Of a stretch of DNA of 64,000 nucleotides, positions 1 through 64,000 are shown one piece after another. The DNA is from Acidobacteriaceae bacterium. Lineage in GTDB: Bacteria; Acidobacteriota; Terriglobia; Terriglobales; Acidobacteriaceae. Location: NCBI GenBank assembly GCA_003132445.1, contig PKXU01000164.1, positions 1 through 64,000 on the forward strand. Reading direction: 5' to 3'. Both the position numbers and the translations under genes were made by a program. The notes beneath the pieces were generated by a model. The model had not been told where the DNA came from. It saw only the letters and a list, made by a program, of their open reading frames with translations, and did not search any database. Position 1 is the first letter of the stretch, and each line of letters starts with the position of its first letter.

Positions 1-217
1 CTGAAAAATCATTGTACGGCAAAGTGGATTGTTGAGAATCGTCACCAGTCGGTGAAGCGGAGGCAGGCTCTGCCGGAGGGCAACCCGCCAAGGAATAGCC
101 GACTGGAAACTCATCGCAGCCGATGAGCGCTGGGGCGGCGACCAGGGGTTGCCGCTCCCAGCTGTAGCCGGATCTTACATCGGGTCGATAGATTTCCTCA
201 TGCCTCAAAAAACTCAT
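1..217 (-). CDS. Partial small ORF coupled to IS3 orfB, unknown function
   Basis: An ATG at 217-215 overlaps the orfB stop as ATGA, and the frame then stays open for 72 codons to the window edge. The predicted peptide begins MSFLRHEEIYRPD and contains GYSLAGCPPAEPASASP. From memory, short hypothetical proteins of this kind occur directly after IS3-type transposases in Acidobacteria and Planctomycetes. That is recollection, not a search result. The ATGA overlap suggests translational coupling to the transposase. No known domain or function is recognised, and the C-terminus is missing. Confidence 0.5.
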   Translation of the reverse strand, partial: MSFLRHEEIYRPDVRSGYSWERQPLVAAPALIGCDEFPVGYSLAGCPPAEPASASPTGDDSQQSTLPYNDFS

Positions 218-1050
218 GCTCGTCTCTTTTCCAGGTCTGGCAAGGGTCGTAAGCTGCGTTCGAACTCCAGCGGCGGACGATAGCCGAGCGCCGAATGCAA
301 GCGCTGCTGGTTGTAGACTTTTTCCAGAAACTGCTTGATCAAAGCCCTGGCTTCCTCGAGGTCGCGGTATTCGGTGCGGTAGACTTCCTCGTATTTGAGA
401 GTCTTCATGAAACTTTCCGCGCGGGCATTGTCGTAGGGCGTTGCCAATCGACTCATGCTGATCCGAATGCCATGTTGCTCGAGTTGTGCGGTGTAGTCTC
501 GCGAAGCATATTGAATCCCACGGTCGGAATGATGGACGAGCCCAGGCCGTGGGCGGCGTCGCATCAAAGCCATACGTAACGCTTCCAGAACAAGGGCGGA
601 TTCCAAACTGCGTCGTAAGGCCCAGCCGAGGCAGCGTCTGGAAAATGCGTCCAGCACAACCGCCAAGTACACAAACTCCCATTGCAAGCGGATGTAAGTG
701 ATATCGGCAACCCAGAGCTGATTGATGTTGCTCAGCACCATGCCTGCGGCCACATTGGGATAGATCGGCAATCCATGTTTGGAGTCGGTGGTCCCGAGCA
801 GGAACTTTCGGCGCCGCACGCACAGTAGATTGTCCACTCGCAGCAGTCGCAAGACGCGCTTGTGATTGATCGTCCAACCCTGGCGCAGGAGTTCGGCATG
901 CACCCGGCGATACCCGTAAGCCGGCCACCGCAGCGCAATGCGTTGCATCTGGCTGCGTAAATCCATATCCGTACGCTTGGTTTTTCCGCGTTGCCGGAAA
1001 CGGTAGTAGCCTGCCCGACTTATTCCCGCGGCACGGCACAGCCCGTTCAC
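214..1050 (-). CDS. IS3-family transposase OrfB (DDE integrase domain)
   Basis: 278 residues from a GTG start. An N-terminal HTH_21-like segment is followed by an rve integrase core. The DDE triad is visible as WVADITY (first Asp), HSDRGIQY (second Asp) and ARAESFMKTLKYEE (Glu). The start overlaps the orfA stop as GTGA (1047-1050). The real product is probably an OrfAB fusion made by -1 frameshifting, because the -1 frame is open from the A7 tract at 1149-1155 right into this gene. It catalyses strand cutting and joining at the IS ends. No internal stop is seen. Confidence 0.9.
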   Translation of the reverse strand: MNGLCRAAGISRAGYYRFRQRGKTKRTDMDLRSQMQRIALRWPAYGYRRVHAELLRQGWTINHKRVLRLLRVDNLLCVRRRKFLLGTTDSKHGLPIYPNVAAGMVLSNINQLWVADITYIRLQWEFVYLAVVLDAFSRRCLGWALRRSLESALVLEALRMALMRRRPRPGLVHHSDRGIQYASRDYTAQLEQHGIRISMSRLATPYDNARAESFMKTLKYEEVYRTEYRDLEEARALIKQFLEKVYNQQRLHSALGYRPPLEFERSLRPLPDLEKRRA

Positions 1051-1418
1051 GATTGCCCCCGTTTCGCCCGCCTCTTGGATTTGCTCATAGAGTCGGTGCC
1101 GCCATTGACGGCGACTGGCAGAGGATGTTCCCTGAAACGCCGCAACGCTTTTTTTAAAAAATCGATTTCCATCGTCTGCTGGCCGATCTTACGTTCCAGC
1201 TCAGAGATCCGATCGGCATTGAGTTTGCTTTGCGGCTGCGCACCCTTGCCAGGAAAGGCCAGCTCGCCTTTCGCGCGCCACTCGCTTCTCCAAGTCTCCA
1301 ATCGCTTGGGACTGAGCTGATACATGCGAGCCACCTCCGCCATACCTTTTCCGGAGTCGATCTCGCGCATCGCAGCCAACTTCAGTTCACGGGAATACTC
1401 TTGTCGGGGCACCAGCAC
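1047..1418 (-). CDS. IS3-family OrfA (helix-turn-helix, leucine-zipper-like)
   Basis: 123 residues. The N-terminal half has the transposase_8/IS3 OrfA helix-turn-helix (MAEVARMYQLSPKRLETWR). The second half, around ISELERKIGQQTMEIDFLKKAL, has the heptad-like pattern of the OrfA leucine zipper. In IS3 elements OrfA binds the ends and regulates transposition, and it supplies the N-terminus of the OrfAB transposase. The codons for DFLKKA contain the run of seven A that fits a frameshift site. Confidence 0.88.
   Translation of the reverse strand: MLVPRQEYSRELKLAAMREIDSGKGMAEVARMYQLSPKRLETWRSEWRAKGELAFPGKGAQPQSKLNADRISELERKIGQQTMEIDFLKKALRRFREHPLPVAVNGGTDSMSKSKRRAKRGQS
1149..1155 (-). other. Candidate programmed -1 frameshift site (A AAA AAA G) in orfA
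   Basis: Read on the minus strand, the orfA codons are TTA AAA AAA GCG. Slipping back one base gives a frame with no stop through to the orfB GTG at 1050, with translated segments such as RQWRHRLYEQIQEAGE that fit the start of an IS3 OrfAB linker. The orfB frame is -1 relative to orfA. The heptamer, frame relation and open linker are all seen directly; use in vivo is inferred from the IS3 family. Confidence 0.7.
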
Positions 1419-1568
1419 TGTTCTCCTCCATTCAATGTAGCTGGCCCCTTAATCGCCTGTCTCACTTTTGGGGTGCACTCCATACCCACTTTGTTTCCGG
1501 TCACCCCCTGCAGAAGGGGCTTCCGGGGTGCGGGTTTATTTGGCTCGGGCGCGGCATTCGGTACGCGG

Positions 1569-1612
1569 GAGATCCTTCACTTCGCCTGAAGAACGGCTAC
1601 GTTCAGGATGAC
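1569..1612 (-). repeat. 44-bp dispersed intergenic repeat, copy 1
   Basis: Read on the minus strand it begins GTCATCCTGAACGTAGCC and ends GAAGGATCTC. A second copy in the opposite orientation at 20833-20876 differs at two of 44 positions. Shorter relatives with the GCGAAGCGAAGG core lie at 36913 and 43886. It sits between the IS and the MerR/TPR gene. Confidence 0.8.
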
Positions 1613-1632
1613 GCCGATTAGTTAAGGGAATA

Positions 1633-2586
1633 CTAGCGCGGGCGGGAGTGAATCAGCTTCAGCGTATCGGCCTGGAGGATGCGTTTGATCTGGCTGCGGG
1701 CGTGTACTGACCAGGGACCGGCAGTGTCGAGCTTGCTATAGGCCTGCCAGTGTTTCAGCGCCTTGCGGGGCTCGCGGATCTTTTCATAAGCCAGCGCCAG
1801 ATTGTAATGCGCGTCGGCGTAGGTGGGAGCAAGTTGGAGGGCAGTCTTGTAAGTGAAGATGGCTTCCTGCACGCGGCCGGTCTCGTCGAGCACGTTGCCT
1901 AAATCGAAGTACGCGAGCGAGTAGCGCGGGTCAGAGTGAATCGCCTGCCGGTAATGTTTTTCGGCGAGCGCGAAATCCTGCCGGTTATAGTAAAGCGTGC
2001 CCAGGTTGATGTGCGCCGCCGCGTGCGACGGATCAATTTCAAGCACATGATGATAGGCGGCAATTGCGGCTGGCTGCGTATTTGGATCCTCTTCCAAGGC
2101 GATGCCGCGGGCAAACCAGCCTGTCACTTCGTTCTCGCGCGGGTTGGGATCGGACTTTGGCACGGGCGTGCTGGTCACGACATTCTCGCGTTCGGAAAAA
2201 TCCATGAGGAACTGGCCCGCGATCGGCTCCAACAGTCTTCCCTGGTGGCGGAATGCCACGCGATGTTTGGCGGTCGACCAGGCTGCGGCTTCGAGCAGCG
2301 GATTCTCCACTCCCGAAGCTTGCTTGCGCATGGCGTCGAGCGACTGGCGAATCACCGCCGGACGCACGCTCATCGCGCACAGGTCGCGAACTTTTTTCAC
2401 TTCCAGGAGATCGGAAAAAGAATAGGATTCGGCAGGCGGAATCAGACCGACCCGCTCCCAGTTGACCAACTGGCGGGGCGTGATGTGAAGAATTCTAAGT
2501 AAATCAGCTCGACTGTACACAGGAATACTCGATGCACCAGCAACAATGCTGTCGACATTATCTGCAACTTGCGGCAGAAAACGCAA
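1633..2586 (-). CDS. MerR-type HTH protein with TPR repeats
   Basis: 317 residues. Residues about 24-70 look like a MerR winged helix (YSRADLLRILHITPRQLVNWERVGLIPP). After a linker of roughly 90 residues, the C-terminal half holds about three or four TPR units, recognisable from AAAHINLGTLYYNRQDFALA, LAYFDLGNVLDETGR and ADAHYNLALAYEK. No signal peptide is seen, so it is probably cytoplasmic. The TPR part may hold a protein partner and the HTH may bind DNA or serve only as a fold; the target is unknown. It lies downstream of ybiT on the same strand with a 100-bp gap and need not be co-transcribed. Confidence 0.8.
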   Translation of the reverse strand: MRFLPQVADNVDSIVAGASSIPVYSRADLLRILHITPRQLVNWERVGLIPPAESYSFSDLLEVKKVRDLCAMSVRPAVIRQSLDAMRKQASGVENPLLEAAAWSTAKHRVAFRHQGRLLEPIAGQFLMDFSERENVVTSTPVPKSDPNPRENEVTGWFARGIALEEDPNTQPAAIAAYHHVLEIDPSHAAAHINLGTLYYNRQDFALAEKHYRQAIHSDPRYSLAYFDLGNVLDETGRVQEAIFTYKTALQLAPTYADAHYNLALAYEKIREPRKALKHWQAYSKLDTAGPWSVHARSQIKRILQADTLKLIHSRPR

Positions 2587-2686
2587 CCGGTTAATGCTGT
2601 GAAACGCTGTGGAGAACCTGGTTGATTTACATGCAACGAAAATGGTGCAGTGCGTTGACGTGGCGCGGGCGCCCTCGCCACACGAG

Positions 2687-4318
2687 CTAAACCGCGACTG
2701 CCGCCTGGTAGTCCTCGTAGCTGCCCTTGAAGTCGGTAATCTTATGGTCGCTCTCGAAATGCCAGATGCGCGTGGCGACTTCGTCGATCAAATCATGATC
2801 GTGCGTAACCAGGAAAACCGTCCCTTGATAACGCTGCAAGGAAATGTTCAGGGCATTGATGGACTCAAGATCCAGGTGGTTCGTAGGTTCGTCCAGCACC
2901 AGAACGTTAGGCTTCTGCAGCATCAGTTTGCAGAAGAGCAACCGCGCGGCTTCGCCACCGGAGAGGACACTGGTCGACTTCGTGGCCTCTTCGCGAGCGA
3001 ATAACATCTGGCCTAGAATTCCGCGCAGCTCCTCGGTGACGGCCGCGCCGTCCCACTGATGCAGCCACTCGATCGCAGTCATCCCACCCTCAATGAGGCT
3101 GCGATGATCCTGCGCGAAGTATCCAATCGAAGCTTCGTGTCCCCAGGTGACCTTGCCCTTGTCGACGAACGGCCCGTCATAACCGCTAGTCTTGCGCAGT
3201 TCGGCGTCGGGCGTCGTCGGAGAATTCGCCAGCAGGGCATTCAGCAGCGTGGTCTTCCCTGCGCCGTTGCGGCCCATCAGAGCGATTTTTTCGCCGCGGA
3301 TAATGCTGGCGGTGAAGTTCTTAATGACCTGCTTCTCGCCGTAGGCTTTGCACAGATGTTGAACTTCCAGAATGTGCTTGCCCGAGGGACGCTTCTGCTC
3401 GAATTTGATGAAAGGCCGTTGAATATTCGACCTCGCTAGTTCCGTTACCTGCAGGCGTTCCACTTCTTTTCGACGCGATTGCACCTGGCTAGACCGGGTT
3501 CCGGCAGCGAAGCGGGCAATGAATTCGTTCAACTGCGAGATTTTCTTTTCGCGCTGCGCATTCTGCGATTCGATCTGCGACCGCACCTGCGTCTTGGCTA
3601 CGACCATGTCGTCATAAGTACCCGTGTAAGTGATGATGGTTTCGTAGTCGATGTCGGCGATGTGGGTGCAGATGCTGTTGAGGAAATGCCGGTCGTGCGA
3701 GATGGCGATCACCACGCCGTCGTAAACATTTAGAAATCCCTGCAGCCAGTGGATCGAATCCAAGTCCAGATGGTTCGTGGGTTCGTCGAGCAGCAGGGCC
3801 TGCGGATGTCCAAACAGAGCCTGCGCCAAGAGCACGCGAACTTTTTGCCCGCCCTGCAATTCGCCCATTTTTCGAGCGTGCAGCTCGTCGGGAATGTCGA
3901 GCCCTTGCAGCAGAATCGCGGCGTCGCTCTCGGCGGTGTAGCCGTCTTCTTCGCCGACAATGCCCTCGAGTTCGCCCAGCTTCATGCCATCGGCGTCTGT
4001 AATCTCGGGCTTCTCGTAAATGGCGTCGCGTTCCTGCATCGCGGCCCAAAGCCGCTTGTTGCCCATGATGACGGCATCGATCGCGGAGTAGGCATCGAAG
4101 GCGAACTGATCCTGGCTCAGCACTCCGAGCTTGCGTGGACGGACGACGGAGCCCTTTTGCGGCTCGAGTTCGCCGCTGAGCAGCTTCATAAACGTGGATT
4201 TGCCCGCACCGTTGGGCCCGGTCAGGCCATAGCGCTTGCCCGGCGTAAACGCCGTCGAGACTTCATCGAACAGAATTTTGGCGCCGTAGCGCATGGACAC
4301 ATTGCTGACTGAAAGCAT
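2687..4318 (-). CDS. ybiT: ABC-F family ATPase, YbiT type
   Basis: 543 residues, close to the length of E. coli YbiT (530). Two ABC domains are visible: Walker A GPNGAGKST and GRNGAGKTT, Walker B LLLDEPTNHLD and LVLDEPTNHLD, and signatures LQGGQ and LSGGE, with the basic ABC-F linker between them. No membrane segments are present. ABC-F proteins bind the ribosome E site and act in translation or ribosome rescue; some give antibiotic resistance, but the YbiT branch is usually a housekeeping factor. N-terminal similarity to YbiT (LSVSNVSMRYGAKILF, QDQFAF) is strong. Confidence 0.9.
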   Translation of the reverse strand: MLSVSNVSMRYGAKILFDEVSTAFTPGKRYGLTGPNGAGKSTFMKLLSGELEPQKGSVVRPRKLGVLSQDQFAFDAYSAIDAVIMGNKRLWAAMQERDAIYEKPEITDADGMKLGELEGIVGEEDGYTAESDAAILLQGLDIPDELHARKMGELQGGQKVRVLLAQALFGHPQALLLDEPTNHLDLDSIHWLQGFLNVYDGVVIAISHDRHFLNSICTHIADIDYETIITYTGTYDDMVVAKTQVRSQIESQNAQREKKISQLNEFIARFAAGTRSSQVQSRRKEVERLQVTELARSNIQRPFIKFEQKRPSGKHILEVQHLCKAYGEKQVIKNFTASIIRGEKIALMGRNGAGKTTLLNALLANSPTTPDAELRKTSGYDGPFVDKGKVTWGHEASIGYFAQDHRSLIEGGMTAIEWLHQWDGAAVTEELRGILGQMLFAREEATKSTSVLSGGEAARLLFCKLMLQKPNVLVLDEPTNHLDLESINALNISLQRYQGTVFLVTHDHDLIDEVATRIWHFESDHKITDFKGSYEDYQAAVAV

Positions 4319-4411
4319 GTTTTTCTTTGTAACTTCTTCAGGATCTGCGAGGAATTCCGCTTAAGACGGTGCGCAGCTGGAGTTAATAGAATATCACGGG
4401 TGGCCGCATTC

Positions 4412-4828
4412 TCACGCATCCCAAGGGTTAACGACAGTCGCGGAGATGTCACTAAAGTGCATAGTGTTGCGAGTTGCAAGGCTGGCGTGATGCGACAAGA
4501 CGATGCCGGCGATCATCGTATCGCGGAACTCGACGATCTTTCCTTTTTGCCGGCGGAACGCGGTGAGATTGGCCGCCAGCCTGGCGGACTCTTCGTCGAA
4601 CACAGCAATGCGATGATCCATGTCAGCCAGGATCATTTCAAAAACTCGCGTCAAAACTATCTGCCTTTTTCCCGCAGGCATCATCTTCAATCCGGCCTGA
4701 ACTTCGAATACTGTTACCGCAGTCGTCCATACGGAATTCGGGGCTTGTGTATTGAGCCATGCAGTAACCCTAGCGTCGGGCGGATCGCTCATCACAGCAG
4801 AGATGACATTTGTGTCGAGAATCGTCAT
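4412..4828 (-). CDS. vapC: Type II toxin, PIN-domain ribonuclease (VapC/FitB-like)
   Basis: 138 residues with the PIN-domain acidic set: ILDTNVIS near the N-terminus, a Glu in FEVQAGL, and FRDTMIAG near the C-terminus. VapC toxins are Mg-dependent RNases that cut tRNA or rRNA when freed from the antitoxin. The ATG overlaps the antitoxin stop by one base (TGATG, 4826-4830), so the pair is translationally coupled. Confidence 0.88.
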   Translation of the reverse strand: MTILDTNVISAVMSDPPDARVTAWLNTQAPNSVWTTAVTVFEVQAGLKMMPAGKRQIVLTRVFEMILADMDHRIAVFDEESARLAANLTAFRRQKGKIVEFRDTMIAGIVLSHHASLATRNTMHFSDISATVVNPWDA

Positions 4829-5085
4829 CAGTCCGAGTCGTCGTCAAAGGAAACTGGCTGCACGGGATAGCCGCGCATTTCAGGAATTTCGAATTTGAGT
4901 CCTGTGCCCTTTACGTGGGAAGCAATTGCTGTACCCAGTCCGACTGTCGCTTTTTCCTTCTCCTTGGCGGCGTTGCGAAGAATGTCGCGCACTTCTTCTT
5001 CCATGCTACGGCCGTTACGTCGAGCACGGCGCTGCAGGCGTTTCTTCACTCCGTCTTCAAGATTTCTGACCACAAGCTGTGCCAC
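4828..5085 (-). CDS. vapB: Type II antitoxin, FitA/VapB-like ribbon-helix-helix
   Basis: 85 residues from a GTG start, preceded by GAGGTGG six bases upstream. The N-terminus (AQLVVRNLEDGVKKRLQRRARRNGRSMEEEVRDILRNA) has the FitA/Arc ribbon-helix-helix pattern used for DNA binding. The C-terminal part should wrap the PIN toxin. A perfect 20-bp palindrome lies immediately upstream and is the likely autoregulatory operator. Confidence 0.88.
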   Translation of the reverse strand: MAQLVVRNLEDGVKKRLQRRARRNGRSMEEEVRDILRNAAKEKEKATVGLGTAIASHVKGTGLKFEIPEMRGYPVQPVSFDDDSD

Positions 5086-5099
5086 GTGCCACCTCAGCG

Positions 5100-5119
5100 A
5101 ATGATATCATGATATCATT
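5100..5119. promoter_or_regulatory. 20-bp perfect palindrome, likely VapBC operator
   Basis: AATGATATCATGATATCATT equals its own reverse complement over all 20 bases and contains two TGATATCA units. It starts 14 bases upstream of the antitoxin GTG, next to the Shine-Dalgarno. Ribbon-helix-helix antitoxins of the FitA type bind inverted repeats at their own promoter, so autorepression is the natural reading. Confidence 0.75.
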
Positions 5120-5158
5120 AATTAGTTGACGTGCGCAAACCGATAGATTTAGCACGCC

Positions 5159-7216
5159 TCAGTTGTGCTGCGCCTGCCCCGCGCTCGCCTCGACTAATTG
5201 TTGCACCGGGGCCGTCACCATCAGAAACATATCGGCCTGCCGCGTCTTGGCTTGATCGATCACGGCCATCTGCTGCGTCTTCCAGGAATCCGGCGCAGTT
5301 TGGCCCCTATCAATATAGTCAAGCGCCTCAAGACCCGCTTCGCCTAAGGCTGACAGATTCTGCGACAACGGCACATCTTCCTGCAGGATAGACGATTGCT
5401 CCAGCAGCGGATGCAGTTTGGCATCGTTGTCCCGCCACGTAGTGAGGTAACTGCGAATCTGCTCTTCTGCGGCGCGATCTTTGCACCCGCCTTGCACGAA
5501 GCTCTGCACCAGTTCGCTGAAGCGCCGAGCCGTGTCACTCTCAGGGCTCACCGCATCGATCATGCGCGTAAGAGGTGAATGGAAATCGATGGGGCCCTTG
5601 GCGTCGTCCCAGCGGTTGTACTCTTTCACTGGTTCGACCACGTCGGCAAGCACGCGCAGCGCGCTGATATCAGAGTTTCCCGCCATTCGCTGCAACATGT
5701 GCGCGCGCGCGGAATTGTGAGTCAGGCCGAGCGATTCCAATTGATAACTCACCGCATTCATTCGTCGGTACATTGAGGCAACATCTTTGACCTCCTGCGG
5801 CGACCACAACCTCTCGGCGATCACCGCATTCCGCGGCCAGATGTGCGAATCGATGTTTTCCGGCGTCACCCACTCGGCCCACTGGCAAGACTCGCCGCCG
5901 AGGATAAGGCTTCTCTCTTGCGGAGTCAGGTCCGCGGCACCATCGGTCGTTGTCATGCTCATCGGGTCAACGGCATAGTGCCTGGCCGCCGGCCACATGA
6001 GGTCGAGATAATATCCATACGAAAGCAGGCCCCGGTAGCCTTGTTTCGCGGCCGCAGCCAACGAAGCTTGCCCCCGCCACGACTGCACGATGACTGTCTT
6101 CGGCAAATCAGGGTGCAGGATTTCGTCCCATCCAACCATGGTTTTGTGGTTCTTAGCCACGATTTTTTCCAGGCGCTGGTTGAAGTAGGCCTGCAAATCC
6201 TGATTGTTCTTCATGCCGTGAGCTTTAATGAATTCCTGAATTTTCGGATTCGCGTCCCACTGCTTGCCGTCGACTTCGTCGCCTCCAATGTGGAAATAAG
6301 GGTCGGGAAACAGTTTGGCCATCTCCGCAATGAACTTTTCCAAAAATTTATAGGTCGATTCGCGCGTGGGATCCATGATGGGATCGATCCCCCCGCCTTC
6401 CAGCGTGTACGGACCGGCGCCGCTGGAAAGTTCGGGATAGCCGAGGAACCAAGATCGGCTGTGGCCCGGCATATCGAACTCGGGCAGGACGCGGATGCCG
6501 CGCTCATGCGCATAAGCGATGAACTCGCGAATCTGATCCTGCGTGTAAAACATGTTGTCCGAGCCCATCTCTGTCAGCTTGGGAAACTTCTTGCTCTCCA
6601 CGCGGAATCCCTGATCGTCGGAAAGATGCCAGTGCAGCACGTTCATCTTCACCGCAGCCATGCCATCGATGTTCCGCTTAAGCACGTCGATGGGAATGAA
6701 ATGGCGGCTGACGTCGATCAGCATCCCGCGCCAAGGGAAGCGAGGCTGATCTTTGATGGTGACGACTGGGGCTGCGAATCCCGTGGGAGTGATTTGCACC
6801 AGCTGGAGAAATGTCTGCAGCCCGCGCAGGACGCCCAATGTAGTGGGCGCCGTGATCTTTGCGCCCGAATCGGCGACGGTCAGTTCGTAGGATTCATCCT
6901 CGTCAAGTTTCTGCACCGGTTGCAGACCCTGGTCGGCATGAACCTGCAAAGCCGGCGCAGCGCCCGGTTTCGGCCGAAACGGAATTCCGGTTTGCCGGGA
7001 AAGCTGGTCCACGAACCGCTGGACTGCGCCATCGAGCGCGGCATCATGCCCTCCAGTAACGACAATCGCGAACGATTGATTGATCGCCAGTTGTCCCGTG
7101 CCTTGCTGCACGCTTGCCGGCATAGGCATCAGATTGAGTTGTGGTTGGGATTGAGCAACGACAAAAGATGCCAGGAAAAATAAAATTAGGCCAGTCATTA
7201 CCTGCAGCGTTTTCAT
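5159..7216 (-). CDS. Secreted beta-N-acetylhexosaminidase, GH20
   Basis: 685 residues from ATG 7216, chosen because GAGGTGATCTC precedes it; a longer reading from 7246 lacks such a site. Signal peptide MKTLQVMTGLILFFLASFVVAQ, then a GH20b-like N-domain and the GH20 TIM barrel with FPWRGMLIDVSRHF, MNVLHWHLSDDQGF and HIGGDEV. The Asp-Glu pair in GGDEV is the catalytic pair of GH20, which works by substrate-assisted hydrolysis. It should release GlcNAc or GalNAc from chitin, glycans or peptidoglycan fragments outside the cytoplasm. The toxin gene of the next pair ends 20 bases upstream on the same strand. Confidence 0.9.
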   Translation of the reverse strand: MKTLQVMTGLILFFLASFVVAQSQPQLNLMPMPASVQQGTGQLAINQSFAIVVTGGHDAALDGAVQRFVDQLSRQTGIPFRPKPGAAPALQVHADQGLQPVQKLDEDESYELTVADSGAKITAPTTLGVLRGLQTFLQLVQITPTGFAAPVVTIKDQPRFPWRGMLIDVSRHFIPIDVLKRNIDGMAAVKMNVLHWHLSDDQGFRVESKKFPKLTEMGSDNMFYTQDQIREFIAYAHERGIRVLPEFDMPGHSRSWFLGYPELSSGAGPYTLEGGGIDPIMDPTRESTYKFLEKFIAEMAKLFPDPYFHIGGDEVDGKQWDANPKIQEFIKAHGMKNNQDLQAYFNQRLEKIVAKNHKTMVGWDEILHPDLPKTVIVQSWRGQASLAAAAKQGYRGLLSYGYYLDLMWPAARHYAVDPMSMTTTDGAADLTPQERSLILGGESCQWAEWVTPENIDSHIWPRNAVIAERLWSPQEVKDVASMYRRMNAVSYQLESLGLTHNSARAHMLQRMAGNSDISALRVLADVVEPVKEYNRWDDAKGPIDFHSPLTRMIDAVSPESDTARRFSELVQSFVQGGCKDRAAEEQIRSYLTTWRDNDAKLHPLLEQSSILQEDVPLSQNLSALGEAGLEALDYIDRGQTAPDSWKTQQMAVIDQAKTRQADMFLMVTAPVQQLVEASAGQAQHN

Positions 7217-7236
7217 GAGATCACCTCGCACCCATT

Positions 7237-7512
7237 TCATGGCCAATCTTGCGCACCGTGATAGATGCGCAGCAGTTCTACAATTTGATCCTGAATCCTG
7301 TAAACAACGATGTAAGGCAAGCCGGGGAAAACCAGCTCGCGGGTGCCCTCGATCCGCCCCTTGCGACCGCGACGTGGAAAGTCTCGCAGACTACCGCAAC
7401 CATCGTAGAGAGTCGTTGCCACCACAACAGCTGCTGCAGGATTGTCTTTTCGGATACGCTGCACGATGTTGTACAGGTCGTCGGTGGCGGGAGTTGTCCA
7501 GCGCAAGCGCAT
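7237..7512 (-). CDS. RelE/ParE-family toxin
   Basis: 91 residues. Begins MRLRWTTPATDDLYNIVQRI and ends in the family-typical RELVFPGLPYIVVYRIQDQIVELLRIYHGAQDWP. The antitoxin stop (7513) is directly adjacent to this ATG. RelE toxins cut mRNA on the ribosome and ParE toxins poison gyrase; the sequence does not separate them confidently, though the YRIQDQIVELLRIYHG ending is common in the ParE-like group. Confidence 0.85.
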   Translation of the reverse strand: MRLRWTTPATDDLYNIVQRIRKDNPAAAVVVATTLYDGCGSLRDFPRRGRKGRIEGTRELVFPGLPYIVVYRIQDQIVELLRIYHGAQDWP

Positions 7513-7737
7513 CTAGAAGCGCAATATCCGCTTCAGCTTCTTTCCCACTTCCTCGTGTTCTACAAAGTCTCCCCGCTCGGCTGCTGCCAGCCCGAGATTG
7601 ACTGCTTCGATAAAACGAGTGTCATCTTCCAAATAATGGCTCAACACCTGTTGAGCGAGTTCGTCTGTCTTCAGACCCCGCTGGGCAGCGATCTCAGCCA
7701 GCTGCGCTTCTTTTTCTGGATGCAGACGTATTTCCAT
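7513..7737 (-). CDS. Cognate antitoxin of RelE/ParE pair
   Basis: 74 residues. MEIRLHPEKEAQLAEIAAQRGLKTDELAQQVLSHYLED is a short helical N-terminus like the ParD/RHH-type partners seen with ParE toxins, followed by a toxin-binding tail ending KKLKRILRF. It precedes the toxin with no gap. No clear palindrome was noticed upstream. Confidence 0.8.
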   Translation of the reverse strand: MEIRLHPEKEAQLAEIAAQRGLKTDELAQQVLSHYLEDDTRFIEAVNLGLAAAERGDFVEHEEVGKKLKRILRF

Positions 7738-7808
7738 GGAATCAGTTTAGGAAGGTTAGTTCAGGGTGTCAAACGGGTTTCGGACGATGCATCGCCCATC
7801 GGTGTCGT

Positions 7809-9200
7809 TCAATGTCCGCCGCTCAACTCCCGCACAATCCCGCCTACGAACTGCTTGGCATCGCCAAATAGCATCAGCGTGCGATCGAGATAGTACAGAG
7901 GATTGTCGATGCCAGCGAAGCCGGGACTCATGCCGCGCTTGATCACCATCACCGTGTGGGCTTTGTCTACGTCGAGAATCGGCATGCCGAAGATTGGGCT
8001 CGACTGATCCGTGCGCGCGGCGGGGTTGGTCACGTCGTTAGCGCCGATGATCAGAGCAACGTCCGTTTGTGGAAAGTCGCCGTTGATCTCGTCCATTTCG
8101 ATGAGGCGGTCGTAAGGAATGTCGGCTTCGGCGAGCAGAACGTTCATGTGGCCGGGCATGCGCCCCGCAACCGGATGAATGGCGAAGCGAACGTCGACTC
8201 CCTTCTTGGTGAGCGCGTCATAAAGCTCGCGCACTTTGTGCTGCGCCTGCGCCACGGCCATGCCATAGCCCGGGACGATGACAACTTTGTTGGCCGCCAA
8301 AAGTATCGCGGCCGCTTCTTCGGGCGTTGCGCTGCGCACCGGCTTCGCTTCCTGCCCTGCCGCGGCCGACGCCTGCACCTGGCCAAAGGCTCCGAAGAGC
8401 ACGTTGGCGAAGGAGCGATTCATCGCCTTCGACATGATGATCGAAAGAATGAGGCCAGAGGACCCGTCAAGCGCGCCGGCAATAATCAGAAGTTTCGAGT
8501 CGAGCACGAATCCCATGGCAGCCGCGGAAAGTCCGGCATACGAGTTCAACAGAGAGATTACGGTGGGCATATCCGCGCCGCCGATCGGAATGACCAGCAG
8601 CACTCCAAAAATCAAAGAGACGCCCACAATGATCGGGAAGAAAATTCTCGCTCCCGGATGCAACACGAGATGGACGGCGCTGCCCACGGCCACGACGAAC
8701 AGCAGCAAATTAACCAGATTCTGTCCCTTAAAAGTGATGGGCCGCTGCGGCAAAATCTCCTGCAATTTTCCCGCTGCCATCAAACTACCCGTAAAGGTCA
8801 GTCCGCCGAGGATGACTTCCATCGACAATACCGACATCATGAACTTGGGCACATCGGGTGAGCGCAGGTAGAATTCCGCGGTTCCAACCAGCGTCACGCA
8901 CAGCGCTCCGAAGGCGTGGCTGAGAGCGGTCCGCTGCGGAACGGCAGTCATCTGCACCATGCCCAGCGGGACGCCGATGCCCGAACCCAGCACCAGCGCA
9001 ATGATGATCCACTTGTAGTCAACGATGCCGTGGTGCAGAAGCGTGCCGGCGATGGCCAGTACCATGCCGATTTCGCCCGCCAGAATGCCATGGCGCGCCG
9101 TCGCGGGCGAACTCATCCACTTCAGCGACAGGATGAACAGAGCGCTGGCGACGAGATAAATGATTTCAATGATGTACTGGCTTCCGGCGAACTCGGTCAT
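7809..9200 (-). CDS. pntB: NAD(P) transhydrogenase subunit beta
   Basis: 463 residues. About nine hydrophobic segments fill residues 1-270, followed by the NADP-binding dIII domain with VIVPGYGMAVAQAQ, the RFAIHPVAGRMPGHMNVLLAEA stretch and the IIGANDVTNPAA loop. Together with PntAA and PntAB it forms the membrane proton pump that passes hydride from NADH to NADP+ using the proton gradient. It is the last gene of the pnt operon, 27 bases after pntAB. Confidence 0.95.
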   Translation of the reverse strand: MTEFAGSQYIIEIIYLVASALFILSLKWMSSPATARHGILAGEIGMVLAIAGTLLHHGIVDYKWIIIALVLGSGIGVPLGMVQMTAVPQRTALSHAFGALCVTLVGTAEFYLRSPDVPKFMMSVLSMEVILGGLTFTGSLMAAGKLQEILPQRPITFKGQNLVNLLLFVVAVGSAVHLVLHPGARIFFPIIVGVSLIFGVLLVIPIGGADMPTVISLLNSYAGLSAAAMGFVLDSKLLIIAGALDGSSGLILSIIMSKAMNRSFANVLFGAFGQVQASAAAGQEAKPVRSATPEEAAAILLAANKVVIVPGYGMAVAQAQHKVRELYDALTKKGVDVRFAIHPVAGRMPGHMNVLLAEADIPYDRLIEMDEINGDFPQTDVALIIGANDVTNPAARTDQSSPIFGMPILDVDKAHTVMVIKRGMSPGFAGIDNPLYYLDRTLMLFGDAKQFVGGIVRELSGGH

Positions 9201-9227
9201 ATTGGCTTTAATTTTTTCGCTTCATGG

Positions 9228-9521
9228 TTACGATTTGGGACGGCTGGTTTTGAACATCCTCAGCATGCGGTCGGTGATGAGGAATCCGCCCACCACATTG
9301 CTGGTGGCGGCCACGATGGCGATGACGCCCAGCACCGTGGCGAATGTGCTTTTTTTCTCCCCGACGAGCACAATGGCGCCGACGACCGCGATGGCGTCGA
9401 GCGCGTTCGTAAGCGACATGAGAGGCGTGTGCAGCAGAGGCGAAACGTGGCGAATTACTTCAAATCCAATGAAGGCCGCCAGCATGAAAACGAAAAGCGC
9501 ATCGATCAAGTTGTTGTTCAT
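9228..9521 (-). CDS. pntAB: NAD(P) transhydrogenase subunit alpha part 2 (membrane)
   Basis: 97 residues with three hydrophobic segments (LFVFMLAAFIGFEVI, DAIAVVGAIVLVG, TVLGVIAIVAATSNVVGGFLI). In many bacteria the alpha subunit is split into PntAA (soluble, NAD binding) and PntAB (membrane), as in Rhodospirillum; E. coli has one fused chain. The split form is present here. Confidence 0.93.
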   Translation of the reverse strand: MNNNLIDALFVFMLAAFIGFEVIRHVSPLLHTPLMSLTNALDAIAVVGAIVLVGEKKSTFATVLGVIAIVAATSNVVGGFLITDRMLRMFKTSRPKS

Positions 9522-9575
9522 ATCTAATTCCTGGTCCCCAGTCTGAGTTCTCAGTTGACCGGCGCGTCAAAATTG

Positions 9576-10751
9576 TCAAGACCCGGCCGTTGCCAATGCT
9601 GGCATCTTGAAGAATTCCCGCACGCGGGCGTTCACGACTTCGCCGCCATTGGTAATCATGGTCTCGCGAATAATTTCATCCTGCGGATTCAGTTGCAGTT
9701 TGCCCTCTTTCACCATGTACAAAAGAAATGTGCTGACATTGCGGGCGTACATCTGGCTGGCGTGATAGGGGACGCTGGTGGCCAGGTTGATCGCACCGAT
9801 AATCGTTACGCCATCGACCTTTACGGTTTCTCCCGTGCGTGTCAGTTCGCAGTTGCCGCCGCGCTCGGCGGCCAAATCAACGATCACCGAACCGGGCGCC
9901 ATCCCTTTCACCATTCCTGCGGTGATCAACACCGGCGACTTCTTGCCCGGGATGACCGCAGCCGTAATCACGACGTCGCTTTCCGCCACCACGCGAGTCA
10001 ACAACTCGCGCTGGCGGGCATAGAAAGTTTCGTCCTGCGCCGTGCCGTAACCGCGGGTGTCCTGCGCATTCTGGGCTTCGATGGGAAGTTCCACGAAGCG
10101 TCCCCCCAGGCTTTGCACCTGCTCTTTGGCGGCAGGGCGCATGTCGTAGGCGGAGGCCACTGCGCCCAGGCGGCGTGCGGTCGAAATGGCCTGCAATCCA
10201 GCCACGCCGGCGCCGATCACAAACACACGGGCGGGCGTGATGGTTCCGGCCGCAGTGGTCATCATGGGAAAAATGCGTGGCGAAGTCTCGGCCGCCAACA
10301 ATACTGCCTTGTAGCCGCAGCAGGTGGCCATCGACGACAAAGCGTCCATGCTCTGCGCGCGGGTAGTGCGCGGCATTAGCTCCACTGAAAAAGCCGTCAC
10401 GCCTGCCTGCGCGATCTCCTGAACAATCTCCGCAGAACCGAGTGGCCGCAGAAATCCGATCAAAGTCTGACCGCGGCGCATAAGGGGCAAGTCCGCTTTG
10501 CCGGTTACATCGTTCGAACCGTAGCACAGCACCTGCATCACGATGTCGGCGCTGCCGAATACGGCGGCCCGGTCGGGTACAATCTTCGCGCCCTTATCGA
10601 CATACATCTCGTCCGGGTAGCCAGCCTGTTCACCCGCCCCGGCTTCCACGATGACCTCAAGTCCCGCCTTGACGAGATTAGGAATCACTGCCGGGACGAT
10701 CGCAACCCGCCGTTCTCCCGGATAACTTTCTTTCGGAACTCCGACAATCAC
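9576..10751 (-). CDS. pntAA: NAD(P) transhydrogenase subunit alpha part 1 (NAD-binding)
   Basis: 391 residues from a GTG at 10751. This start is preferred because the family begins VGVPKE and AAGGATGAGGA lies just upstream; the 42 extra codons to 10877 look non-coding. The protein resembles alanine dehydrogenase: VGVPKESYPGERRVAIVP, then the Rossmann motif VFVIGAGVAGLQAISTARRLGA. It binds NAD(H) as domain I of the transhydrogenase. First gene of pntAA-pntAB-pntB; a Crp-like site lies 108 bp upstream. Confidence 0.93.
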   Translation of the reverse strand: MIVGVPKESYPGERRVAIVPAVIPNLVKAGLEVIVEAGAGEQAGYPDEMYVDKGAKIVPDRAAVFGSADIVMQVLCYGSNDVTGKADLPLMRRGQTLIGFLRPLGSAEIVQEIAQAGVTAFSVELMPRTTRAQSMDALSSMATCCGYKAVLLAAETSPRIFPMMTTAAGTITPARVFVIGAGVAGLQAISTARRLGAVASAYDMRPAAKEQVQSLGGRFVELPIEAQNAQDTRGYGTAQDETFYARQRELLTRVVAESDVVITAAVIPGKKSPVLITAGMVKGMAPGSVIVDLAAERGGNCELTRTGETVKVDGVTIIGAINLATSVPYHASQMYARNVSTFLLYMVKEGKLQLNPQDEIIRETMITNGGEVVNARVREFFKMPALATAGS

Positions 10752-10858
10752 GCGGTCCTCATCCTTTCGTCCGCCGCTCCAGTCGTTCGTCGTTTCAATC
10801 CAGGCAATCGGACTGGCCCGTAAGGCGGCCATGCTTTCATGGAACGGTCTCCGAGTGC

Positions 10859-10874
10859 CGTGATCTGCATCACA
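10859..10874. promoter_or_regulatory. Crp/Fnr-like operator upstream of pntAA
   Basis: CGTGATCTGCATCACA: arms GTGA and TCAC with a six-base spacer, the spacing of the Crp consensus TGTGA-N6-TCACA. It matches nine of ten consensus arm bases. It lies about 108 bp before the pntAA GTG on the minus strand. A perfect-consensus copy occurs at 28974. Binding by a Crp/Fnr protein is inferred. Confidence 0.5.
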
Positions 10875-11004
10875 CAAACATTAAGAAGTGGAAGGGAAAA
10901 CACTAACAGATCATCGACCGAAACTAAAACATGCATTAGGACTAAAACAGACATTCGGGGCCGGAGCGAATCCGCCGACGCGAATTCTAAGACCGTTAAT
11001 GATC

Positions 11005-11931
11005 TCAGCTTCCCTGTCCCACTCGGTAGTGCCAAACCCTCGCCGCGCCAATCAGATTTGCATCTTCACCCAAAGACGCCGGGGTGAGCTGAGTCTTGTC
11101 AGCCGGAACAAAGCGGCAGCCACTTCCAATCACCGCGTGAATGCGTGCTAGAAAAAGCGGCGCACTCTTCATCACACTGCCGCTCAACACGATCATCTCC
11201 GGCGTGAACAAATTGATCAGGTTGGCGAGTCCCAATCCGAGATAGTAGCCCTCATGTTCAACCGCTTGCAGAGCGATTTTGTCGCCTTCGAGGGACAGTT
11301 CGCATATCTTCTGCGCGGTGATGCCGGCACGGTGTGGGTAGTCAGCAGGCGCATGTCGTTCAATCCAACTCACCATCGCGGGACCGGAGGCCAGAGACTC
11401 CCAGCAACCGCGAAATCCGCACGAGCACTGTGGCCCAGCGGGATCGATTACCTGGTGTCCAACTTCAGGATGAGCTCCGTCCACTCCGCGGTAGAGTTGG
11501 CCATCGAACACAAAGCCGCCGCCAATTCCGGTGCCGACTGTCACGTAGATGAGTCGTGAACAATTCTGACCCGCGCCCCAACCGGCTTCCGCCAGCGCCG
11601 CCGCATCCCCGTCATTCTCCAGGGCCACGCGCACGCTGAAAATCTGCGCAAGATCTTTCACCGGACTCTTCCCGCGCCACCCGGGCAGGAAATCCACATC
11701 ACCGAACTCCCCACGTAGGGGATCGACCGGCCCGGTTGAGCCAATTCCGATCCCACGGAAGGCCCCACCGGCTCTTTGCGCCGTCTTGCGCAGCATGTGG
11801 GCAATTAATTCGATTCCGTCGGAGTACCGCTTCGGGTCGGTCGGCGCCTCCATCCGGGAAAGCACCTTACCCTTGTCATCCACCATGCCCACTGCAATCT
11901 TCGTTCCGCCGATATCGACGGCACCAATCAT
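11005..11931 (-). CDS. ROK-family sugar kinase (glucokinase-like)
   Basis: 308 residues. ATP-binding motif GAVDIGGTKIAVG at the N-terminus; VTVGTGIGGGFVFDGQLYRG; sugar-contact motif EVGH; and the ROK zinc site CSCGFRGCWE. ROK kinases phosphorylate glucose, N-acetylglucosamine or related sugars in the cytosol; the motif set does not fix the substrate. No DNA-binding HTH is present at the N-terminus, so this is an enzyme rather than a ROK repressor. The next minus-strand gene upstream is the Tat-exported TIM-barrel protein. Confidence 0.88.
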   Translation of the reverse strand: MIGAVDIGGTKIAVGMVDDKGKVLSRMEAPTDPKRYSDGIELIAHMLRKTAQRAGGAFRGIGIGSTGPVDPLRGEFGDVDFLPGWRGKSPVKDLAQIFSVRVALENDGDAAALAEAGWGAGQNCSRLIYVTVGTGIGGGFVFDGQLYRGVDGAHPEVGHQVIDPAGPQCSCGFRGCWESLASGPAMVSWIERHAPADYPHRAGITAQKICELSLEGDKIALQAVEHEGYYLGLGLANLINLFTPEMIVLSGSVMKSAPLFLARIHAVIGSGCRFVPADKTQLTPASLGEDANLIGAARVWHYRVGQGS

Positions 11932-12008
11932 GAGAGCTCCAGGGCTATCGATTTACATTGCGCGCCGTATGTTTCGGAAAACTGCATCTGGTGGGATCGG
12001 TCACGCGA

Positions 12009-12971
12009 TTACAAAGCATCCGCCTGTTGCAGAAGTTTTTTCATTCCCGCCCAACTTGTTCGGGAGCACTCTTCTTTTGTACCGCCGCCGCTCCAGTGCG
12101 TCTCCAGACTCACCGCATAGTGGTAGCCGTCGCGCTTGAGCGCTTTGAACTGCCCCGCCCAATCGATGATTCCGGCTCCCATCGCCGCCCACTCGGTTTT
12201 TGCGCCGTGTTTGACGACATCTTTGCAGTGGCAGTGACCAATACGATCCTTGGGCAATAAATTGTAACCATCGGGATACGGAGTTTCGCCGCTGTTGGCG
12301 GCATTTCCTGGATCCCAGTTCAACATGAGCGACGGAGTCTTCACCGCCTCCAGCACTTTGGCCGCCTCCGCTGCTGTCGCCGTGTTACACGAGGATTCAT
12401 TTTCCAGCAGAAGAATGATCCCCTTTTGTGCCGCCTTGCTCGCGGCGTCTCGCAGCTTATCGTTAATCGCGGCGCGGTAGGGAGCTTGATCCTCTAATCG
12501 CCAGAAATCGAAGCAGCGCACGCGATCCGTCTGAAAAGATTTCGCCATATCGATGGCACGGTCGAGCACTTCGTCTTGTTGCTGCGGCGTGAAGTTGGCG
12601 CGGAAACTGTTGGGCTCACTATGCTTTGATTTGGGAGCGCCCGGCCAGTCGACTTTAAACAGCGGGCTGGCGATGTCGGTGACTTTGAGTTGATACTTTT
12701 CCAGAATGCGGCGCGCTTCCGCCACTTCTTTTTCGTCCAGATCAAGAATGTTCTTCTTCCACATGCCGCGAAGTTCAATCCAGGTCATGCCAAATTCCCG
12801 TGACGCAACCTCGCAGGCGTGGCCGAAGTCCTGAGAAATTTCATCGTTGATGACGGCAATGCGGAATGGCGATTTCGCATCCGACGGAGTCATAACCCGG
12901 GATGCGGCCGTGGCCGCCGTCACAGCAAACATTCCTGTGAGAAATTCGCGACGTGCAAATTGAGCCGGCAT
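12009..12971 (-). CDS. Tat-exported sugar isomerase/epimerase-like TIM barrel
   Basis: 320 residues from ATG 12971, chosen for the preceding GAGGAG and because it puts a Tat signal (FARREFLTGMFAVTAATAAS) at the N-terminus. The rest matches AP_endonuc_2/xylose isomerase-like proteins: GMTWIELRGMW, VRCFDFWR, ILLLENESS, LNWDPGNAA, HCHCKDV and a terminal SLETHW. The His, Glu and Asp residues suit a metal site. It probably acts on a sugar or polyol in the periplasm; substrate unknown. Confidence 0.82.
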   Translation of the reverse strand: MPAQFARREFLTGMFAVTAATAASRVMTPSDAKSPFRIAVINDEISQDFGHACEVASREFGMTWIELRGMWKKNILDLDEKEVAEARRILEKYQLKVTDIASPLFKVDWPGAPKSKHSEPNSFRANFTPQQQDEVLDRAIDMAKSFQTDRVRCFDFWRLEDQAPYRAAINDKLRDAASKAAQKGIILLLENESSCNTATAAEAAKVLEAVKTPSLMLNWDPGNAANSGETPYPDGYNLLPKDRIGHCHCKDVVKHGAKTEWAAMGAGIIDWAGQFKALKRDGYHYAVSLETHWSGGGTKEECSRTSWAGMKKLLQQADAL

Positions 12972-13141
12972 GACTTGCTCCTCGCCACCGCGCCGTTCGC
13001 GGCAACAGAACCGCACACAAATCTACCATTCTCGCGATAGAGGCGATAGAGGTCCGGTAGCCGGGGTCAGAAAATGTGGATTTAGGCGATGGCGAGAGTG
13101 GAGGATTCGTGGCAAATGCATTAGGAATGAAAAATTCGCCC

Positions 13142-13184
13142 CAAAAACAAAACGCCCCAGACTCGATTTGAGTCCAAGAGGCGT
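13142..13184 (-). terminator. Rho-independent terminator after the 13383-13751 gene
   Basis: On the minus strand, arms ACGCC...GGCGT with an inner GGACTC/GAGTC pairing (13152-13184) are followed by TTTGTTTTTG. It lies about 200 bp after the stop of the small secreted protein gene. The rest of 13022-13382 holds no convincing gene. Confidence 0.6.
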
Positions 13185-13382
13185 CTGTTGATCAGCCCTC
13201 CCCCAAGTGCTGCTCAAGAACACTCTAACGCTGCGCCCAAAGCCGGTAAATGGCTCACCCGTGCCATGCATGGCACGAACGTGGTATGTCTGGCGACAAA
13301 CCCAATTGTCCAGAGGGGATAAGGCGACCCCAGCCCACAGAGACGTTCGAAACAACGTCCCTGCGGACCACGGTTGGAACTC

Positions 13383-13751
13383 CTACATGCCAGGCTGAGT
13401 AAATACCAACGCCTCTTTCTGGCGGCCGAAATCGATCTCTTTGAGCGCTTTCGGGGTACCATTTGCGTCCGTGATCACATCGTCCTGCACTACGTCTTTA
13501 TCATTGGTCTGTAGTGTCGCGGGCACCGTTGCCACGGTCTTGCCGTGCTGCACGAAGTTAACTTGAACCGACGGGCCGGTGCCTTGCCACTCGACCTTGT
13601 AATCGCCGGGTTGCAGTTGGGCGTTCCCTACTTGAACCGGGTCCGCCAAAGTTAGCGAGTGTTTGGCATTGGCACTGTCCCGCGCCAACGCGCCCAGCGA
13701 CGTGAGCAGGGCGAAGGCTGATACGAGTGCTGAATATTTTAAATATTTCAT
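13383..13751 (-). CDS. Small secreted protein, unknown function
   Basis: 122 residues from ATG 13751, chosen for the AGGAGG upstream. A signal peptide (MKYLKYSALVSAFALLTSLGALA) precedes about 100 residues rich in beta-type stretches: HSLTLADPVQVGNAQLQPGDYKVEW and VQVNFVQHGKTVATVPA. Short exported proteins with the PVQVGNxxLxPGxYKVxW pattern are, from memory, common in Acidobacteria, where they carry no assigned role. A terminator lies downstream, so the gene is probably monocistronic. Confidence 0.8.
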   Translation of the reverse strand: MKYLKYSALVSAFALLTSLGALARDSANAKHSLTLADPVQVGNAQLQPGDYKVEWQGTGPSVQVNFVQHGKTVATVPATLQTNDKDVVQDDVITDANGTPKALKEIDFGRQKEALVFTQPGM

Positions 13752-13931
13752 TTCCACGATCCTCCTGAGAATTATGAAGCAGGCTTGACTATCCAACTTC
13801 AATGATTGTCTTACTAGGTAGATGCGCAGGGCAGTTTCCCGGGTGCAAAATCTATCGTAAAGCGATGTAATGCTTTGTCAGCAGATACAGGAAACACCTT
13901 GGTTTTTTAGGCAAAATTGGAAACGATAAAT

Positions 13932-13985
13932 CGCACACAAGACAACCACGCATACTCTGTACACTTGTGGCTCGACTTGTGTGCG
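13932..13985. repeat. 10-bp inverted repeat upstream of tauE
   Basis: CGCACACAAG at 13932-13941 and CTTGTGTGCG at 13976-13985 are perfect reverse complements 34 bases apart, about 55 bases before the tauE-like start. It could be a regulator site or an RNA hairpin in the leader. Confidence 0.5.
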
Positions 13986-14038
13986 CGCTTCGAACCGTAT
14001 ATTTGTATTAGGGAGACGCGAACGCCGAAAGGAGCTGC

Positions 14039-14875
14039 ATGACCGTTCTGGAGTTTAGTGTGTTGGTGTGCGCCAGTTCGCTGATTGCCGGACTTGTCGG
14101 GGCGTTGACGGGACTGGGAGGAGGCGTCGTCTTGGTGCCGCTGCTTACCTTGCTCTTCAAGGTCGATATTCGCTATGCCATCGGCGCCTCCCTCGTTTCC
14201 GTGATCGCTACCTCTTCCGGAGCTGCGGCAGCCTACGTGAGAGAAGGCTTTTCTAACATCCGCATCGGAATGTTCCTTGAAATCGCAACTACTGTGGGTG
14301 CGCTGCTTGGCGCCAGCCTGGCGGCACATGTATCCACTCACGCGATCGCCATTGTGTTCGGAGTCGTGCTGTTGTTTTCCGCATACTTTTCTCGCAAACC
14401 CAGACCCCCGGCACAACGCGGAGTTCCGCCCGATCCGCTGGCCACGCGTCTGCACCTGAACGGTAGTTTCCCCGACGTGGAGGGAGTTCGAACCTACAAT
14501 GTGCAACATGTTCCCGTGGGTTGGAGCCTCATGTTTGGCGCCGGCGCTCTGTCGGGATTGCTCGGCATCGGTTCCGGGGCGATGAAGGTTCTCGCCATGG
14601 ATCAGGCCATGAAAATTCCCTTCAAGGTTTCCACCACCACCAGTAATTTCATGATCGGCGTCACCGCTGCCGCCAGCGCCGGCATCTATCTGCACCGCGG
14701 TTACATCGATCCCGGTCTGGCCATGCCGGTCATGCTCGGAGTTCTTGCAGGTTCGCTGATCGGCGCGAAGATTTTGATCAAAGCAAATACAAGATGGCTG
14801 CGCCTCGGCTTTAGCCTGGTCATCGTTCTTCTAGGCATTGAAATGCTCTACAACGGTCTCTCGGGGAACATCTAA
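14039..14875 (+). CDS. TSUP-family anion transporter (TauE/SafE)
   Basis: 278 residues with about eight hydrophobic segments and the two-fold repeat of the TauE/SafE (TSUP) family, visible as ALTGLGGGVVLVPLL near the N-terminus and GLLGIGSGAMKV in the second half. These permeases move sulfite, organosulfonates or related anions across the inner membrane; the substrate here is unknown. The ATG follows GAAAGGAG. The stop overlaps the next start (TAATG), so it is coupled to a DUF1634 protein, a pairing often seen in this family. Confidence 0.88.
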   Translation: MTVLEFSVLVCASSLIAGLVGALTGLGGGVVLVPLLTLLFKVDIRYAIGASLVSVIATSSGAAAAYVREGFSNIRIGMFLEIATTVGALLGASLAAHVSTHAIAIVFGVVLLFSAYFSRKPRPPAQRGVPPDPLATRLHLNGSFPDVEGVRTYNVQHVPVGWSLMFGAGALSGLLGIGSGAMKVLAMDQAMKIPFKVSTTTSNFMIGVTAAASAGIYLHRGYIDPGLAMPVMLGVLAGSLIGAKILIKANTRWLRLGFSLVIVLLGIEMLYNGLSGNI

Positions 14876-15396
14876 TGCCAAACGACCGAAACCCGATCAA
14901 CCGAACCTCGACTGATCGAAATTCAACCGATCGAAACTCGCCGGAACAAACTTCGACCGGTCAAATTTCGCAACGGCAAGCATCAACAGAACTAAACTCG
15001 AACCCTGCAGCTGCCTCAATCCCTCCAACCTGGACGGATCAAAGGATGGAAAGTCTTCTGGGAATCCTGTTGCGGGTCGGAGTCCTTTTCGCCGCACTGG
15101 TGGTGCTAATAGGCGGAATCATTTATCTAATCCGCCATGGCCACGCGCCCGTCGACTTCCGGGCTTTCCGGGGCGAACCCGCCGACCTGCGAAGTATTCA
15201 CGGAGTCTTACGCGACGTCAGGGCAATGCATGGCCGCGGAATCATCCAACTCGGGCTGCTTTTTCTCATCGCAACTCCCGTAGCCCGCGTTGCCTTCTCC
15301 ATCTTTGGTTTCGCGGCCGAGCGAGATCGCATGTATGTCCTGTTCACGGTGATTGTCTTCTGCGTCCTGCTCTATAGCCTGCTCGGCTCCGCGTAA
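14875..15396 (+). CDS. DUF1634-family membrane protein
   Basis: 173 residues. The first 50 residues are a hydrophilic, repetitive tail built from short units like TDRNSTDRNS, encoded by repeated DNA of the form TCGACCGATCGAAA. Three membrane segments follow (residues about 60-82, 122-142, 150-170). DUF1634 proteins are small partners of TauE-type permeases. The repeated tail is unusual and may be a replication-slippage product. Confidence 0.8.
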   Translation: MPNDRNPINRTSTDRNSTDRNSPEQTSTGQISQRQASTELNSNPAAASIPPTWTDQRMESLLGILLRVGVLFAALVVLIGGIIYLIRHGHAPVDFRAFRGEPADLRSIHGVLRDVRAMHGRGIIQLGLLFLIATPVARVAFSIFGFAAERDRMYVLFTVIVFCVLLYSLLGSA

Positions 15397-15480
15397 CCAA
15401 TCGCGGCCCAACGCTCCAATCGAAAAAAGTCCCGGAACCTGGGTCAAGTTAAGACACGACTGACGAAGGCAGGAAAGGAA

Positions 15481-15556
15481 TGGAGCCGACGAGCGGACTT
15501 GAACCGCTGACCTGCCGATTACGAATCGGCTGCTCTACCAACTGAGCTACGTCGGC
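15481..15556 (-). tRNA. tRNA-Thr (anticodon CGT)
   Basis: A complete 76-base cloverleaf on the minus strand: acceptor GCCGACG/CGTCGGC, D arm GCTCAGTTGGTAGAGC, anticodon stem GCCGA/TCGGC with loop TTCGTAA, T arm AGCGG-TTCAAGT-CCGCT, discriminator T and an encoded CCA. The anticodon CGT reads ACG, threonine. Confidence 0.97.
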
Positions 15557-15831
15557 TTTCAATGACTTACGGCCAAAAGTGTTTCCCGTCTTGTTCCCAC
15601 AAGGGGAAAAATCAGCAGGTTAGATGGGAGTCTTTCTGAACGAAATTCTAACACTTCTTTTTTGAATGGCAGCTCGATTTCGCGAGTGTGTCGAGGACCG
15701 GGTGCTAGCCCTCGCAGGATTCTTACCCCATCGTGCTATTACCCTTTTCCCATTGCATAAACACAAGTGCCTTTATAGACTTTAATTGAGATCGAGTCCA
15801 TGTTACGGAATTATGAAAATTACGTGAAAGT

Positions 15832-16896
15832 TTGGTAAAAAACGCCGCTCAATCGGCCGGCGAAGTTGGCGGGCCGTGGAGGATCAAAACAAGAGTGGGA
15901 GCACGAAAACAAGCGCCAGTGTTTGTGATTGGCTGTCATCGTTCTGGCACCGCTCTTCTGTACGATAGCTTGCTTTCTGCCGGCGGATTTCCGCTGTATC
16001 ACGCTTCCCCGTGTTTGCATTCAACCTTGATTGCGATGTGCGGGGACCCGTCCGTGCCCAGAAATCGCGAGAGAATGATGCAAATCTGGCTGCGGAGCAA
16101 GGCCTTCCGTCGAACCGGCTTCGGTCCCGAAGAACTGCGATCCAAGATTCTGCAAGACTGCAAGAGCGGCGGCGACTTCTTGCAAATTACGCTCGGAGAG
16201 CTGGCACGCCGGGCCCACGTCCAACGCTGGGCTTCTTACGATATTGACAACATCATGTATATGGAGACCATCAAGCGAGAGATTCCTGACGCTTTGTTTG
16301 TGCACGTCGTTCGTGACGGCCGCGACGCCGCGCTCTCTCTGAAGTTACAGCATGGAGCTCACACCCTGGGGCAGACGCAAGAACGAGCCCTCTACGCCTG
16401 GGCGCTGCTATGGCAATGGACGGTGCGGATGGGAAGACGTTGCGGAAAGCTGTTTCCCAACGATTACCTTGAAGTGCGCTACGAAGATATGGTCCGCGAT
16501 CCCGCTAAAGCTTTCGCCAGGGTGGGAGAATTCCTCGATCACGATCTGGACTATGGACGCATTCAAAAAAACGGCGTCGGGCGAGTTGCTTCTCCGAACA
16601 CGGTTTGGAAAGACGAGTCCAGTCCAGTGACCTTCAATCCAATCGGCCGATGGAAAAGTAAATTTTCCCCATCGGAGGTGAATAATGTGGAGGCCTTGAT
16701 CGGAGACTGTCTGGAGGAATTTGGGTACTCCCTGACTACGGATCGCCGCAGCCCGGCTTCCCTAGGCCCGTGGCTTAGCTTCATGCGCATCTTCTACCCG
16801 TGCTACTTCGACGCCAAGCTATTCCTGAAGTCCAAGACTTTTCTGGGGCGGGTCCTGACCAACGGCGGAAGGCTGGAACTCACTGATCCGGTCTGA
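15832..16896 (+). CDS. Sulfotransferase-family protein
   Basis: 354 residues if started at the TTG at 15832; a GTG at about 15895, with GGAGG upstream, is an alternative and would remove about 21 residues. The 5'-phosphosulfate loop FVIGCHRSGTALL and the 3'-phosphate region FVHVVRDGRDAALS identify a PAPS-dependent sulfotransferase fold. The acceptor could be a glycan, lipid or protein. It is followed after 78 bp by a pyruvate-kinase-like gene on the same strand, with no obvious terminator between. Confidence 0.85.
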   Translation: MVKNAAQSAGEVGGPWRIKTRVGARKQAPVFVIGCHRSGTALLYDSLLSAGGFPLYHASPCLHSTLIAMCGDPSVPRNRERMMQIWLRSKAFRRTGFGPEELRSKILQDCKSGGDFLQITLGELARRAHVQRWASYDIDNIMYMETIKREIPDALFVHVVRDGRDAALSLKLQHGAHTLGQTQERALYAWALLWQWTVRMGRRCGKLFPNDYLEVRYEDMVRDPAKAFARVGEFLDHDLDYGRIQKNGVGRVASPNTVWKDESSPVTFNPIGRWKSKFSPSEVNNVEALIGDCLEEFGYSLTTDRRSPASLGPWLSFMRIFYPCYFDAKLFLKSKTFLGRVLTNGGRLELTDPV

Positions 16897-16974
16897 GCAT
16901 TCGGTGATTGCGGCGTATTTGACCAATTCGCGCAGGAGTGAAAGCACTCGCCGCAGCCTTGGAGAGGCAGGATT

Positions 16975-18033
16975 ATGCAAGTTACGGAGATGATGAGAGA
17001 GCGATCCGCGATCGTGCACGGTTCGACCATTGGAATGAGTATGGTGCCTCCTACGAAGACCAAGGTCACCTGCACCGTCGGCCCTGCTTCATGGAAACCC
17101 AAGATCATTCGGCGTCTTCAGGAACTCGGCGTGAACCTGTTTCGCATCAACCTCTCTCATACGCCGATTGAGCGCGTCGGTCCCGCCATCGCTTTTCTGC
17201 AGCAACACTCGACTGTGCCGATTTGCCTGGACACTGAAGGGGCGCAGGTGAGGACGGGATCGTTCACAGTCGCACCCACCAATCTAAAGAAAGATAGTCT
17301 CATCCAGCTTCATCGCCATTCCGTTCAGGGCAATGCTAAGAAGTTCAATTTCACGCCTCCGGACACGATTGATTTGTTGGAGGCTGGCGACCTGATCACC
17401 CTCGGCTTCCATGCGGTTGTGGTTGAAGTCATGGAGGTCAACAGTGAGAGGGCCGTTCTGCGCGTTCGCAAGGCGGGCCATGTCGGCAGCAATAAGGCGT
17501 GCAACGTGCATCGCGAGATCGATCTGCCCGCCATCACCGTCAAGGATCGAAAGGCAATTGAGATTGGACGTGAAATGGGTATCGATCATTATGCGCTCTC
17601 CTTTGCCAACCGGCCGCAGGACGTGCAGGAGATGCGGCAGTTGATCGGTCCAGATCCAACCCTGATCTCAAAAATTGAATCGCGCAGCGGTATCGCCAAC
17701 CTGGAAGAAATCGCCCGGCTCTCCAACGCGATACTCATCGATCGCGGCGATCTGTCACGGCAGGTGCCGCTGCAAAAGATCCCGGCATGCCAGAAGGACA
17801 TCATCCGGCGTGTGAAGGCCATCGGGCGCCCGGTCTACGTTGCCACCAACCTGATGGAATCGATGGTGCGCTCCCCAGTCCCGACACTGGCGGAGATCAA
17901 CGACATTTACAACACACTGAAAGACGGTGCCGACAGCCTGGTTCTGGCAGCGGAGACCGCAGTGGGCAAGTTTCCCGTCCAATGCGTCGAGATGGTGGTT
18001 AGCGTTATTGCTGAATTCGAACGCGGTAATTAG
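16975..18033 (+). CDS. Short pyruvate-kinase-like protein (catalytic barrel only)
   Basis: 352 residues, against about 470-590 for normal pyruvate kinases. The barrel motifs are present: KVTCTVGPAS, LFRINLSHT, LISKIESRSGI with the catalytic Lys and Glu, LIDRGDLSRQVPLQKI with the metal-binding Asp, VATNLMESM, and DSLVLAAETAVGKFP. A B-domain insertion is retained (residues about 85-185), but the C-terminal allosteric domain is absent: the chain ends just after the ETAVGKFPVQCVE helix. A Gly after ARGDLG is replaced (RGDLSR). It may have a different substrate or serve the neighbouring sulfotransferase pathway; that is inference. Confidence 0.82.
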   Translation: MQVTEMMRERSAIVHGSTIGMSMVPPTKTKVTCTVGPASWKPKIIRRLQELGVNLFRINLSHTPIERVGPAIAFLQQHSTVPICLDTEGAQVRTGSFTVAPTNLKKDSLIQLHRHSVQGNAKKFNFTPPDTIDLLEAGDLITLGFHAVVVEVMEVNSERAVLRVRKAGHVGSNKACNVHREIDLPAITVKDRKAIEIGREMGIDHYALSFANRPQDVQEMRQLIGPDPTLISKIESRSGIANLEEIARLSNAILIDRGDLSRQVPLQKIPACQKDIIRRVKAIGRPVYVATNLMESMVRSPVPTLAEINDIYNTLKDGADSLVLAAETAVGKFPVQCVEMVVSVIAEFERGN

Positions 18034-18500
18034 AAGAAAGGCCGTCGCCAGACGCGGTAGCAACAAACCTGCACGGCTATCCCACCCTGGTCATCCGATG
18101 TCGGTTCGCGGCAAGGTCTTCCGTCGGCAGCGATAAACGAGCAATGATGGACCACGCCTCGTGCAGTTACGGCTGGCAGTTGCTAAGAATGGCCTTCTTA
18201 AGGACGGCGTCAAAGACCGGCCCAAGGGTCGGCTCCCTCAGTTATCTTCGCCTCCGCGCAGCACGCTGCTAGCATCCGAGCAGAACGACATGTGAGAACC
18301 ACATGGGCTGTTAGGGATGCCGCCGAATAGGAGCAGAATCAGGCGGGGGCGCCTTTTCATCGGGGATGACCTGCGAGAATCCTTCGCTCGACCGGAAACA
18401 GCCCAACATTTTTTCGGCGCGAGCGCCGCCCATCTCCGATTCACGTCTTTAAGAACCGAGTTGAGAACTTAACCCGTTTTCCCACCCTCTACTCTCAAAA
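18034..18500. other. Gene-free intergenic stretch
   Basis: 467 bp between the pyruvate-kinase-like gene and the convergent zinc-ribbon gene. A 68-codon minus-strand frame (18238-18444) shows no domain, no Shine-Dalgarno and a random composition, so it is not called. No RNA gene or repeat is recognised. Confidence 0.5.
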
Positions 18501-19013
18501 TTACGCAACCTTCGCGGCTGTGGCCTCGACCAGATTGTTATATTCCTGCTCCGATTGCGCGGGTAGCAGAACCCATAGCGAATAAACTCCAATCGCCGTC
18601 CCGAATGGGATGTGAAACAGCGAAATGAAGGCTAACACCAGGACGGTAATGCGTCCCCACGACTCTCGATGCAAAATTCCCCAGCCGGCAATGAATCCGC
18701 ATGCCGATTTGGCGAGGATAATAATCGCGAGAGTGCTCACTAGCGGTTGCAGAAAACCAGTTGGCACTTGCGGCGGCGCTCCCATTTCGTGCAAATGCGC
18801 AAGCAGAGTGTTGGCCACAACAAACAGGACCAGTCCTCCCACTGCATTGAACGCGGAAAAAGCCAGCCACAGAATGCCAAGCAGGTGTATGTGCCCTTGC
18901 ACCCGGCCCCGCATCTGGCGCGAGAACGATACTGTGCCGACGATTTGCTTGCCACACTGGCTGCAAAATGCCTGACCTGCTTGCACCGCTGCCCCACATC
19001 CATCGCAAAACAT
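18501..19013 (-). CDS. Zinc-ribbon membrane protein, unknown function
   Basis: 170 residues from ATG 19013, chosen for GGGAGGAATCC just upstream. A zinc ribbon (FCDGCG...FCSQCG) occupies the N-terminus, followed by three hydrophobic segments (around LGILWLAFSAFNAVGGLVLFV, LVSTLAIIILAKSACGFIAG and ITVLVLAFISLFHIPFGTAIG). This architecture is common in soil bacteria and carries no assigned function. It could sense or scaffold at the inner membrane. Confidence 0.8.
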   Translation of the reverse strand: MFCDGCGAAVQAGQAFCSQCGKQIVGTVSFSRQMRGRVQGHIHLLGILWLAFSAFNAVGGLVLFVVANTLLAHLHEMGAPPQVPTGFLQPLVSTLAIIILAKSACGFIAGWGILHRESWGRITVLVLAFISLFHIPFGTAIGVYSLWVLLPAQSEQEYNNLVEATAAKVA

Positions 19014-19185
19014 GGATTCCTCCCTCGCGATTTGCCAACTAGGACTGGGCCGCAAGAATACTTACGACACTTACATGATACGGATAGAGTCCGAAAGAGT
19101 TCAGCGAATCACTCGACCTGAAGCATTCGTCTGCGCTGAACACGGTTTGTCATTCGATCGTTCCCACTACAGATAGAACTGCCAT

Positions 19186-19217
19186 AAACGAAAAGGCCAC
19201 CCGGCAACAGGGCGGCC
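19186..19217 (-). terminator. Putative terminator after the 19446-20711 gene
   Basis: Arms GGCCACCC and GGGCGGCC (one mismatch, 7-base loop, 19195-19217) are followed on the minus strand by TTTTCGTTT. It sits about 230 bp past the stop of the next minus-strand gene and before the zinc-ribbon gene. On the plus strand the tail is only TCTTCTTTC. Confidence 0.5.
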
Positions 19218-19445
19218 TCTTCTTTCAAGGGAGAATAGTTCCAACGGAGCTTTAAAATCCGTCAAAACTTTCTGCGACAAATCTTATGAGTCTAAAAACG
19301 AGGGTGTCAAGGGATTTTTGCGAAATAAATGTCTTTGTTTTCAACGATTTACAGAACCAATTAATATGGCCGTCCCGTGTAGCAAATTGAGACAAATTCA
19401 GGCATGAATCAGCGTAACCCGATCTAACTAAAGCTACTTATCCGG

Positions 19446-20711
19446 TCAGGCCGGCTTCTGCGGCGCCTCCCGGCTGCCTTCACCGCCACCCTGGGATGTT
19501 CCTTTTACTGTCACTTCGGTGAGTCGCAGCGAAATGAATTCCATTTGTTCCGGCCGGTCAAATACTCTGTCGGGATACCAGCGCTTCATCAGAATCCTAA
19601 TTCCGCCGAAGGCGACTCCTGCCACAATCGCGAGTCCGCCGACGATGCCGCATAGGATCACAATATTCAGAATCAGCATGTAGAGGTCGCGCGCCTGGCC
19701 ATTGTCGGTCGGCGTATTCCAGGTGACGTTGGCTTCGTAATTCACCATGTTCAGCAGTGATTTCGCATCGTGATCCGAAACCGGTCCAGTGGCGATTGCC
19801 AGAATCGGCCCGGTGCGCTTGTCGAAGAATGAACCTACATTCTCGATGCTCGAAACGCCAGCCTGCGGCTGTGTCATCCGATGTGCTGCATCGATGCGGC
19901 GCAAATGCTCCGCGGCCAGTTGCGGTGTCGGGTAAGAAATCAACATCAACGTGGCTTGGCCGCTCGACGTATCGTAGCGCGCTAGACTCACTTCCGAACT
20001 CGTATTGAAGTCCACCAGATCGGCGGAAACGGGCGGCGCGAGTGCGGTCAACGCGGCCGGCCCCATTGCATATTTCTGCGTGTTGGCCACATAGCCCCGT
20101 CGCGGCATGAATTCGATAAACGTGGGCAGGTTGGCGGAATTTCCGTTGGGGCGCGGCAAAGCTCCCGCTAACTCACGCAACTCCGCGCCGGCCATGGCAG
20201 ATTCTTTGCTGAACTGTGCATCTACCAGCACATTTCCGCGGTAGAAGAATACGCGCTGCCCTAAAGACGCGCCCTGATCGCCGATCTGTTCTTTCGTCAT
20301 TTCGGGCTGCAGATAAAATGTGTAGGCGCCGAATGCCCCAGACGCATCCGCGAAGCGCGCCGCCCGGACTTTCAACGTGCGACCGTCGTCGCGCGTGTAG
20401 CTGGCAGAGGCCAGGTCGGTAAATTGATACTCTTTGAGAATTGCGGCGTTCGTAGGATCTGCAGCGGCAGGATCAGTTCCGGTGTGGGCCGACCCCTGCA
20501 TCTCCCATCCACCAAACTGTTGCGGAAGCAGCGACGGTTCCTGGGTCGAAGGGCTGCTGCGGCTCGAAACGTGGGACGGGTCGGAGCGACGACTGGAAAA
20601 GTCATGGCCTGACGAGTCACGACTTGTCGCCTGCAGCGTATTCCCCGCAGACGCAATACCCAGCAGACACGGAAGCACAAACAAAATACCGACAAACCGG
20701 GAAAAACTCAT
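19446..20711 (-). CDS. Exported/membrane-anchored protein, unknown function
   Basis: 421 residues. An N-terminal signal (MSFSRFVGILFVLPCLLGIASA) is followed by a Ser-rich linker, a large extracytoplasmic domain (FGGWEMQGSAHTGTDPAAADPTNAAILKEYQF, SYTRDDGRTLKVRAARFAD, LMLISYPTPQLAAEHLRRID) and one membrane segment near residues 350-372 (YMLILNIVILCGIVGGLAIVAGVAFGG). The tail after it is cytoplasmic. It resembles acidobacterial DUF6599-type proteins as I recall them; function unknown. The wider region up to 20760 has no partner gene. Confidence 0.75.
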   Translation of the reverse strand: MSFSRFVGILFVLPCLLGIASAGNTLQATSRDSSGHDFSSRRSDPSHVSSRSSPSTQEPSLLPQQFGGWEMQGSAHTGTDPAAADPTNAAILKEYQFTDLASASYTRDDGRTLKVRAARFADASGAFGAYTFYLQPEMTKEQIGDQGASLGQRVFFYRGNVLVDAQFSKESAMAGAELRELAGALPRPNGNSANLPTFIEFMPRRGYVANTQKYAMGPAALTALAPPVSADLVDFNTSSEVSLARYDTSSGQATLMLISYPTPQLAAEHLRRIDAAHRMTQPQAGVSSIENVGSFFDKRTGPILAIATGPVSDHDAKSLLNMVNYEANVTWNTPTDNGQARDLYMLILNIVILCGIVGGLAIVAGVAFGGIRILMKRWYPDRVFDRPEQMEFISLRLTEVTVKGTSQGGGEGSREAPQKPA

Positions 20712-20832
20712 CGATGGCCCCGCAGTAAAAAATCCTCACCCAATTAGACCACACAGCTGGCGGAAAGGTTTCACAATGCTCCAGCCGGTGTCCCAGCACC
20801 ACAATGCTGTCAAACCCCGTGGCCTGGTCGGG

Positions 20833-20876
20833 GTCATCCTGACCGTAGCCGTTCTTCAGGCGAAGGGAAGGATCTC
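20833..20876 (+). repeat. 44-bp dispersed intergenic repeat, copy 2
   Basis: Begins GTCATCCTGACCGTAGCC and ends GAAGGATCTC, differing from the copy at 1569-1612 (opposite orientation) at two positions. It lies in the 377-bp gap between divergent genes (20712-21088), which otherwise shows nothing recognisable. Confidence 0.8.
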
Positions 20877-21088
20877 GCGCTGCAGAATCGTCGGGGCGTT
20901 CCTAAGCCCCTCAGCGAAAACCCTCCGAGCTGCAGCATCCCCTCATAAAAAACTTCAAGATCCTCGCAAGCGATAGATTTGGCGCTAATTTCCCGTCAAA
21001 GACGCATGTTACCTTCGTGCCGCCCGGCTACCCGTCGGGGCCATTCCCACCGTGCCAGTCCTGCGGCAAACTAGCTTTGGGTGACAGC

Positions 21089-21466
21089 ATGGAGTCCAGC
21101 AGTATGGCTGTAGAGCAGCGGCGCGGCAACCGCACCAAGGCCGTTCTACCGGTACGGGTGAAGGGCAAAGACAGCGCCGGCAAAGCGTTTGAGGAATTGG
21201 TGCATACCCTGGACGTCACCCCAGACGGAGCTCGGTTGGGTTCAGTGCATCGTCAACTGAATGCTTTGGACGAAGTGACGGTTTTCTACCGTCAGCGAAA
21301 AATTCAGTTTCGAGTCGTCTGGACTAAGAAACTGGAAGGCACATCCGAGTTTCAGGTCGGGCTACAGGCGATAACGCAGGATAGCGAAGCGTGGGGCATG
21401 AATTTTGCCGACTACCGGCGCCAGCATGTCTCGCAATCCCCCGCGGCTGCGGCCGTGCATGCTTAA
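21089..21466 (+). CDS. PilZ-domain protein
   Basis: 125 residues from ATG 21089; a frame extending up to 21017 is less protein-like. PilZ signature residues are visible: EQRRGNRTKA (RxxxR) and LDVTPDGARL (DxTxxG in place of D/NxSxxG). PilZ proteins bind cyclic di-GMP and adjust motility, pili or exopolysaccharide. The stop is 18 bases before the Flp pilin ATG on the same strand, so co-transcription is likely. Confidence 0.85.
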   Translation: MESSSMAVEQRRGNRTKAVLPVRVKGKDSAGKAFEELVHTLDVTPDGARLGSVHRQLNALDEVTVFYRQRKIQFRVVWTKKLEGTSEFQVGLQAITQDSEAWGMNFADYRRQHVSQSPAAAAVHA

Positions 21467-21484
21467 AAAAAACAGGACAAACTT

Positions 21485-21649
21485 ATGGGATACTCATTGC
21501 GCAATCTCTGGTCGGATCAAGAAGGTCAGGACATCGCCGAATATTCGGTAATGCTGGCGGTGATCCTCGTAATTGCCGTGGGAACGATCCGCCTGATCGG
21601 CTCGAACGCGTCGAATGTCTTTTCGCAGGTCGGAAGCTCGATTCAGTAA
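21485..21649 (+). CDS. Flp-type pilin (prepilin), 54 residues
   Basis: A short gene reading MGYSLRNLWSDQEG then QDIAEYSVMLAVILVIAVG. The class IVb Flp signature is present: prepilin cleavage after Gly14 with Glu at +5 and Tyr at +6 (G|QDIAEY), then a hydrophobic helix of about 18 residues and a short tail NVFSQVGSSIQ. AGGAC lies upstream. Flp pilins are processed by a TadV/CpaA peptidase and polymerised by the Tad machine; no tad genes are in this window, so assembly must be encoded elsewhere. It follows a PilZ gene. Confidence 0.88.
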   Translation: MGYSLRNLWSDQEGQDIAEYSVMLAVILVIAVGTIRLIGSNASNVFSQVGSSIQ

Positions 21650-21789
21650 GGTCCTTCCCGGCATTTTGGGGCCAGACTGTCCACATCGGGCAGCCGGCGT
21701 TAAACGCGTCCATATTCACTCCTTCACGCGCTGTCCCAGTCCTCCGAACGTCGCCAGGCACATTTGCAACCGCACGTCCACCGGACTCC

Positions 21790-24195
21790 TCAGTTTGCAG
21801 GCGCTGAAACCTTTTCGCCTACACTGACCTCGAAACGCGAGAATCGCCCATAGGTCTCGACCATGCGTGCGTAGAGATGGAAGCCTTCATTCATATTGAT
21901 TTTTACGCGTGGAACGAAGGTTTCGACGTCAATTTTCCTGGGCACAAGAATGCCGAACGCGCTTTCGTCGTAGTTCAGCACAATGTGAGCGACGCGGGGC
22001 GACCCTTTTCCTGGGAGACCGGCATACACGTTGCGTTCTTCGCGGACGACTTGTCCCGTTTCAGCATCCAGGGTCAACTCGCCAGCGTGCAATAAAGGGG
22101 AATCCGCGAACTGCAACGGTAAGTGAAAATGATACGCAATCAAGTCGCAACGGTGAACTTGCTCGTAAGCAAAAACCCGCACCGATCTCGGGCTCGCCAG
22201 TTCGGGATGCAACTCCCGAAAGATAAAATCGCCGGCGCAGACCGATCGCAGGGGCAATCCTTCAAAAAGCGTCAGCCCGGTTTCCGCCATTCCGATGTCG
22301 TAGCGTTCGCTGTCCAGCCTAAGGCGTTTGGCCTCCGCCTCCGCGGAATGCGCTTCTGCTACCTCACGCCAGAGTTTGGTTGCGCGAGCCGCATGCCCCT
22401 TCACTTCGTGCCCGTCGGTTGAGATCACCTCCCGATATTCCATGACTTTTTTCGGATCGTTGTGCAGCCGATAAATAACGAACGCGGATTGCATGGAGCG
22501 CTGCTCGCTGGGAAACCCGCTCTCATCGAAGGTTTGCATCACGCGCGTTTCATCGGCGGTCAGATCAGCGAAGGCTTCAATGTAGTGTTGCACCGCAAGC
22601 GAGGCACGAATCAGAAAGGCGCGTTCCGAGGCAACATCGGCTGCGTCGACGGATGACGGGGTTGCTCCAACTGAAGGAGCGGGGGCACTTGATGGCGCCG
22701 TCGCCGGCTGCGACCTGCCCGGAGCAGCCGCTGAAGCAACAATCTCTGGCTGGCTCGAAGGCTGCGCAGGGGCCGCTTTAGTTGCTTCTTTCGGCTCCAT
22801 GGACGGGGTTGTTACCGGAGCTTTCGACGCTGGAGGCACCGGATTTCTGGCGTCGACAGATGTGGCTGGCGCCGCCCTGGCCCTTAAAGTTTTGTCTTCC
22901 TTCTCGCGGATCGGCGCAAAATAGCCCTTGCGAGCGTACACGCTTACCTTCCCAGCCGTCTTTACTTCAACCTTTAGGTTGTGGAACTTTCCATCATGTT
23001 TCAGCGGATGAGGTGAAAACGCCAGCACATAGGAGACCTCGGGGTTCAACAACTCATTCAGGCCGTGCAGGAAATCATTGTTATTCTTAAGAAACTTGCC
23101 GCCCGTGCTGTCGGCGAAATCGTTCATCGCTTCGTTTTCAGCTTCCATGCGCGCGAAAGATTGTTGAGCCTCATACTTTGAGTTTTGAGGTCTGACGCTG
23201 AACGTGCCGTCCAGCCTTTGCTCGCTTAGATTCCCGCCCGGAGCTTCGGTGTACAGACCTTTAGCGCTGAGCGCATCGATCACTACGCCGCGGCGCAAGG
23301 CGTTGTCGATTACACGGTTCATATCGCTCTCGAGGTCGCTCGAAAGAAATCCGGAAGAACTCAGCATCAATATCCGGCGACCCGGCATGGTTCCCAGTAC
23401 GCGAACAGAGAGATCCAACGCTGCCAGTACCTGCTGCGCTGGATATTTCTGAAATTGCCATGCCTGTTCGGCATCCCCTTCAGCCATACCTCTTAGAGTG
23501 TCCATTGAGGGGCAACCTTGACTGGCGGGAGGTGGGCAAATGCAATTCCTTAAGCGCAGAGCTACCGCCGTCAGCGCCTCCGGATCATGCTGGTTCACGA
23601 TCAGGTAGCTTTCGTAATTCGTGATCCGCGGGCATTGCGTCACTGCGGAGTCGTCCTTCGCAGCATGTACACGCAGCCCCTGAATCGTTGCCACCAGTTC
23701 TGGCTTGTTGTTGGTGAACGTTACTTCGCCATTCTCCGAGGCCTTGAAGATTGCGATTCGATCCTCGATGAACTTGCTATCCTGCACGAACTGTTCGGCC
23801 GCCTTTTGGACGCGCACGAAGTCGCCCGGTTCGCTGTGAAGGTCGTCGAAAAACAACGCGATAAATCGACGTTGCGTCGCTGCCGGGGACGCGGAGAGCT
23901 GGGTTTCAATTGGCTGCGGACTTATCTCGGGCTGCGTCGCGCCCTGAACCGCAAAGCTGCTAATGGTCTGGAGCTTGCCGTTATCGCGAATTCGGAAGTC
24001 GCTCTGGTTGAGACTACTGATCGGCTGGCCCTTGCCGTCACGGACGATTACTACGACTTCCACTTCATTGTGCTCGGAGCGAAAGATTTGCGGCTGCGAC
24101 TCATCCTGCCGTCCGCCTGAAGCGGCCACGGCTGCGCAGCAGACGCATGCAGCCACCTGCAGGCATCGCCAAATTGGTCTTGAGCCCGCGCCCAT
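21790..24195 (-). CDS. VWFA-related Acidobacterial-type exported protein
   Basis: 801 residues. A Cys/Ala-rich signal-like N-terminus is followed by the VEVVVIVRDGKGQPISSLNQSDFRIRDNG segment and a von Willebrand A-like domain (FIALFFDDLHSEPGDFVRVQ, DRIAIFKASENGEVTF, ILMLSSSGFLSSD, YVLAFSPHP) typical of the VWFA-related group known from Acidobacteria. Residues about 430-530 are a Pro/Ala-rich linker. The C-terminal 270 residues form a separate domain (VCAGDFIFRELHPELASP, VAHIVLNYDESAFGILVPRKIDVETF) not recognised. Role unknown, probably in the periplasm or on the surface. Confidence 0.85.
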   Translation of the reverse strand: MGAGSRPIWRCLQVAACVCCAAVAASGGRQDESQPQIFRSEHNEVEVVVIVRDGKGQPISSLNQSDFRIRDNGKLQTISSFAVQGATQPEISPQPIETQLSASPAATQRRFIALFFDDLHSEPGDFVRVQKAAEQFVQDSKFIEDRIAIFKASENGEVTFTNNKPELVATIQGLRVHAAKDDSAVTQCPRITNYESYLIVNQHDPEALTAVALRLRNCICPPPASQGCPSMDTLRGMAEGDAEQAWQFQKYPAQQVLAALDLSVRVLGTMPGRRILMLSSSGFLSSDLESDMNRVIDNALRRGVVIDALSAKGLYTEAPGGNLSEQRLDGTFSVRPQNSKYEAQQSFARMEAENEAMNDFADSTGGKFLKNNNDFLHGLNELLNPEVSYVLAFSPHPLKHDGKFHNLKVEVKTAGKVSVYARKGYFAPIREKEDKTLRARAAPATSVDARNPVPPASKAPVTTPSMEPKEATKAAPAQPSSQPEIVASAAAPGRSQPATAPSSAPAPSVGATPSSVDAADVASERAFLIRASLAVQHYIEAFADLTADETRVMQTFDESGFPSEQRSMQSAFVIYRLHNDPKKVMEYREVISTDGHEVKGHAARATKLWREVAEAHSAEAEAKRLRLDSERYDIGMAETGLTLFEGLPLRSVCAGDFIFRELHPELASPRSVRVFAYEQVHRCDLIAYHFHLPLQFADSPLLHAGELTLDAETGQVVREERNVYAGLPGKGSPRVAHIVLNYDESAFGILVPRKIDVETFVPRVKINMNEGFHLYARMVETYGRFSRFEVSVGEKVSAPAN

Positions 24196-24270
24196 AGCTA
24201 CTGCCGGAAGCTAGTCTACGCTTCGCGACCTATGTCGACCTGGATTTTGGAATGAATAGCGATCGCGGGC

Positions 24271-26649
24271 TTATTGGCCGGCGGCTTTGTCCAGCTTGCT
24301 GGCGACTTTCACTCCGCTCAATCCATCCACATACTTGGCAACACCCCGATAGAGGGACTCGGCGATGCGCTGGCGGTATTCGCTGGTCTCCAGGCGATGC
24401 TCGTCGGTTGGATTACTGACGAAGGAAATCTCCGCCAAAATGGACGGCATATTCGCGCCAATCAGCACGATGAATGGCGCTTTCTTCACGCCTCGATCGC
24501 GAATGGCAGGGCTCTTGGCGGCCAGCCCGTTGTGCAGCGACTCCTGCACGTCGCCGGCGAACTCGCGCGATTCTTCAATCTTCTCTTTCATCGCGATTTT
24601 CTTCACCAGATCCTGCAGTTCGTAGATGGACTTTTCCGACACCGCGTTTTCCCGAGCCGCCACTTCCAACGCTTCCGGGGAAGACGTGAAGTTCAGGTAA
24701 TACGTCTCCACTCCGCGAGCCTCGGAGTCATGACTGGAGTTGGCATGAATCGAAATAAACAGGTCAGCGCGCTGCTGGTTGGCGATGGCGGTACGCGTTT
24801 CCAGAGGAATAAACGTATCGTTCTTGCGCGTGTAAACCACTTCGGCGCCTAACCGCGTCTGCAGCAATTTGCCCAGGCGGCGCCCGACCTCCAGCACCAG
24901 ATCCTTTTCCTGCAGCCCGTCCGGACCGATGGTCCCGGTATCGTGGCCGCCATGCCCGGGATCGATCACGATCTTGCCAATCTTCAGACCCAGCGCGCGG
25001 ATCAGCGAGCGCTCGCCACTGGCCGTCGGCTTGGCTTCGCGCATATCGAAATCGTCACTTCTTGATCCGGTCGAAGCCAGCCGAGACGAAGATTGAGGAG
25101 AAGAAGATTGAGACGCAGAAGATCGAGACGAAGAAGATCGGGGCGTAGAGGAAGACAAGGCTTTCGCGCGCGCATGAGCCGGGAGCGGAGGCGTGTCATC
25201 GTCCTCGTCTGCTTCGACGACTACCTTGGTAACGGCCGGAACCGTCTTCGAATTGGAAGCAGTATGCGTTGACGAAGCGGATGCATGCAGCGTGGAGCCG
25301 GCGGCGACCTTCGGGGCGATTTTCGTATCATCGCCTACATCTTCACTCGTAACCGGGGCCTTCCCGGCCTCGGCGCGTAACTCCTCTTTTACGTCAGCTT
25401 CCGCTCTCACCTTTGCTTCCGCCGCAGCCAACGCTTCCTCCGGAGTTAATTCAGCCGCAGAGACATCACCGTGGTCGGCGCCCGTCGCCGGAGGTGCTTC
25501 CACGTCCGCCATGGCTGCGCTGTCCTCCAGCAGCTTGGCGTGCATATTCTTCCGGTTATTCTTACCGTGAATATCAATAATCAGGCGATAAGGATCCGGC
25601 AGCAGAAACGCTTCATAGTCTGAAAGATTGTCGACCTCAAGCACAACTCGCGTGCGCCCCGGTTGAAACTGCGCTACGCGGATCTTCTTCAGGAATCCAT
25701 CATCCACGTCAAAGCTTTTCCCTATCAGCGTGGAAGCTAACCGGGTGCCGCGCAAATCGAAAAAGATTCGGTCAGGGTGGGAAATGCGCTGCGAGCCAAA
25801 CTTAATCTCGCTCTCTAAATCAATCGCCACGCGCGTGTAATCCGGTGTTGACCAGTGCCGAATACCGGTCACGCGCGCCGTGTGTTGGGCGTGGGATTCG
25901 GAAGATTCCTGCGCCGCTGCGCGGGTCTTCGAGACCGTTACTGGATCAGTCCTGGAATCGTCTTTGGAATCAATATCGGGATTAGCGTCCTTGCCGGCAG
26001 AATTTTCGGCACTTCTGCTCTTGTCGGCGATCTTCTTGTCGACGATCTCCTGGCCCTTCTTCTTCGGCTTTTGTGCTGCCGCCCTTTTCTCGCGATTCGC
26101 TTCCCGGTCCAGCTCGGCTACCTCTCGTTGCGCGTCTTCTGCCAGCCGGTTTTGCGGATAGCGATGCAAAAACTCCGCAAAAGTCTCGCTCGCCCGCTGG
26201 CTGTCGTTGAGATCGTCTTTATAAATCTCGCCTATCGTGAACAAGGCATCGCAGCGGTATTTGCTGCCCGGATACTCTTTCCGCAGGAATTTGTATTGGG
26301 CAATGGCCTCATTCAGAATCTTGTCATCCTCGAAGCGCCGCCCCATCTCGACCAGTGTCTCGGCGACGGCTACCACGCTGGGGTCGGCCTTGGTCGACGT
26401 GGGCGCTCCGTAATAAATATTCCGGTAAGCGTTGAGGACCCGCTGATAATCGTGCCGCGTTCGCTCGGCCGGAGGACGTCCGTTGAGCGCTTCCCGCATC
26501 CGCTCCGCGCCGGCAAAGCGTTCGCGAGCCCAGGATTCCCCGTAACGATGATGAGGGCGGGCGTGGGCATGCACCAGCATGCCAGAGAGAGCCACCGACG
26601 CGAGCAGCGCTCCCCAGCGCAGACCGCGCTGGCTCAATGTGATTTTCAA
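24271..26649 (-). CDS. N-acetylmuramoyl-L-alanine amidase with TPR and AMIN domains
   Basis: 792 residues. After a signal (GALLASVALSGMLVHAHA) come TPR-like helices (residues about 85-190), a charged linker, an AMIN domain (RHWSTPDYTRVAIDLE through YRLIIDIHGK), a long low-complexity linker with a Ser-rich run, and the Amidase_3 domain. The zinc ligands appear in IVIDPGHGGHDTG, the Glu in LQEKDLVLEV, and SIHANSS; the catalytic Glu is in ILAEISFVSNPTDE. It should split the septal peptidoglycan stem peptide from MurNAc, as AmiC does. The linker DNA contains short imperfect GAAGATYGAGACG repeats (about 25080-25150). Confidence 0.92.
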   Translation of the reverse strand: MKITLSQRGLRWGALLASVALSGMLVHAHARPHHRYGESWARERFAGAERMREALNGRPPAERTRHDYQRVLNAYRNIYYGAPTSTKADPSVVAVAETLVEMGRRFEDDKILNEAIAQYKFLRKEYPGSKYRCDALFTIGEIYKDDLNDSQRASETFAEFLHRYPQNRLAEDAQREVAELDREANREKRAAAQKPKKKGQEIVDKKIADKSRSAENSAGKDANPDIDSKDDSRTDPVTVSKTRAAAQESSESHAQHTARVTGIRHWSTPDYTRVAIDLESEIKFGSQRISHPDRIFFDLRGTRLASTLIGKSFDVDDGFLKKIRVAQFQPGRTRVVLEVDNLSDYEAFLLPDPYRLIIDIHGKNNRKNMHAKLLEDSAAMADVEAPPATGADHGDVSAAELTPEEALAAAEAKVRAEADVKEELRAEAGKAPVTSEDVGDDTKIAPKVAAGSTLHASASSTHTASNSKTVPAVTKVVVEADEDDDTPPLPAHARAKALSSSTPRSSSSRSSASQSSSPQSSSRLASTGSRSDDFDMREAKPTASGERSLIRALGLKIGKIVIDPGHGGHDTGTIGPDGLQEKDLVLEVGRRLGKLLQTRLGAEVVYTRKNDTFIPLETRTAIANQQRADLFISIHANSSHDSEARGVETYYLNFTSSPEALEVAARENAVSEKSIYELQDLVKKIAMKEKIEESREFAGDVQESLHNGLAAKSPAIRDRGVKKAPFIVLIGANMPSILAEISFVSNPTDEHRLETSEYRQRIAESLYRGVAKYVDGLSGVKVASKLDKAAGQ

Positions 26650-26757
26650 AGTCGTCGGTCCGTTACTGTCTCGATCCGCCGTTGCCGTTAAACTGCCTTG
26701 GTACCTGAGAGTATTAAGAGAATTCGAATACAGACTGCTTAAACAGATGCCGTAATC

Positions 26758-27666
26758 TTAATCCGTGTTGCTGATGTAGAGCACGCCCCGCGCATCTCGT
26801 TGAACGCGCACGGGATCGTGGTTAGGGCCCGAGGGAGAAAGATCGAATCCCCCATGGTAGAGATTGGTAATCCTGCGCACATAATTCTGAGTTTCCGCAA
26901 AGTGCGGCACTCCCGCACTGCGGGCCACGGCGCCCGAACCCGCGTTATAAGCGGCCAGGGTCAGATTCACGTCTCCGCCGTAATTTTCCAGAAGCTGCTT
27001 GAGATGCCGCACGCCTGCATCCACGTTCTGTTCGGGGTCAAACGGATTCTTAACATTCAATGACCGCGCCGTCGACGGCATTAACTGCATCAGCCCCATG
27101 GCTCCCTTGCGCGAAACCGCGTTCGAATTGAAGTTCGATTCAACTTTGACCACCGCGCGCACCAGGTTAGGGTCCACATTGTGCCGGGCGGCTGCCATCA
27201 CGATGGATGCATCGATTTCGTCCTGCGAAGCCTGATGCCCGCGGGCATTGGCCGCCACAATCTTCGCATTCGCCGATTGCGTTGATTCGTGCCCGAAATA
27301 TTGGCTGACTTCTGCCGCAGCTGAGCGCGCCGCCCTCATCGACGCCGTTCCCGCGGAAGGCACTGGCTTCCACCGGCTATCTTTGCTGCTCCAGTACACC
27401 AGCGACGAGTGCTGCGGTTGCGCGCTTTGAGCCTCACTTTGCGTGGCGCGTTTCTGAGCCGAAACCTGCTCGTTCACATAGATTCTGCGGCCATTTTCGT
27501 CGGTCGCGGTGATCATCTCCGTTCGGCCATCGCCTTCAGCCGCCCAGGCCCGCGCCGGAGCGACAGAAAAAATCAAAGATAAAGATAAAGTTGCAGATAA
27601 AGACAAGGAGGTCGCAGTAGCCGTCGTGGCCGTCAGTATCGATGCGAGTTGCAGGCGCTTTCGCAT
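26758..27666 (-). CDS. Lytic transglycosylase, SLT domain
   Basis: 302 residues from ATG 27666; a TTG at 27687 would add seven residues. Signal peptide, a middle part rich in Ala and Gln, then the SLT domain: VRAVVKVESNFNSNAVSRKGAMGLMQLMPSTA with the catalytic Glu in VES, DPEQNVDAGVRHL, and NLTLAAYNAGSGAV. It cleaves the glycan strand to 1,6-anhydro-MurNAc products in the periplasm. It lies just upstream of the amidase gene on the same strand, about 108 bp apart, so peptidoglycan turnover enzymes are grouped here. A good promoter lies at 27777-27805. Confidence 0.9.
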   Translation of the reverse strand: MRKRLQLASILTATTATATSLSLSATLSLSLIFSVAPARAWAAEGDGRTEMITATDENGRRIYVNEQVSAQKRATQSEAQSAQPQHSSLVYWSSKDSRWKPVPSAGTASMRAARSAAAEVSQYFGHESTQSANAKIVAANARGHQASQDEIDASIVMAAARHNVDPNLVRAVVKVESNFNSNAVSRKGAMGLMQLMPSTARSLNVKNPFDPEQNVDAGVRHLKQLLENYGGDVNLTLAAYNAGSGAVARSAGVPHFAETQNYVRRITNLYHGGFDLSPSGPNHDPVRVQRDARGVLYISNTD

Positions 27667-27776
27667 AATCCGGGCATTTCCTTTCAATCAATCACGATTG
27701 GGAAGCGTGCAGACATACTTCGACTTCCCCTTCTTTTACCCGGAACCTGACGGAGAGTTCTGACCAGAGTAAGACG

Positions 27777-27805
27777 ATTATAGGCGGGTGGGTAAGGTCG
27801 GGCAA
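27777..27805 (-). promoter_or_regulatory. Sigma-70-type promoter of the lytic transglycosylase gene
   Basis: On the minus strand, TTGCCC (27805-27800), a 17-bp spacer, and a perfect TATAAT (27782-27777). A start site near 27770 would give a leader of about 100 bases before ATG 27666. Confidence 0.7.
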
Positions 27806-28090
27806 TCTCTCCGAAGGGAGTAGAACCACCAGAGTAATCGGGATAACTTATTGAAGGTAATGGCCTTAGATAATCCTGATGTTTCAGCATCGCAATCCCC
27901 GGTAACTCCGCTGTGGTTACGATCGCGTCGCATCGCGATCGGTCTTAAACCTAACAGCCACACCTAGGATCGTCTTCCAGAGTCATCTTCCATTTCGGCA
28001 CGCACAACGAGACAATTCTCTCCGCACGATGGAATTTGAGTTTAAGCCCGCCTCGCCAGCGGCCAGAATTGAATGAAAGTGGAGTCCTGC
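27806..28090. other. Intergenic region with several perfect short stem-loops
   Basis: Between the divergent transglycosylase and barrel genes, reading on the minus strand, GATCGCG-ATGCGA-CGCGATC, GTAAC-N9-GTTAC and GATG-CTGAAA-CATC follow one another, with CTCC-CTTC-GGAG nearer the promoter. They lie upstream of the transglycosylase promoter, so they may belong to a leader of the plus-strand gene or to an unrecognised RNA. No known riboswitch was matched. Confidence 0.4.
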
Positions 28091-28834
28091 ATGACACGAC
28101 GTGCCCTATTTGCACTCGCCTTACTTTTCTTCAGCAGCATCGTGCTTCCAAGAATGTGTTCCGCGCAAGCCGACTCCACCAAGCCATTTTCGCGCCTCGG
28201 CATCGGCGTCAAGATCTCTTTGTTGGGCGCCGGAGTTGAAGCCGCCACGCCCATAACGGCTAATTCAAACCTCCGCGGCGGCTTCAACATCTTCAGTTAC
28301 GACCAGAACTTCAACGAAGACGGAATCACCTACGACGGCCAGCTGCGTCTCCGTTCCGCGGAAGCGCACTACGACTGGTTTCCCTTCCACGGAAGCTTCC
28401 ATGTCAGTCCCGGCGTTCTCGTCTATAACGGCAACCAAGTCACCGCGAACGCCTCCGTGCCCGGCGGCAGCACATTTACGCTCAACGACACCACTTACAC
28501 CAGCTCTCCCACCGATCCCATCACTGGTACGGGAAAGGTCGACTTCATCAAAGCCGGCCCCATGTTCACCGTGGGCTGGGGAAATCTTCTGCCTCGCAAC
28601 CATCGCCATTTCAGCTTCCCAGTCGAGCTGGGAGTGATCTACACCGGCGCTCCCCGCACTGCACTGAGCATGGGAGGAACCGCCTGCGACTCCACGGGAT
28701 TGAACTGCCTCGACGTCAGTTCGAATGCGGCTTTTCAGGCAGATGTGCAAGCCCAACAAAATAAGTTCAACAAAGACATATCCCCGTTCAGGTTCTATCC
28801 GGTGATCTCGGCAGGATTCGCGGTCAACTTCTAG
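28091..28834 (+). CDS. Outer-membrane beta-barrel-like protein, unknown function
   Basis: 247 residues from ATG 28091, chosen because GTGGAG precedes it and the signal (MTRRALFALALLFFSSIVLPRMCSA) then starts properly. The mature part alternates polar and hydrophobic residues (LRGGFNIFSYDQNF, YDGQLRLRSAEAHYDWFPF, FHVSPGVLVYNGNQ) and ends in ISAGFAVNF, with the C-terminal Phe typical of outer-membrane proteins. It has no assigned partner. About 260 bp without a gene follow, ending in a Crp-like site. Confidence 0.75.
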   Translation: MTRRALFALALLFFSSIVLPRMCSAQADSTKPFSRLGIGVKISLLGAGVEAATPITANSNLRGGFNIFSYDQNFNEDGITYDGQLRLRSAEAHYDWFPFHGSFHVSPGVLVYNGNQVTANASVPGGSTFTLNDTTYTSSPTDPITGTGKVDFIKAGPMFTVGWGNLLPRNHRHFSFPVELGVIYTGAPRTALSMGGTACDSTGLNCLDVSSNAAFQADVQAQQNKFNKDISPFRFYPVISAGFAVNF

Positions 28835-28973
28835 AAGTGTCAATGCGTGTAATAGAGATTTATCGTCAGTTAAGAACTCTATCGGCCCCCGCCATCGGCT
28901 TTGAAGAATCTTGATAGAAGATTGGAGGCAAGCCGCGCTGCCCTCCTTGCGCTGCGGCAGACATCACTGCCGA

Positions 28974-28991
28974 CTGTGATTTAGGTCACAG
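28974..28991. promoter_or_regulatory. Perfect Crp-consensus palindrome upstream of the histidine kinase
   Basis: CTGTGATTTAGGTCACAG: TGTGA, six bases, TCACA, with an outer C/G pair making 6-bp arms. It lies about 100 bp before the ATG of the histidine kinase at 29093. The arms are exact for the Crp consensus. A close copy lies before pntAA (10859). Which Crp/Fnr protein binds is not shown by the sequence. Confidence 0.6.
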
Positions 28992-29092
28992 CGCACGATC
29001 CGTTCTCACGAGACTCTGTGTAGGCCACCGCACCCAGATGTACGGGACTAAAGAATCGTTCGTGTCTTGACTACCCGCTCCGAGGAGGATAT

Positions 29093-29941
29093 ATGTGGGC
29101 TCTTTCAAAACACTCCCGACAAACGGCACTTGAGCATTCTCGACTTCAAGAGGTAGTTCTACAACGCACGGCGGAGCTACAAAACCTTTCCCAGCGGCTT
29201 CTCAGGGTGCAGGACGAGGAGAGACGCAGGTTGTCTCGTGACTTGCACGACAGCACTGGCCAAACCTTGGCGGCGCTAAAAATCAGTATTTCGTTTCTTC
29301 AGGAAAGCTGCAAGCAAGACCCGTCGAAAATGGCCCTTGTCTCCGAGGCCGAAGAGCTCACAGATCAGGCGATCCAAGAAATTCGCACCATGTCTTACTT
29401 GCTGCATCCACCGTTACTGGATGAGGTTGGATTCGGATGCGCGGCGGAATGGTACATCGAGGGCTTTGCTAAGCGAAGCGGACTAAAGGTAAGCCTGGAC
29501 ATTGCGACTGAGCAGGAACGGTTGCCAATGAGCGTGGAGATTGTTCTTTTCCGTATCCTCCAGGAGAGCTTGACGAATGTACATCGGCACTCTGGAGGTA
29601 CGCAGGTTATCGTCAGCTTTCAACGCCAGCTTGAAACGATGGTTCTGGAAATACGAGACAATGGCCGTGGCATAACGGCAGAGCGTCTGAATCGGCTTAG
29701 TGAAGCGAGCGCGGAAACTGGCGTCGGCTTGGCCGGAATGCGCGAGCGAATGCACGAACTGAACGGCCAGCTGGAAATAGACTCCGATGGTCACGGAACC
29801 ACGTTGCGGGCCATCTTACCGCGCCCTGCAAGAACTCGATCTGATCCACACCCAGACGGTGCGCAAGTGGCTTTGTCCTCGGTTCGGACCGAGATCATCA
29901 CATCCACTGACCGTCCAACTTTCCAAAATCAGAATTGCTAA
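29093..29941 (+). CDS. Orphan histidine kinase, HisKA_3 type, no sensor domain
   Basis: 282 residues, ATG after CGAGGAGGATAT. A short coiled-coil-like N-terminus leads into the dimerisation/phosphoacceptor helix RRRLSRDLHDSTGQTLAALK (His52) and an HATPase_c domain: ESLTNVHRHSGG (N box), RDNGRGI (G1) and GVGLAGMRERM (G2). There is no membrane segment and no PAS or GAF domain, so input must come from a partner. HisKA_3 kinases usually pair with NarL-type regulators, none of which is adjacent. A related kinase lies at 41553. Confidence 0.88.
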   Translation: MWALSKHSRQTALEHSRLQEVVLQRTAELQNLSQRLLRVQDEERRRLSRDLHDSTGQTLAALKISISFLQESCKQDPSKMALVSEAEELTDQAIQEIRTMSYLLHPPLLDEVGFGCAAEWYIEGFAKRSGLKVSLDIATEQERLPMSVEIVLFRILQESLTNVHRHSGGTQVIVSFQRQLETMVLEIRDNGRGITAERLNRLSEASAETGVGLAGMRERMHELNGQLEIDSDGHGTTLRAILPRPARTRSDPHPDGAQVALSSVRTEIITSTDRPTFQNQNC

Positions 29942-30032
29942 TGAGTCAATAGCAAAAGACCAGGCAAACTGACCATCGCTGATGTTACCAGGCGTTCGCA
30001 CTCATTGAGAATCGCGGACGTAAAGTTCCGCC

Positions 30033-31130
30033 CTACCCTTTTTCCAGCGCCCCGGCAAACGCATCCAGCGAAAGCGAACGCAGCAAATTTCGGCGCATCC
30101 CGCGTTCCACTTCGGCCAGCCGATCGGACGCCGCCGTGATCCACTGAAAATCCGCCGACTCCGCCATCCGCTTCAGCTCCGAAGCAATGTCGCTATTCCG
30201 AACCAATTCCGGGGCGCCCGCTTCAATCGACGCCAGATCGCGCAACAGCGAATAAAGCGTGCGAATCAACTGCTCCGTCTTCTCTCGCCCTTCCGCGCCC
30301 GCCCGGTACGACTCCGTAATCTTAAACAGTTCGCTATGCTCCCCGCCCCGCAACGCCGAGTTGAGAATTGCGATCGCATGCGCGCGCGCCGCCACATAAA
30401 CCGCAAGATCGAAGCTGCGCGCCCGTCCCACTGCCCCCTCGCAAAGCCGCGCCACCAGCGCGCGCTCGGCCGCCTTCCACTCGGGACGATTCTCGGCCAG
30501 ATAGCGCTCAATCTCTTCCGCCGACAATGCGCACAACTGAAACACCATCGACCGCGAGCGGATCGTCGGCAACAATTCGCCGGCATTCTCTGTCAGCAGA
30601 AAAATCGTCGCGAACTCCGGAGGCTCCTCCAGCACCTTCAGCAGAGAGTTCGCCGCCTCTTTCATAAACGCCGAGTCGGTAAAAATGTAAACTCGCTCCC
30701 GACCCTCAGCCGGCCGGTAATAAATCGTCTCAATCACCCGCCGCACCTGATCCACTTTGATCATCATCTGCGGAGGGTCGGGCGGAATCACCAGCACATC
30801 GGGATGCGTTTGCACAAACAGCCGGGTCTCTTTTTTGTCTGCCTCGCGCATATTCTCGCGCGCCTCCACGGCCTCGGTGAACAGCGCGTCAAGATCGGCC
30901 GACTGGGCGATGCGCGTGCAGTTGGCGCACTTGCCGCAAAAATCCGGTAGACCGTCGGTCGTCACCGGCGACAGACAATTCAGCGCCTGCGCCAGCATGA
31001 GCGCGAGCGTGTATTTGCCGCAACCGTGCCCGCCGGCCAGCACTACAGCATGGGGAAAGCGCTCGCGTGCCAGCATGTCGCGCAGGCGATGGACGATCTC
31101 GGCATTTCCATGAAAGTCAGAAAAAGGCAT
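30033..31130 (-). CDS. holB: DNA polymerase III delta-prime subunit
   Basis: 365 residues. AAA+ fold with a P-loop-like GGHGCGKYTLA in which the usual Ser/Thr after Lys is Tyr, a four-Cys zinc module (LNCL...FCGKCANC), IPPDPPQMMIKVDQVRRVIETIYYRP, VYIFTDSAFMKEAANSLLKVLEEPP and TIRSRSMVFQ. Delta-prime is part of the clamp loader that opens the sliding clamp in replication. The divergent P-loop fits the family, in which this subunit is often not an active ATPase. tmk lies upstream on the same strand, an arrangement common in bacteria, but here 190 bp with an inverted repeat separates them. Confidence 0.9.
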   Translation of the reverse strand: MPFSDFHGNAEIVHRLRDMLARERFPHAVVLAGGHGCGKYTLALMLAQALNCLSPVTTDGLPDFCGKCANCTRIAQSADLDALFTEAVEARENMREADKKETRLFVQTHPDVLVIPPDPPQMMIKVDQVRRVIETIYYRPAEGRERVYIFTDSAFMKEAANSLLKVLEEPPEFATIFLLTENAGELLPTIRSRSMVFQLCALSAEEIERYLAENRPEWKAAERALVARLCEGAVGRARSFDLAVYVAARAHAIAILNSALRGGEHSELFKITESYRAGAEGREKTEQLIRTLYSLLRDLASIEAGAPELVRNSDIASELKRMAESADFQWITAASDRLAEVERGMRRNLLRSLSLDAFAGALEKG

Positions 31131-31137
31131 AGAACGA

Positions 31138-31314
31138 TTTCACCACGGAGCCACAGAGACACGGAGAAAAACGTAAGTCATTGTAAATCGTGATTGTAAA
31201 ATGAAGATTCGCGCTTAATCGAAGATGAGCGACGACTCCGAAACAAGACTAGTAAACCTAGAGCTCTTTCTGATTCTCGCTCTTCTCTGTGTCTCTGTGA
31301 CTCTGTGGTGAAAA
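31138..31314. repeat. Long imperfect inverted repeat between holB and tmk
   Basis: The left arm 31138-31173 starts TTTCACCACGGAGCCACAGA; the right arm 31281-31314, read on the minus strand, starts TTTTCACCACAGAGTCACAG. Over about 32 bases they differ at only a few positions. They enclose 107 bp. Short repeats of the form CACGGAGNCACAGAGACACGGAGA are common dispersed elements in Acidobacteria and Planctomycetes as I recall. It could form a large stem-loop in the tmk-holB transcript. Confidence 0.75.
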
Positions 31315-31322
31315 TGACTTTC

Positions 31323-31985
31323 CTATAGCCTCATTTTCTTCCGCACCAACTCCGCGATTCGTTCATGCGTTTGCCCCGGCGTCCCGCGCGCATCCACGAT
31401 GGCGACTCGCCCCGGCTCCCGCTTCGCGATCGCAAGATATCCATCATGCACCCTTGTAAAGAATGCCCGCGTCTCCTGCTCGAACCGGTTCTCGTCGTGG
31501 CCGCGCGTCGAACTTTTCGAATCCCGCTTATTCCGCTGCCGCGCCCGACTCACACAAAGCGCCGCGTCCGAATCCAGCAGAATCGTCAATTCCGGCTGCA
31601 GATTTCCACAAAGCACACGATGCAACTCCCGCACCGCCTCGCTTCCCAACCGCCGGCCGTAACCCTGATAAGCCTCGGTCGAATCCGTAAACCGATCGCA
31701 CAACACAATGCCTCCCCGCGCCAACGCCGGCTCAATGACTTCCGCAATATGCTGCGCTCGTGAAGCGAACATTAAAGCCATCTCCGCCAGCGGTGAAAGC
31801 CCCGCCGTCCCGGAATCGAGCAGCACCTTGCGAATCTTTTCCCCCGTGAGCGTCCCGCCTGGTTCGCGCGTCTCCACCACTTCATGTCCAGCCGCACGCA
31901 ACACCGCAGCCAGCTTCCGCAGTTGCGTGCTCTTGCCGGTTCCGTCGAGCCCTTCAAATGTAACGAATTTTCCGCGTCGCGACAT
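31323..31985 (-). CDS. tmk: Thymidylate kinase
   Basis: 220 residues from ATG 31985, preferred by alignment with the family start (MSRRGKFVTFEGLDGTGKST); starts at 31997 or 32018 are also possible and no clear Shine-Dalgarno decides. The P-loop GLDGTGKST, the DR-motif REPGGT, and CDRFTDSTEAYQGYGR identify dTMP kinase, which makes dTDP for DNA synthesis. The lid region carries KRDSKSSTRGHDENRFE, which holds the Arg-bearing loop in an extended form. Confidence 0.92.
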   Translation of the reverse strand: MSRRGKFVTFEGLDGTGKSTQLRKLAAVLRAAGHEVVETREPGGTLTGEKIRKVLLDSGTAGLSPLAEMALMFASRAQHIAEVIEPALARGGIVLCDRFTDSTEAYQGYGRRLGSEAVRELHRVLCGNLQPELTILLDSDAALCVSRARQRNKRDSKSSTRGHDENRFEQETRAFFTRVHDGYLAIAKREPGRVAIVDARGTPGQTHERIAELVRKKMRL

Positions 31986-32072
31986 CTGCGGAATCATACC
32001 AGCAGCCGGTGCGGACATTTCCTCGCAGCCACGCCCTGGGCCCGGGCACGCGCATCGCCATAGAATTGCGTT

Positions 32073-33785
32073 TTACTTTTGCACGAAGAACTCTGCCATC
32101 GAAGGTGCACTGGCAGCCGCGCCAGGAGGATTTGTTAGCTGGAGAGCTTCCATTATCGTTCGCAGCATGCTTTGGTGCTGATACAGCGTAGCGGAAGTTT
32201 GCATGTATCCCACCTTTACATTCGGACCCCAGAGAACTGGAGCTACATGCCCTCCGCCATTTGTGGAATCGCTGTCCGCTGCTTCATCGAAGTCAACGAT
32301 GAGAACGCCGTTCCCGCCCGATTGGAACGCAGAGGAGTTCGACAGGGGAACGACCACATTCGTCTGCAACCAGGTGTCTGCCTGCTGAGGCGTTCCGTTG
32401 TGCGCGTCATCATCGACGTCGGGAACGATATATGAAAATTCTGGCAGCGTTCCGTTCGCTAAGTCGGTAGCGAACTGTGAAAACGGCCAGATGGTCGCGT
32501 TCGCCACCTGCGGGTTGCTGGCAACATCCGAGAGCATGGCGAAAGGATTATGTCGAATCAGATATAGCCCGGTATTTCCGCCAACGTAGCCTTGAGTAAT
32601 ACCCTCGGCATAAATTCTGAACGAAACTCCCGCAGCCAGCATTCGCCGGGCCAGATTGTCTACGTCCCACACGGTGGTGGAGTTGTCGTCCGTGGTCAGC
32701 AATTGCCCTGTGGTCAGCATGAAATAGTTGCCAATCGAGGGATGCGAGTTCGAGTAATAATTGTTGGGCAGCGCCCCGTTGCTGATCAAATTATTGAGAT
32801 TGGGCCAGACGCTGGTATTGCCCACCACGGTGTCATAGCTCTGGTTTTCTTCCATCACCAGCACGACATGCTTGCTCTGCGGCGTTTGTAGTTGCACCGT
32901 CACGGTCGTTGTTCCAGACTTGGTTGTGTCCTGGCTGCTGGTCGCCGTCACTGTGACGCTGCCGGCAGTGCTTGGCGCTGTAAAAAGTCCGCTTGCACTA
33001 ATCGTGCCCACGCTCGCAGACCAGGTGACGGCAGTACTGTAACTTCCCGTGCCTTGTACCGTGGCATTGCAGTGCGATGTCGCGCTCAGGCCAATCGTGG
33101 ACGGGTTACACGTCACTGCCACAGAAGCAATGGTGGAAGTATTCGACTGTACCGTCACTGAGGCTGTCCCGGACTTAGTCGTGTCCTGAGTGCTCGTCGC
33201 CGTAACAGTCACGCTGCCGGCGGTGGATGGCGCCGCGAAAAGCCCGCTTGCACTAATCGTGCCCGCGCTGGCAGACCACGTCACCGCAGAGTTAAATCTT
33301 CCCGTACCCTGCACCGTCGCATTGCATTGCGATGTCGCGCCCACGCCAATCGTAGACGGGCTACACGTCACGGCAACGGAAGTAATGGTGGAAGCGCTCG
33401 ACTGTACCGTCACTGAGGCTGTTCCCGACTTAGTCGTGTCCTGGGTGCTCGTCGCCGTCACGGTCACGCTGCCAGCAGTGGATAGCGCCGTGAAAAGCCC
33501 ACTCGCACTTATCGTGCCTGCGCTGGCAGACCACGTCACCGCAGAACTAAAGCTCCCGGTACCCTGCACCGAGGCGCTGCATTGCGAGGTCGCCTTCATC
33601 GCTACCGCTGAAGGGCTACACGTCACCGAGACTGACGAGATGGTTGGGGTTGCCTGCGAAGACGTGCTCCCACCACCCCCGCCTCCACAGGCGATCAGGA
33701 TCAGCTGAATCCCGCAAACGATAAGTATTCCCAGGAGTGGGCTCTGGATTGTTCCTCTTTCCCGATTGTGCAACGAAGGGCTCAT
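32073..33785 (-). CDS. Lipoprotein with three Ig-like (Big_2) repeats and a phosphoesterase domain
   Basis: 570 residues. A lipobox-like IQLILIACGGG follows a short hydrophobic start. Three repeats of 85 residues follow (units with VTCSPS, VTWSASAGTISASGLF and STAGSVTVTATSTQDTTKSGT), encoded by 255-bp DNA repeats, then a phosphoesterase-family domain starting SKHVVLVMEENQSYDTVVGN with HPSIGNYFMLTTG and ADSDSTNGGGHVAPVLWGP, as in acid phosphatase/phospholipase C relatives. The Ig units probably display the enzyme away from the membrane. Substrate unknown. The three repeats are similar enough to recombine. Confidence 0.85.
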   Translation of the reverse strand: MSPSLHNRERGTIQSPLLGILIVCGIQLILIACGGGGGGSTSSQATPTISSVSVTCSPSAVAMKATSQCSASVQGTGSFSSAVTWSASAGTISASGLFTALSTAGSVTVTATSTQDTTKSGTASVTVQSSASTITSVAVTCSPSTIGVGATSQCNATVQGTGRFNSAVTWSASAGTISASGLFAAPSTAGSVTVTATSTQDTTKSGTASVTVQSNTSTIASVAVTCNPSTIGLSATSHCNATVQGTGSYSTAVTWSASVGTISASGLFTAPSTAGSVTVTATSSQDTTKSGTTTVTVQLQTPQSKHVVLVMEENQSYDTVVGNTSVWPNLNNLISNGALPNNYYSNSHPSIGNYFMLTTGQLLTTDDNSTTVWDVDNLARRMLAAGVSFRIYAEGITQGYVGGNTGLYLIRHNPFAMLSDVASNPQVANATIWPFSQFATDLANGTLPEFSYIVPDVDDDAHNGTPQQADTWLQTNVVVPLSNSSAFQSGGNGVLIVDFDEAADSDSTNGGGHVAPVLWGPNVKVGYMQTSATLYQHQSMLRTIMEALQLTNPPGAAASAPSMAEFFVQK

Positions 33786-34026
33786 GCAAAACCTGCAGCT
33801 TCCTCGGCCAAGAAAGCGTTGCCGGCCAACTGAAGATAAGTGTCGATCGGGGCTATCAGCGCTTCTCCGCTCCGAAGCGCCACTCGCTTAAACGAGCCGA
33901 TATTTTCGATGCGACGGGAAGCTTTAAGGCTGGTTACAAACTTTTCTTAGCCTATACACTGCCGAACTGTTTCTCTCGGCCGCGCGGAACGCCTTGTGAA
34001 GCCTTCCGACCGCTTTTCGAGACGGT

Positions 34027-35208
34027 TCATACTACGTTTTCCAGCGCCAGCGCCATGCCCATGCCGCCGCTCACGCACAGCGTGGCCACGCCGCGCCTGG
34101 TATTGCGTTTCAGCATTTCATGCAGCAGGGTCACCGTAATGCGCGTGCCCGTACAACCAATGGGATGCCCCAGCGCAATGGCCCCGCCATTCACATTGAG
34201 CCGGTCGCGATTGAAATTTAACGTCCGGTCGCAGGCTAACACTTGCGCGGCAAACGCTTCATTGAGTTCGATCAGCCCGAACTCTTGCAGCCTAAGATTA
34301 TGTTTCTCTTCTAACTTCCGCAGCGCCGGAACCGGCCCCATTCCCATCGTCCGCGGATCCACTCCCGCCGAAGTTACCGCGGCAATCCGCGCCAGCGGCT
34401 TCAGATTATTCTGCTTCACAAAATGTTCGCTGGCCACAACAACCGCCGCTGCGCCATCCGTGATGCCGGAAGAATTTCCCGCAGTAACGGTTCCAGTTTC
34501 CGAAAATACGGGCGCAAGTTTCCCCAGCTTTTCCAAACTCGCTTCCGGAAAGGGATGCTCATCGCGCGCAAAAGTAGCCGCACCCTTCTTTCCCTCGATC
34601 GTCACCGGAACAATCTCCGCCTCGAAGCGCCCCGAGGCAATGGCACGTGCAGCGCGGGTTTGCGACAGTAGCGCAAACTCATCCTGCTCCTCGCGCGTAA
34701 TTTTATATTGCTCTGCCAGCACCTCGGCCGTTTCGCCCATCACCATCTGCGCTAAAGGACAGAAAAATCCGTCGCGATACATCCCATCCACCAGTTCCTG
34801 ATTGCCCAGCCGATAACCCCAGCGCGCTTTATCGAGATAGTAAGGAACCCGCGACATCGACTCCGTCCCGCCGGCCAGAATGCAGTTCGCATCGCCGAGC
34901 AGAATCGCCTGATACGCCAGCGCAATCGCCTTCATCCCCGACGCGCAAGCTTTGTTCACCGTGAACGCCGGAACTTCCTGCGGCACTCCACTGCGCACCG
35001 AAATCTGCCGGGCCACATTCGGCCCGCCGCCAGCCTGCCGCGCATTGCCAAAAATAGTTTCCTCAACCTGTGCCGGCTCAGTCCTGGCGCGCTCCATCGC
35101 GGCCCTGGCCGCCACCACGCCCATATCCGCCGCAGTCAGCGAAGCCAGCGTCCCGCCAAACTTCCCAATCGGCGTCCGCACGGCAGAAAGAATGTAAACA
35201 GCCTGCAA
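34027..35208 (-). CDS. Acetyl-CoA C-acyltransferase (thiolase)
   Basis: 393 residues from a TTG at 35208, suggested because GGAGGTG lies seven bases before it; an ATG at 35226 would instead put the Shine-Dalgarno inside the gene. The thiolase motifs are present: nucleophile in NKACASGMKA, MNVNGGAIALGHPIGCTG-like NVNGGAIALGHPIGCTG, and the second Cys in LCVSGGMGMA. It condenses two acetyl-CoA or cleaves acetoacetyl-CoA; the exact chain length is not given by the sequence. Its start lies in a 39-bp repeat shared with 37087-37125. Confidence 0.9.
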   Translation of the reverse strand: MQAVYILSAVRTPIGKFGGTLASLTAADMGVVAARAAMERARTEPAQVEETIFGNARQAGGGPNVARQISVRSGVPQEVPAFTVNKACASGMKAIALAYQAILLGDANCILAGGTESMSRVPYYLDKARWGYRLGNQELVDGMYRDGFFCPLAQMVMGETAEVLAEQYKITREEQDEFALLSQTRAARAIASGRFEAEIVPVTIEGKKGAATFARDEHPFPEASLEKLGKLAPVFSETGTVTAGNSSGITDGAAAVVVASEHFVKQNNLKPLARIAAVTSAGVDPRTMGMGPVPALRKLEEKHNLRLQEFGLIELNEAFAAQVLACDRTLNFNRDRLNVNGGAIALGHPIGCTGTRITVTLLHEMLKRNTRRGVATLCVSGGMGMALALENVV

Positions 35209-35240
35209 GCCCACACCTCCAAACATTCGAGTCTAGCAGG
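35202..35240 (-). repeat. 39-bp repeat, copy 1, spanning the thiolase start
   Basis: 32 of 39 bases match the copy at 37087-37125 in the same orientation. On the minus strand it starts CCTGCTAGACTCGAATGTTT and contains GGAG and CTTGC. Here it supplies the Shine-Dalgarno and start region of the thiolase gene. Confidence 0.7.
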
Positions 35241-35261
35241 AGAGATTTAATGTATTCTATA

Positions 35262-35279
35262 AGCACCTAAAAAGGTGCT
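35262..35279. promoter_or_regulatory. Inverted repeat, likely operator of the Phd/ParE pair
   Basis: AGCACCT-AAAA-AGGTGCT, perfect 7-bp arms, 14 bases before the antitoxin ATG at 35294 and close to AT-rich sequence (TATTCTATAAG) that could be the -10. Autorepression by the antitoxin is the likely use. Confidence 0.65.
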
Positions 35280-35293
35280 CTAGGAGACAAGCA

Positions 35294-35596
35294 ATGCTTG
35301 ACCTCACTCAAGATATTCAGTCGCTGACTACCTTTCGTCGCCGTTCGGGAGACTTTCTCAAACAACTGCGGAAGAGCAAACGGCCGGTGGTCCTGACGGT
35401 AAAAGGAAGAGCTGCCGCTGTAGTCCAGGATGCGGAAGCCTATCAGAGGCTGCTTGACATCGCCGCAGCCGCCGATGTCCGCGAAGGCATTCGCCAGGGC
35501 TTGGAAGAAGCAAGAAAGGGAAGAGGCCGGCCTGCGCATCAGTTTTTCAAGGAATTTGACGCTGAGATCAAGCAAAAGTATGGCTTATCTCGTTAG
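35294..35596 (+). CDS. Phd/YefM-family antitoxin
   Basis: 100 residues. MLDLTQDIQSLTTFRRRSGDFLKQLRKSKRPVVLTVKGRAAAVVQDAEAYQRLLD shows the Phd/YefM fold (DNA-binding N-terminus with the VLTVKGRAAAVVQDAEAY strand-helix unit). The C-terminal part should mask the toxin. GGAG lies upstream. The last 17 bases overlap the toxin start at 35580. Confidence 0.88.
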   Translation: MLDLTQDIQSLTTFRRRSGDFLKQLRKSKRPVVLTVKGRAAAVVQDAEAYQRLLDIAAAADVREGIRQGLEEARKGRGRPAHQFFKEFDAEIKQKYGLSR

Positions 35597-35900
35597 TCTC
35601 ATGCCCCGAGCCAAGCGTGATTTGAAATTGCTCTTCGAACACATTCACGCAACCGAATCGGTAGCGGCTTTTCGATGGTACGAAGGTCTTAAAGGCGCGA
35701 TCTTGAGTTTGGAAGAACATCCCACCCGAGGCCCTGCGATTCCTGAGAACAAGCAGCTCCGGCATCTTCTTTACGGCCACAAGCCTCATATCTATCGCGT
35801 AATCTATCGCGTGAAGGAGCGGGCCAAGCGAGTGGAGATTCTCCACATCCGTCACGGCGCTCGGAGAAGATTCGCGATCACTATCAAAGACGAATCCTGA
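35580..35900 (+). CDS. ParE/RelE-family toxin
   Basis: 106 residues from ATG 35580, chosen because the family begins MAYLVSLMPRAKRDLKLLFEHI; a longer frame from 35430 only shadows the antitoxin gene. FRWYEGLKGAILSLEEHPTRGP and RHLLYGHKPHIYRVIYRVKE are family-typical, ending VEILHIRHGARRRF. The 17-base overlap with the antitoxin suggests coupled translation. Confidence 0.87.
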   Translation: MAYLVSLMPRAKRDLKLLFEHIHATESVAAFRWYEGLKGAILSLEEHPTRGPAIPENKQLRHLLYGHKPHIYRVIYRVKERAKRVEILHIRHGARRRFAITIKDES

Positions 35901-35990
35901 AGGCTTCGCCGAACATCTACAACCCCAGCGCTCCAGCTCTAACAACCAACATTCACCGTCGTAAATCACCAACATCATTTAGGAGGATCT

Positions 35991-36872
35991 ATGCCGTACG
36001 TTGATGTGGGAAAAGAAAATTCAACTTCCATCCATCTTTACTACGAAGACCACGGCACCGGCCAGCCCGTGGTTCTGATCCACGGATATCCACTCAGCAG
36101 CGCGTCCTGGGAAAAACAGGTTCCCGCCCTTCTGCAAGCGGGCCACCGCGTCATCGCCTATGACCGCCGCGGATTCGGAAAGTCCAGCCAGCCCACCTCC
36201 GGCTACAACTACAATACCTTCGCCGAAGATCTGCACAAACTCGTCACGCATCTCAAGCTGACCGATTTTGCTCTCGTGGGCTTCTCCATGGGCGGCGGCG
36301 AAGTGGCGCGCTACATCGGCAGATACGGATCGAAGGATGTCAGCAAGGCGGTCATCATCAGCGGCGTTCCGCCCTTCCTGCTGAAGACCGCCGACAACCC
36401 TGAGGGCGTGGATGGCAGCGTGTTCGAAGGCATCGAGAAAGCTGTCTCCGCCGATCGTTACGCCTTCTTCACAGCGTTTTTCAAAGACTTCTACAACACC
36501 GACGTCTATCTGGGAAAGCGCGTCAGCGAGCAGGCCGTGCAGGCAAGCTGGAATGTGGCGGCCTCCGCTTCCGGCACCGCCAGCTTGGCCTGCGTGCCCA
36601 CCTGGTATGAAGACTTCCGTGGCGACGTGGCCCAGATCGACGTTCCCACGCTGGTGATTCAGGGCGACTCGGATCGCATCGTGCCTTTTTCGGCCTCGGG
36701 ACAGCGCACTGCCAAGCTGGTGAGCGGCGCCGAACTCGTCGTCATCAAAGACGGTCCGCACAACATCGCGTGGACGCACGCAGACGAAGTCAACACCGCG
36801 CTGCTCAACTTCCTGGCGAAGCCAGCCGCCATAGGCCAGGCATCGGCCCCGAAGAGAAAAGCCGTAGCCTAG
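35991..36872 (+). CDS. Alpha/beta hydrolase, non-heme chloroperoxidase-like
   Basis: 293 residues after TAGGAGGATCT. HGYPLSSASWEKQ (oxyanion region), the nucleophile elbow GFSMGGGEVARYI, a catalytic Asp in IQGDSDRIVPF and His in GPHNIAWTHADEV. The RRGFGKSSQPTSGYNYNTFAEDL stretch and the length match the perhydrolase/chloroperoxidase branch. It may act as an esterase or perhydrolase; the natural substrate is unknown. No signal peptide. Confidence 0.88.
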   Translation: MPYVDVGKENSTSIHLYYEDHGTGQPVVLIHGYPLSSASWEKQVPALLQAGHRVIAYDRRGFGKSSQPTSGYNYNTFAEDLHKLVTHLKLTDFALVGFSMGGGEVARYIGRYGSKDVSKAVIISGVPPFLLKTADNPEGVDGSVFEGIEKAVSADRYAFFTAFFKDFYNTDVYLGKRVSEQAVQASWNVAASASGTASLACVPTWYEDFRGDVAQIDVPTLVIQGDSDRIVPFSASGQRTAKLVSGAELVVIKDGPHNIAWTHADEVNTALLNFLAKPAAIGQASAPKRKAVA

Positions 36873-36912
36873 GTTTCCGGACCGCTGTTCACCATCGGCC
36901 GTGGTCGACACA

Positions 36913-37001
36913 TTGTCATCCTGGCGAAGCGAAGGACCTATGCAATTCTCGCCGCGACTGCATAGATTCTTCGCGTCAGAAGACGCCGCTCAGGATGACA
37001 A
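36913..37001. repeat. 89-bp palindromic intergenic element
   Basis: Terminal arms TTGTCATCCTG (36913-36923) and CAGGATGACAA (36991-37001) are perfect complements; inside, GCGAAGCGAAGG...CTATGCA pairs with TGCATAG...CTTCGCG. The GTCATCCTGGCGAAGCGAAGGA start relates it to the repeats at 1569, 20833 and 43886. It resembles a REP or MITE-like element. Confidence 0.75.
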
Positions 37002-37086
37002 GTTTTCTTTCAACTTGCCAGCTGCGCGCAGAAGTGGGGATGCTGCAGAGCCCTTAGACTCAGCGTCCACGCAAGAAGATAGATCC

Positions 37087-37125
37087 CCGGCAAGTCCGCA
37101 GCTCCAAACGCTTGAGTCTAGCAGG
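37087..37125 (-). repeat. 39-bp repeat, copy 2
   Basis: 32 of 39 bases are shared with 35202-35240 in the same orientation. Here it lies downstream of the tandem tiny genes and starts no gene, which suggests a dispersed element rather than a gene part. Confidence 0.7.
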
Positions 37126-37152
37126 GTGGGCGGCAGGGGTAGTGCCATCTCG

Positions 37153-37293
37153 TCAGGCTTTGTTGTCAGGCTTTTGATGCTCTTGCTCTTCCCTGCGTCG
37201 TTGTTGTTCTCTGCGTTGCTGCTCTTCTCGCTGTCTTTGAATCTCTCGAGCCTCGTTCGGATCAGCATCTTTCTGCTCTCTAAACTCTGTCAC
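37153..37293 (-). CDS. Tiny E/Q/R-rich protein 2 (46 residues)
   Basis: A GTG start with a near-ideal GAGGAGGATTT just upstream. The peptide reads MTEFREQKDADPNEAREIQR and continues with QREEQQRREQQRRREEQEHQ and KPDNKA. More than half of it is Glu, Gln or Arg, predicting one long charged helix with no hydrophobic core. It is clearly paralogous to the gene at 37327-37464, and both share the DPxE...EIQRQREEQ core and the REEQE..xPDxK end. The base string after both stops (TGACGAGAT) is also shared, so the pair arose by tandem duplication. Function unknown. Confidence 0.72.
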   Translation of the reverse strand: MTEFREQKDADPNEAREIQRQREEQQRREQQRRREEQEHQKPDNKA

Positions 37294-37326
37294 AAATCCT
37301 CCTCGGGACGACGAGCAGTAATCTCG

Positions 37327-37464
37327 TCAGTCCTTCTTGTCAGGCCGTTGGCCTTCTTGCTCTTCTCTACGTCGTTGTTCTTCTCTTCGCTGTTCTTCCC
37401 TTTGTCTCTGGATTTCTTGAATTTCTTTCGGGTCAGTCGGTTTTTGGTCCTGGGCCTTGGCCAC
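37327..37464 (-). CDS. Tiny E/Q/R-rich protein 1 (45 residues)
   Basis: A GTG start preceded by GGAGGTAATC, inside the last codons of the gene upstream (32-base overlap). The peptide reads MAKAQDQKPTDPKEIQEIQR and continues with QREEQRREEQRRREEQEGQR and PDKKD. It is paralogous to the next gene, which starts 33 bases after its stop. Composition predicts a single charged helix, possibly RNA- or protein-binding or a coiled coil. No family is recognised. Confidence 0.72.
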   Translation of the reverse strand: MAKAQDQKPTDPKEIQEIQRQREEQRREEQRRREEQEGQRPDKKD

Positions 37465-38011
37465 GATTACCTCCTTCGATTCTCGTTTGATTGGAGCGCT
37501 GAACGATATTCGTTGCTGTCCACGTCGTCTTCCTGTCGCACACCTTCAACGTTAGTCTGTAAGCAAGAGTGCCGTTGTCCGGGAGTTCAACCAATACCTG
37601 ATCTTGAATCGGCTCTGACGATTCAATCCAGGGGTGCTCTGTAAATACGTCGAAAACCGCAGGCTGATCGGTCCATCTGATCTGGCAAGGCCACGACGGG
37701 CTGGTGTAGTAAATGACGGCCGGGTGGAGTTGTAGGATCGTTCCTTCTTGGCTGACTAGCACCCTTGAAAGGCCGACGTTCTTCGCTGTAACGACAACCT
37801 TTAGCAGCAGTCGTCCAGAGCTCGCTTCCAGCGAGCCGTCTACTTCACACTCAAGTCTCGACTTGTATGTTCGACCTTTGAAAAAGTTGAAGTACGTCCA
37901 GATCGCTCCTACGCCAATTGCCGCGATCTCGCAGACATTCTTGAGCATTTCCACAAATGCGCTGACGCCGAAGCCGATCTGGTCGAACTGCGAGGGAGGG
38001 GTGACAGACAT
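37433..38011 (-). CDS. Membrane-anchored protein, unknown function
   Basis: 192 residues. One hydrophobic segment (residues about 22-43, MLKNVCEIAAIGVGAIWTYFNFF) is followed by a domain of about 140 residues with beta character (LECEVDGSLEASSGRLLLKVVVTAKNVGLSRVLVSQEGTILQL). The VVVTAKNVGLSRVLV stretch resembles an Ig-like or adhesion strand pattern, and the chain ends in a Gly/Pro-rich tail. Not recognised. It heads a likely operon with the two tiny genes. Confidence 0.7.
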   Translation of the reverse strand: MSVTPPSQFDQIGFGVSAFVEMLKNVCEIAAIGVGAIWTYFNFFKGRTYKSRLECEVDGSLEASSGRLLLKVVVTAKNVGLSRVLVSQEGTILQLHPAVIYYTSPSWPCQIRWTDQPAVFDVFTEHPWIESSEPIQDQVLVELPDNGTLAYRLTLKVCDRKTTWTATNIVQRSNQTRIEGGNRGQGPGPKTD

Positions 38012-38102
38012 TTGCAGATGCCTTAGACTTGAAAGTGTTGTCAGTTAAGGTCGGAAAGTCAACACGAATCGGCGCAAAGGGATGTGGCCCCTCCGCCGCC
38101 CC

Positions 38103-38131
38103 TTGCCATCCCGCCTAACCTTCGGCATAAT
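38103..38131 (+). promoter_or_regulatory. Sigma-70-type promoter of the rpsP operon
   Basis: TTGCCA (38103-38108), a 17-bp spacer and CATAAT (38126-38131). A start near 38138 gives a leader of about 46 bases to the rpsP start. Confidence 0.65.
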
Positions 38132-38183
38132 AAGAGTTTGCCTCGATCTCACCGGACTCTTCCGGAACAAGGATATAAGACCT

Positions 38184-38444
38184 GTGTTAATGATTCGTCT
38201 GGCGCGCCGTGGTGCGCGCAAACAACCGCACTATCGCATTGTGGTGATTGAGAAGGCCAGCGCTCGCAACGGCCGTCCGGTGGAAGTAGTCGGGACTTAC
38301 AATCCCCGCACCAATCCCGCCAGCGTCGAACTGAAGCGCGATCGCGTGGAGTATTGGGTGTCGAAGGGCGCCCAGATGTCGGAGCGTGTGAACAAATTGT
38401 TCTCCAAAGCTCCGGCTCCAGCCGCTGCCGGCTCTGCTGCCTAG
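38184..38444 (+). CDS. rpsP: 30S ribosomal protein S16
   Basis: 86 residues from GTG 38184, giving MLMIRLARRGARKQPHYRIVV, which aligns with E. coli MVTIRLARHG; an ATG at 38190 is possible. AAGGATATAAGA lies upstream. S16 is a small-subunit assembly protein. First gene of rpsP-khpA-rimM-trmD-rplS, but a 247-bp gap with a hairpin follows. Confidence 0.95.
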   Translation: MLMIRLARRGARKQPHYRIVVIEKASARNGRPVEVVGTYNPRTNPASVELKRDRVEYWVSKGAQMSERVNKLFSKAPAPAAAGSAA

Positions 38445-38581
38445 ATCGACGGAGCCTAAGAGCGACGGAGCCTAGGTCGACGCAGTTTGGAACGACCCAG
38501 CCTTCGGATCGCACTCACACCGCGACTCGGGAATGCGCGGGCTCGGATAGGCAAGATTCGCAGGGCGCGAGACCTAGGTAG

Positions 38582-38601
38582 GGCACGACTTCAGTCGTGC
38601 C
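38582..38601. repeat. Perfect 9-bp stem-loop in the rpsP-khpA gap
   Basis: GGCACGACT-TC-AGTCGTGCC, followed by a second stem AGTGGC...GCCACT (38605-38635). The GGCACGACTTCAGTCGTGCC type is a familiar short palindrome in Acidobacteria and may be a REP-like element or an mRNA processing signal inside the operon. No T-run follows, so it is not a good terminator. Confidence 0.6.
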
Positions 38602-38691
38602 GTCAGTGGCACCGATTGGCTCGGCTTTAGCCACTGGGGATTTCGTCAGCCGCGGCCGCCAACTTTTGAAACCACAGTGAGAACGCAAACT

Positions 38692-38934
38692 ATGCCTGAG
38701 CCCGCTGCAGATGTGCTTACTCTCGTCGAGCTGATTGCGAAGTCGCTGGTCGACTCGCCCGACGAAGTTTTCGTCGAAAAGTTTGACGATGATGTGATTG
38801 AACTCGAAGTTGCCGAAAGTGATGTAGGCAAGGTGATCGGACGCCAGGGACGCACCGCTCGCGCGCTGCGAGCGTTACTCAGCGCCGCCGGCCATCGGGC
38901 GCATAAGCGCTACACGCTCGAAATCATAGAATAG
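38692..38934 (+). CDS. khpA: KH-domain RNA-binding protein
   Basis: 80 residues from ATG 38692 (a GTG at 38677 would add five). LVELIAKSLVDSPDEVFVEKFDDDVIELEVAESDVGKVIGRQGRTARALRALLSAAG carries the GKVIGRQGRTARALRALL GxxG loop of the KhpA/YlqC family. It binds RNA and often works with KhpB. It sits between rpsP and rimM, its usual neighbourhood. Confidence 0.92.
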   Translation: MPEPAADVLTLVELIAKSLVDSPDEVFVEKFDDDVIELEVAESDVGKVIGRQGRTARALRALLSAAGHRAHKRYTLEIIE

Positions 38935-39003
38935 ATTCCGGGCGGTTTTCGAAACATGTCCGAAGAGGTGCAGTGCGAATGAACCTTACCTACGCTAACG
39001 GCT

Positions 39004-39606
39004 GTGAGTCCTGAAAGAAACGGCGAGTTCATCACCCTGGCCCGCGTCGTAAAGACGCAAGGGCGGCATGGCGAAGTCGCGGCAGAGATTCACAGCGACG
39101 TTCCCGGACGCTTCGCCGCAGGCATGAAGCTCTCGGCTCTGCCCAAAGAGGAATCGCGGCGCGAAGTGGAAGTTGAAAATTTGTGGCCGCACAAGGGACT
39201 GTTGGTTCTGAAGTTTCGCGGTGTGGATTCGATTTCTGACGCCGACCTTCTGGTCGGAGCTGAATTACAGGTACCGCGCGACGCGCGCGCGAAGCTTGAG
39301 CCAGGCTGGAATTACGTCAGCGATTTGATCGGCTGCGTGGTTCTCGATGGCGCGCAAGAGATCGGGCGCATCGAAGATGTTCAGTTCGGAGCCGGCGAAG
39401 CTCCTCAGCTGATCGTTGCTAATGGGGCGGGCAAGAAGTTCGAAATTCCCTTCGCAGAAGCGTACCTGGAAGGTGTCGACATTGAGCAGCACCGGGTGCG
39501 CATGAATCTTCCCGAAGGTATGCTGGAAATTAATGCTCCGGTAACGGCAGAAGAGAAGCAGGAGCAGCAGTCAGAAAAAAAAGAAGGAAAACGGAAGAGG
39601 CGCTGA
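39004..39606 (+). CDS. rimM: Ribosome maturation factor RimM
   Basis: 200 residues, GTG start. The N-terminal half has ITLARVVKTQGRHGEVAAEIHSD and the second PRC-barrel half begins EPGWNYVSDLIGCVVLD, with IPFAEAYLEGVDIEQHRVRMNLPEGMLEIN. RimM binds S19 and helps 30S head assembly. A basic KKEGKRKRR tail extends past the family end. Confidence 0.92.
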   Translation: MSPERNGEFITLARVVKTQGRHGEVAAEIHSDVPGRFAAGMKLSALPKEESRREVEVENLWPHKGLLVLKFRGVDSISDADLLVGAELQVPRDARAKLEPGWNYVSDLIGCVVLDGAQEIGRIEDVQFGAGEAPQLIVANGAGKKFEIPFAEAYLEGVDIEQHRVRMNLPEGMLEINAPVTAEEKQEQQSEKKEGKRKRR

Positions 39607-39668
39607 AAAAAAGTTTCACTCTGTGAACCTCAGTGCCCCCTGTGGTTAAAGGTTTGCGTCTGGTCTAG

Positions 39669-40487
39669 ATGAAAGCCGATATTCTCACGATCTTTCCCGG
39701 CTTCTTCAGCGGACCGCTGGATCACGGCATCACCCGCCGGGCCCGCGAAATGGGGCTGGCGAAAATTGAAGTCCACGACTTGCGGCAGTTCACGCACGAC
39801 AAGCACCGCACCGTGGATGACCGCCCTTTCGGCGGCGGCGAGGGCATGGTGCTCAAGCCGGAACCGATCTTTGATTGCTTACAACCGCTCGGGCTTGCTT
39901 TGCGTGAGCAACGGTTGGCTGGCACAGCGAAGGAGAGCGTAATATTGCTATCGGCGCAGGGTCAGCGCTTTACGCAGCAGGTCGCTGCGGAACTGGCTCT
40001 TCTAGATCGCATCGTTCTGGTCTGCGGCCGCTATGAAGGTGTGGACGAGCGGGTGGCAGATTTTCTTGCCGACCGCGAGCTTTCGATTGGCGACTACGTG
40101 CTCAGCGGCGGCGAATTGGCCGCAGCAGTAATCATCGAAGCGGTCATGCGGTTGCTGCCCGGCGCGGTCGGCAATGAGGCTTCGACGCGGCAGGAATCAT
40201 TCACCGCGCGGGAGAAAGTGGGCGAGGTTACGGAAAACGAAGCGGCGGATTCGACCTGCGGCTCCGGCGGATTGCTGGATTATCCGCACTACACCCGCCC
40301 CGCGGATTTTCGTGGGATGACAGTACCGGAGGTTCTGCTCAACGGCGATCACCAGGAAATTCGCCTCTGGCGGCGGCAGCGCGCTCTGGAAAAAACGCTA
40401 CGCAACCGCCCGGATTTGCTGGAAAGTGTAGAACTGAGCGACGAGGACGCAAAAGTTTTGGCCCGGATCAAGCGCGATCGAAAATGA
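39669..40487 (+). CDS. trmD: tRNA (guanine-N1)-methyltransferase
   Basis: 272 residues, slightly longer than E. coli TrmD (255). ILTIFPGFF, GGGEGMVLKPEPIFD, LVCGRYEGVDERV, IGDYVLSGGELAA (SAM-binding knot) and DYPHYTRPADFRGMTVPEVLLNGDHQEIRLWRR are the family blocks. A short insert (residues about 185-200) sits in the loop before DYPHYTRP. TrmD puts m1G at position 37 of tRNAs to prevent +1 frameshifts. Confidence 0.95.
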   Translation: MKADILTIFPGFFSGPLDHGITRRAREMGLAKIEVHDLRQFTHDKHRTVDDRPFGGGEGMVLKPEPIFDCLQPLGLALREQRLAGTAKESVILLSAQGQRFTQQVAAELALLDRIVLVCGRYEGVDERVADFLADRELSIGDYVLSGGELAAAVIIEAVMRLLPGAVGNEASTRQESFTAREKVGEVTENEAADSTCGSGGLLDYPHYTRPADFRGMTVPEVLLNGDHQEIRLWRRQRALEKTLRNRPDLLESVELSDEDAKVLARIKRDRK

Positions 40488-40622
40488 AGTTGTACTCGGT
40501 GTGACAGGATCATACGTTAAGTAAGTATCAGGATTCGTATCAGGGTATGCCTTCAGGCATACCGAAAAAGGAACGAGCATCAATCGCGCCTTTAGGCGCT
40601 GCGAAGGACGAAGGATAAAACC

Positions 40623-40973
40623 ATGTCAAACGTAATCATCGAAAAACTGCTGGCCAAATCGCAACGCACCGACATTCCCCCATTCCGCCCCGGCGATACT
40701 GTCCGCGTGCACGTAAAAATCAAAGAAGGCGATAAGGAACGAGTGCAGGCCTTCGAAGGCGTGGTTATCAAGCGCGACAACGGACCGCAAGCCAGCTTTA
40801 CCGTGCGCAAGATCAGCTTTGGCCAGGGCGTGGAGCGCATCTTCCCCGTTCACTCCAAGGTGATCGACAAGGTCGAACTGCTGCGCTCGTCCAAGGTGCG
40901 ACGCGCCCGATTGTTCTACCTGCGTGGATTGCGCGGCAAAGCCGCTCGCCTGCGTGACGTAGAGAAAGCATAA
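40623..40973 (+). CDS. rplS: 50S ribosomal protein L19
   Basis: 116 residues. [81 protein letters not shown] is the L19 sequence. Last gene of the rpsP operon, with a good bidirectional terminator at 41041-41063. Confidence 0.97.
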
Positions 40974-41040
40974 TCGCACACGGCAATCGGCGGCGCGGGC
41001 CGAGTGCGCCGAACCAGTCGTCTCAGGCTTGTTTTAAAAA

Positions 41041-41063
41041 GGGCGCGCCATTGGGGCGCGTCC
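41041..41063. terminator. Bidirectional terminator between rplS and the lipoprotein gene
   Basis: GGGCGCGCC and GGGCGCGTCC-type arms pair over nine bases (one G-T). On the plus strand TAATTATT follows; on the minus strand TTTTTAAAAC follows. It serves convergent rplS and the 41119 gene. Confidence 0.75.
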
Positions 41064-41118
41064 TAATTATTGGGAAAAAGCCTTGGTCTTCTTTTTTAGC
41101 CGCTGAGAGCAGCTACGA

Positions 41119-41556
41119 TCAGGCGCTCATCGCGGCCAGTTCCGCCGGAGATGACAGCGCTCCGGAATGATTCTTCTTGCCCTGTTCGGCCTCGTATTCT
41201 TTCCTGGTCCCGACGAAAAATTCGATCCTGCCGCCCACCGGAATGCCATCGCCGGTGTTCGATACGGAATGCGAATAACCCCAAACCGCCCCTTCACTGG
41301 CATTTTGAAATGTCGGCTGTGACTTCGTCAGTAGTGTCGACGTAATGACCTTCCCGTCTTTGGGCACAGACACCACGTATGCATCTCCACGTTGGGCCAA
41401 CGGAGGAGCGCCGGCCACTCCCATCTCCAGGACGAAGTTCCCTGAGAAGCCTGGCGGAATTTCAACGATGACCCGGGGCGCCGATGAGTTTTTCGAGCAA
41501 GCGCCCACAAAAACTAAAAGTATGAAGATAACTATCCAATAAAAACTGCGGATCAT
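41119..41556 (-). CDS. Putative lipoprotein, unknown function
   Basis: 145 residues. MIRSFYWIVIFILLVFVGACSKNSS is a lipoprotein signal with lipobox VGAC. The mature part (VIVEIPPGFSGNFVLEMGVAGAPPLAQRGDAYVVSVPKDGKVITSTLL) looks like one small beta domain of the kind found in acidobacterial lipoproteins. The ATG overlaps the kinase stop as ATGA, so it is co-translated with the sensor kinase and may form its periplasmic partner; that is inference. Confidence 0.75.
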   Translation of the reverse strand: MIRSFYWIVIFILLVFVGACSKNSSAPRVIVEIPPGFSGNFVLEMGVAGAPPLAQRGDAYVVSVPKDGKVITSTLLTKSQPTFQNASEGAVWGYSHSVSNTGDGIPVGGRIEFFVGTRKEYEAEQGKKNHSGALSSPAELAAMSA

Positions 41557-42893
41557 CCTTTCACCTCTTGCATCCTGGGCGGAGATATTGTTTGCCTTGC
41601 TGGTTTCGTGCTCATGGGCACCCGTGCCACAATTTCGGTTCCGACTGCACTGGAATGAATTTCCAGTTTTCCTCCGATTTCGCGAATACGTTCGGTCATG
41701 CCCGCCAGGCCGACGCCGCCGCCTGACCCGTCGAGCCGCAGACTTTCCACCACTGCTGGAGGCATGCCGCTGCCATAATCGCGTACTCGCAAGATCACTT
41801 GATTATTCGCCGTTTGCAAACTCACATCGGCTCGCTTAGCGCCGGAATGGCGGTGCACATTGGTCAGACTCTCCTGCAGAACCCGGAATAATACCAGCTC
41901 GGTGGCTTCAGGCAAACGGCCAGCGCCATCGTGTATGTCCAGGCTGACGTCGATACCGCTGCGCCTACCGAAGCCTTCCACAAACCATCGCGAAGCCGAG
42001 TTCAGTCCCGCTTCATCGAGCAGGGGCGGGTGCAAGAGGTGCGAAATCGTCCGCGTTTCCGCAATGGAATCGTCCAGCAGCTTCAGGCAATCCTGCAGCG
42101 TGTTGTCGCCCGGCAATTTGGATTGAAGCACCGAAATTGCCATTTTCATGGCTACCAGCTGCTGACCGACCGAATCGTGCAGTTCGCGCGCAAACTTGCG
42201 CCGTTCTTCATCCTGCAGCGTCAACACTTTGGCGCTGAGAGCGCGCTGCGCCAACTCGGCTCGAGAGCGCGCCGCTACCTGGTCTACAAGCAAGAGATGA
42301 TGAACGATGAAGATTGCGAGAGCCAGGAAAAGGCTGGCAATCAGAATGGTTGCAATCAAGGAAGCGGAACTGTTTGCCCGCGCCTGCCGTTCCGCCAGCA
42401 ATTGTTCTTCCGCGTCGTACATGCGCTGCAATACCTGGTCTGTACGATCCGCTGCCGCCAGGCTCTGGCGGCTGATCGCCGCCTGGGCCGCTGGAGTCGA
42501 CTTTCCACTCTTCTTCAGCTCGAGTGCCGCGCCAAGCAGAGCAATGCGCTGCTCTTTCAATTCTGAAAGCTCTTTCCAATTAGCCTGCTGTCGCGCATTG
42601 TCGACTGTTAAGGTCTGAATCGCGGCCGCCGTATTCCGAATCTGATCCACTACGTCAGCCTGTTGCTGCAACAGAGAGTTGTCGCCGGAATCCATATACT
42701 CCGAGCGCAGCCGTCCCGCCCGGGCGACAGCCCGGGAAAATTGCGCCAAGGCATTCTGTACGTCGCGCGAGTGGCGAACCCAACTTTGGCTCGCGTCCAT
42801 GCGGTTGAACGCGAAATATGCGGAACAACTGCTGAGGAGAATGAAGATTATCGCGGCGGCCAGGGCCGCATTCACCTTTCCAGTGGAGGACAT
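41553..42893 (-). CDS. Membrane sensor histidine kinase, HisKA_3 type
   Basis: 446 residues. Two membrane segments (about 9-29 and 179-199) flank a helical periplasmic domain of about 150 residues of the CHASE3 type (SWVRHSRDVQNALAQF). Then RRKFARELHDSVGQQLVAMK (His239), ESLTNVHRHSGA (N box), RDYGSGMP (G1) and GVGLAGMTERI (G2). It is a close relative of the soluble kinase at 29093 (shared TRTISHLLHPPLLDEAG). No response regulator is adjacent. A lipoprotein gene overlaps its stop. Confidence 0.88.
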   Translation of the reverse strand: MSSTGKVNAALAAAIIFILLSSCSAYFAFNRMDASQSWVRHSRDVQNALAQFSRAVARAGRLRSEYMDSGDNSLLQQQADVVDQIRNTAAAIQTLTVDNARQQANWKELSELKEQRIALLGAALELKKSGKSTPAAQAAISRQSLAAADRTDQVLQRMYDAEEQLLAERQARANSSASLIATILIASLFLALAIFIVHHLLLVDQVAARSRAELAQRALSAKVLTLQDEERRKFARELHDSVGQQLVAMKMAISVLQSKLPGDNTLQDCLKLLDDSIAETRTISHLLHPPLLDEAGLNSASRWFVEGFGRRSGIDVSLDIHDGAGRLPEATELVLFRVLQESLTNVHRHSGAKRADVSLQTANNQVILRVRDYGSGMPPAVVESLRLDGSGGGVGLAGMTERIREIGGKLEIHSSAVGTEIVARVPMSTKPARQTISPPRMQEVKG

Positions 42894-43024
42894 TCTCGAA
42901 CCCGAGGATCTTGAGACTCATTGTAAATGATGCCGCTATGAAAATGTCGCCAGCCAAATGAAGCGAACGAGTCTTCGTTGGCACCTGTACTTCGGTCGAT
43001 ATATCTTGGGGTGTGATTCCAGAA

Positions 43025-43789
43025 TTATCCAGCGACTGAGGCCAGCGGGATGACCTCGACGCCCACAAACTCCTGCACTTTCCTGCTACGCAGCCGGCTC
43101 AGCACATAGCTCAACATGGGACGGTCTCCGCGGCGAATTTCGCGAAACTCTACTCCCATGCCGAGGTTGTTCACCAGGTATTTCACCTGCGCTTTGAGCG
43201 CGACGCTGATATCGAACATGTTCAACGTGAGGCGGAAGTCGGTTCCCGGGCGCAGGATCTCCGTGGCGGCAATGCGCGCGCCAAATTCAGAAATCTGCTG
43301 CACCTCGCCTTCGACCCGCTGTACTCCGTCGATCACCTGAGCCAGACCCTCCACGTGGTAGCGTGGACGACGACGACGGTTGGATTCCGCGCCGCCGAAT
43401 CCACGAGGCAGCGCACGCCGCTCCAGGTTATCAAGGTCAATCGGTTGGTACTGCTCTTGCATCTGCCGCAGCTCTTCATCCCAGGGCGATTTACCTTCAA
43501 CGCATTGCACTGTGAATTGACCGCGCAAAGCCGATGCGGCGTCCCCCGCCCAGACCACCTGGCAAATGGCTTTGTTGCGCCCGCGTTCCACCAGCACCAT
43601 GTCTCCCATGTTCACCGCGCGCGAACTGAGCAAGCGCGCACCGCGCGGATGAATGTCGTAGGTGCAAGCCAGCTCGGCCGGCCCTCGGCCTTCCCGGCCG
43701 ATCAAACTCCAGCGCACCGGCAGCGCCAAATGAACCAGCTTTCCACTTAGCAGGCCGTTTTCCGCCACCGGATTGATTTTGCACTCCAT
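43025..43789 (-). CDS. PilZ-domain protein, probable double PilZ
   Basis: 254 residues. The C-terminal part has RRRRPRYHVEGLAQV (RxxxR) with QQISEFGARIAA (xSxxG) and ends in VEFREIRRGDRPMLSYVL, a PilZ domain. The N-terminal half (LALPVRWSLIGREG, TYDIHPRGARLLSS, VWAGDAASALRGQFTVQCVE) looks like a degenerate PilZ fold lacking the RxxxR motif. It would bind cyclic di-GMP through the second domain. No flanking partner genes; a repeat fragment lies at 43886. Confidence 0.8.
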   Translation of the reverse strand: MECKINPVAENGLLSGKLVHLALPVRWSLIGREGRGPAELACTYDIHPRGARLLSSRAVNMGDMVLVERGRNKAICQVVWAGDAASALRGQFTVQCVEGKSPWDEELRQMQEQYQPIDLDNLERRALPRGFGGAESNRRRRPRYHVEGLAQVIDGVQRVEGEVQQISEFGARIAATEILRPGTDFRLTLNMFDISVALKAQVKYLVNNLGMGVEFREIRRGDRPMLSYVLSRLRSRKVQEFVGVEVIPLASVAG

Positions 43790-43885
43790 GATTCGGGTCG
43801 AGTCCGACTAAGGCCAAGTTACCAGTACATGTCCGAACGGGCAATGTACGCCCGTAATCCGGGTAATGGTTACTGTTCGCCGTTC

Positions 43886-43912
43886 TGTCATTGCGAGCGA
43901 AGCGCGAAGGTC
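43886..43912 (+). repeat. Fragment of the GCGAAGCG dispersed repeat family
   Basis: TGTCATTGCGAGCGAAGCGC followed by GAAGGTC. It is related to the GTCATCCTG...GCGAAGCGAAGG repeats at 36913 and 1569. Short and without an obvious second arm. Confidence 0.5.
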
Positions 43913-44013
43913 TGGTTTTCCATGCGCGAGCTTGAATCTTCTCTTGCAGGAATTTCTGTTGTCGAGGAAGATGGTGAACAAATCTTGCATTTTTATCGAT
44001 AAGATCTCTTGAG

Positions 44014-44760
44014 ATGGAATCTTCCGCGACGAAATCGTCCAGCCCGCGTAAACTTTCGTTCTCCGCGGCGAAGTTGCGGATGCTGAAGAAGCTGCGCTGC
44101 ACGCTGCGCTATGAAAAAAAAGCTTGGTCAGCAGGAGCCCGTTTGGTTGCTGGAGTGGACGAAGTGGGACGCGGCTCGCTGTTTGGCTGCGTGGTGGCAG
44201 CGGCAGTAATTCTTGACCCAGACTATCGGGTGCGCGGGCTGCGCGATTCCAAACTGCTTCCCGCTGAGCGGCGCGAGGTGCTGGCAGAACGCATTCGCGA
44301 GCATGCAGTGGCGTGGGCTGTGGCTGCCGTCGACGCAGCGCGCATCGATCAGATCAATATTTATCACGCGTCGCGGCAGGCTATGCGCGAAGCTGTAGCG
44401 CTGCTGGCGCCTGTTCCCGACCATCTGCTCATCGATGCCCTGCGCATTGATTGCGGCCAGCCGCAGGTTGCGATCGTGCATGGTGACGCGCTGTCTGCTT
44501 CCATCGCGGCCGCTTCGATTCTGGCGAAAGTGGAACGCGATCGCATGATGCGTGATTGGGATGCGGTCTTTCCGGCATACGGACTGGCTTCGCACAAGGG
44601 ATATAGCACACCCAAACACCTCGCCGCCCTGCGCGAGTTCGGTCCGACACCGCTGCACCGGCAATCGTTCGCGCCGGTATGGCAGAATCCTGTGCCGCAG
44701 GAAGTCTTTGGGTTTATGGAAGATGACGATGTTGTTCTGGAAGTAAGCGCAGCCGGATGA
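44014..44760 (+). CDS. rnhB: Ribonuclease HII
   Basis: 248 residues with an N-terminal extension of about 48; a start at ATG 44080 (MLKKLRCTLRYEKKAW) is possible. The catalytic block is VAGVDEVGRGSLFGCVVAAAVIL, in which the usual PLAGPV is replaced by SLFGCV; also LRDSKLLPAERRE, IDALRIDCGQPQVAIVHGDALSASIAAASILAKVERDRMM. It removes ribonucleotides from DNA and RNA primers. It commonly follows rplS in bacteria; here 3 kb of other genes intervene. Confidence 0.92.
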   Translation: MESSATKSSSPRKLSFSAAKLRMLKKLRCTLRYEKKAWSAGARLVAGVDEVGRGSLFGCVVAAAVILDPDYRVRGLRDSKLLPAERREVLAERIREHAVAWAVAAVDAARIDQINIYHASRQAMREAVALLAPVPDHLLIDALRIDCGQPQVAIVHGDALSASIAAASILAKVERDRMMRDWDAVFPAYGLASHKGYSTPKHLAALREFGPTPLHRQSFAPVWQNPVPQEVFGFMEDDDVVLEVSAAG

Positions 44761-44807
44761 GTCGTGGCAACTGCCCGGAGGAGTTTTGCAGAAGCTTCTT
44801 TACAAAA

Positions 44808-44823
44808 TGTTCCTTACGGAACA
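44808..44823. promoter_or_regulatory. Inverted repeat before the brnA-like gene
   Basis: TGTTCC-TTAC-GGAACA, perfect 6-bp arms, followed by CTTTTATTA. It may be the rnhB terminator or an operator for the next gene; both are plausible. Confidence 0.45.
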
Positions 44824-44871
44824 CTTTTATTACGATTGTGTACATACAAATAAATAATTATATTGGAGTAT

Positions 44872-45180
44872 ATGAAGAAGAATAAACGACTTACACGAGA
44901 GGGACAAAGCCGTCGCAGGAGTGGCGCAGGGTCTGCGACAGGAACGCGGCAGAAGAGACGGCGGAAGAAGGGCTTGACGCTCTCGGCGTCGGCAGAACAC
45001 TCAAAGGGGAATACGGTTTCGATGGAAGAAGTAATGGAATTTTACAAGCCCATTAAGAAGCCTATCACCCTGCGGCTGGATGCCGATGTGCTGGCTTGGT
45101 TTCGCCGGGACGGGCGACGTTATCAGACGCGGATCAATGGGGCGCTGCGGAGGGTGATGGAGCGGGAGATGAAGGAATAG
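44872..45180 (+). CDS. brnA: BrnA-family antitoxin, orphan
   Basis: 102 residues from ATG 44872 after TTGGAGTAT. The first 50 residues are basic and repetitive (GTRQKRRRKKGLTLSAS). The C-terminal part KKPITLRLDADVLAWFRRDGRRYQTRINGALRRVME is the BrnA/DUF4415 DNA-binding domain. BrnA normally follows a BrnT toxin in one operon; no BrnT gene lies upstream (rnhB does) or downstream. It may be a solitary repressor. Confidence 0.8.
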   Translation: MKKNKRLTREGQSRRRSGAGSATGTRQKRRRKKGLTLSASAEHSKGNTVSMEEVMEFYKPIKKPITLRLDADVLAWFRRDGRRYQTRINGALRRVMEREMKE

Positions 45181-45278
45181 TAAGCACTAAGGCCCGTGCA
45201 GCGTCTCAGAGTGCTTTATGCTGCTTCAGCGTGCCTTATTATTCTGCGCCTTTTGAAATCTCCCGATACACTGAGTCA

Positions 45279-45315
45279 AAATCCCCTTGTCTCGCAAAGG
45301 AAGCGAGACAAGGGG
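45279..45315 (-). terminator. Terminator of the M61 peptidase gene
   Basis: A perfect 13-bp stem: CCCCTTGTCTCGC (45283-45295), loop AAAGGAA, GCGAGACAAGGGG (45303-45315), followed on the minus strand by ATTTTG. It starts about 28 bp past the peptidase stop. Confidence 0.75.
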
Positions 45316-45342
45316 AACCCCTCTCGATTGCCCTTTGATTAC

Positions 45343-47232
45343 CTATTTCGCCTTCAGGATTTCAGTTAGCAAATCTGGCTTTGAATCGTCACGCACCAGG
45401 TGCGGATATTTCTCGCCGCCGTGATAGTCGACTTTGTAGGTTTTGAAATAGTCGGTATTTTCAATCAGCAAATCGAGCACACCGCCGTTCCTGGTGGCTT
45501 TGACCGCGTCGCGCAGAATGTCGGGAGAAAAGCGGCGACCGTTGACTGCAACTAACTTCATGCCCGGGCCGATGCCGGCTTTGGCGGCGGGCATGCCTTC
45601 AATGGTGTCGCTGATGGCGCCGTCATCACTCAGTACCAGCCCGAACCCGAGCGCAGACGGAACGGAATGATACAGGCTTGCCACCGTACTCATCATGTCA
45701 GAAGGAGTGTCGTCGTAAACGAGTTTCCAGCCACTGCCTTCAATGCCGCCAAGAGGAGCGCCTGGACCGTGATTGGTGAGACGTTCGGTCCAGAATGCGC
45801 GCCAGTCGTAAGGAACGATCTGGTTGAGAGCGTTCACCACGTCGTCAAAGGTGTATGTCTTGACCATTGGGCCAGTGCTGGGCGCTCCGTGGAAGAGCTT
45901 GCAGAAATCGTCGATGCTCTTCGTGCCCTTGCTCTGCTGACGGATGATGACGTCGGTCCAGAGCCAGTCCAAAGTTCCTTCGTCGTAAAAATCGGTGCTG
46001 CGTCGCCAGGATTCCCAGGCTCGCGGGGCGAAATAAAGCTCCGGCGCGTCGTCGGCGGTGTCTTGCAGGTTGCGCCATTCGCGCCCGGGCGTGTGCTCAA
46101 GCGCAGAGGCGGTCGTGGCCAGATCCTCGCGGTCTTGATTCGGGGTTAACAAGCCGCTGCGGGCCGTCAGCACGAATCCTAAATAGTTGGTCAGGCCTTC
46201 ATAGACCCAGAGAAGATCGTCCTGCATGGGTTGCTCGTAGTCCGGCGTGGCTAGGTCAGCTGGACGGCGGTACTTTCCGTTCCACGAATGCACATATTCA
46301 TGGGGCAGAAGGCTGGCGGAGGCTTTGCGGTCGGCCTCGTCAACGAGAGCGCGTTCGTCCACGCGACTGTCGTCGGATTCGTGATGCTCAAGTCCGAAGT
46401 GGGCGACGTGATCACTCAACGTGTAGAGGAAGTGGTAGTCGCGATAGTGGTGGGCGCCGAATAATTTTTGCGCCTGATCGACCAGACTCTTGTAGTGATC
46501 CCAGACTTCGTCTGGGGCGTCAAGAGCGGCAGCGCTGTCGGCGGCAATATCCATTTCGGTGGGCGGATCCTTGGCGAGCGGAACGACTTTCAGAAATTCG
46601 CCGGCAATGACTGGCGAGTCGACCAACGTCGAGAGAGAGACAGTGGCGAACTTAATTTCGTTTCCGCTCTGGCTCCCACTTTGATTCACTACGGGAAGCG
46701 GCGTGCCGAACTTCCATCCTTCGGGAAGCTTGAGGCTGGCGCTGTAATTGATTTCGTCGGACTTCCAACCTTTGGGATAGAGCAAAACTTGATTCCAACT
46801 AATGACGGCTAGCTTGTCGGTGGCGGAGGAGCCTGCGGAAAAGCCGCTCTCGAAGGTTGCCGGAGAAAGGAAGTCCAGTTCGGCTGCAACTTCGGTGACG
46901 CCAGCCGGAATCTGCACGTGCAGGGTGAAGCTGTCGAGCAGGTCGCGCCGCCATTTCAAAGACTTGCCGCCCGCAAAAAACTTCAGGCCGGCAAGATCAA
47001 TGACGGGGCCGTCGGGCGCGTGCTCGCCGGGAATCCATTTCGGATAGTAAAGGATAAGATCTCCCGGGCTGGCGGGAATTTTCAAGGAGGCATGAAAGAT
47101 TTTGCGAGGCGCCGCTGTGGCGTCGACCGCAAGAGTGACCGTGGGCGCAGTGGCGCACCAAGCGGGAATGGACAGCAGTGCGACGCAAACTACTCCTAAA
47201 GTCACTGCTCCTAAAGTGCTGGAGAGTTTCAT
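45343..47232 (-). CDS. M61-family (glycyl aminopeptidase-like) metallopeptidase
   Basis: 629 residues from ATG 47232 (GGAAAGA upstream), putting the signal peptide MKLSSTLGAVTLGVVCVALLSIPAWCA at the start. An N-terminal M61-N beta domain, the catalytic SLLPHEYVHSWNGKYRRP (HEXXH) with LLWVYEGLTNYLG as the downstream Glu helix, and a C-terminal PDZ domain (LGFGLVLSDDGAISDTIEGMPAAKAGIGPGMKLVAVNGR). It is probably a periplasmic aminopeptidase. It stands alone, with a terminator downstream. Confidence 0.9.
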   Translation of the reverse strand: MKLSSTLGAVTLGVVCVALLSIPAWCATAPTVTLAVDATAAPRKIFHASLKIPASPGDLILYYPKWIPGEHAPDGPVIDLAGLKFFAGGKSLKWRRDLLDSFTLHVQIPAGVTEVAAELDFLSPATFESGFSAGSSATDKLAVISWNQVLLYPKGWKSDEINYSASLKLPEGWKFGTPLPVVNQSGSQSGNEIKFATVSLSTLVDSPVIAGEFLKVVPLAKDPPTEMDIAADSAAALDAPDEVWDHYKSLVDQAQKLFGAHHYRDYHFLYTLSDHVAHFGLEHHESDDSRVDERALVDEADRKASASLLPHEYVHSWNGKYRRPADLATPDYEQPMQDDLLWVYEGLTNYLGFVLTARSGLLTPNQDREDLATTASALEHTPGREWRNLQDTADDAPELYFAPRAWESWRRSTDFYDEGTLDWLWTDVIIRQQSKGTKSIDDFCKLFHGAPSTGPMVKTYTFDDVVNALNQIVPYDWRAFWTERLTNHGPGAPLGGIEGSGWKLVYDDTPSDMMSTVASLYHSVPSALGFGLVLSDDGAISDTIEGMPAAKAGIGPGMKLVAVNGRRFSPDILRDAVKATRNGGVLDLLIENTDYFKTYKVDYHGGEKYPHLVRDDSKPDLLTEILKAK

Positions 47233-47389
47233 TCTTTCCGGGCCCCCCTGTTCACGATGAACGCTCATGATGAATCGCATTCGATGCAGAATTTAAAACT
47301 ATAGCAGCCGGCAGAAGGACGGTACAGGGGCGGAGCGCAGGGTGCATTGCGCGCGGAAAATCGCGGCACTATACTGAACTCAGCGGTCT

Positions 47390-47428
47390 TCTGATTGTTC
47401 GATCTGATTGTTGGATCTGATTGTTTGA
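47390..47428 (+). promoter_or_regulatory. Three 13-bp direct repeats before the LytTR gene
   Basis: TCTGATTGTTCGA, TCTGATTGTTGGA and TCTGATTGTTTGA, head to tail, varying only at position 11. They end just upstream of the GGAG of the LytTR regulator gene (ATG 47447). They could be autoregulatory binding sites or a slippage product. Position suggests they lie at the promoter or in the leader. Confidence 0.6.
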
Positions 47429-47446
47429 TTGTTTTCCGGAGCAACA

Positions 47447-48226
47447 ATGGCTTTATCCGCAGTAATCGTGGACGACGAGCAACTCGCCCGCGACGAACTC
47501 GCCTACCTGCTGAAGCATACCGACGATATCAACGTGGTGGCGCAGGGCAAGAATGGGCTGGAAGCTCTCAGCCTGATCAAAGAACATAATCCTGACCTGG
47601 TTTTTCTGGATGTACAAATGCCCGGCCTGGACGGCTTCGGAGTGATCAAGAAGCTGCTGGACAAGAAAATCCCTCTGCCAAAAATCGTCTTCGCCACGGC
47701 TTACGACCAGTATGCGGTGAAGGCCTTTGAAGTGAATGCCATCGATTATCTGCTAAAGCCATTCGATAAGAAACGCGTGGCGCAGGCGATTCAGAAAGCG
47801 CGGGCGAAGCAGGACGCGGATGGACTGCCGGCGGAGAAGATCGACACCCTGGTGCGGATGATCGAATCGCAGAAGCAGCCAGCCTCGAAAATTCTGCTAA
47901 AGACCGTGGGGCGCATGTTTCTGGTCGATCAAAGAGATATTTGCTATGCCTGGATTGAAGACGGCGTAATCACGGTGGTAACGGGCGGGACGGCAGGAAT
48001 GGAAGGCCAATCCAATTGCCGAACGCTTGAGGAGTTGCTGGACAGTTTAGACACAAAACTTTTTTGGCGGGCGCACCGCTCCTACCTGGTCAACATCAAC
48101 CGCATTCGCGAAGTCGTTCCCTGGTTTAAGAGTTCTTACCAGCTGCGCATGGACGACAAGAAGCAGACCGAAATTCCAGTGAGCCGGGCTCAAACCAAGC
48201 GGCTACGAGAATTGTTCGGACTCTGA
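47447..48226 (+). CDS. LytTR-family response regulator
   Basis: 259 residues from ATG 47447 after CCGGAGCAACA. A receiver domain (AVIVDDEQLARDEL with Asp10, phosphoacceptor Asp55 in LVFLDVQMPG, Lys in YLLKPFDKK) and a LytTR DNA-binding domain (ILLKTVGRMFLVDQRDICYAWIEDG through FWRAHRSYLVNINRIREVVPWF). LytTR regulators bind imperfect direct repeats. No histidine kinase is adjacent; a LytS-type partner would be expected elsewhere. The 13-bp repeats upstream may be its own targets. Confidence 0.92.
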   Translation: MALSAVIVDDEQLARDELAYLLKHTDDINVVAQGKNGLEALSLIKEHNPDLVFLDVQMPGLDGFGVIKKLLDKKIPLPKIVFATAYDQYAVKAFEVNAIDYLLKPFDKKRVAQAIQKARAKQDADGLPAEKIDTLVRMIESQKQPASKILLKTVGRMFLVDQRDICYAWIEDGVITVVTGGTAGMEGQSNCRTLEELLDSLDTKLFWRAHRSYLVNINRIREVVPWFKSSYQLRMDDKKQTEIPVSRAQTKRLRELFGL

Positions 48227-48360
48227 CATTGCGGGTGATGAACGCGAATCAAACAAGATCATTCTGGTCTTGAGATCGGCATTCAGCGCTCGGCATTCAG
48301 CGCAGCAATCGAACGCGCCTGAGGGACGGGATTCAGCGTAGCAATTGCGGACAGCTCAGA

Positions 48361-48398
48361 AAAATCCGGAGGACGCGAGAAAAGCTTTCGTCCTCCGG
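48361..48398 (-). terminator. Terminator of the Crp/Fnr gene
   Basis: A perfect 10-bp stem CCGGAGGACG (48366-48375) / CGTCCTCCGG (48389-48398), followed on the minus strand by ATTTTTCTG. The preceding intergenic stretch (48227-48360) has several copies of GGCATTCAGCG or GGATTCAGCG but no gene. Confidence 0.75.
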
Positions 48399-48418
48399 TC
48401 TCCTAGGGTGGGGGAGGA

Positions 48419-49555
48419 CTAAACTGCAAGAGCTTCCAACGCCGAGCGGTCCCGAATCACAAGGGTGGGACCGTCCAGCCGAATCAACTGCTTCTTTTTC
48501 AGATTACTGAGAAGACGCGTTACGGTTTCGCGGGACGAGCCAATGCGCTGCGCCATTTCTTCATGGGTCATCGACGAGGGGATGCGAGTCTCGGCCGCTT
48601 CTACTCCGTTGGTCGGCGACTGCGAAAGTAAAAGTCTTGCCAGCTTGCCCGCGGAAGAGCGGGTAAGGACAAGATCGTGAATGTCTCGATAGGCGGATTG
48701 GAAGTCGCGGCTCAACGACTGCGCCGCGATCATCCCGACCTCACTATGCTCCTGCATTAACTCGCGAAAGTGCTTGCCCTCCACAAAGTCCAACTGGCAC
48801 GGGGTTGCGGTCTCGGCGGTTGATTCATAGGTAGAGCCTGAGATGGCAGCGCTGAGGCCAAGAGCTTCTCCGTCGGAAGCAGTTTTAAGAATTAGTATTT
48901 TTCCTTCGCGCGAGGTGGTGGAAAGGTTTACCTTTCCCGAACACAGAATGAACATGCCGCGGGCACTTTGCCCTTCGACGAACAGAATGGCGCCCGCAGG
49001 CAGGTTGCTCTTATGGCTCACCTGATTCAGAGACTGCAAGGCTGAAGACGAGAGGCCGCAAAAAAACCCGGAGTGAGCAGTGACGCAGTCGCTGCAGTTT
49101 TCGATAATGTCGAGCCCGTAGGGCACCTTCATATTTTTTTCTATCTCCGTCGCGAAAGATGGTTTTTGTTTAGTCGAGGTACGCGAGCTGACAGCTTGAT
49201 TGAAACCGCCCACATGACGCGAGGCGGCAAGTAGAGCGCGAGCATGCGCCCGAGTATTGGAGTTGGCGCTCTCCGCGGCTGCGAGCAGTTCCCACGCGGC
49301 GCTGGGCTCTTCCTGCCGCTCCCATTCAAAGTGACAGGCGAGCAGGTAGAGAACGTCGATTTCCTGGGGATGAAAATCAGGAATGGGAAGACCGGCTGGA
49401 ATAGCGTAGGACCGGGCGAGATTCGGCCGAGCCGCCTCCGCAAGACTACCGTCCGTGCGACCATAAAAAGGCGCCTCTCGCAGCGGCGAGGTCGTCTCCA
49501 CGGCTCGACAGGAAAAAGCCGGGAGCAGCGATTGCCCCTTGTGTATAAGTAACAT
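48419..49555 (-). CDS. Crp/Fnr-family regulator with an N-terminal extension
   Basis: 378 residues from ATG 49555, which follows CAGGGAG. Residues about 140 onward are a normal Crp/Fnr protein: cyclic-nucleotide-type domain (LPAGAILFVEGQSARGMFILCSGKVNLS) and HTH (MTHEEMAQRIGSSRETVTRLLSNLKKKQLI). The start of that core has CSDCVTAHSGFFC, a Cys cluster of the Fnr type that might hold a cofactor. The first 140 residues include DVLYLLACHFEWERQEEPSAAWELLAAAESANSNTRAHARALLAASRHVG, a helical block that looks coding. A shorter start at ATG 49132 has a poorer Shine-Dalgarno. The 319 bp upstream to the next gene hold nothing recognised. Confidence 0.78.
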   Translation of the reverse strand: MLLIHKGQSLLPAFSCRAVETTSPLREAPFYGRTDGSLAEAARPNLARSYAIPAGLPIPDFHPQEIDVLYLLACHFEWERQEEPSAAWELLAAAESANSNTRAHARALLAASRHVGGFNQAVSSRTSTKQKPSFATEIEKNMKVPYGLDIIENCSDCVTAHSGFFCGLSSSALQSLNQVSHKSNLPAGAILFVEGQSARGMFILCSGKVNLSTTSREGKILILKTASDGEALGLSAAISGSTYESTAETATPCQLDFVEGKHFRELMQEHSEVGMIAAQSLSRDFQSAYRDIHDLVLTRSSAGKLARLLLSQSPTNGVEAAETRIPSSMTHEEMAQRIGSSRETVTRLLSNLKKKQLIRLDGPTLVIRDRSALEALAV

Positions 49556-49874
49556 GCGTGTGACTCCCTGAAACCGGTCGGAAGCGCCGAAAACTTTTTG
49601 TTTTGTCTGGCACTGGAACTGGGGGACTGGGATATCCTCCGGGAAAGTCGGAAACCGTTCTCCGGCCAGGGCAGAGGCGATTGAGCAGGATGCATGCGGC
49701 GTTCCAAAACGGAGGAAGAACGCAAAGGGAGGAACTTCCGCGTTTGGAACGAGTTCCGAAAAGAGACAGAGGCAACCGATCTGGCGAAACTGCCGAAAAG
49801 TCGGCAGCTGCCGATTAGCCGTCGCACAATCATGGGTGCAGTATTTTCGGACCAAAAAAGATTTTCGAAAGAGA

Positions 49875-51899
49875 CTAATCTTGGGGAGGGGTCGAGTAAT
49901 CCTGACGTGTGATTTTCAGTCGCTGCATCTTGGATTGGAGCGTTGTCCGCTTTAATCCGAGCCTTCGGGCCGCCCCATTGGGTCCCGAGATCACGCCGCC
50001 GGTGTCGCGAAGCACGCGCAGGATGTGTTCCCGTTCAGCATTACCCAAAGTTTCATCCAGGCTGTGTTCCATGCTCCGATTTGTACGGGAACCAGGGGGG
50101 TGGAGTCCGGCCTGCACTTCCGATAACGGAACGTGCAAGGCACTGCCTTCGCTCATGATTACGGATCTTTCCATCAGATTCTCGAGTTCGCGTATGTTTC
50201 CCGGCCAGGACCACGCAGTCAGCCTCTGCATGGTTTCTTTAGGGATGGTTTCGATACGGCGTTGCATGCGGGTGGCGAATCTGTGCACGAAATGGCGAAT
50301 AAGCTGAGGAATATCTTCGCGACGTTCGCGCAAAGGAGGCACCTGGATCGGGAACACGCTGAGGCGGTAGAACAAGTCGCTGCGAAATTCATGCTGGGCC
50401 ATTTCCTTGGCCAAGTCTCGATTGGTGGCTGCGACCAGCCGCAGGTCTACTTTGATGGTGCGGTTGCTGCCGAGCCGTTCGAACTCATGATCCTGGAGGA
50501 CGCGAAGGAGTTTAGGCTGAAGTTCGAGAGGAATTTCACCGACTTCATCGAGAAACAAGGTCCCGCCATACGCCAGTTCCATGCGTCCAACCTTCTGACT
50601 GATGGCACCGGTGAAGGCTCCGCGCTCGTGGCCGAATAATTCGCTTTCGAGCAAACCGGTGGGGATGGCGGCACAATTGACCTTGACGAAAGGAAAATCG
50701 CGGCGGCGGCTCAGGCGATGAACAGCGCGAGCAATCAGTTCCTTGCCGGTTCCTGTTTCTCCCAAGATCAGGACTGTAGCTTCGCTGGGCGCAACGGTTG
50801 TGACTTGATCGAGAATCTGTTTGAGAGCAGGGCTGTCGCCGATAATGTCGGTGAAGTCGCTGGGGGGACGGGTCTGGGCTTCCAGATAACTTTTCTCTTC
50901 GGCGAAACGTTTTTTGAGGGCTTCGATCTCGGCCGTCGCTCGTTGATTTTCTAACGCCACGGCGAACTGGGCAGCAAGCTGGTTGAGCAGGACCAAGTCA
51001 TCGGGATGAAATGCGCCTTTGCGGGTGCTGCCAAGCACCAGCACTCCCAGCGGGCAGTTGGGACGCAGTAAGGGAACGCAACACAGGGAACGCAATCCTT
51101 CCTCGAGGAGGTTCCTCGCGGTTTCAGCTTCAAAGTTCTGCATTTGCTCTTTGGAAAAAATCAGCGCCGTGCGCTCCCGCAGCGCCAGACCTCCCGGGCT
51201 GTTGTGCGGGCTGATCGGCAAGGCTGAAAGCAAACCTTTGCCCATGGGGAAATCTTCGGCTTGCCGCACCAGCAGTCCGCTGTTGCGGTCATGCAACTCG
51301 TAGCCGGCATATTCGTGGTGCAGGATGCGGCGAATGCGGGCCGATATCCGAGGAAAAGCCTGCTGCACATCGCGCTCTGACGCGAGGATTGCACTCACAT
51401 CTGACAACATTTGCAGCCGTTCTTTCTCCTGGCCTAATTTTCCGCCGATATGCTTCAGCGACAGTTCCAGTTTTTTCTGCTCGGTAATCTCTACTATGAC
51501 TGCAGCGATGCGCCGGACATTTCCGGCTCCGTCTTTAATGGGAAAGAAGTGTCCAATCCAGTGGCCAGGCTCCAGGCGGGTGGGAAGCACAACCGAAATC
51601 TCGATGTTGTCGACTGGCTCCCCGGTTGCGAAAACGCGATGAAACTCGGGCTGCACCGCGCTAGCGGCATCCCCCAAAACTTCCTTGATTGTTTTCCCAA
51701 TGTGGTGGGTGGCGGGAATCCCGTTCATTGCGGCAAGAGCGTTGTTGATGGCGAGATAGCGTAACTCCGAATCCAGCACGCAGACTCCCACCGTGGACGA
51801 ACGGAAATATGCAGCCAGTAATTTCTCGGGGTCGGCGAGAGCTCCTGCATGGCTGAAGGGAATCAGATCCTCTGGGGTGAACTGAGATGAATCAGGCAT
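49875..51899 (-). CDS. Sigma-54-dependent activator with PAS, GAF and HTH domains
   Basis: 674 residues. A PAS domain (about 25-140: [29 protein letters not shown]), a GAF domain (about 165-335), an AAA+ domain with [15 protein letters not shown] (Walker A), GAFTGA (sigma-54 contact), and [22 protein letters not shown], and a C-terminal Fis HTH ([19 protein letters not shown]). It has no receiver domain, so the signal probably enters through PAS or GAF (FhlA-like architecture). Targets are unknown; no clear -24/-12 promoter was found nearby. Confidence 0.93.
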
Positions 51900-52456
51900 G
51901 GCAGCCCCTCCCAGTCCGCGGGACCAAGGTTATGTCAGATTCCGAAAAATGATTGTTTTGGCCTTCGGCCATCCCGGCCGCAATGTCAATTCCATTAAGG
52001 ATCGCATTGATTTGGAAACACGGATTTAGGGAAGACAAGAGAAAGACGATTTCAAAAACAGAAATGAAACGATGAAGGATGGCGTCGCAGAAAAAATCGT
52101 GTTCTTGACCGTCGCGAAATAGGCGATTTCCCGGCCTTGGGGCAACCGCGGGGTGGGACAGCGATTTGAGGGTCAAGCGCGGGGCGCTTGTAACGGACAC
52201 GGATTCAGCGACTCCTCGTCGCCGCCTCCCCCTCAAAAGGCGGAACTCACGTAGATTGTGAATAGTGCGCGGGCATTATACCCGCAGAATCCGCCAATTG
52301 TGCGACTTTTTTCAATTTTTTCTCTTTTCAGAACAGCTTCAAGATAGTAAAGGCGAAACGATTTCTTGAAGATGGTCGGATGGCATAACCCTCCGTCTGC
52401 TACCGGCAAAATCATCGTTCAAAACGAGTCAGAGTCCACCCAACTATAATGGGTAC
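51900..52456. other. Gene-free region upstream of two divergent genes
   Basis: 557 bp between the sigma-54 activator and the small protein gene. A GGCC-TTC-GGCC hairpin near 51960 and an AT-rich stretch (52305-52330) are the only features. A 114-codon minus-strand frame (51892-52236) has random composition and overlaps the activator start, so it is not called. A perfect -10 TATAAT at 52445-52450 belongs to the next gene. Confidence 0.5.
52445..52450 (+). promoter_or_regulatory. -10 box directly before GTG 52457 (leaderless candidate)
   Basis: TATAAT ends six bases before the GTG start, so transcription would begin at or next to the start codon. No Shine-Dalgarno is present between them. Confidence 0.5.
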
Positions 52457-52774
52457 GTGGCACGCGGGTGGGAAAGCAAATCAGTAGAGGCGCAACAGGC
52501 GGAGAGGATCGAGGCATCATCTCAGCGTCACCCTCCTATGAGCAAGGAAGAGGCGGCTCGCTGGCGGGAATGGGAAAGTCTTCGGCTGTCACGGCAGACC
52601 GTTTTGCAACAGTTCGAAGCCAGCACTAATCCGCGGCACCGGAAGATGTTGCAAGACTCTTTAGCCGCATTGGATGAAAAGCTGAAACAAAACAAGGAAC
52701 AGTCTCAGGCGTCAGATCACGGACCGCGGATGGAAAGTACTGACGTAAGCTCAAAACCCAAGTCTGACCTCTGA
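52457..52774 (+). CDS. Small coiled-coil-like protein, unknown function
   Basis: 105 residues from GTG 52457. Highly charged: EAARWREWESLRLSRQTVLQQFEASTNPRHRKMLQDSLAALDEKLKQNKEQSQ, predicting a helical hairpin or coiled coil; no signal or membrane segment. Not recognised. It is probably expressed from a leaderless transcript, since a -10 consensus sits just before it. purS follows 32 bp later, with its own -10. Confidence 0.7.
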   Translation: MARGWESKSVEAQQAERIEASSQRHPPMSKEEAARWREWESLRLSRQTVLQQFEASTNPRHRKMLQDSLAALDEKLKQNKEQSQASDHGPRMESTDVSSKPKSDL

Positions 52775-52792
52775 AGGCAAGAGTAGCTCACG

Positions 52793-52798
52793 TATAAT
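52793..52798 (+). promoter_or_regulatory. -10 box directly before purS (leaderless candidate)
   Basis: TATAAT ends eight bases before the purS ATG at 52807, with no Shine-Dalgarno between. The same layout occurs at the gene before it. Confidence 0.5.
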
Positions 52799-52806
52799 CC
52801 TGATTT

Positions 52807-53052
52807 ATGACGGCTCACGTTTACGTTTCTTTGAAGAAAACTGTCCTCGACCCTCAGGGCAAAACGATTCAGGGGGCGCTTAAGAAGATGGGGTACAAAG
52901 GACTGGAGAGCGTGCGGCAGGGCAAGTACTTTGAGCTCACGCTGGACGGCGGCCTGTCGCGCGAAGAAGCGCGGGACGAGGTCGAACGCATCGCCCGCGA
53001 AGTATTGACCAACCCCGTGATCGAAGAGTTCCGTTTCTCCCTCGCCGAGTAG
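52807..53052 (+). CDS. purS: Phosphoribosylformylglycinamidine synthase subunit PurS
   Basis: 81 residues. HVYVSLKKTVLDPQGKTIQGALKKMGYKGLESVRQGKYFEL and ARDEVERIAREVLTNPVIEEFRF match PurS, the small dimeric subunit of the PurLQS complex that makes FGAM in purine synthesis. Neither purQ nor purL is beside it; glmS follows after 42 bp, so the subunits are dispersed in this genome. Confidence 0.93.
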   Translation: MTAHVYVSLKKTVLDPQGKTIQGALKKMGYKGLESVRQGKYFELTLDGGLSREEARDEVERIAREVLTNPVIEEFRFSLAE

Positions 53053-53094
53053 GCATACGAGCAAGTACTTCCGTCAATCCATTGAGGTTTCTCT

Positions 53095-54969
53095 ATGTGT
53101 GGCATCGTCGGGTACGTGGGTAAGAAAAGTGTAGTTCCGATCATCATCGAGGGCCTGCGCCGGCTGGAATACCGCGGATACGATTCGGCTGGAATCGCGG
53201 TTGCGGGGAACGGAGAGGGGTTGCAACTGCGGCGCGCCGAAGGCAAGTTGCGCAATCTTGAAGAAGCCATCCGCCTGAAACCGCTCGATGGCACCTATGG
53301 CATTGGCCACACGCGCTGGGCCACGCACGGTCGTCCTACCGAAGAAAATGCCCATCCTCATCGCGACTGCACCGGGAAAATTGTGGTGGTGCACAACGGC
53401 ATCGTCGAAAACTATCTTAGCCTGAAGAAGAAGCTGACTGAGGAAGGGCACAAGTTCACTACCGAGACCGATACCGAAATCATTGCTCACCTGATCGAAA
53501 AATATTCTGCGAGCACGGGAAATGGCCATCGTCGGTCGCTGGAAGATGCCGTGCGGCAGGCGATCAAGCAGCTTACGGGCGTTTTTGCGCTGGCGGTAAT
53601 TTCAACCGACGACCCTAACAAGATTGTCGCGGCCCGCAATGGACCGCCGGCGGTGGTTGGATTAGGAAACGACGAGTACTTTGTGGCGTCAGATGTCCCC
53701 GCCATTCTGTACCACACCCGCGACATTTTCTTCTTGGCGGACGGCGACATGGCCATTGTCACTGCGGACGGAGTGCAACTGACGGACTTCGACGGCAAGC
53801 CGGTGAGACGGCAGATCCAGCATGTGACGTGGGATCCGATTTTGGCGGAAAAAGGCGGCTTCAAGCATTTCATGCTCAAAGAGATTTATGAGCAGCCGCG
53901 CGCGGTTCGCGACACGACGCTGGGACGAGTCTCGCAGGAGACAGGCCACATTTTTCTCGACCAGATGGAGATCACCGAAGCGGAGTTTCGGACGGCAAAG
54001 AAAATCAACATCATTGCCTGCGGGACCAGCTGGCACGCCGGACAGGCGGGCAAGTTCATGATTGAGACACTGGCACGCGTGCCGGTGGAAGTGGACTATG
54101 CCAGCGAGTGGCGCTACCGAAATCCGATTGTCGATGCGGAGACGATCACGCTGGTGATTTCGCAGTCCGGAGAAACCGCGGACACGATTGCCGCTCAGCG
54201 CGAAGCCAAAACCAGAGGATCGAAGACGCTGGCGATTTGCAATGTAGTGGGATCGATGATTACGCGCGAGGCGCAAGGGACGATTTATACCCATGCCGGG
54301 CCCGAGATTGGCGTAGCGTCGACGAAAGCTTTCACCGGGCAACTGACGGCGCTTTATATTTTTGCGATGTACCTGGCGCAGGTGAGGGGTGTCATGAGTG
54401 CCGAACAGGCGCGGACTGCCATGCTGGAACTGACGCGGATTCCAGGAAAGCTCGAAACCATTCTTACTCACGACGAAGCGTGCGACGATCTGGCTAAACG
54501 GTACCAAAAGGTCCACGATTTCCTGTTTCTAGGGCGCGGGATTCATTATCCGATCGCACTGGAAGGCGCGCTCAAGCTCAAGGAAATTTCCTATATTCAC
54601 GCGGAAGGATATCCCGCGGGCGAGATGAAACATGGACCCAACGCGCTGATCGATGAAAATCTGCCGGTGGTTGTCATAGCGACTCGCGACGTGAACAATC
54701 CCGGATCAGTGCTGCGCTATGAAAAAACGATTTCCAATCTGAAGGAAGTGAAAGCGCGGTCTGGGGTGGTGATCGCGCTGGCGACGGAAGGGGACGAAGA
54801 AATCAAGGAAGCGGCCGATCATATTCTCTACGTTCCAGCAGCGCCGGAAGAGTTGTCGCCGATCCTGGAGATCGTTCCACTGCAATTGCTGGCCTATCAC
54901 ATCGCGGTACGGCGTGGTTGCGACGTGGATCAGCCGCGGAATCTGGCAAAATCGGTGACAGTGGAGTAA
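53095..54969 (+). CDS. glmS: Glucosamine-6-phosphate synthase (isomerizing)
   Basis: 624 residues, ATG after GAGGTTTCTCT. Class II glutaminase start MCGIVGYVG (Cys2 nucleophile after Met removal), [18 protein letters not shown], then two SIS domains ([68 protein letters not shown]) and the terminal [12 protein letters not shown]. It makes glucosamine-6-phosphate from fructose-6-phosphate and glutamine, the entry to peptidoglycan and lipopolysaccharide. No glmS-ribozyme-like leader was seen in the 42-bp gap. Its stop lies three bases from the convergent VapC stop. Confidence 0.96.
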
Positions 54970-54972
54970 GGC

Positions 54973-55365
54973 CTAGAATTCCGCTGACTCGACGTCGGTG
55001 TGGCGGAAATCGTTTCCTTTAAACAGTAAGGGCTGGTCCATTTCTTTCGCGAGCGCGTAAGCGAAGCAGTCACCGAAGTTAAGGCCCGCCTTATGGCGCC
55101 CCTTGCCAAAATCGCGGTAGGCTTGCCTGGCAATTTCCGCTTGGTGAGGGCTCACCGCCTCCACCGCAATCCGCGCCACGCGAAAAAACTCGTCAAACCG
55201 TCGACTGGCGACGGCGTCCTTGCCGCTGTCGATGACAACTGCAGCTTCCACGTAACTGACTGCGGAGACACGGCGTTCATCGGCCGAGAAAATCGCCCTT
55301 GCGAAATCTGTAGCCTCCGATTCGGCGCGTAAGATTGCGATAATTGCAGAAGAGTCCAGAATCAC
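54973..55365 (-). CDS. vapC: Type II toxin, PIN-domain ribonuclease (VapC)
   Basis: 130 residues. MILDSSAIIAILRAE (first Asp), AVSYVEAAVVIDSGKD (Glu) and AGLNFGDCFAYALAKEMDQPLLFKGNDF (two Asp) mark a VapC of the rhizobial/soil type. It overlaps the antitoxin by ATGA (55362-55365). It converges on glmS with three bases between stops. Confidence 0.9.
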   Translation of the reverse strand: MILDSSAIIAILRAESEATDFARAIFSADERRVSAVSYVEAAVVIDSGKDAVASRRFDEFFRVARIAVEAVSPHQAEIARQAYRDFGKGRHKAGLNFGDCFAYALAKEMDQPLLFKGNDFRHTDVESAEF

Positions 55366-55616
55366 TTCGGCAAACCCTTGTCGTCATACAGCAAGTCGCC
55401 GTGGTCAACAGACTTGTATGGTTCTTTCAGGTGGGCGGCGCAATCCCGTCCAATTTCCAGAATGCGCTCCACTTGGCTCTTCTTAGAGTTTCCGCGAATA
55501 CGCTCCAGCCGCTCCCGGATGGCTTCACTCACGGCCACGGTCATGCTTTCGCCCGTGGCGCGGGCTAGTTCACGCGCGAGGCGGTGGGCCTCTTCGTTCT
55601 TGATATTCAGCCCCAT
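55362..55616 (-). CDS. vapB: Type II antitoxin, VapB (PSK-type)
   Basis: 84 residues. MGLNIKNEEAHRLARELARATGESMTVAVSEAIRERLERI is the PSK_trans_fac pattern of rhizobial VapB antitoxins. The C-terminal tail (DLLYDDKGLPK) should enter the PIN active site. Three TCTACC units lie just upstream. Confidence 0.9.
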   Translation of the reverse strand: MGLNIKNEEAHRLARELARATGESMTVAVSEAIRERLERIRGNSKKSQVERILEIGRDCAAHLKEPYKSVDHGDLLYDDKGLPK

Positions 55617-55623
55617 GGTGCCC

Positions 55624-55651
55624 TTCTACCTTCAATGTCTACCATTCTACC
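55624..55651. promoter_or_regulatory. Three TCTACC units upstream of vapB
   Basis: TTCTACC, GTCTACC and TTCTACC start at 55624, 55637 and 55645, within 30 bp upstream of the vapB ATG. They may be antitoxin-binding half-sites. Spacing is irregular, so this is only suggestive. Confidence 0.35.
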
Positions 55652-55847
55652 ATAATCCGGAAACCCTCGAACCATCGGCCTGCAGCCCGCTCTGCACTCG
55701 GATTGAAACTGAGCACACCAAATTCACGAATGCAATCGATGAAAAGCGGAGTGCTCGCATTCTTATCTTCTCCCTGCCAAACGAGCCTCTCTAAATTTGA
55801 ACTTTCGCTCGGAACCGTCCTACGCGGCCCGTCTTGCCCGGGCCGCG

Positions 55848-57434
55848 TTACATAGCAGAGGAATATGGCTGCGGTCGCCGGAGCACTGCGGCCAACCGCA
55901 ACAAAACTGCGGCCAGCATGGCGAGCGCACTCCCCCACGCGGTAAAGGCGATCTTGACCACCCAATCTGGCGCGGCGCCCACGCGGCGCAGCAGGAATGG
56001 CAGGAAATTCCACGTGGTGATGTGGACGTGGTCCCATGGGTCTTGTGTCATTTCGTCCGTGTTCAGGCCCCAGGCGTCCATCTTCCCGAGTGCGAACGCA
56101 ACAATGTTCTTGAGGCGCAGCGCGATCACGAACGTGGGATGGCCGAAACTTTCCATCTGATAAATCTCGAGCGGCAGCCAGAAGGCCAATGACGCGATCT
56201 GAATGATGAGACTGATGGCGATGAGAGCGATTGCGCTGCGCCACATCCACGGCCGCAGGTTGGCACGATAGCGCAGAAGGATAGGAACGGCAAGCAGCGC
56301 CACCATTTCCACTGCCGTCGAAACGTAGCGATCTCCCCAGGAAAAGTCGCCCGCCCAGTAGGTATAGCACGCGTAGAAGCCGATATAGGCAATGAGGAGC
56401 AGCAGCGACGTCACCGCGTAGGCCCGGACTTCGACTGCGAGACGTTTCCACAAGATCGCAAAAAGCACGAGCGCCAGAACGATGAGAGGATCAACCAAAA
56501 AGATCGATTTTTCGGGCTTGAACAGTGCGCCGAGAACGCCCTGGTGCCAGGGTGTGCTCCAGGGAAAGTTCGCAGGCAGAGTGGGATCTTGCAGGCGGGA
56601 TTCTCGCGCGAAGATCGGAAGATACGTTTGGGTCAACGATCCGAAGCGATAGAAGTTGTAGAGGCGTTCGATGATTGCGAAAAAGATATAAACGGGTACC
56701 GCGATCTTGCAGTAAGTCAGTAGACGTTGCCACAGAGTACGACCGCGCACTTGCTCGAACCAAAGAACCGCGAGCAGAAAGACACCGGCTGCGATCAAAT
56801 CAAGACCGGTGGTCAGGCGCGTTAAGAGGTTCAGTCCGAGCGCGGCCGACCCGTAGAGAAGAACGCGCAAGCTGCCAGTGCGCAACCACTCATACTGAAA
56901 AGAGAATCCAGCCAGCGTGAGCAGCATGATGTAGTTATTCTCCTGCAGGTTCTGGGTGTAATGCAGGTGAGTCGTACAAAACATCAGCGCCAGAACTCCG
57001 GCCACGGCTTCATTTGAGCTGAAACGCAATTGACGCAGTAGTCGGAAGGCAATCATCGCGGTGAGTATGCTAACTAAGATATTAGTGCTGTAACTGACAA
57101 TGATGCTGCGAACCGCTGGATCGTCTTCGTATCCGGAGAAGACGCTCCACTGCGAGATCCAAGTTGCGACAAGGTCCGCAGGCAGCATGAGCAACGATTG
57201 CCCGATGCCATACCAACTGAAGATGCGGCCACCAGTTCCGTGAAGCCCGAACTCAGGATATTCGTTGGGAAAAACCTGCGGCTGGGAAGTCCAGAGCCAA
57301 TGCGTGGTCTGCAGCCGATGCATCGTGTCGGCGGTGCCGAGCTCGCCAGACTGCACGACAAAGGCGAGCAGCCCCGCCGTCAGGCACAACATAAACAAAG
57401 GATCGCGCAGCTTCAGCCCCAAGCGTGAAGTCAT
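55848..57434 (-). CDS. Polytopic membrane protein, possible glycosyltransferase
   Basis: 528 residues from ATG 57434. About eleven hydrophobic segments, with LLLIAYIGFYACYTYWAGDFSWGDRYVSTAVEMVALLAVP resembling the region of bacterial PMT/ArnT-like glycosyltransferases, and LGTADTMHRLQTTHWLWTSQPQV holding acidic and aromatic residues in the first loop. The standard GT39/GT83 catalytic Asp pair was not recognised, so the function is uncertain; it may transfer sugar from a lipid carrier. The codons are ordinary. It lies alone between VapBC and the broken kinase gene. Confidence 0.7.
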   Translation of the reverse strand: MTSRLGLKLRDPLFMLCLTAGLLAFVVQSGELGTADTMHRLQTTHWLWTSQPQVFPNEYPEFGLHGTGGRIFSWYGIGQSLLMLPADLVATWISQWSVFSGYEDDPAVRSIIVSYSTNILVSILTAMIAFRLLRQLRFSSNEAVAGVLALMFCTTHLHYTQNLQENNYIMLLTLAGFSFQYEWLRTGSLRVLLYGSAALGLNLLTRLTTGLDLIAAGVFLLAVLWFEQVRGRTLWQRLLTYCKIAVPVYIFFAIIERLYNFYRFGSLTQTYLPIFARESRLQDPTLPANFPWSTPWHQGVLGALFKPEKSIFLVDPLIVLALVLFAILWKRLAVEVRAYAVTSLLLLIAYIGFYACYTYWAGDFSWGDRYVSTAVEMVALLAVPILLRYRANLRPWMWRSAIALIAISLIIQIASLAFWLPLEIYQMESFGHPTFVIALRLKNIVAFALGKMDAWGLNTDEMTQDPWDHVHITTWNFLPFLLRRVGAAPDWVVKIAFTAWGSALAMLAAVLLRLAAVLRRPQPYSSAM

Positions 57435-57504
57435 CGACCTGCATAGTAGCAAAACGGACCTCAGGCGTCAGACCTCGGACCTCGGCACCGCCCAGTAAGG
57501 TTTT

Positions 57505-57567
57505 GAGGTCTGAAGTCTGAAGTCTGAGGTCTGAAGTCTGAGGTCCGAAGGCCGAGGTCTGCGGTCT
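57505..57567. repeat. Degenerate 7-bp tandem repeats (TCTGAAG/TCTGAGG)
   Basis: Units such as GTCTGAAGTCTGAGGTCTGA run between the membrane-protein gene and the kinase; an inverted stretch (GACCTCAGGCGTCAGACCTC) lies at 57459-57478. They form no frame and are probably slippage DNA. Confidence 0.7.
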
Positions 57568-57593
57568 GCTGTAGACTGGAGCGGGAAATTTTC

Positions 57594-60414
57594 ATGGCCA
57601 AGTGCTCAAACTGCGGGATTGAATTGGCGGATAACGTTCGCTTCTGCTCCTCCTGCGGAAGGCCCGCTTCGAATACCGACGACATGGCGACGCTCGACTT
57701 CGCCCCGTCAACTTCGCCCCGGCCACCGCGACCGCCGTCAACGTCGTCTTCCTCTTCTTCCTCTTCTTCCTCGCGCTCTTCGTCGCGGCCTTCCAGTTCC
57801 GCCGAATACCTGTTGAACGAAGGACGGTTCCTTCCCGGACGGCTGGTAGCGTCGCGCTACCGCATCATCGCTCTACTCGGTAAAGGAGGCATGGGAGAGG
57901 TCTATCGTGCGGACGACCTGACGCTCGGGCAGGCCGTGGCCTTGAAGTTCCTTCCTGACGATGCCGCACGGGACGAAGCCTTACTCGAACGCTTTCGCAA
58001 CGAAGTGCGGATGGCGCGGCGAGTTTCGCACCCCAACGTTCGCCGCGTCTACGATGTTGGCGAGGTCGACGGACAGACATTCTTCACCATGGAGTATGTC
58101 GACGGCGAAGACCTGGCTTCCCTGTTGCGGCGCATTGGCCGCCTTCCGCCCGATAAAGCGCTCGACATCGCGCGGGCACCTGTGCGCCGGTTTAGCTGCC
58201 GCACATACCAAAGGCGTTCTGCACCGCGATCTGAAGCCCGCGAACATCATGCTCGATGGACGCGGTCAGGTGGTGATCACGGATTTTGGTCTCGCCGGAG
58301 TGGCCGACAACCTCCGCGGTGCCGAGATCCGAAGTGGAACTCCAGCCTATATGGCGCCGGAACAACTGGCCGGGAAAGAAGTCACGATGCGCAGCGATAT
58401 TTACGCGCTCGGCCTGGTGCTGTATGAGGTGTTCACCGGCAAGCGGGCGGTCGCAGAATCACCGGCCTTGGCGCGCTCGCGAGGAGATCACACGCCCAGC
58501 CGGCCGTCGTCGGTAGTGAAGGATCTTGATCCGATCGTGGAGAAAGTAATTCTGCGCTGCCTGGAGGAGGAACCTTCGGCGCGGCCGCCCACGGCTCTGG
58601 CGGTGGCTGCAGCATTGTCCGGCGGCGATCCACTCGCCGCGGCGCTGGCTGCGGGTGAGACACCGTCCCGCAATTGGTCGCCGCGTCCGGAGAAAAAGCC
58701 GGCTTGCGTCCACGAGTGGCCGTGGCTTGCCTGGCCGGCGTGCTGCTTGGTTTGGCGGTGGTTGTTACTCTCTCCATTCACTACAGCGCGCTGGAAAAAA
58801 TGGGACTAGAGCTGACTCCTGAAGTTCTGACTCAGAAGTCCCGCGAAATCATCGCCCAACTGGGATATGCAGGAAGGCCCGCGGATAGCGCGTACAGCCT
58901 GAGTTATGACGGCGACTTCAGGACTACGTAGAGAAAAATGACAAACCACCACATTGGGACGCTGTGCTGGCGGCTCGTCCTTCTCTGTTGCGATATTGGT
59001 ACCGGCAAAGCCGGACTCGATGGTGGCCGATGGATTCAGGGATAGTCTGCTGACGCCGGGAATTGTCACCAGAAACGATCCGCCAACCGTTCTCTCGGGC
59101 ATGATCAATGTCGAACTTGATCCGCAGGGAAGGCTGACATATTTCCAGGCAATCCCCTCGCAAAAAGTTCCGCAGCAAAACGAACCACCGCAAAACGGCT
59201 TGCAGAAAAAAGAAGAGCAGCAAAACGGAGCAACTGGTGCGTCGGTCGCCTCCACGGCACCCTATGACTGGAACATACTTTTTAACGCGGCGGGGTTGGA
59301 TCCTTCCAAATTACAGCCAGCCCAGCCGGTCTGGAATTCGCTGGCAGATTCCGATACCCGAGCAGCGTGGACCGGAACCTGGCCGGGCACCACACGTCCG
59401 TTGCGGGCAGAAGCGGCGTCGTTTCAGGGTAAGCCGGTTTTCTTTTCTCTTACCGGCAGTTGGACGAAGCCCGACCGCATGAAAACAACAGAGAAGGACT
59501 CCATTGGGAAGATAATTTTACACATCTTCGGACTGCTCTTGCTGTGTTCGCTGTTGCTGGGATCTGGACTTCTCGCGCGCCGAAACTATCTCCGGGGACG
59601 AGGCGATCGAGAGGGATCGCTCTGTCTGGCTCTTGTTATGTTTGCGCTGGAGATTGGTCTGTTCTTCTTCCGCAGCCACTTCACAACCATCGGAGACTTC
59701 CTCGGGCTTTCCATCATCGCAACCGCTACCGCGCTATTCATTGGCGGCGTTACGTGGATGTTGTACATGGCGGTGGAACCCTGGGTAAGGCGTCACTGGC
59801 CACAGGCGATTATTTCCTGGAGCCGGCTACTATCCGGACAAGGTCGCGATTCACTGGTGGGCCGCGACATCCTTTTCGGAGTGCTGTTGGGGGTGTTATG
59901 GCTCCTCGTTTTTCAGATTCGCTCCACCCCCGAGATGCGCATGGGAGCAGCGCCGTACCTGTTTTCCACGGAAGCTCTGATGGGAGGCCGCGAAGCGCTG
60001 GGAGCGTGGTTGAAGCAAGTGCCGGATTCGATACAAGGCACCCTGATTTTCTTCTTTGTGCTGTTTGGATTGAGGGTCCTTCTCCGCAAGGAGTGGATTG
60101 CGGCCATCGTGTTTATCGCGATCTTTGCACTGCCGCGCGCGCTTCCTAACACTTACATGGCAGTGGAACTCCCTACCCAGATTATTGTCTATGCGATCGC
60201 CGTGCTGATCGTGCTGCGCTTCGGCTTTGTCTCTTTGGCTTGCGCAATCTTCACGGTCGACCTGGTGGCGAATATACCTTTCTCCGCAGACTTCTCTAAC
60301 TGGTACATGACGACGTCAATTCTGGCGTTGCTCAGCGTGGTGGCCCTGGCGGGATGGGGTTTCTACCACTCCCTGGGCGGCGAACCGCTGTGGCAACTGG
60401 AAACCGATGATTGA
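57594..60414 (+). pseudogene. Ser/Thr protein kinase with multi-TM C-terminus, broken by four indels
   Basis: One gene of about 941 codons in four frames. Zinc ribbon (CSNCGIELADNVRFCSSCG), a Ser-rich linker, then the kinase: GKGGMGEVYRA, VALKFLP, HRDLKPANIM, DFGLAGVADN, TPAYMAPEQ; then a membrane segment, an extracytoplasmic part (SREIIAQLGYAGRPADSAY, DWNILFNAAGLDPSKLQPA) and about eight more membrane segments. The frame is lost by one extra G in GGG (58174-58176), a missing base near 58667-58669, one after 58919, and one at 59011-59012. Correcting these four gives an uninterrupted protein and a length divisible by three. No stop or missense decay is evident, so the damage is recent or comes from assembly error. 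Confidence 0.85.
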
Positions 60415-60431
60415 GCAGCCGACGATTGAAC

Positions 60432-60463
60432 GGACGCGGGCACTGCTGCAGACGCCCGCGTCC
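60432..60463. terminator. Strong hairpin between kinase and beta-helix gene
   Basis: GGACGCGGGC (60432-60441) and GCCCGCGTCC (60454-60463) form a perfect 10-bp stem with a 12-base loop between convergent genes. The T-run is poor in both directions (TCTTGG or GTTCAA), so termination may be weak. Confidence 0.45.
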
Positions 60464-60483
60464 TCTTGGAATTCATCGACATG

Positions 60484-61830
60484 TTAATGGTGCCTCTCGT
60501 TCTCCTGAATAGCTGAGTTCTCCAGCCAGGGAGTTGAAAGTACGTTTGCTCCACTGGTTGAAGAACATTTTTTAGTGCCCGGACCAGCAGGACAGCCCCA
60601 GAAATTCTCGGTCGCGTCAATCGTACCCGTGCATGCGGCGGAGTCCAATGTACAAACGTTCGCCACCCCGGTTTTCTGCCCGAGCAAGTCATTAAGGTGA
60701 GCGCCAACTTCGGCCGGGGTATTGACCGCAATGTCGACGTCTTCGTCGCGAATTATGTTCTGCGAGATAATCGTTCCAGTAACCGGCGAGCCGCCACCAC
60801 CGCTGTTGATGTTGATTCCAGTGGGGCCGGGCGTCGCAGTATCGTCAGTGTCAGCTCCATTTCCGGAGATGAAGTTGCCAATGATCATGTTTCCCGACAT
60901 ATCATCTGCGGGAGCGCCAAAGGCCGGACCAACGTGAGTGTGGAGAGCAACACCGGGAATGCCATTGTCGGTGAGTTCGTTGCGGATAATCACGTTGCCC
61001 GAAACTCGGCCGGGACCCTCGCCATCGGAGAACAAACCGACTCCAGCGCCTCCCACTTTCACCCCATTCCTGGAAACCACATTTTCGGAGACGGTATTGT
61101 TGTCGACGCCATAGTGGGGAGCAAAGTATGGCGGAGCCGCGCCGACCGGTGGGTGCGATGCCAGAACGACGCCGCACTCCGGAGGATTATCCGTGATGAT
61201 GTTCCGAATCAGAAGATTGTGATGACTTTCTCCCGTTTCATCGCTGATCAGAACGCCATCGCCATTTCCCGAGATGAAGTTGTCCGATATGATCGAGTTC
61301 ACGGCACCAATCAGGTGCACTCCGCCGCCGCAGTCGCCGCTTTCGTCCGTTTCATACGCAGGTTGACCGTTACACGCTGGGCCAGACCCAAAAACGGGTC
61401 CGATCGTGTCGTTGTTGAGAACATGATTGTTACGAATGGTCACGTCGAGCGTGCTGAGAAGTAAAATCCCTTCGTACAACGCGTTCTTTACGGTGAACCC
61501 TGAAATTGTCACTCCCTTCAGTCCGGGGTTATTGAGGCCGTCGAGCAGAATTCCGTTTGCAAGCTTCGCAGCATTAATCGTGGTTTGATCGGCACCCGCT
61601 CCCAGCAACGAAAGCGTCTTGCCAATGACGACGTCTTCTGGGTAAGTGCCAGGAGCGACATTGACCACGTCATTGGCAGAAGCGGCGTTGACGGCCGATT
61701 GAATTGTTTTGTGGCAACCACCCGAACCTGCGGGATTCACACACAGCGTTTTGCCGGCAGCCGCCTGTGCCAGCCCTAACAGGAGGACGCAAGACAAAAT
61801 CAGGCAAGGACGAACGTGCTCTGCACGCAT
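60484..61830 (-). CDS. Secreted right-handed beta-helix protein
   Basis: 448 residues. Signal (MRAEHVRPCLILSCVLLLGLAQAAAG), then the KTLCVNPAGSGGCHKTIQSAVNAASANDVVNVAPGTYPEDVVIGKTL start of a polymorphic-toxin/pectin-lyase-like fold and repeated beta-helix units of the NosD/PbH1 kind (VTISGFTVKNALYEGILLLS, TIRNNHVLNND, NLLIRNIITDN). Several Cys occur near the end. It could bind or cleave a polysaccharide, or be an adhesin; no catalytic residues are certain. Confidence 0.82.
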   Translation of the reverse strand: MRAEHVRPCLILSCVLLLGLAQAAAGKTLCVNPAGSGGCHKTIQSAVNAASANDVVNVAPGTYPEDVVIGKTLSLLGAGADQTTINAAKLANGILLDGLNNPGLKGVTISGFTVKNALYEGILLLSTLDVTIRNNHVLNNDTIGPVFGSGPACNGQPAYETDESGDCGGGVHLIGAVNSIISDNFISGNGDGVLISDETGESHHNLLIRNIITDNPPECGVVLASHPPVGAAPPYFAPHYGVDNNTVSENVVSRNGVKVGGAGVGLFSDGEGPGRVSGNVIIRNELTDNGIPGVALHTHVGPAFGAPADDMSGNMIIGNFISGNGADTDDTATPGPTGININSGGGGSPVTGTIISQNIIRDEDVDIAVNTPAEVGAHLNDLLGQKTGVANVCTLDSAACTGTIDATENFWGCPAGPGTKKCSSTSGANVLSTPWLENSAIQENERHH

Positions 61831-61858
61831 GGGTATTCTCTCTTTCTTCTTGGTCGAA

Positions 61859-62098
61859 ATGAACTCTTTTGAAAAGCGAAAAGAAACGGTATGGGAGGAA
61901 TCGGGGCCTGAATTTCGGGCCCATTATGTTCTCCACTCTGAACTCTGTCAACGTCTAATTGAGCTAGCTGCTAAAAGCAGGGAATCATTTCGCCGGATTG
62001 GAAACATTGCAACCAGCCTCGAAAACGGAGAAGAAATAATCTCAAAAATGGGAAAATCCATCGCATCCTCTGGGGAGTCCAACACATCTAAACATTGA
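61859..62098 (+). CDS. Possible small gene upstream of dnaK, low confidence
   Basis: 79 residues (MNSFEKRKETVWEESGPEFRA, then LCQRLIELAAKSRESFRRIG). It reads as one helical, charged protein with sensible composition, but has no Shine-Dalgarno and sits in the gap between the beta-helix gene and dnaK. It may be chance. Confidence 0.3.
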   Translation: MNSFEKRKETVWEESGPEFRAHYVLHSELCQRLIELAAKSRESFRRIGNIATSLENGEEIISKMGKSIASSGESNTSKH

Positions 62099-62184
62099 CA
62101 ACGGTCCACTCAAGTCTTAGCATAGTGGTTGGCGCAATCGTTTAGGTATTGATTATAAAGCACTTAGTTTAGGAGGAATGTGTT

Positions 62185-64000
<1,816 letters not shown>

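Follow-up and report, generated by a model that had tools for sequence, protein, structure and literature searches.

Regulation of a membrane protein by a small protein encoded next to it is of a known kind, with CydX, KdpF and MgtS, themselves hydrophobic, as examples. The locus described here is similar in that a tiny protein is encoded beside, and is apparently co-transcribed with, a membrane protein, but the peptides of the present module would be soluble and highly charged, with a motif that is often repeated, and its membrane protein is predicted to consist of one helix and an Ig-like domain. Type II toxin-antitoxin systems share with the module the two small overlapping genes and the patchy spread, and they differ from it in gene order, as here the membrane protein gene comes first and is followed by one or two peptide genes; no known toxin or antitoxin family was matched at significance by the three proteins of the window (Pfam, NCBIfam) or by eight members of the family (PADLOC). 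The peptides are also short, charged and E/Q/K/R-rich like the modifiers Pup and UBact. Pup and UBact carry a C-terminal GGE/GGQ or RTGE-type tail, which was seen by eye in none of 29 small proteins, and the modifier reading was rejected. DUF4352 (PF11611) and other Ig-like domains resemble the membrane protein by weak similarity and by the Ig-like fold, but the match is not significant and the protein of the module is predicted to be anchored by an N-terminal helix. Nothing on this gene pair was found in the titles and abstract openings returned by literature searches, which is weak evidence of absence.

The window, i.e., the whole 64,000-nt stretch of an Acidobacteriaceae contig that was analysed in the present study, carries this module at 37153-38011. 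The reading that we prefer, with a probability of about one half, is that its three genes form one operon of a horizontally moving module, the small cytosolic peptides of which bind the membrane-anchored Ig-like domain.

Gene arrangement and coding constraint

All genes of the module lie on the minus strand. The first one (37433-38011, ATG start) encodes a 192-aa protein with profile homologues, for which an AlphaFold2 model predicts a membrane anchor and an Ig-like domain. It is followed by the genes for two E/Q/R-rich small proteins, one of 45 aa (copy 1, 37327-37464) and one of 46 aa (copy 2, 37153-37293), both with GTG as the start codon. On the same strand, the Shine-Dalgarno region of copy 1 (37465-37476) reads AAGGAGGTAATC before the GTG, with GGAGGTAATC as the Shine-Dalgarno string, and that of copy 2 (37294-37304) reads GAGGAGGATTT; TGACGAGAT is common to the stops of both small ORFs. 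The two GTG-started reading frames with strong Shine-Dalgarno sequences and the 32-nt overlap between copy 1 and the 192-aa gene (37433-37464), to which the earlier note had drawn attention, are indeed present in the sequence. The neighbour of the module on one side is an alpha/beta hydrolase gene and on the other a divergent S16-like gene, the product of which we take to be ribosomal protein S16 (rpsP). No RNA element reached the Rfam gathering score between 36000 and 39000, and a promoter/terminator scan returned no minus-strand site. A repeat with inverted halves (TGTCATCCTG..GCGAAGCGAAGGACC) occupies 36913-37001 of the window, with partial copies at four other places of the genome and in the related genome G011.

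The two small genes contain a 72-nt direct repeat, 81% identical, with the copies 174 nt apart. Copies 1 and 2 differ at 21.5 of 25.8 synonymous sites (pS 0.832) and at 20.5 of 109.2 non-synonymous sites (pN 0.188); the tandem duplication is considered old because the protein was kept while the synonymous sites became nearly saturated. The duplication that the earlier note had read from the string shared by the two genes is borne out by this repeat and by these substitution values, beyond what chance would give. For the small genes of loci L007 and L008, which come from two relatives and the neighbourhoods of which match as well, dS was 0.48, dN 0.10 and pN/pS 0.26, against a pN/pS of 0.24 in the adjoining membrane protein gene, and three further small-gene pairs gave pN/pS values of 0.26 to 0.46. 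The comparison of synonymous with non-synonymous change, proposed in the same note, thus revealed coding constraint in five small-gene pairs in all (pN/pS 0.23-0.46). On the evidence of reading frame, Shine-Dalgarno sequence and substitution pattern, both small ORFs of the window are very likely real genes, old tandem copies each kept as a protein.

Within its own genome, the small protein matches these two places alone up to E 1, with no third copy. AlphaFold2 modelled copy 1 as a lone helix over residues 12-39 (mean pLDDT 76.5). The earlier impression that no family could be recognised still holds, as none of the three window proteins matched any Pfam family up to E 1, and in NCBIfam the 192-aa protein and copy 2 were without a match and copy 1 gave only a chance-level match to the ZapB model (E 0.044, 14.2 bits vs a cut-off of 132).

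The 192-aa protein

The label "membrane protein" given previously to the ORF at 37433-38011 stands as to the ORF itself, and the membrane location is a prediction from the modelled helix 8-44. Besides this helix, the AlphaFold2 model, which is only fair (mean pLDDT 75.2, pTM 0.60), places seven strands within residues 53-171; the modelled domain has the fold of a seven-strand Ig-like sandwich, which is a common fold from which no function follows. Foldseek returned weak matches to this model, the best being 1tza (E 1.3e-4, TM-score 0.34). In a second structure comparison, transglutaminase and GH2 chains led, with factor XIII at the top (1ggu_B, Z 11.0, rmsd 2.4, 108 aligned) and Spo0M close (Z 9.5); arrestin-like proteins and a putative ApaA ranked further down. 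Foldseek also matched Kir channels (E about 1e-3 to 6e-3, TM-score about 0.3), but a potassium-channel reading was discarded, since any helix followed by a sandwich would give such a generic match; the second comparison put transglutaminase and GH2 chains first.

No sequence relative was found among solved structures up to E 1, and searches of Pfam, NCBIfam, PADLOC and PHROGs matched the family to nothing at significance. Similarity to DUF4352 was weak and occurred in two of eight and in one of 20 members (best E 0.0088); the window copy had no match, so that the significant Pfam match by which membership would be judged was not obtained. By these profile comparisons the 192-aa protein belongs to an unnamed family, absent from Pfam and NCBIfam.

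As to topology, 19 of 20 homologues have more Lys and Arg residues after their most hydrophobic segment than ahead of it, and the positive-inside rule accordingly assigns the sandwich to the cytoplasmic side. The single exception is the window copy, in which the script picked the strand stretch 68-86, not the helix, as the most hydrophobic segment. The Ig-like sandwich, therefore, most likely faces the cytoplasm. Ig-like domains of such a sort are often located outside the cytoplasm, and cytosolic peptides could not reach a domain placed there.

Linkage of the small gene to the membrane protein gene

The association of the two kinds of genes was examined at 27 places, namely 26 with a profile E of 3.7e-17 or better and the plasmid locus L062; from 39 locus identifiers, L038 (on the contig of L058) and 12 weaker homologues (L022, L024, L029-L032, L051-L056) had been dropped. 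The controls were stop-to-stop open frames of at least 150 aa in any frame, whether or not they are real genes; of 696 such frames, 23 were homologues and were removed, and 651 had sufficient downstream sequence. In the strict test, which demanded an ORF of 30-100 aa with a Shine-Dalgarno sequence, at least 48% D/E/K/R/Q and a start between -60 and +150 of the membrane-gene stop, 16 of the 27 clear homologues were positive vs 0/651 control ORF ends, the 27 places not being independent (they include mutual orthologues and sequences from which the search profile was built). A relaxed test gave 22/27 vs 19/651. A motif test without the composition filter gave 15/27 vs 1/651, the motif having been drawn from these same peptides. 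In an earlier control, 3 of 260 were positive, and all three were themselves homologues (L060, L062 and L001).

By eye, a small hydrophilic ORF stands behind 26 of the 27 homologues, with the caveats that the ORF of L044 is not charge-rich and that of L040 runs off the contig. The only exception is the closest homologue, L058 (68% identity), the C-terminus of which has diverged and which lacks the small gene; it is also one of the five places that failed the relaxed test, together with L042, L044, L048 and L050. Among the 12 weaker homologues only L024 has a small charged ORF led by a Shine-Dalgarno sequence (26 aa), from which it follows that the linkage is specific to this family and not common to all helix-plus-sandwich proteins. 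One of these weaker homologues (L029, 1483-2181) ends in a hydrophilic tail rich in Q, which may represent a partner that has become fused to it; it is without the motif described below and was not counted.

The start of the small gene and the stop of the membrane protein gene overlap by 4 nt in L027, L041 and L047. Orthologues with a conserved start and Shine-Dalgarno sequence were thus found in related genomes, and the small ORF led by such a sequence recurs across genera and families and beyond the phylum, which supports, at the level of gene linkage, the earlier proposal of one operon. At the same level, the strict counts favour the suggestion that the peptides are small partners of the membrane protein; nothing in the analysis spoke for the other suggestion, that they bind RNA. 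The tandem arrangement, real in the window, is not general: L017 and L036 are likewise followed by two small genes, and the remaining members with a small gene have just one.

A motif shared by the small proteins

The small proteins across the loci are 31-98 aa long (one is cut), and their filler varies: the window copies have an E/R/Q helix, those of L041 and L047 are rich in glycine, and that of L043 has a Q run. Of the 29 small proteins, 18 contain the motif [ST]xx[IVLW]Exx[KR], at 26 sites in all and up to three per peptide, compared to a mean of 0.62 and a maximum of four sites in 5000 composition-preserving shuffles, counts that describe rather than test because the expression was made after the sequences had been seen. 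The motif is repeated within the peptides of L033, L034, L036, L037, L042 and L028, and it probably represents a helix capped by Ser/Thr. The 11 small proteins without it are both window copies and those of L007, L008, L035, L039, L040, L044, L045, L027 and L062; the window peptides have only IQRQR, which fits the loosest expression tried (24/29, with a mean of 7.8 in shuffles).

The same expression matched six of 20 membrane proteins (shuffle mean 1.04, with six reached in 1 of 2000), namely in the C-terminal tails of L033, L034 and L036, in the N-terminal helix of the window protein (residue 17) and of L065, and in the sandwich of L075. Its occurrence both in cis and in trans, multiplied by tandem genes or internal repeats, would fit docking with variable valency.

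A nine-row profile of the small proteins, run on 250 family genomes, matched its own members in G018 and G186, a protein in G904 (E 0.0057) that lies behind the homologue L042, and one in G410 (E 0.002) in an unrelated setting, and it missed the window genome (G000) and that of its genus-mate G013, although both carry the module. Homology among the small proteins is judged from position, composition and motif, and their homology by sequence is weak.

Distribution and presence or absence at one site

With the genome of the window counted, homologues of the 192-aa protein (E <= 1e-3) were detected in 6/101 relatives, 12/399 genomes of the class, 8/396 of the phylum and 29/398 of the family. At a profile E < 1e-17, 20/398 family genomes remained, again including its own, and a later 20-row profile found 8/399 class genomes at E <= 1e-8. 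Contigs of named genomes contained four homologue loci, one of them (L061) in a MAG labelled Dehalococcoidia, for which mis-binning is possible. The plasmid records contained one locus (L062), in Rhodococcus koreensis R85, where the membrane protein gene and the small gene are annotated as the hypothetical proteins WP_206017512 and WP_206017514. Judged by these searches, the module is found mainly in Acidobacteriota, patchily, and also in the MAG labelled Dehalococcoidia and on the actinobacterial plasmid. A phage origin was rejected, as the phage records gave no match and, of 35 candidate stretches in one viral-contig scan, none was confirmed.

At the site beside the S16-like gene, the module lies in a segment of 1,055 nt (37044-38098), in place of which the related genome G011 (L089) has 6 nt. 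By blastn of both flanks, 36807-37043 and 38099-38300 of the window align to 1158-1403 and 1410-1611 of L089 (reverse complement). The membrane protein was absent from the corresponding site in all 27 relatives' loci with usable upstream sequence (29 loci were examined of 35 relatives with an S16-like match, L086 and L098 having under 100 nt upstream); in L092 and L094 the upstream sequence extends over about 1.1 kb. A gain in the line of the window is the simplest reading of this pattern, and loss in the other lines is possible. Inside the segment, a 53-nt fragment (37073-37125) resembles the start of the gene at 34027-35226, presumably a thiolase gene, as seen in a repeat search and in the comparison with G011. 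It matches 35188-35240 of the window at 75% and is identical to the copy of G011 at 48 of 56 positions; nearer to the latter than to the window's own copy, it is possibly a recombination scar.

At 35294-35900 the window has a Phd/YefM antitoxin and ParE toxin pair (Pfam E 1.1e-10 and 1.3e-12). G018 (L087) carries a related pair immediately ahead of its S16-like gene, and in G011 (L089) there is none. This pair too is present or absent at the same stretch, which suggests an insertion hotspot. In 24 neighbourhoods, delimited with a crude ORF caller, the membrane protein gene was the sole general family (21 loci in one cluster), and the next clusters comprised four and three loci; L058 and L072 are on one contig there, and the ORF set contained no membrane-gene match for the window and L078.

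Discussion

According to the preferred reading, the first gene would give a protein anchored in the inner membrane through its N-terminal helix, with the Ig-like beta-sandwich most likely on the cytoplasmic side, and the following gene or genes would give small soluble peptides that consist of a charged helix or hydrophilic linker and, in most members, the motif. The most likely binding target of the peptides would be the Ig-like domain, or a third protein within reach of both, and binding would set the activity or the assembly of the Ig-like protein, with extra copies, either as tandem genes or as repeats within a peptide, raising valency or dose. The outcome might be regulation, toxin neutralisation or defence. 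What the sequence data demonstrate is coding constraint, gene linkage, a common motif and presence or absence at one site, from which topology, direction of movement, binding and function are inferred.

A serious but minority possibility is a toxin-antitoxin-like or phage-defence role of the module, with the membrane-bound Ig-like protein as a harmful effector or sensor and the peptide restraining it. The small two-gene size with overlapping genes, the patchy occurrence (the above 20/398 family genomes), the differing neighbourhoods and the presence or absence beside the S16-like gene lend it circumstantial support, as do the broken copies of the membrane protein gene (L008/L060, L050 and L051) and the Phd/ParE pair about 1.3 kb away, also present or absent in relatives. 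However, the eight members scanned belong to no PADLOC family, neither the phage records nor the viral-contig scan gave a confirmed match, and no neighbours recur generally; moreover, antitoxins do not typically come as tandem genes or with a repeated motif. Unlikely, in our estimate, is the arrangement in which the peptides and the tail of the membrane protein bind a common third protein encoded elsewhere, with the peptides competing or bridging. The small proteins do carry the motif in trans, and 3/20 membrane proteins carry it in cis in their C-terminal tails, but no third gene travels with the module, which is found on the Rhodococcus plasmid as well as in Acidobacteriota, so that the partner would have to be widespread.

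The motif bears as well on the idea that the small proteins are single charged helices, serving as spacers or scaffolds of irrelevant exact sequence and merely co-transcribed. The E/R/Q repeats of the window copies, the lone modelled helix 12-39 of copy 1 and the 11/29 small proteins without the motif, window copies included, agree with it. Single alpha-helix proteins are marked by a long uninterrupted E/R/K helix; window copy 1 is modelled as a helix over residues 12-39 only, and other members contain glycine- or Q-rich stretches. L041, L047 and L049, with glycine-containing linkers, and L043, with its Q run, all keep the motif. As the linkage is, in addition, specific to one membrane protein family and pN/pS is below 0.5 in five pairs, this idea is regarded as quite improbable.

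The preferred reading, that the peptides bind the Ig-like domain, can be extended to a bolder and rather doubtful form, i.e., a mobile module that occurs in at least two phyla and the Ig-like protein of which is checked or armed by multivalent motif-helix peptides. If true, this would be an undescribed kind of membrane-based immunity or addiction system in minimal form; as an addiction or defence element, it would be a new type in a little-studied phylum. Independently of this bolder form, the analysis provides tiny, easily overlooked charged proteins with a partner that can be tested and with a candidate motif for binding, and if the docking between motif and domain is real, the two would form a compact peptide-recognition pair.

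Two minor observations concern individual loci. In L060, around 5930-6402, which is the same gene as that of L008, the membrane protein gene is broken near the anchor region and the small gene behind it is open. Behind the module of L007 lies a gene for a small basic DUF6800 protein (2191-2361, E 1.8e-9), a near-identical ORF to which is found at 2133-2306 of L008.
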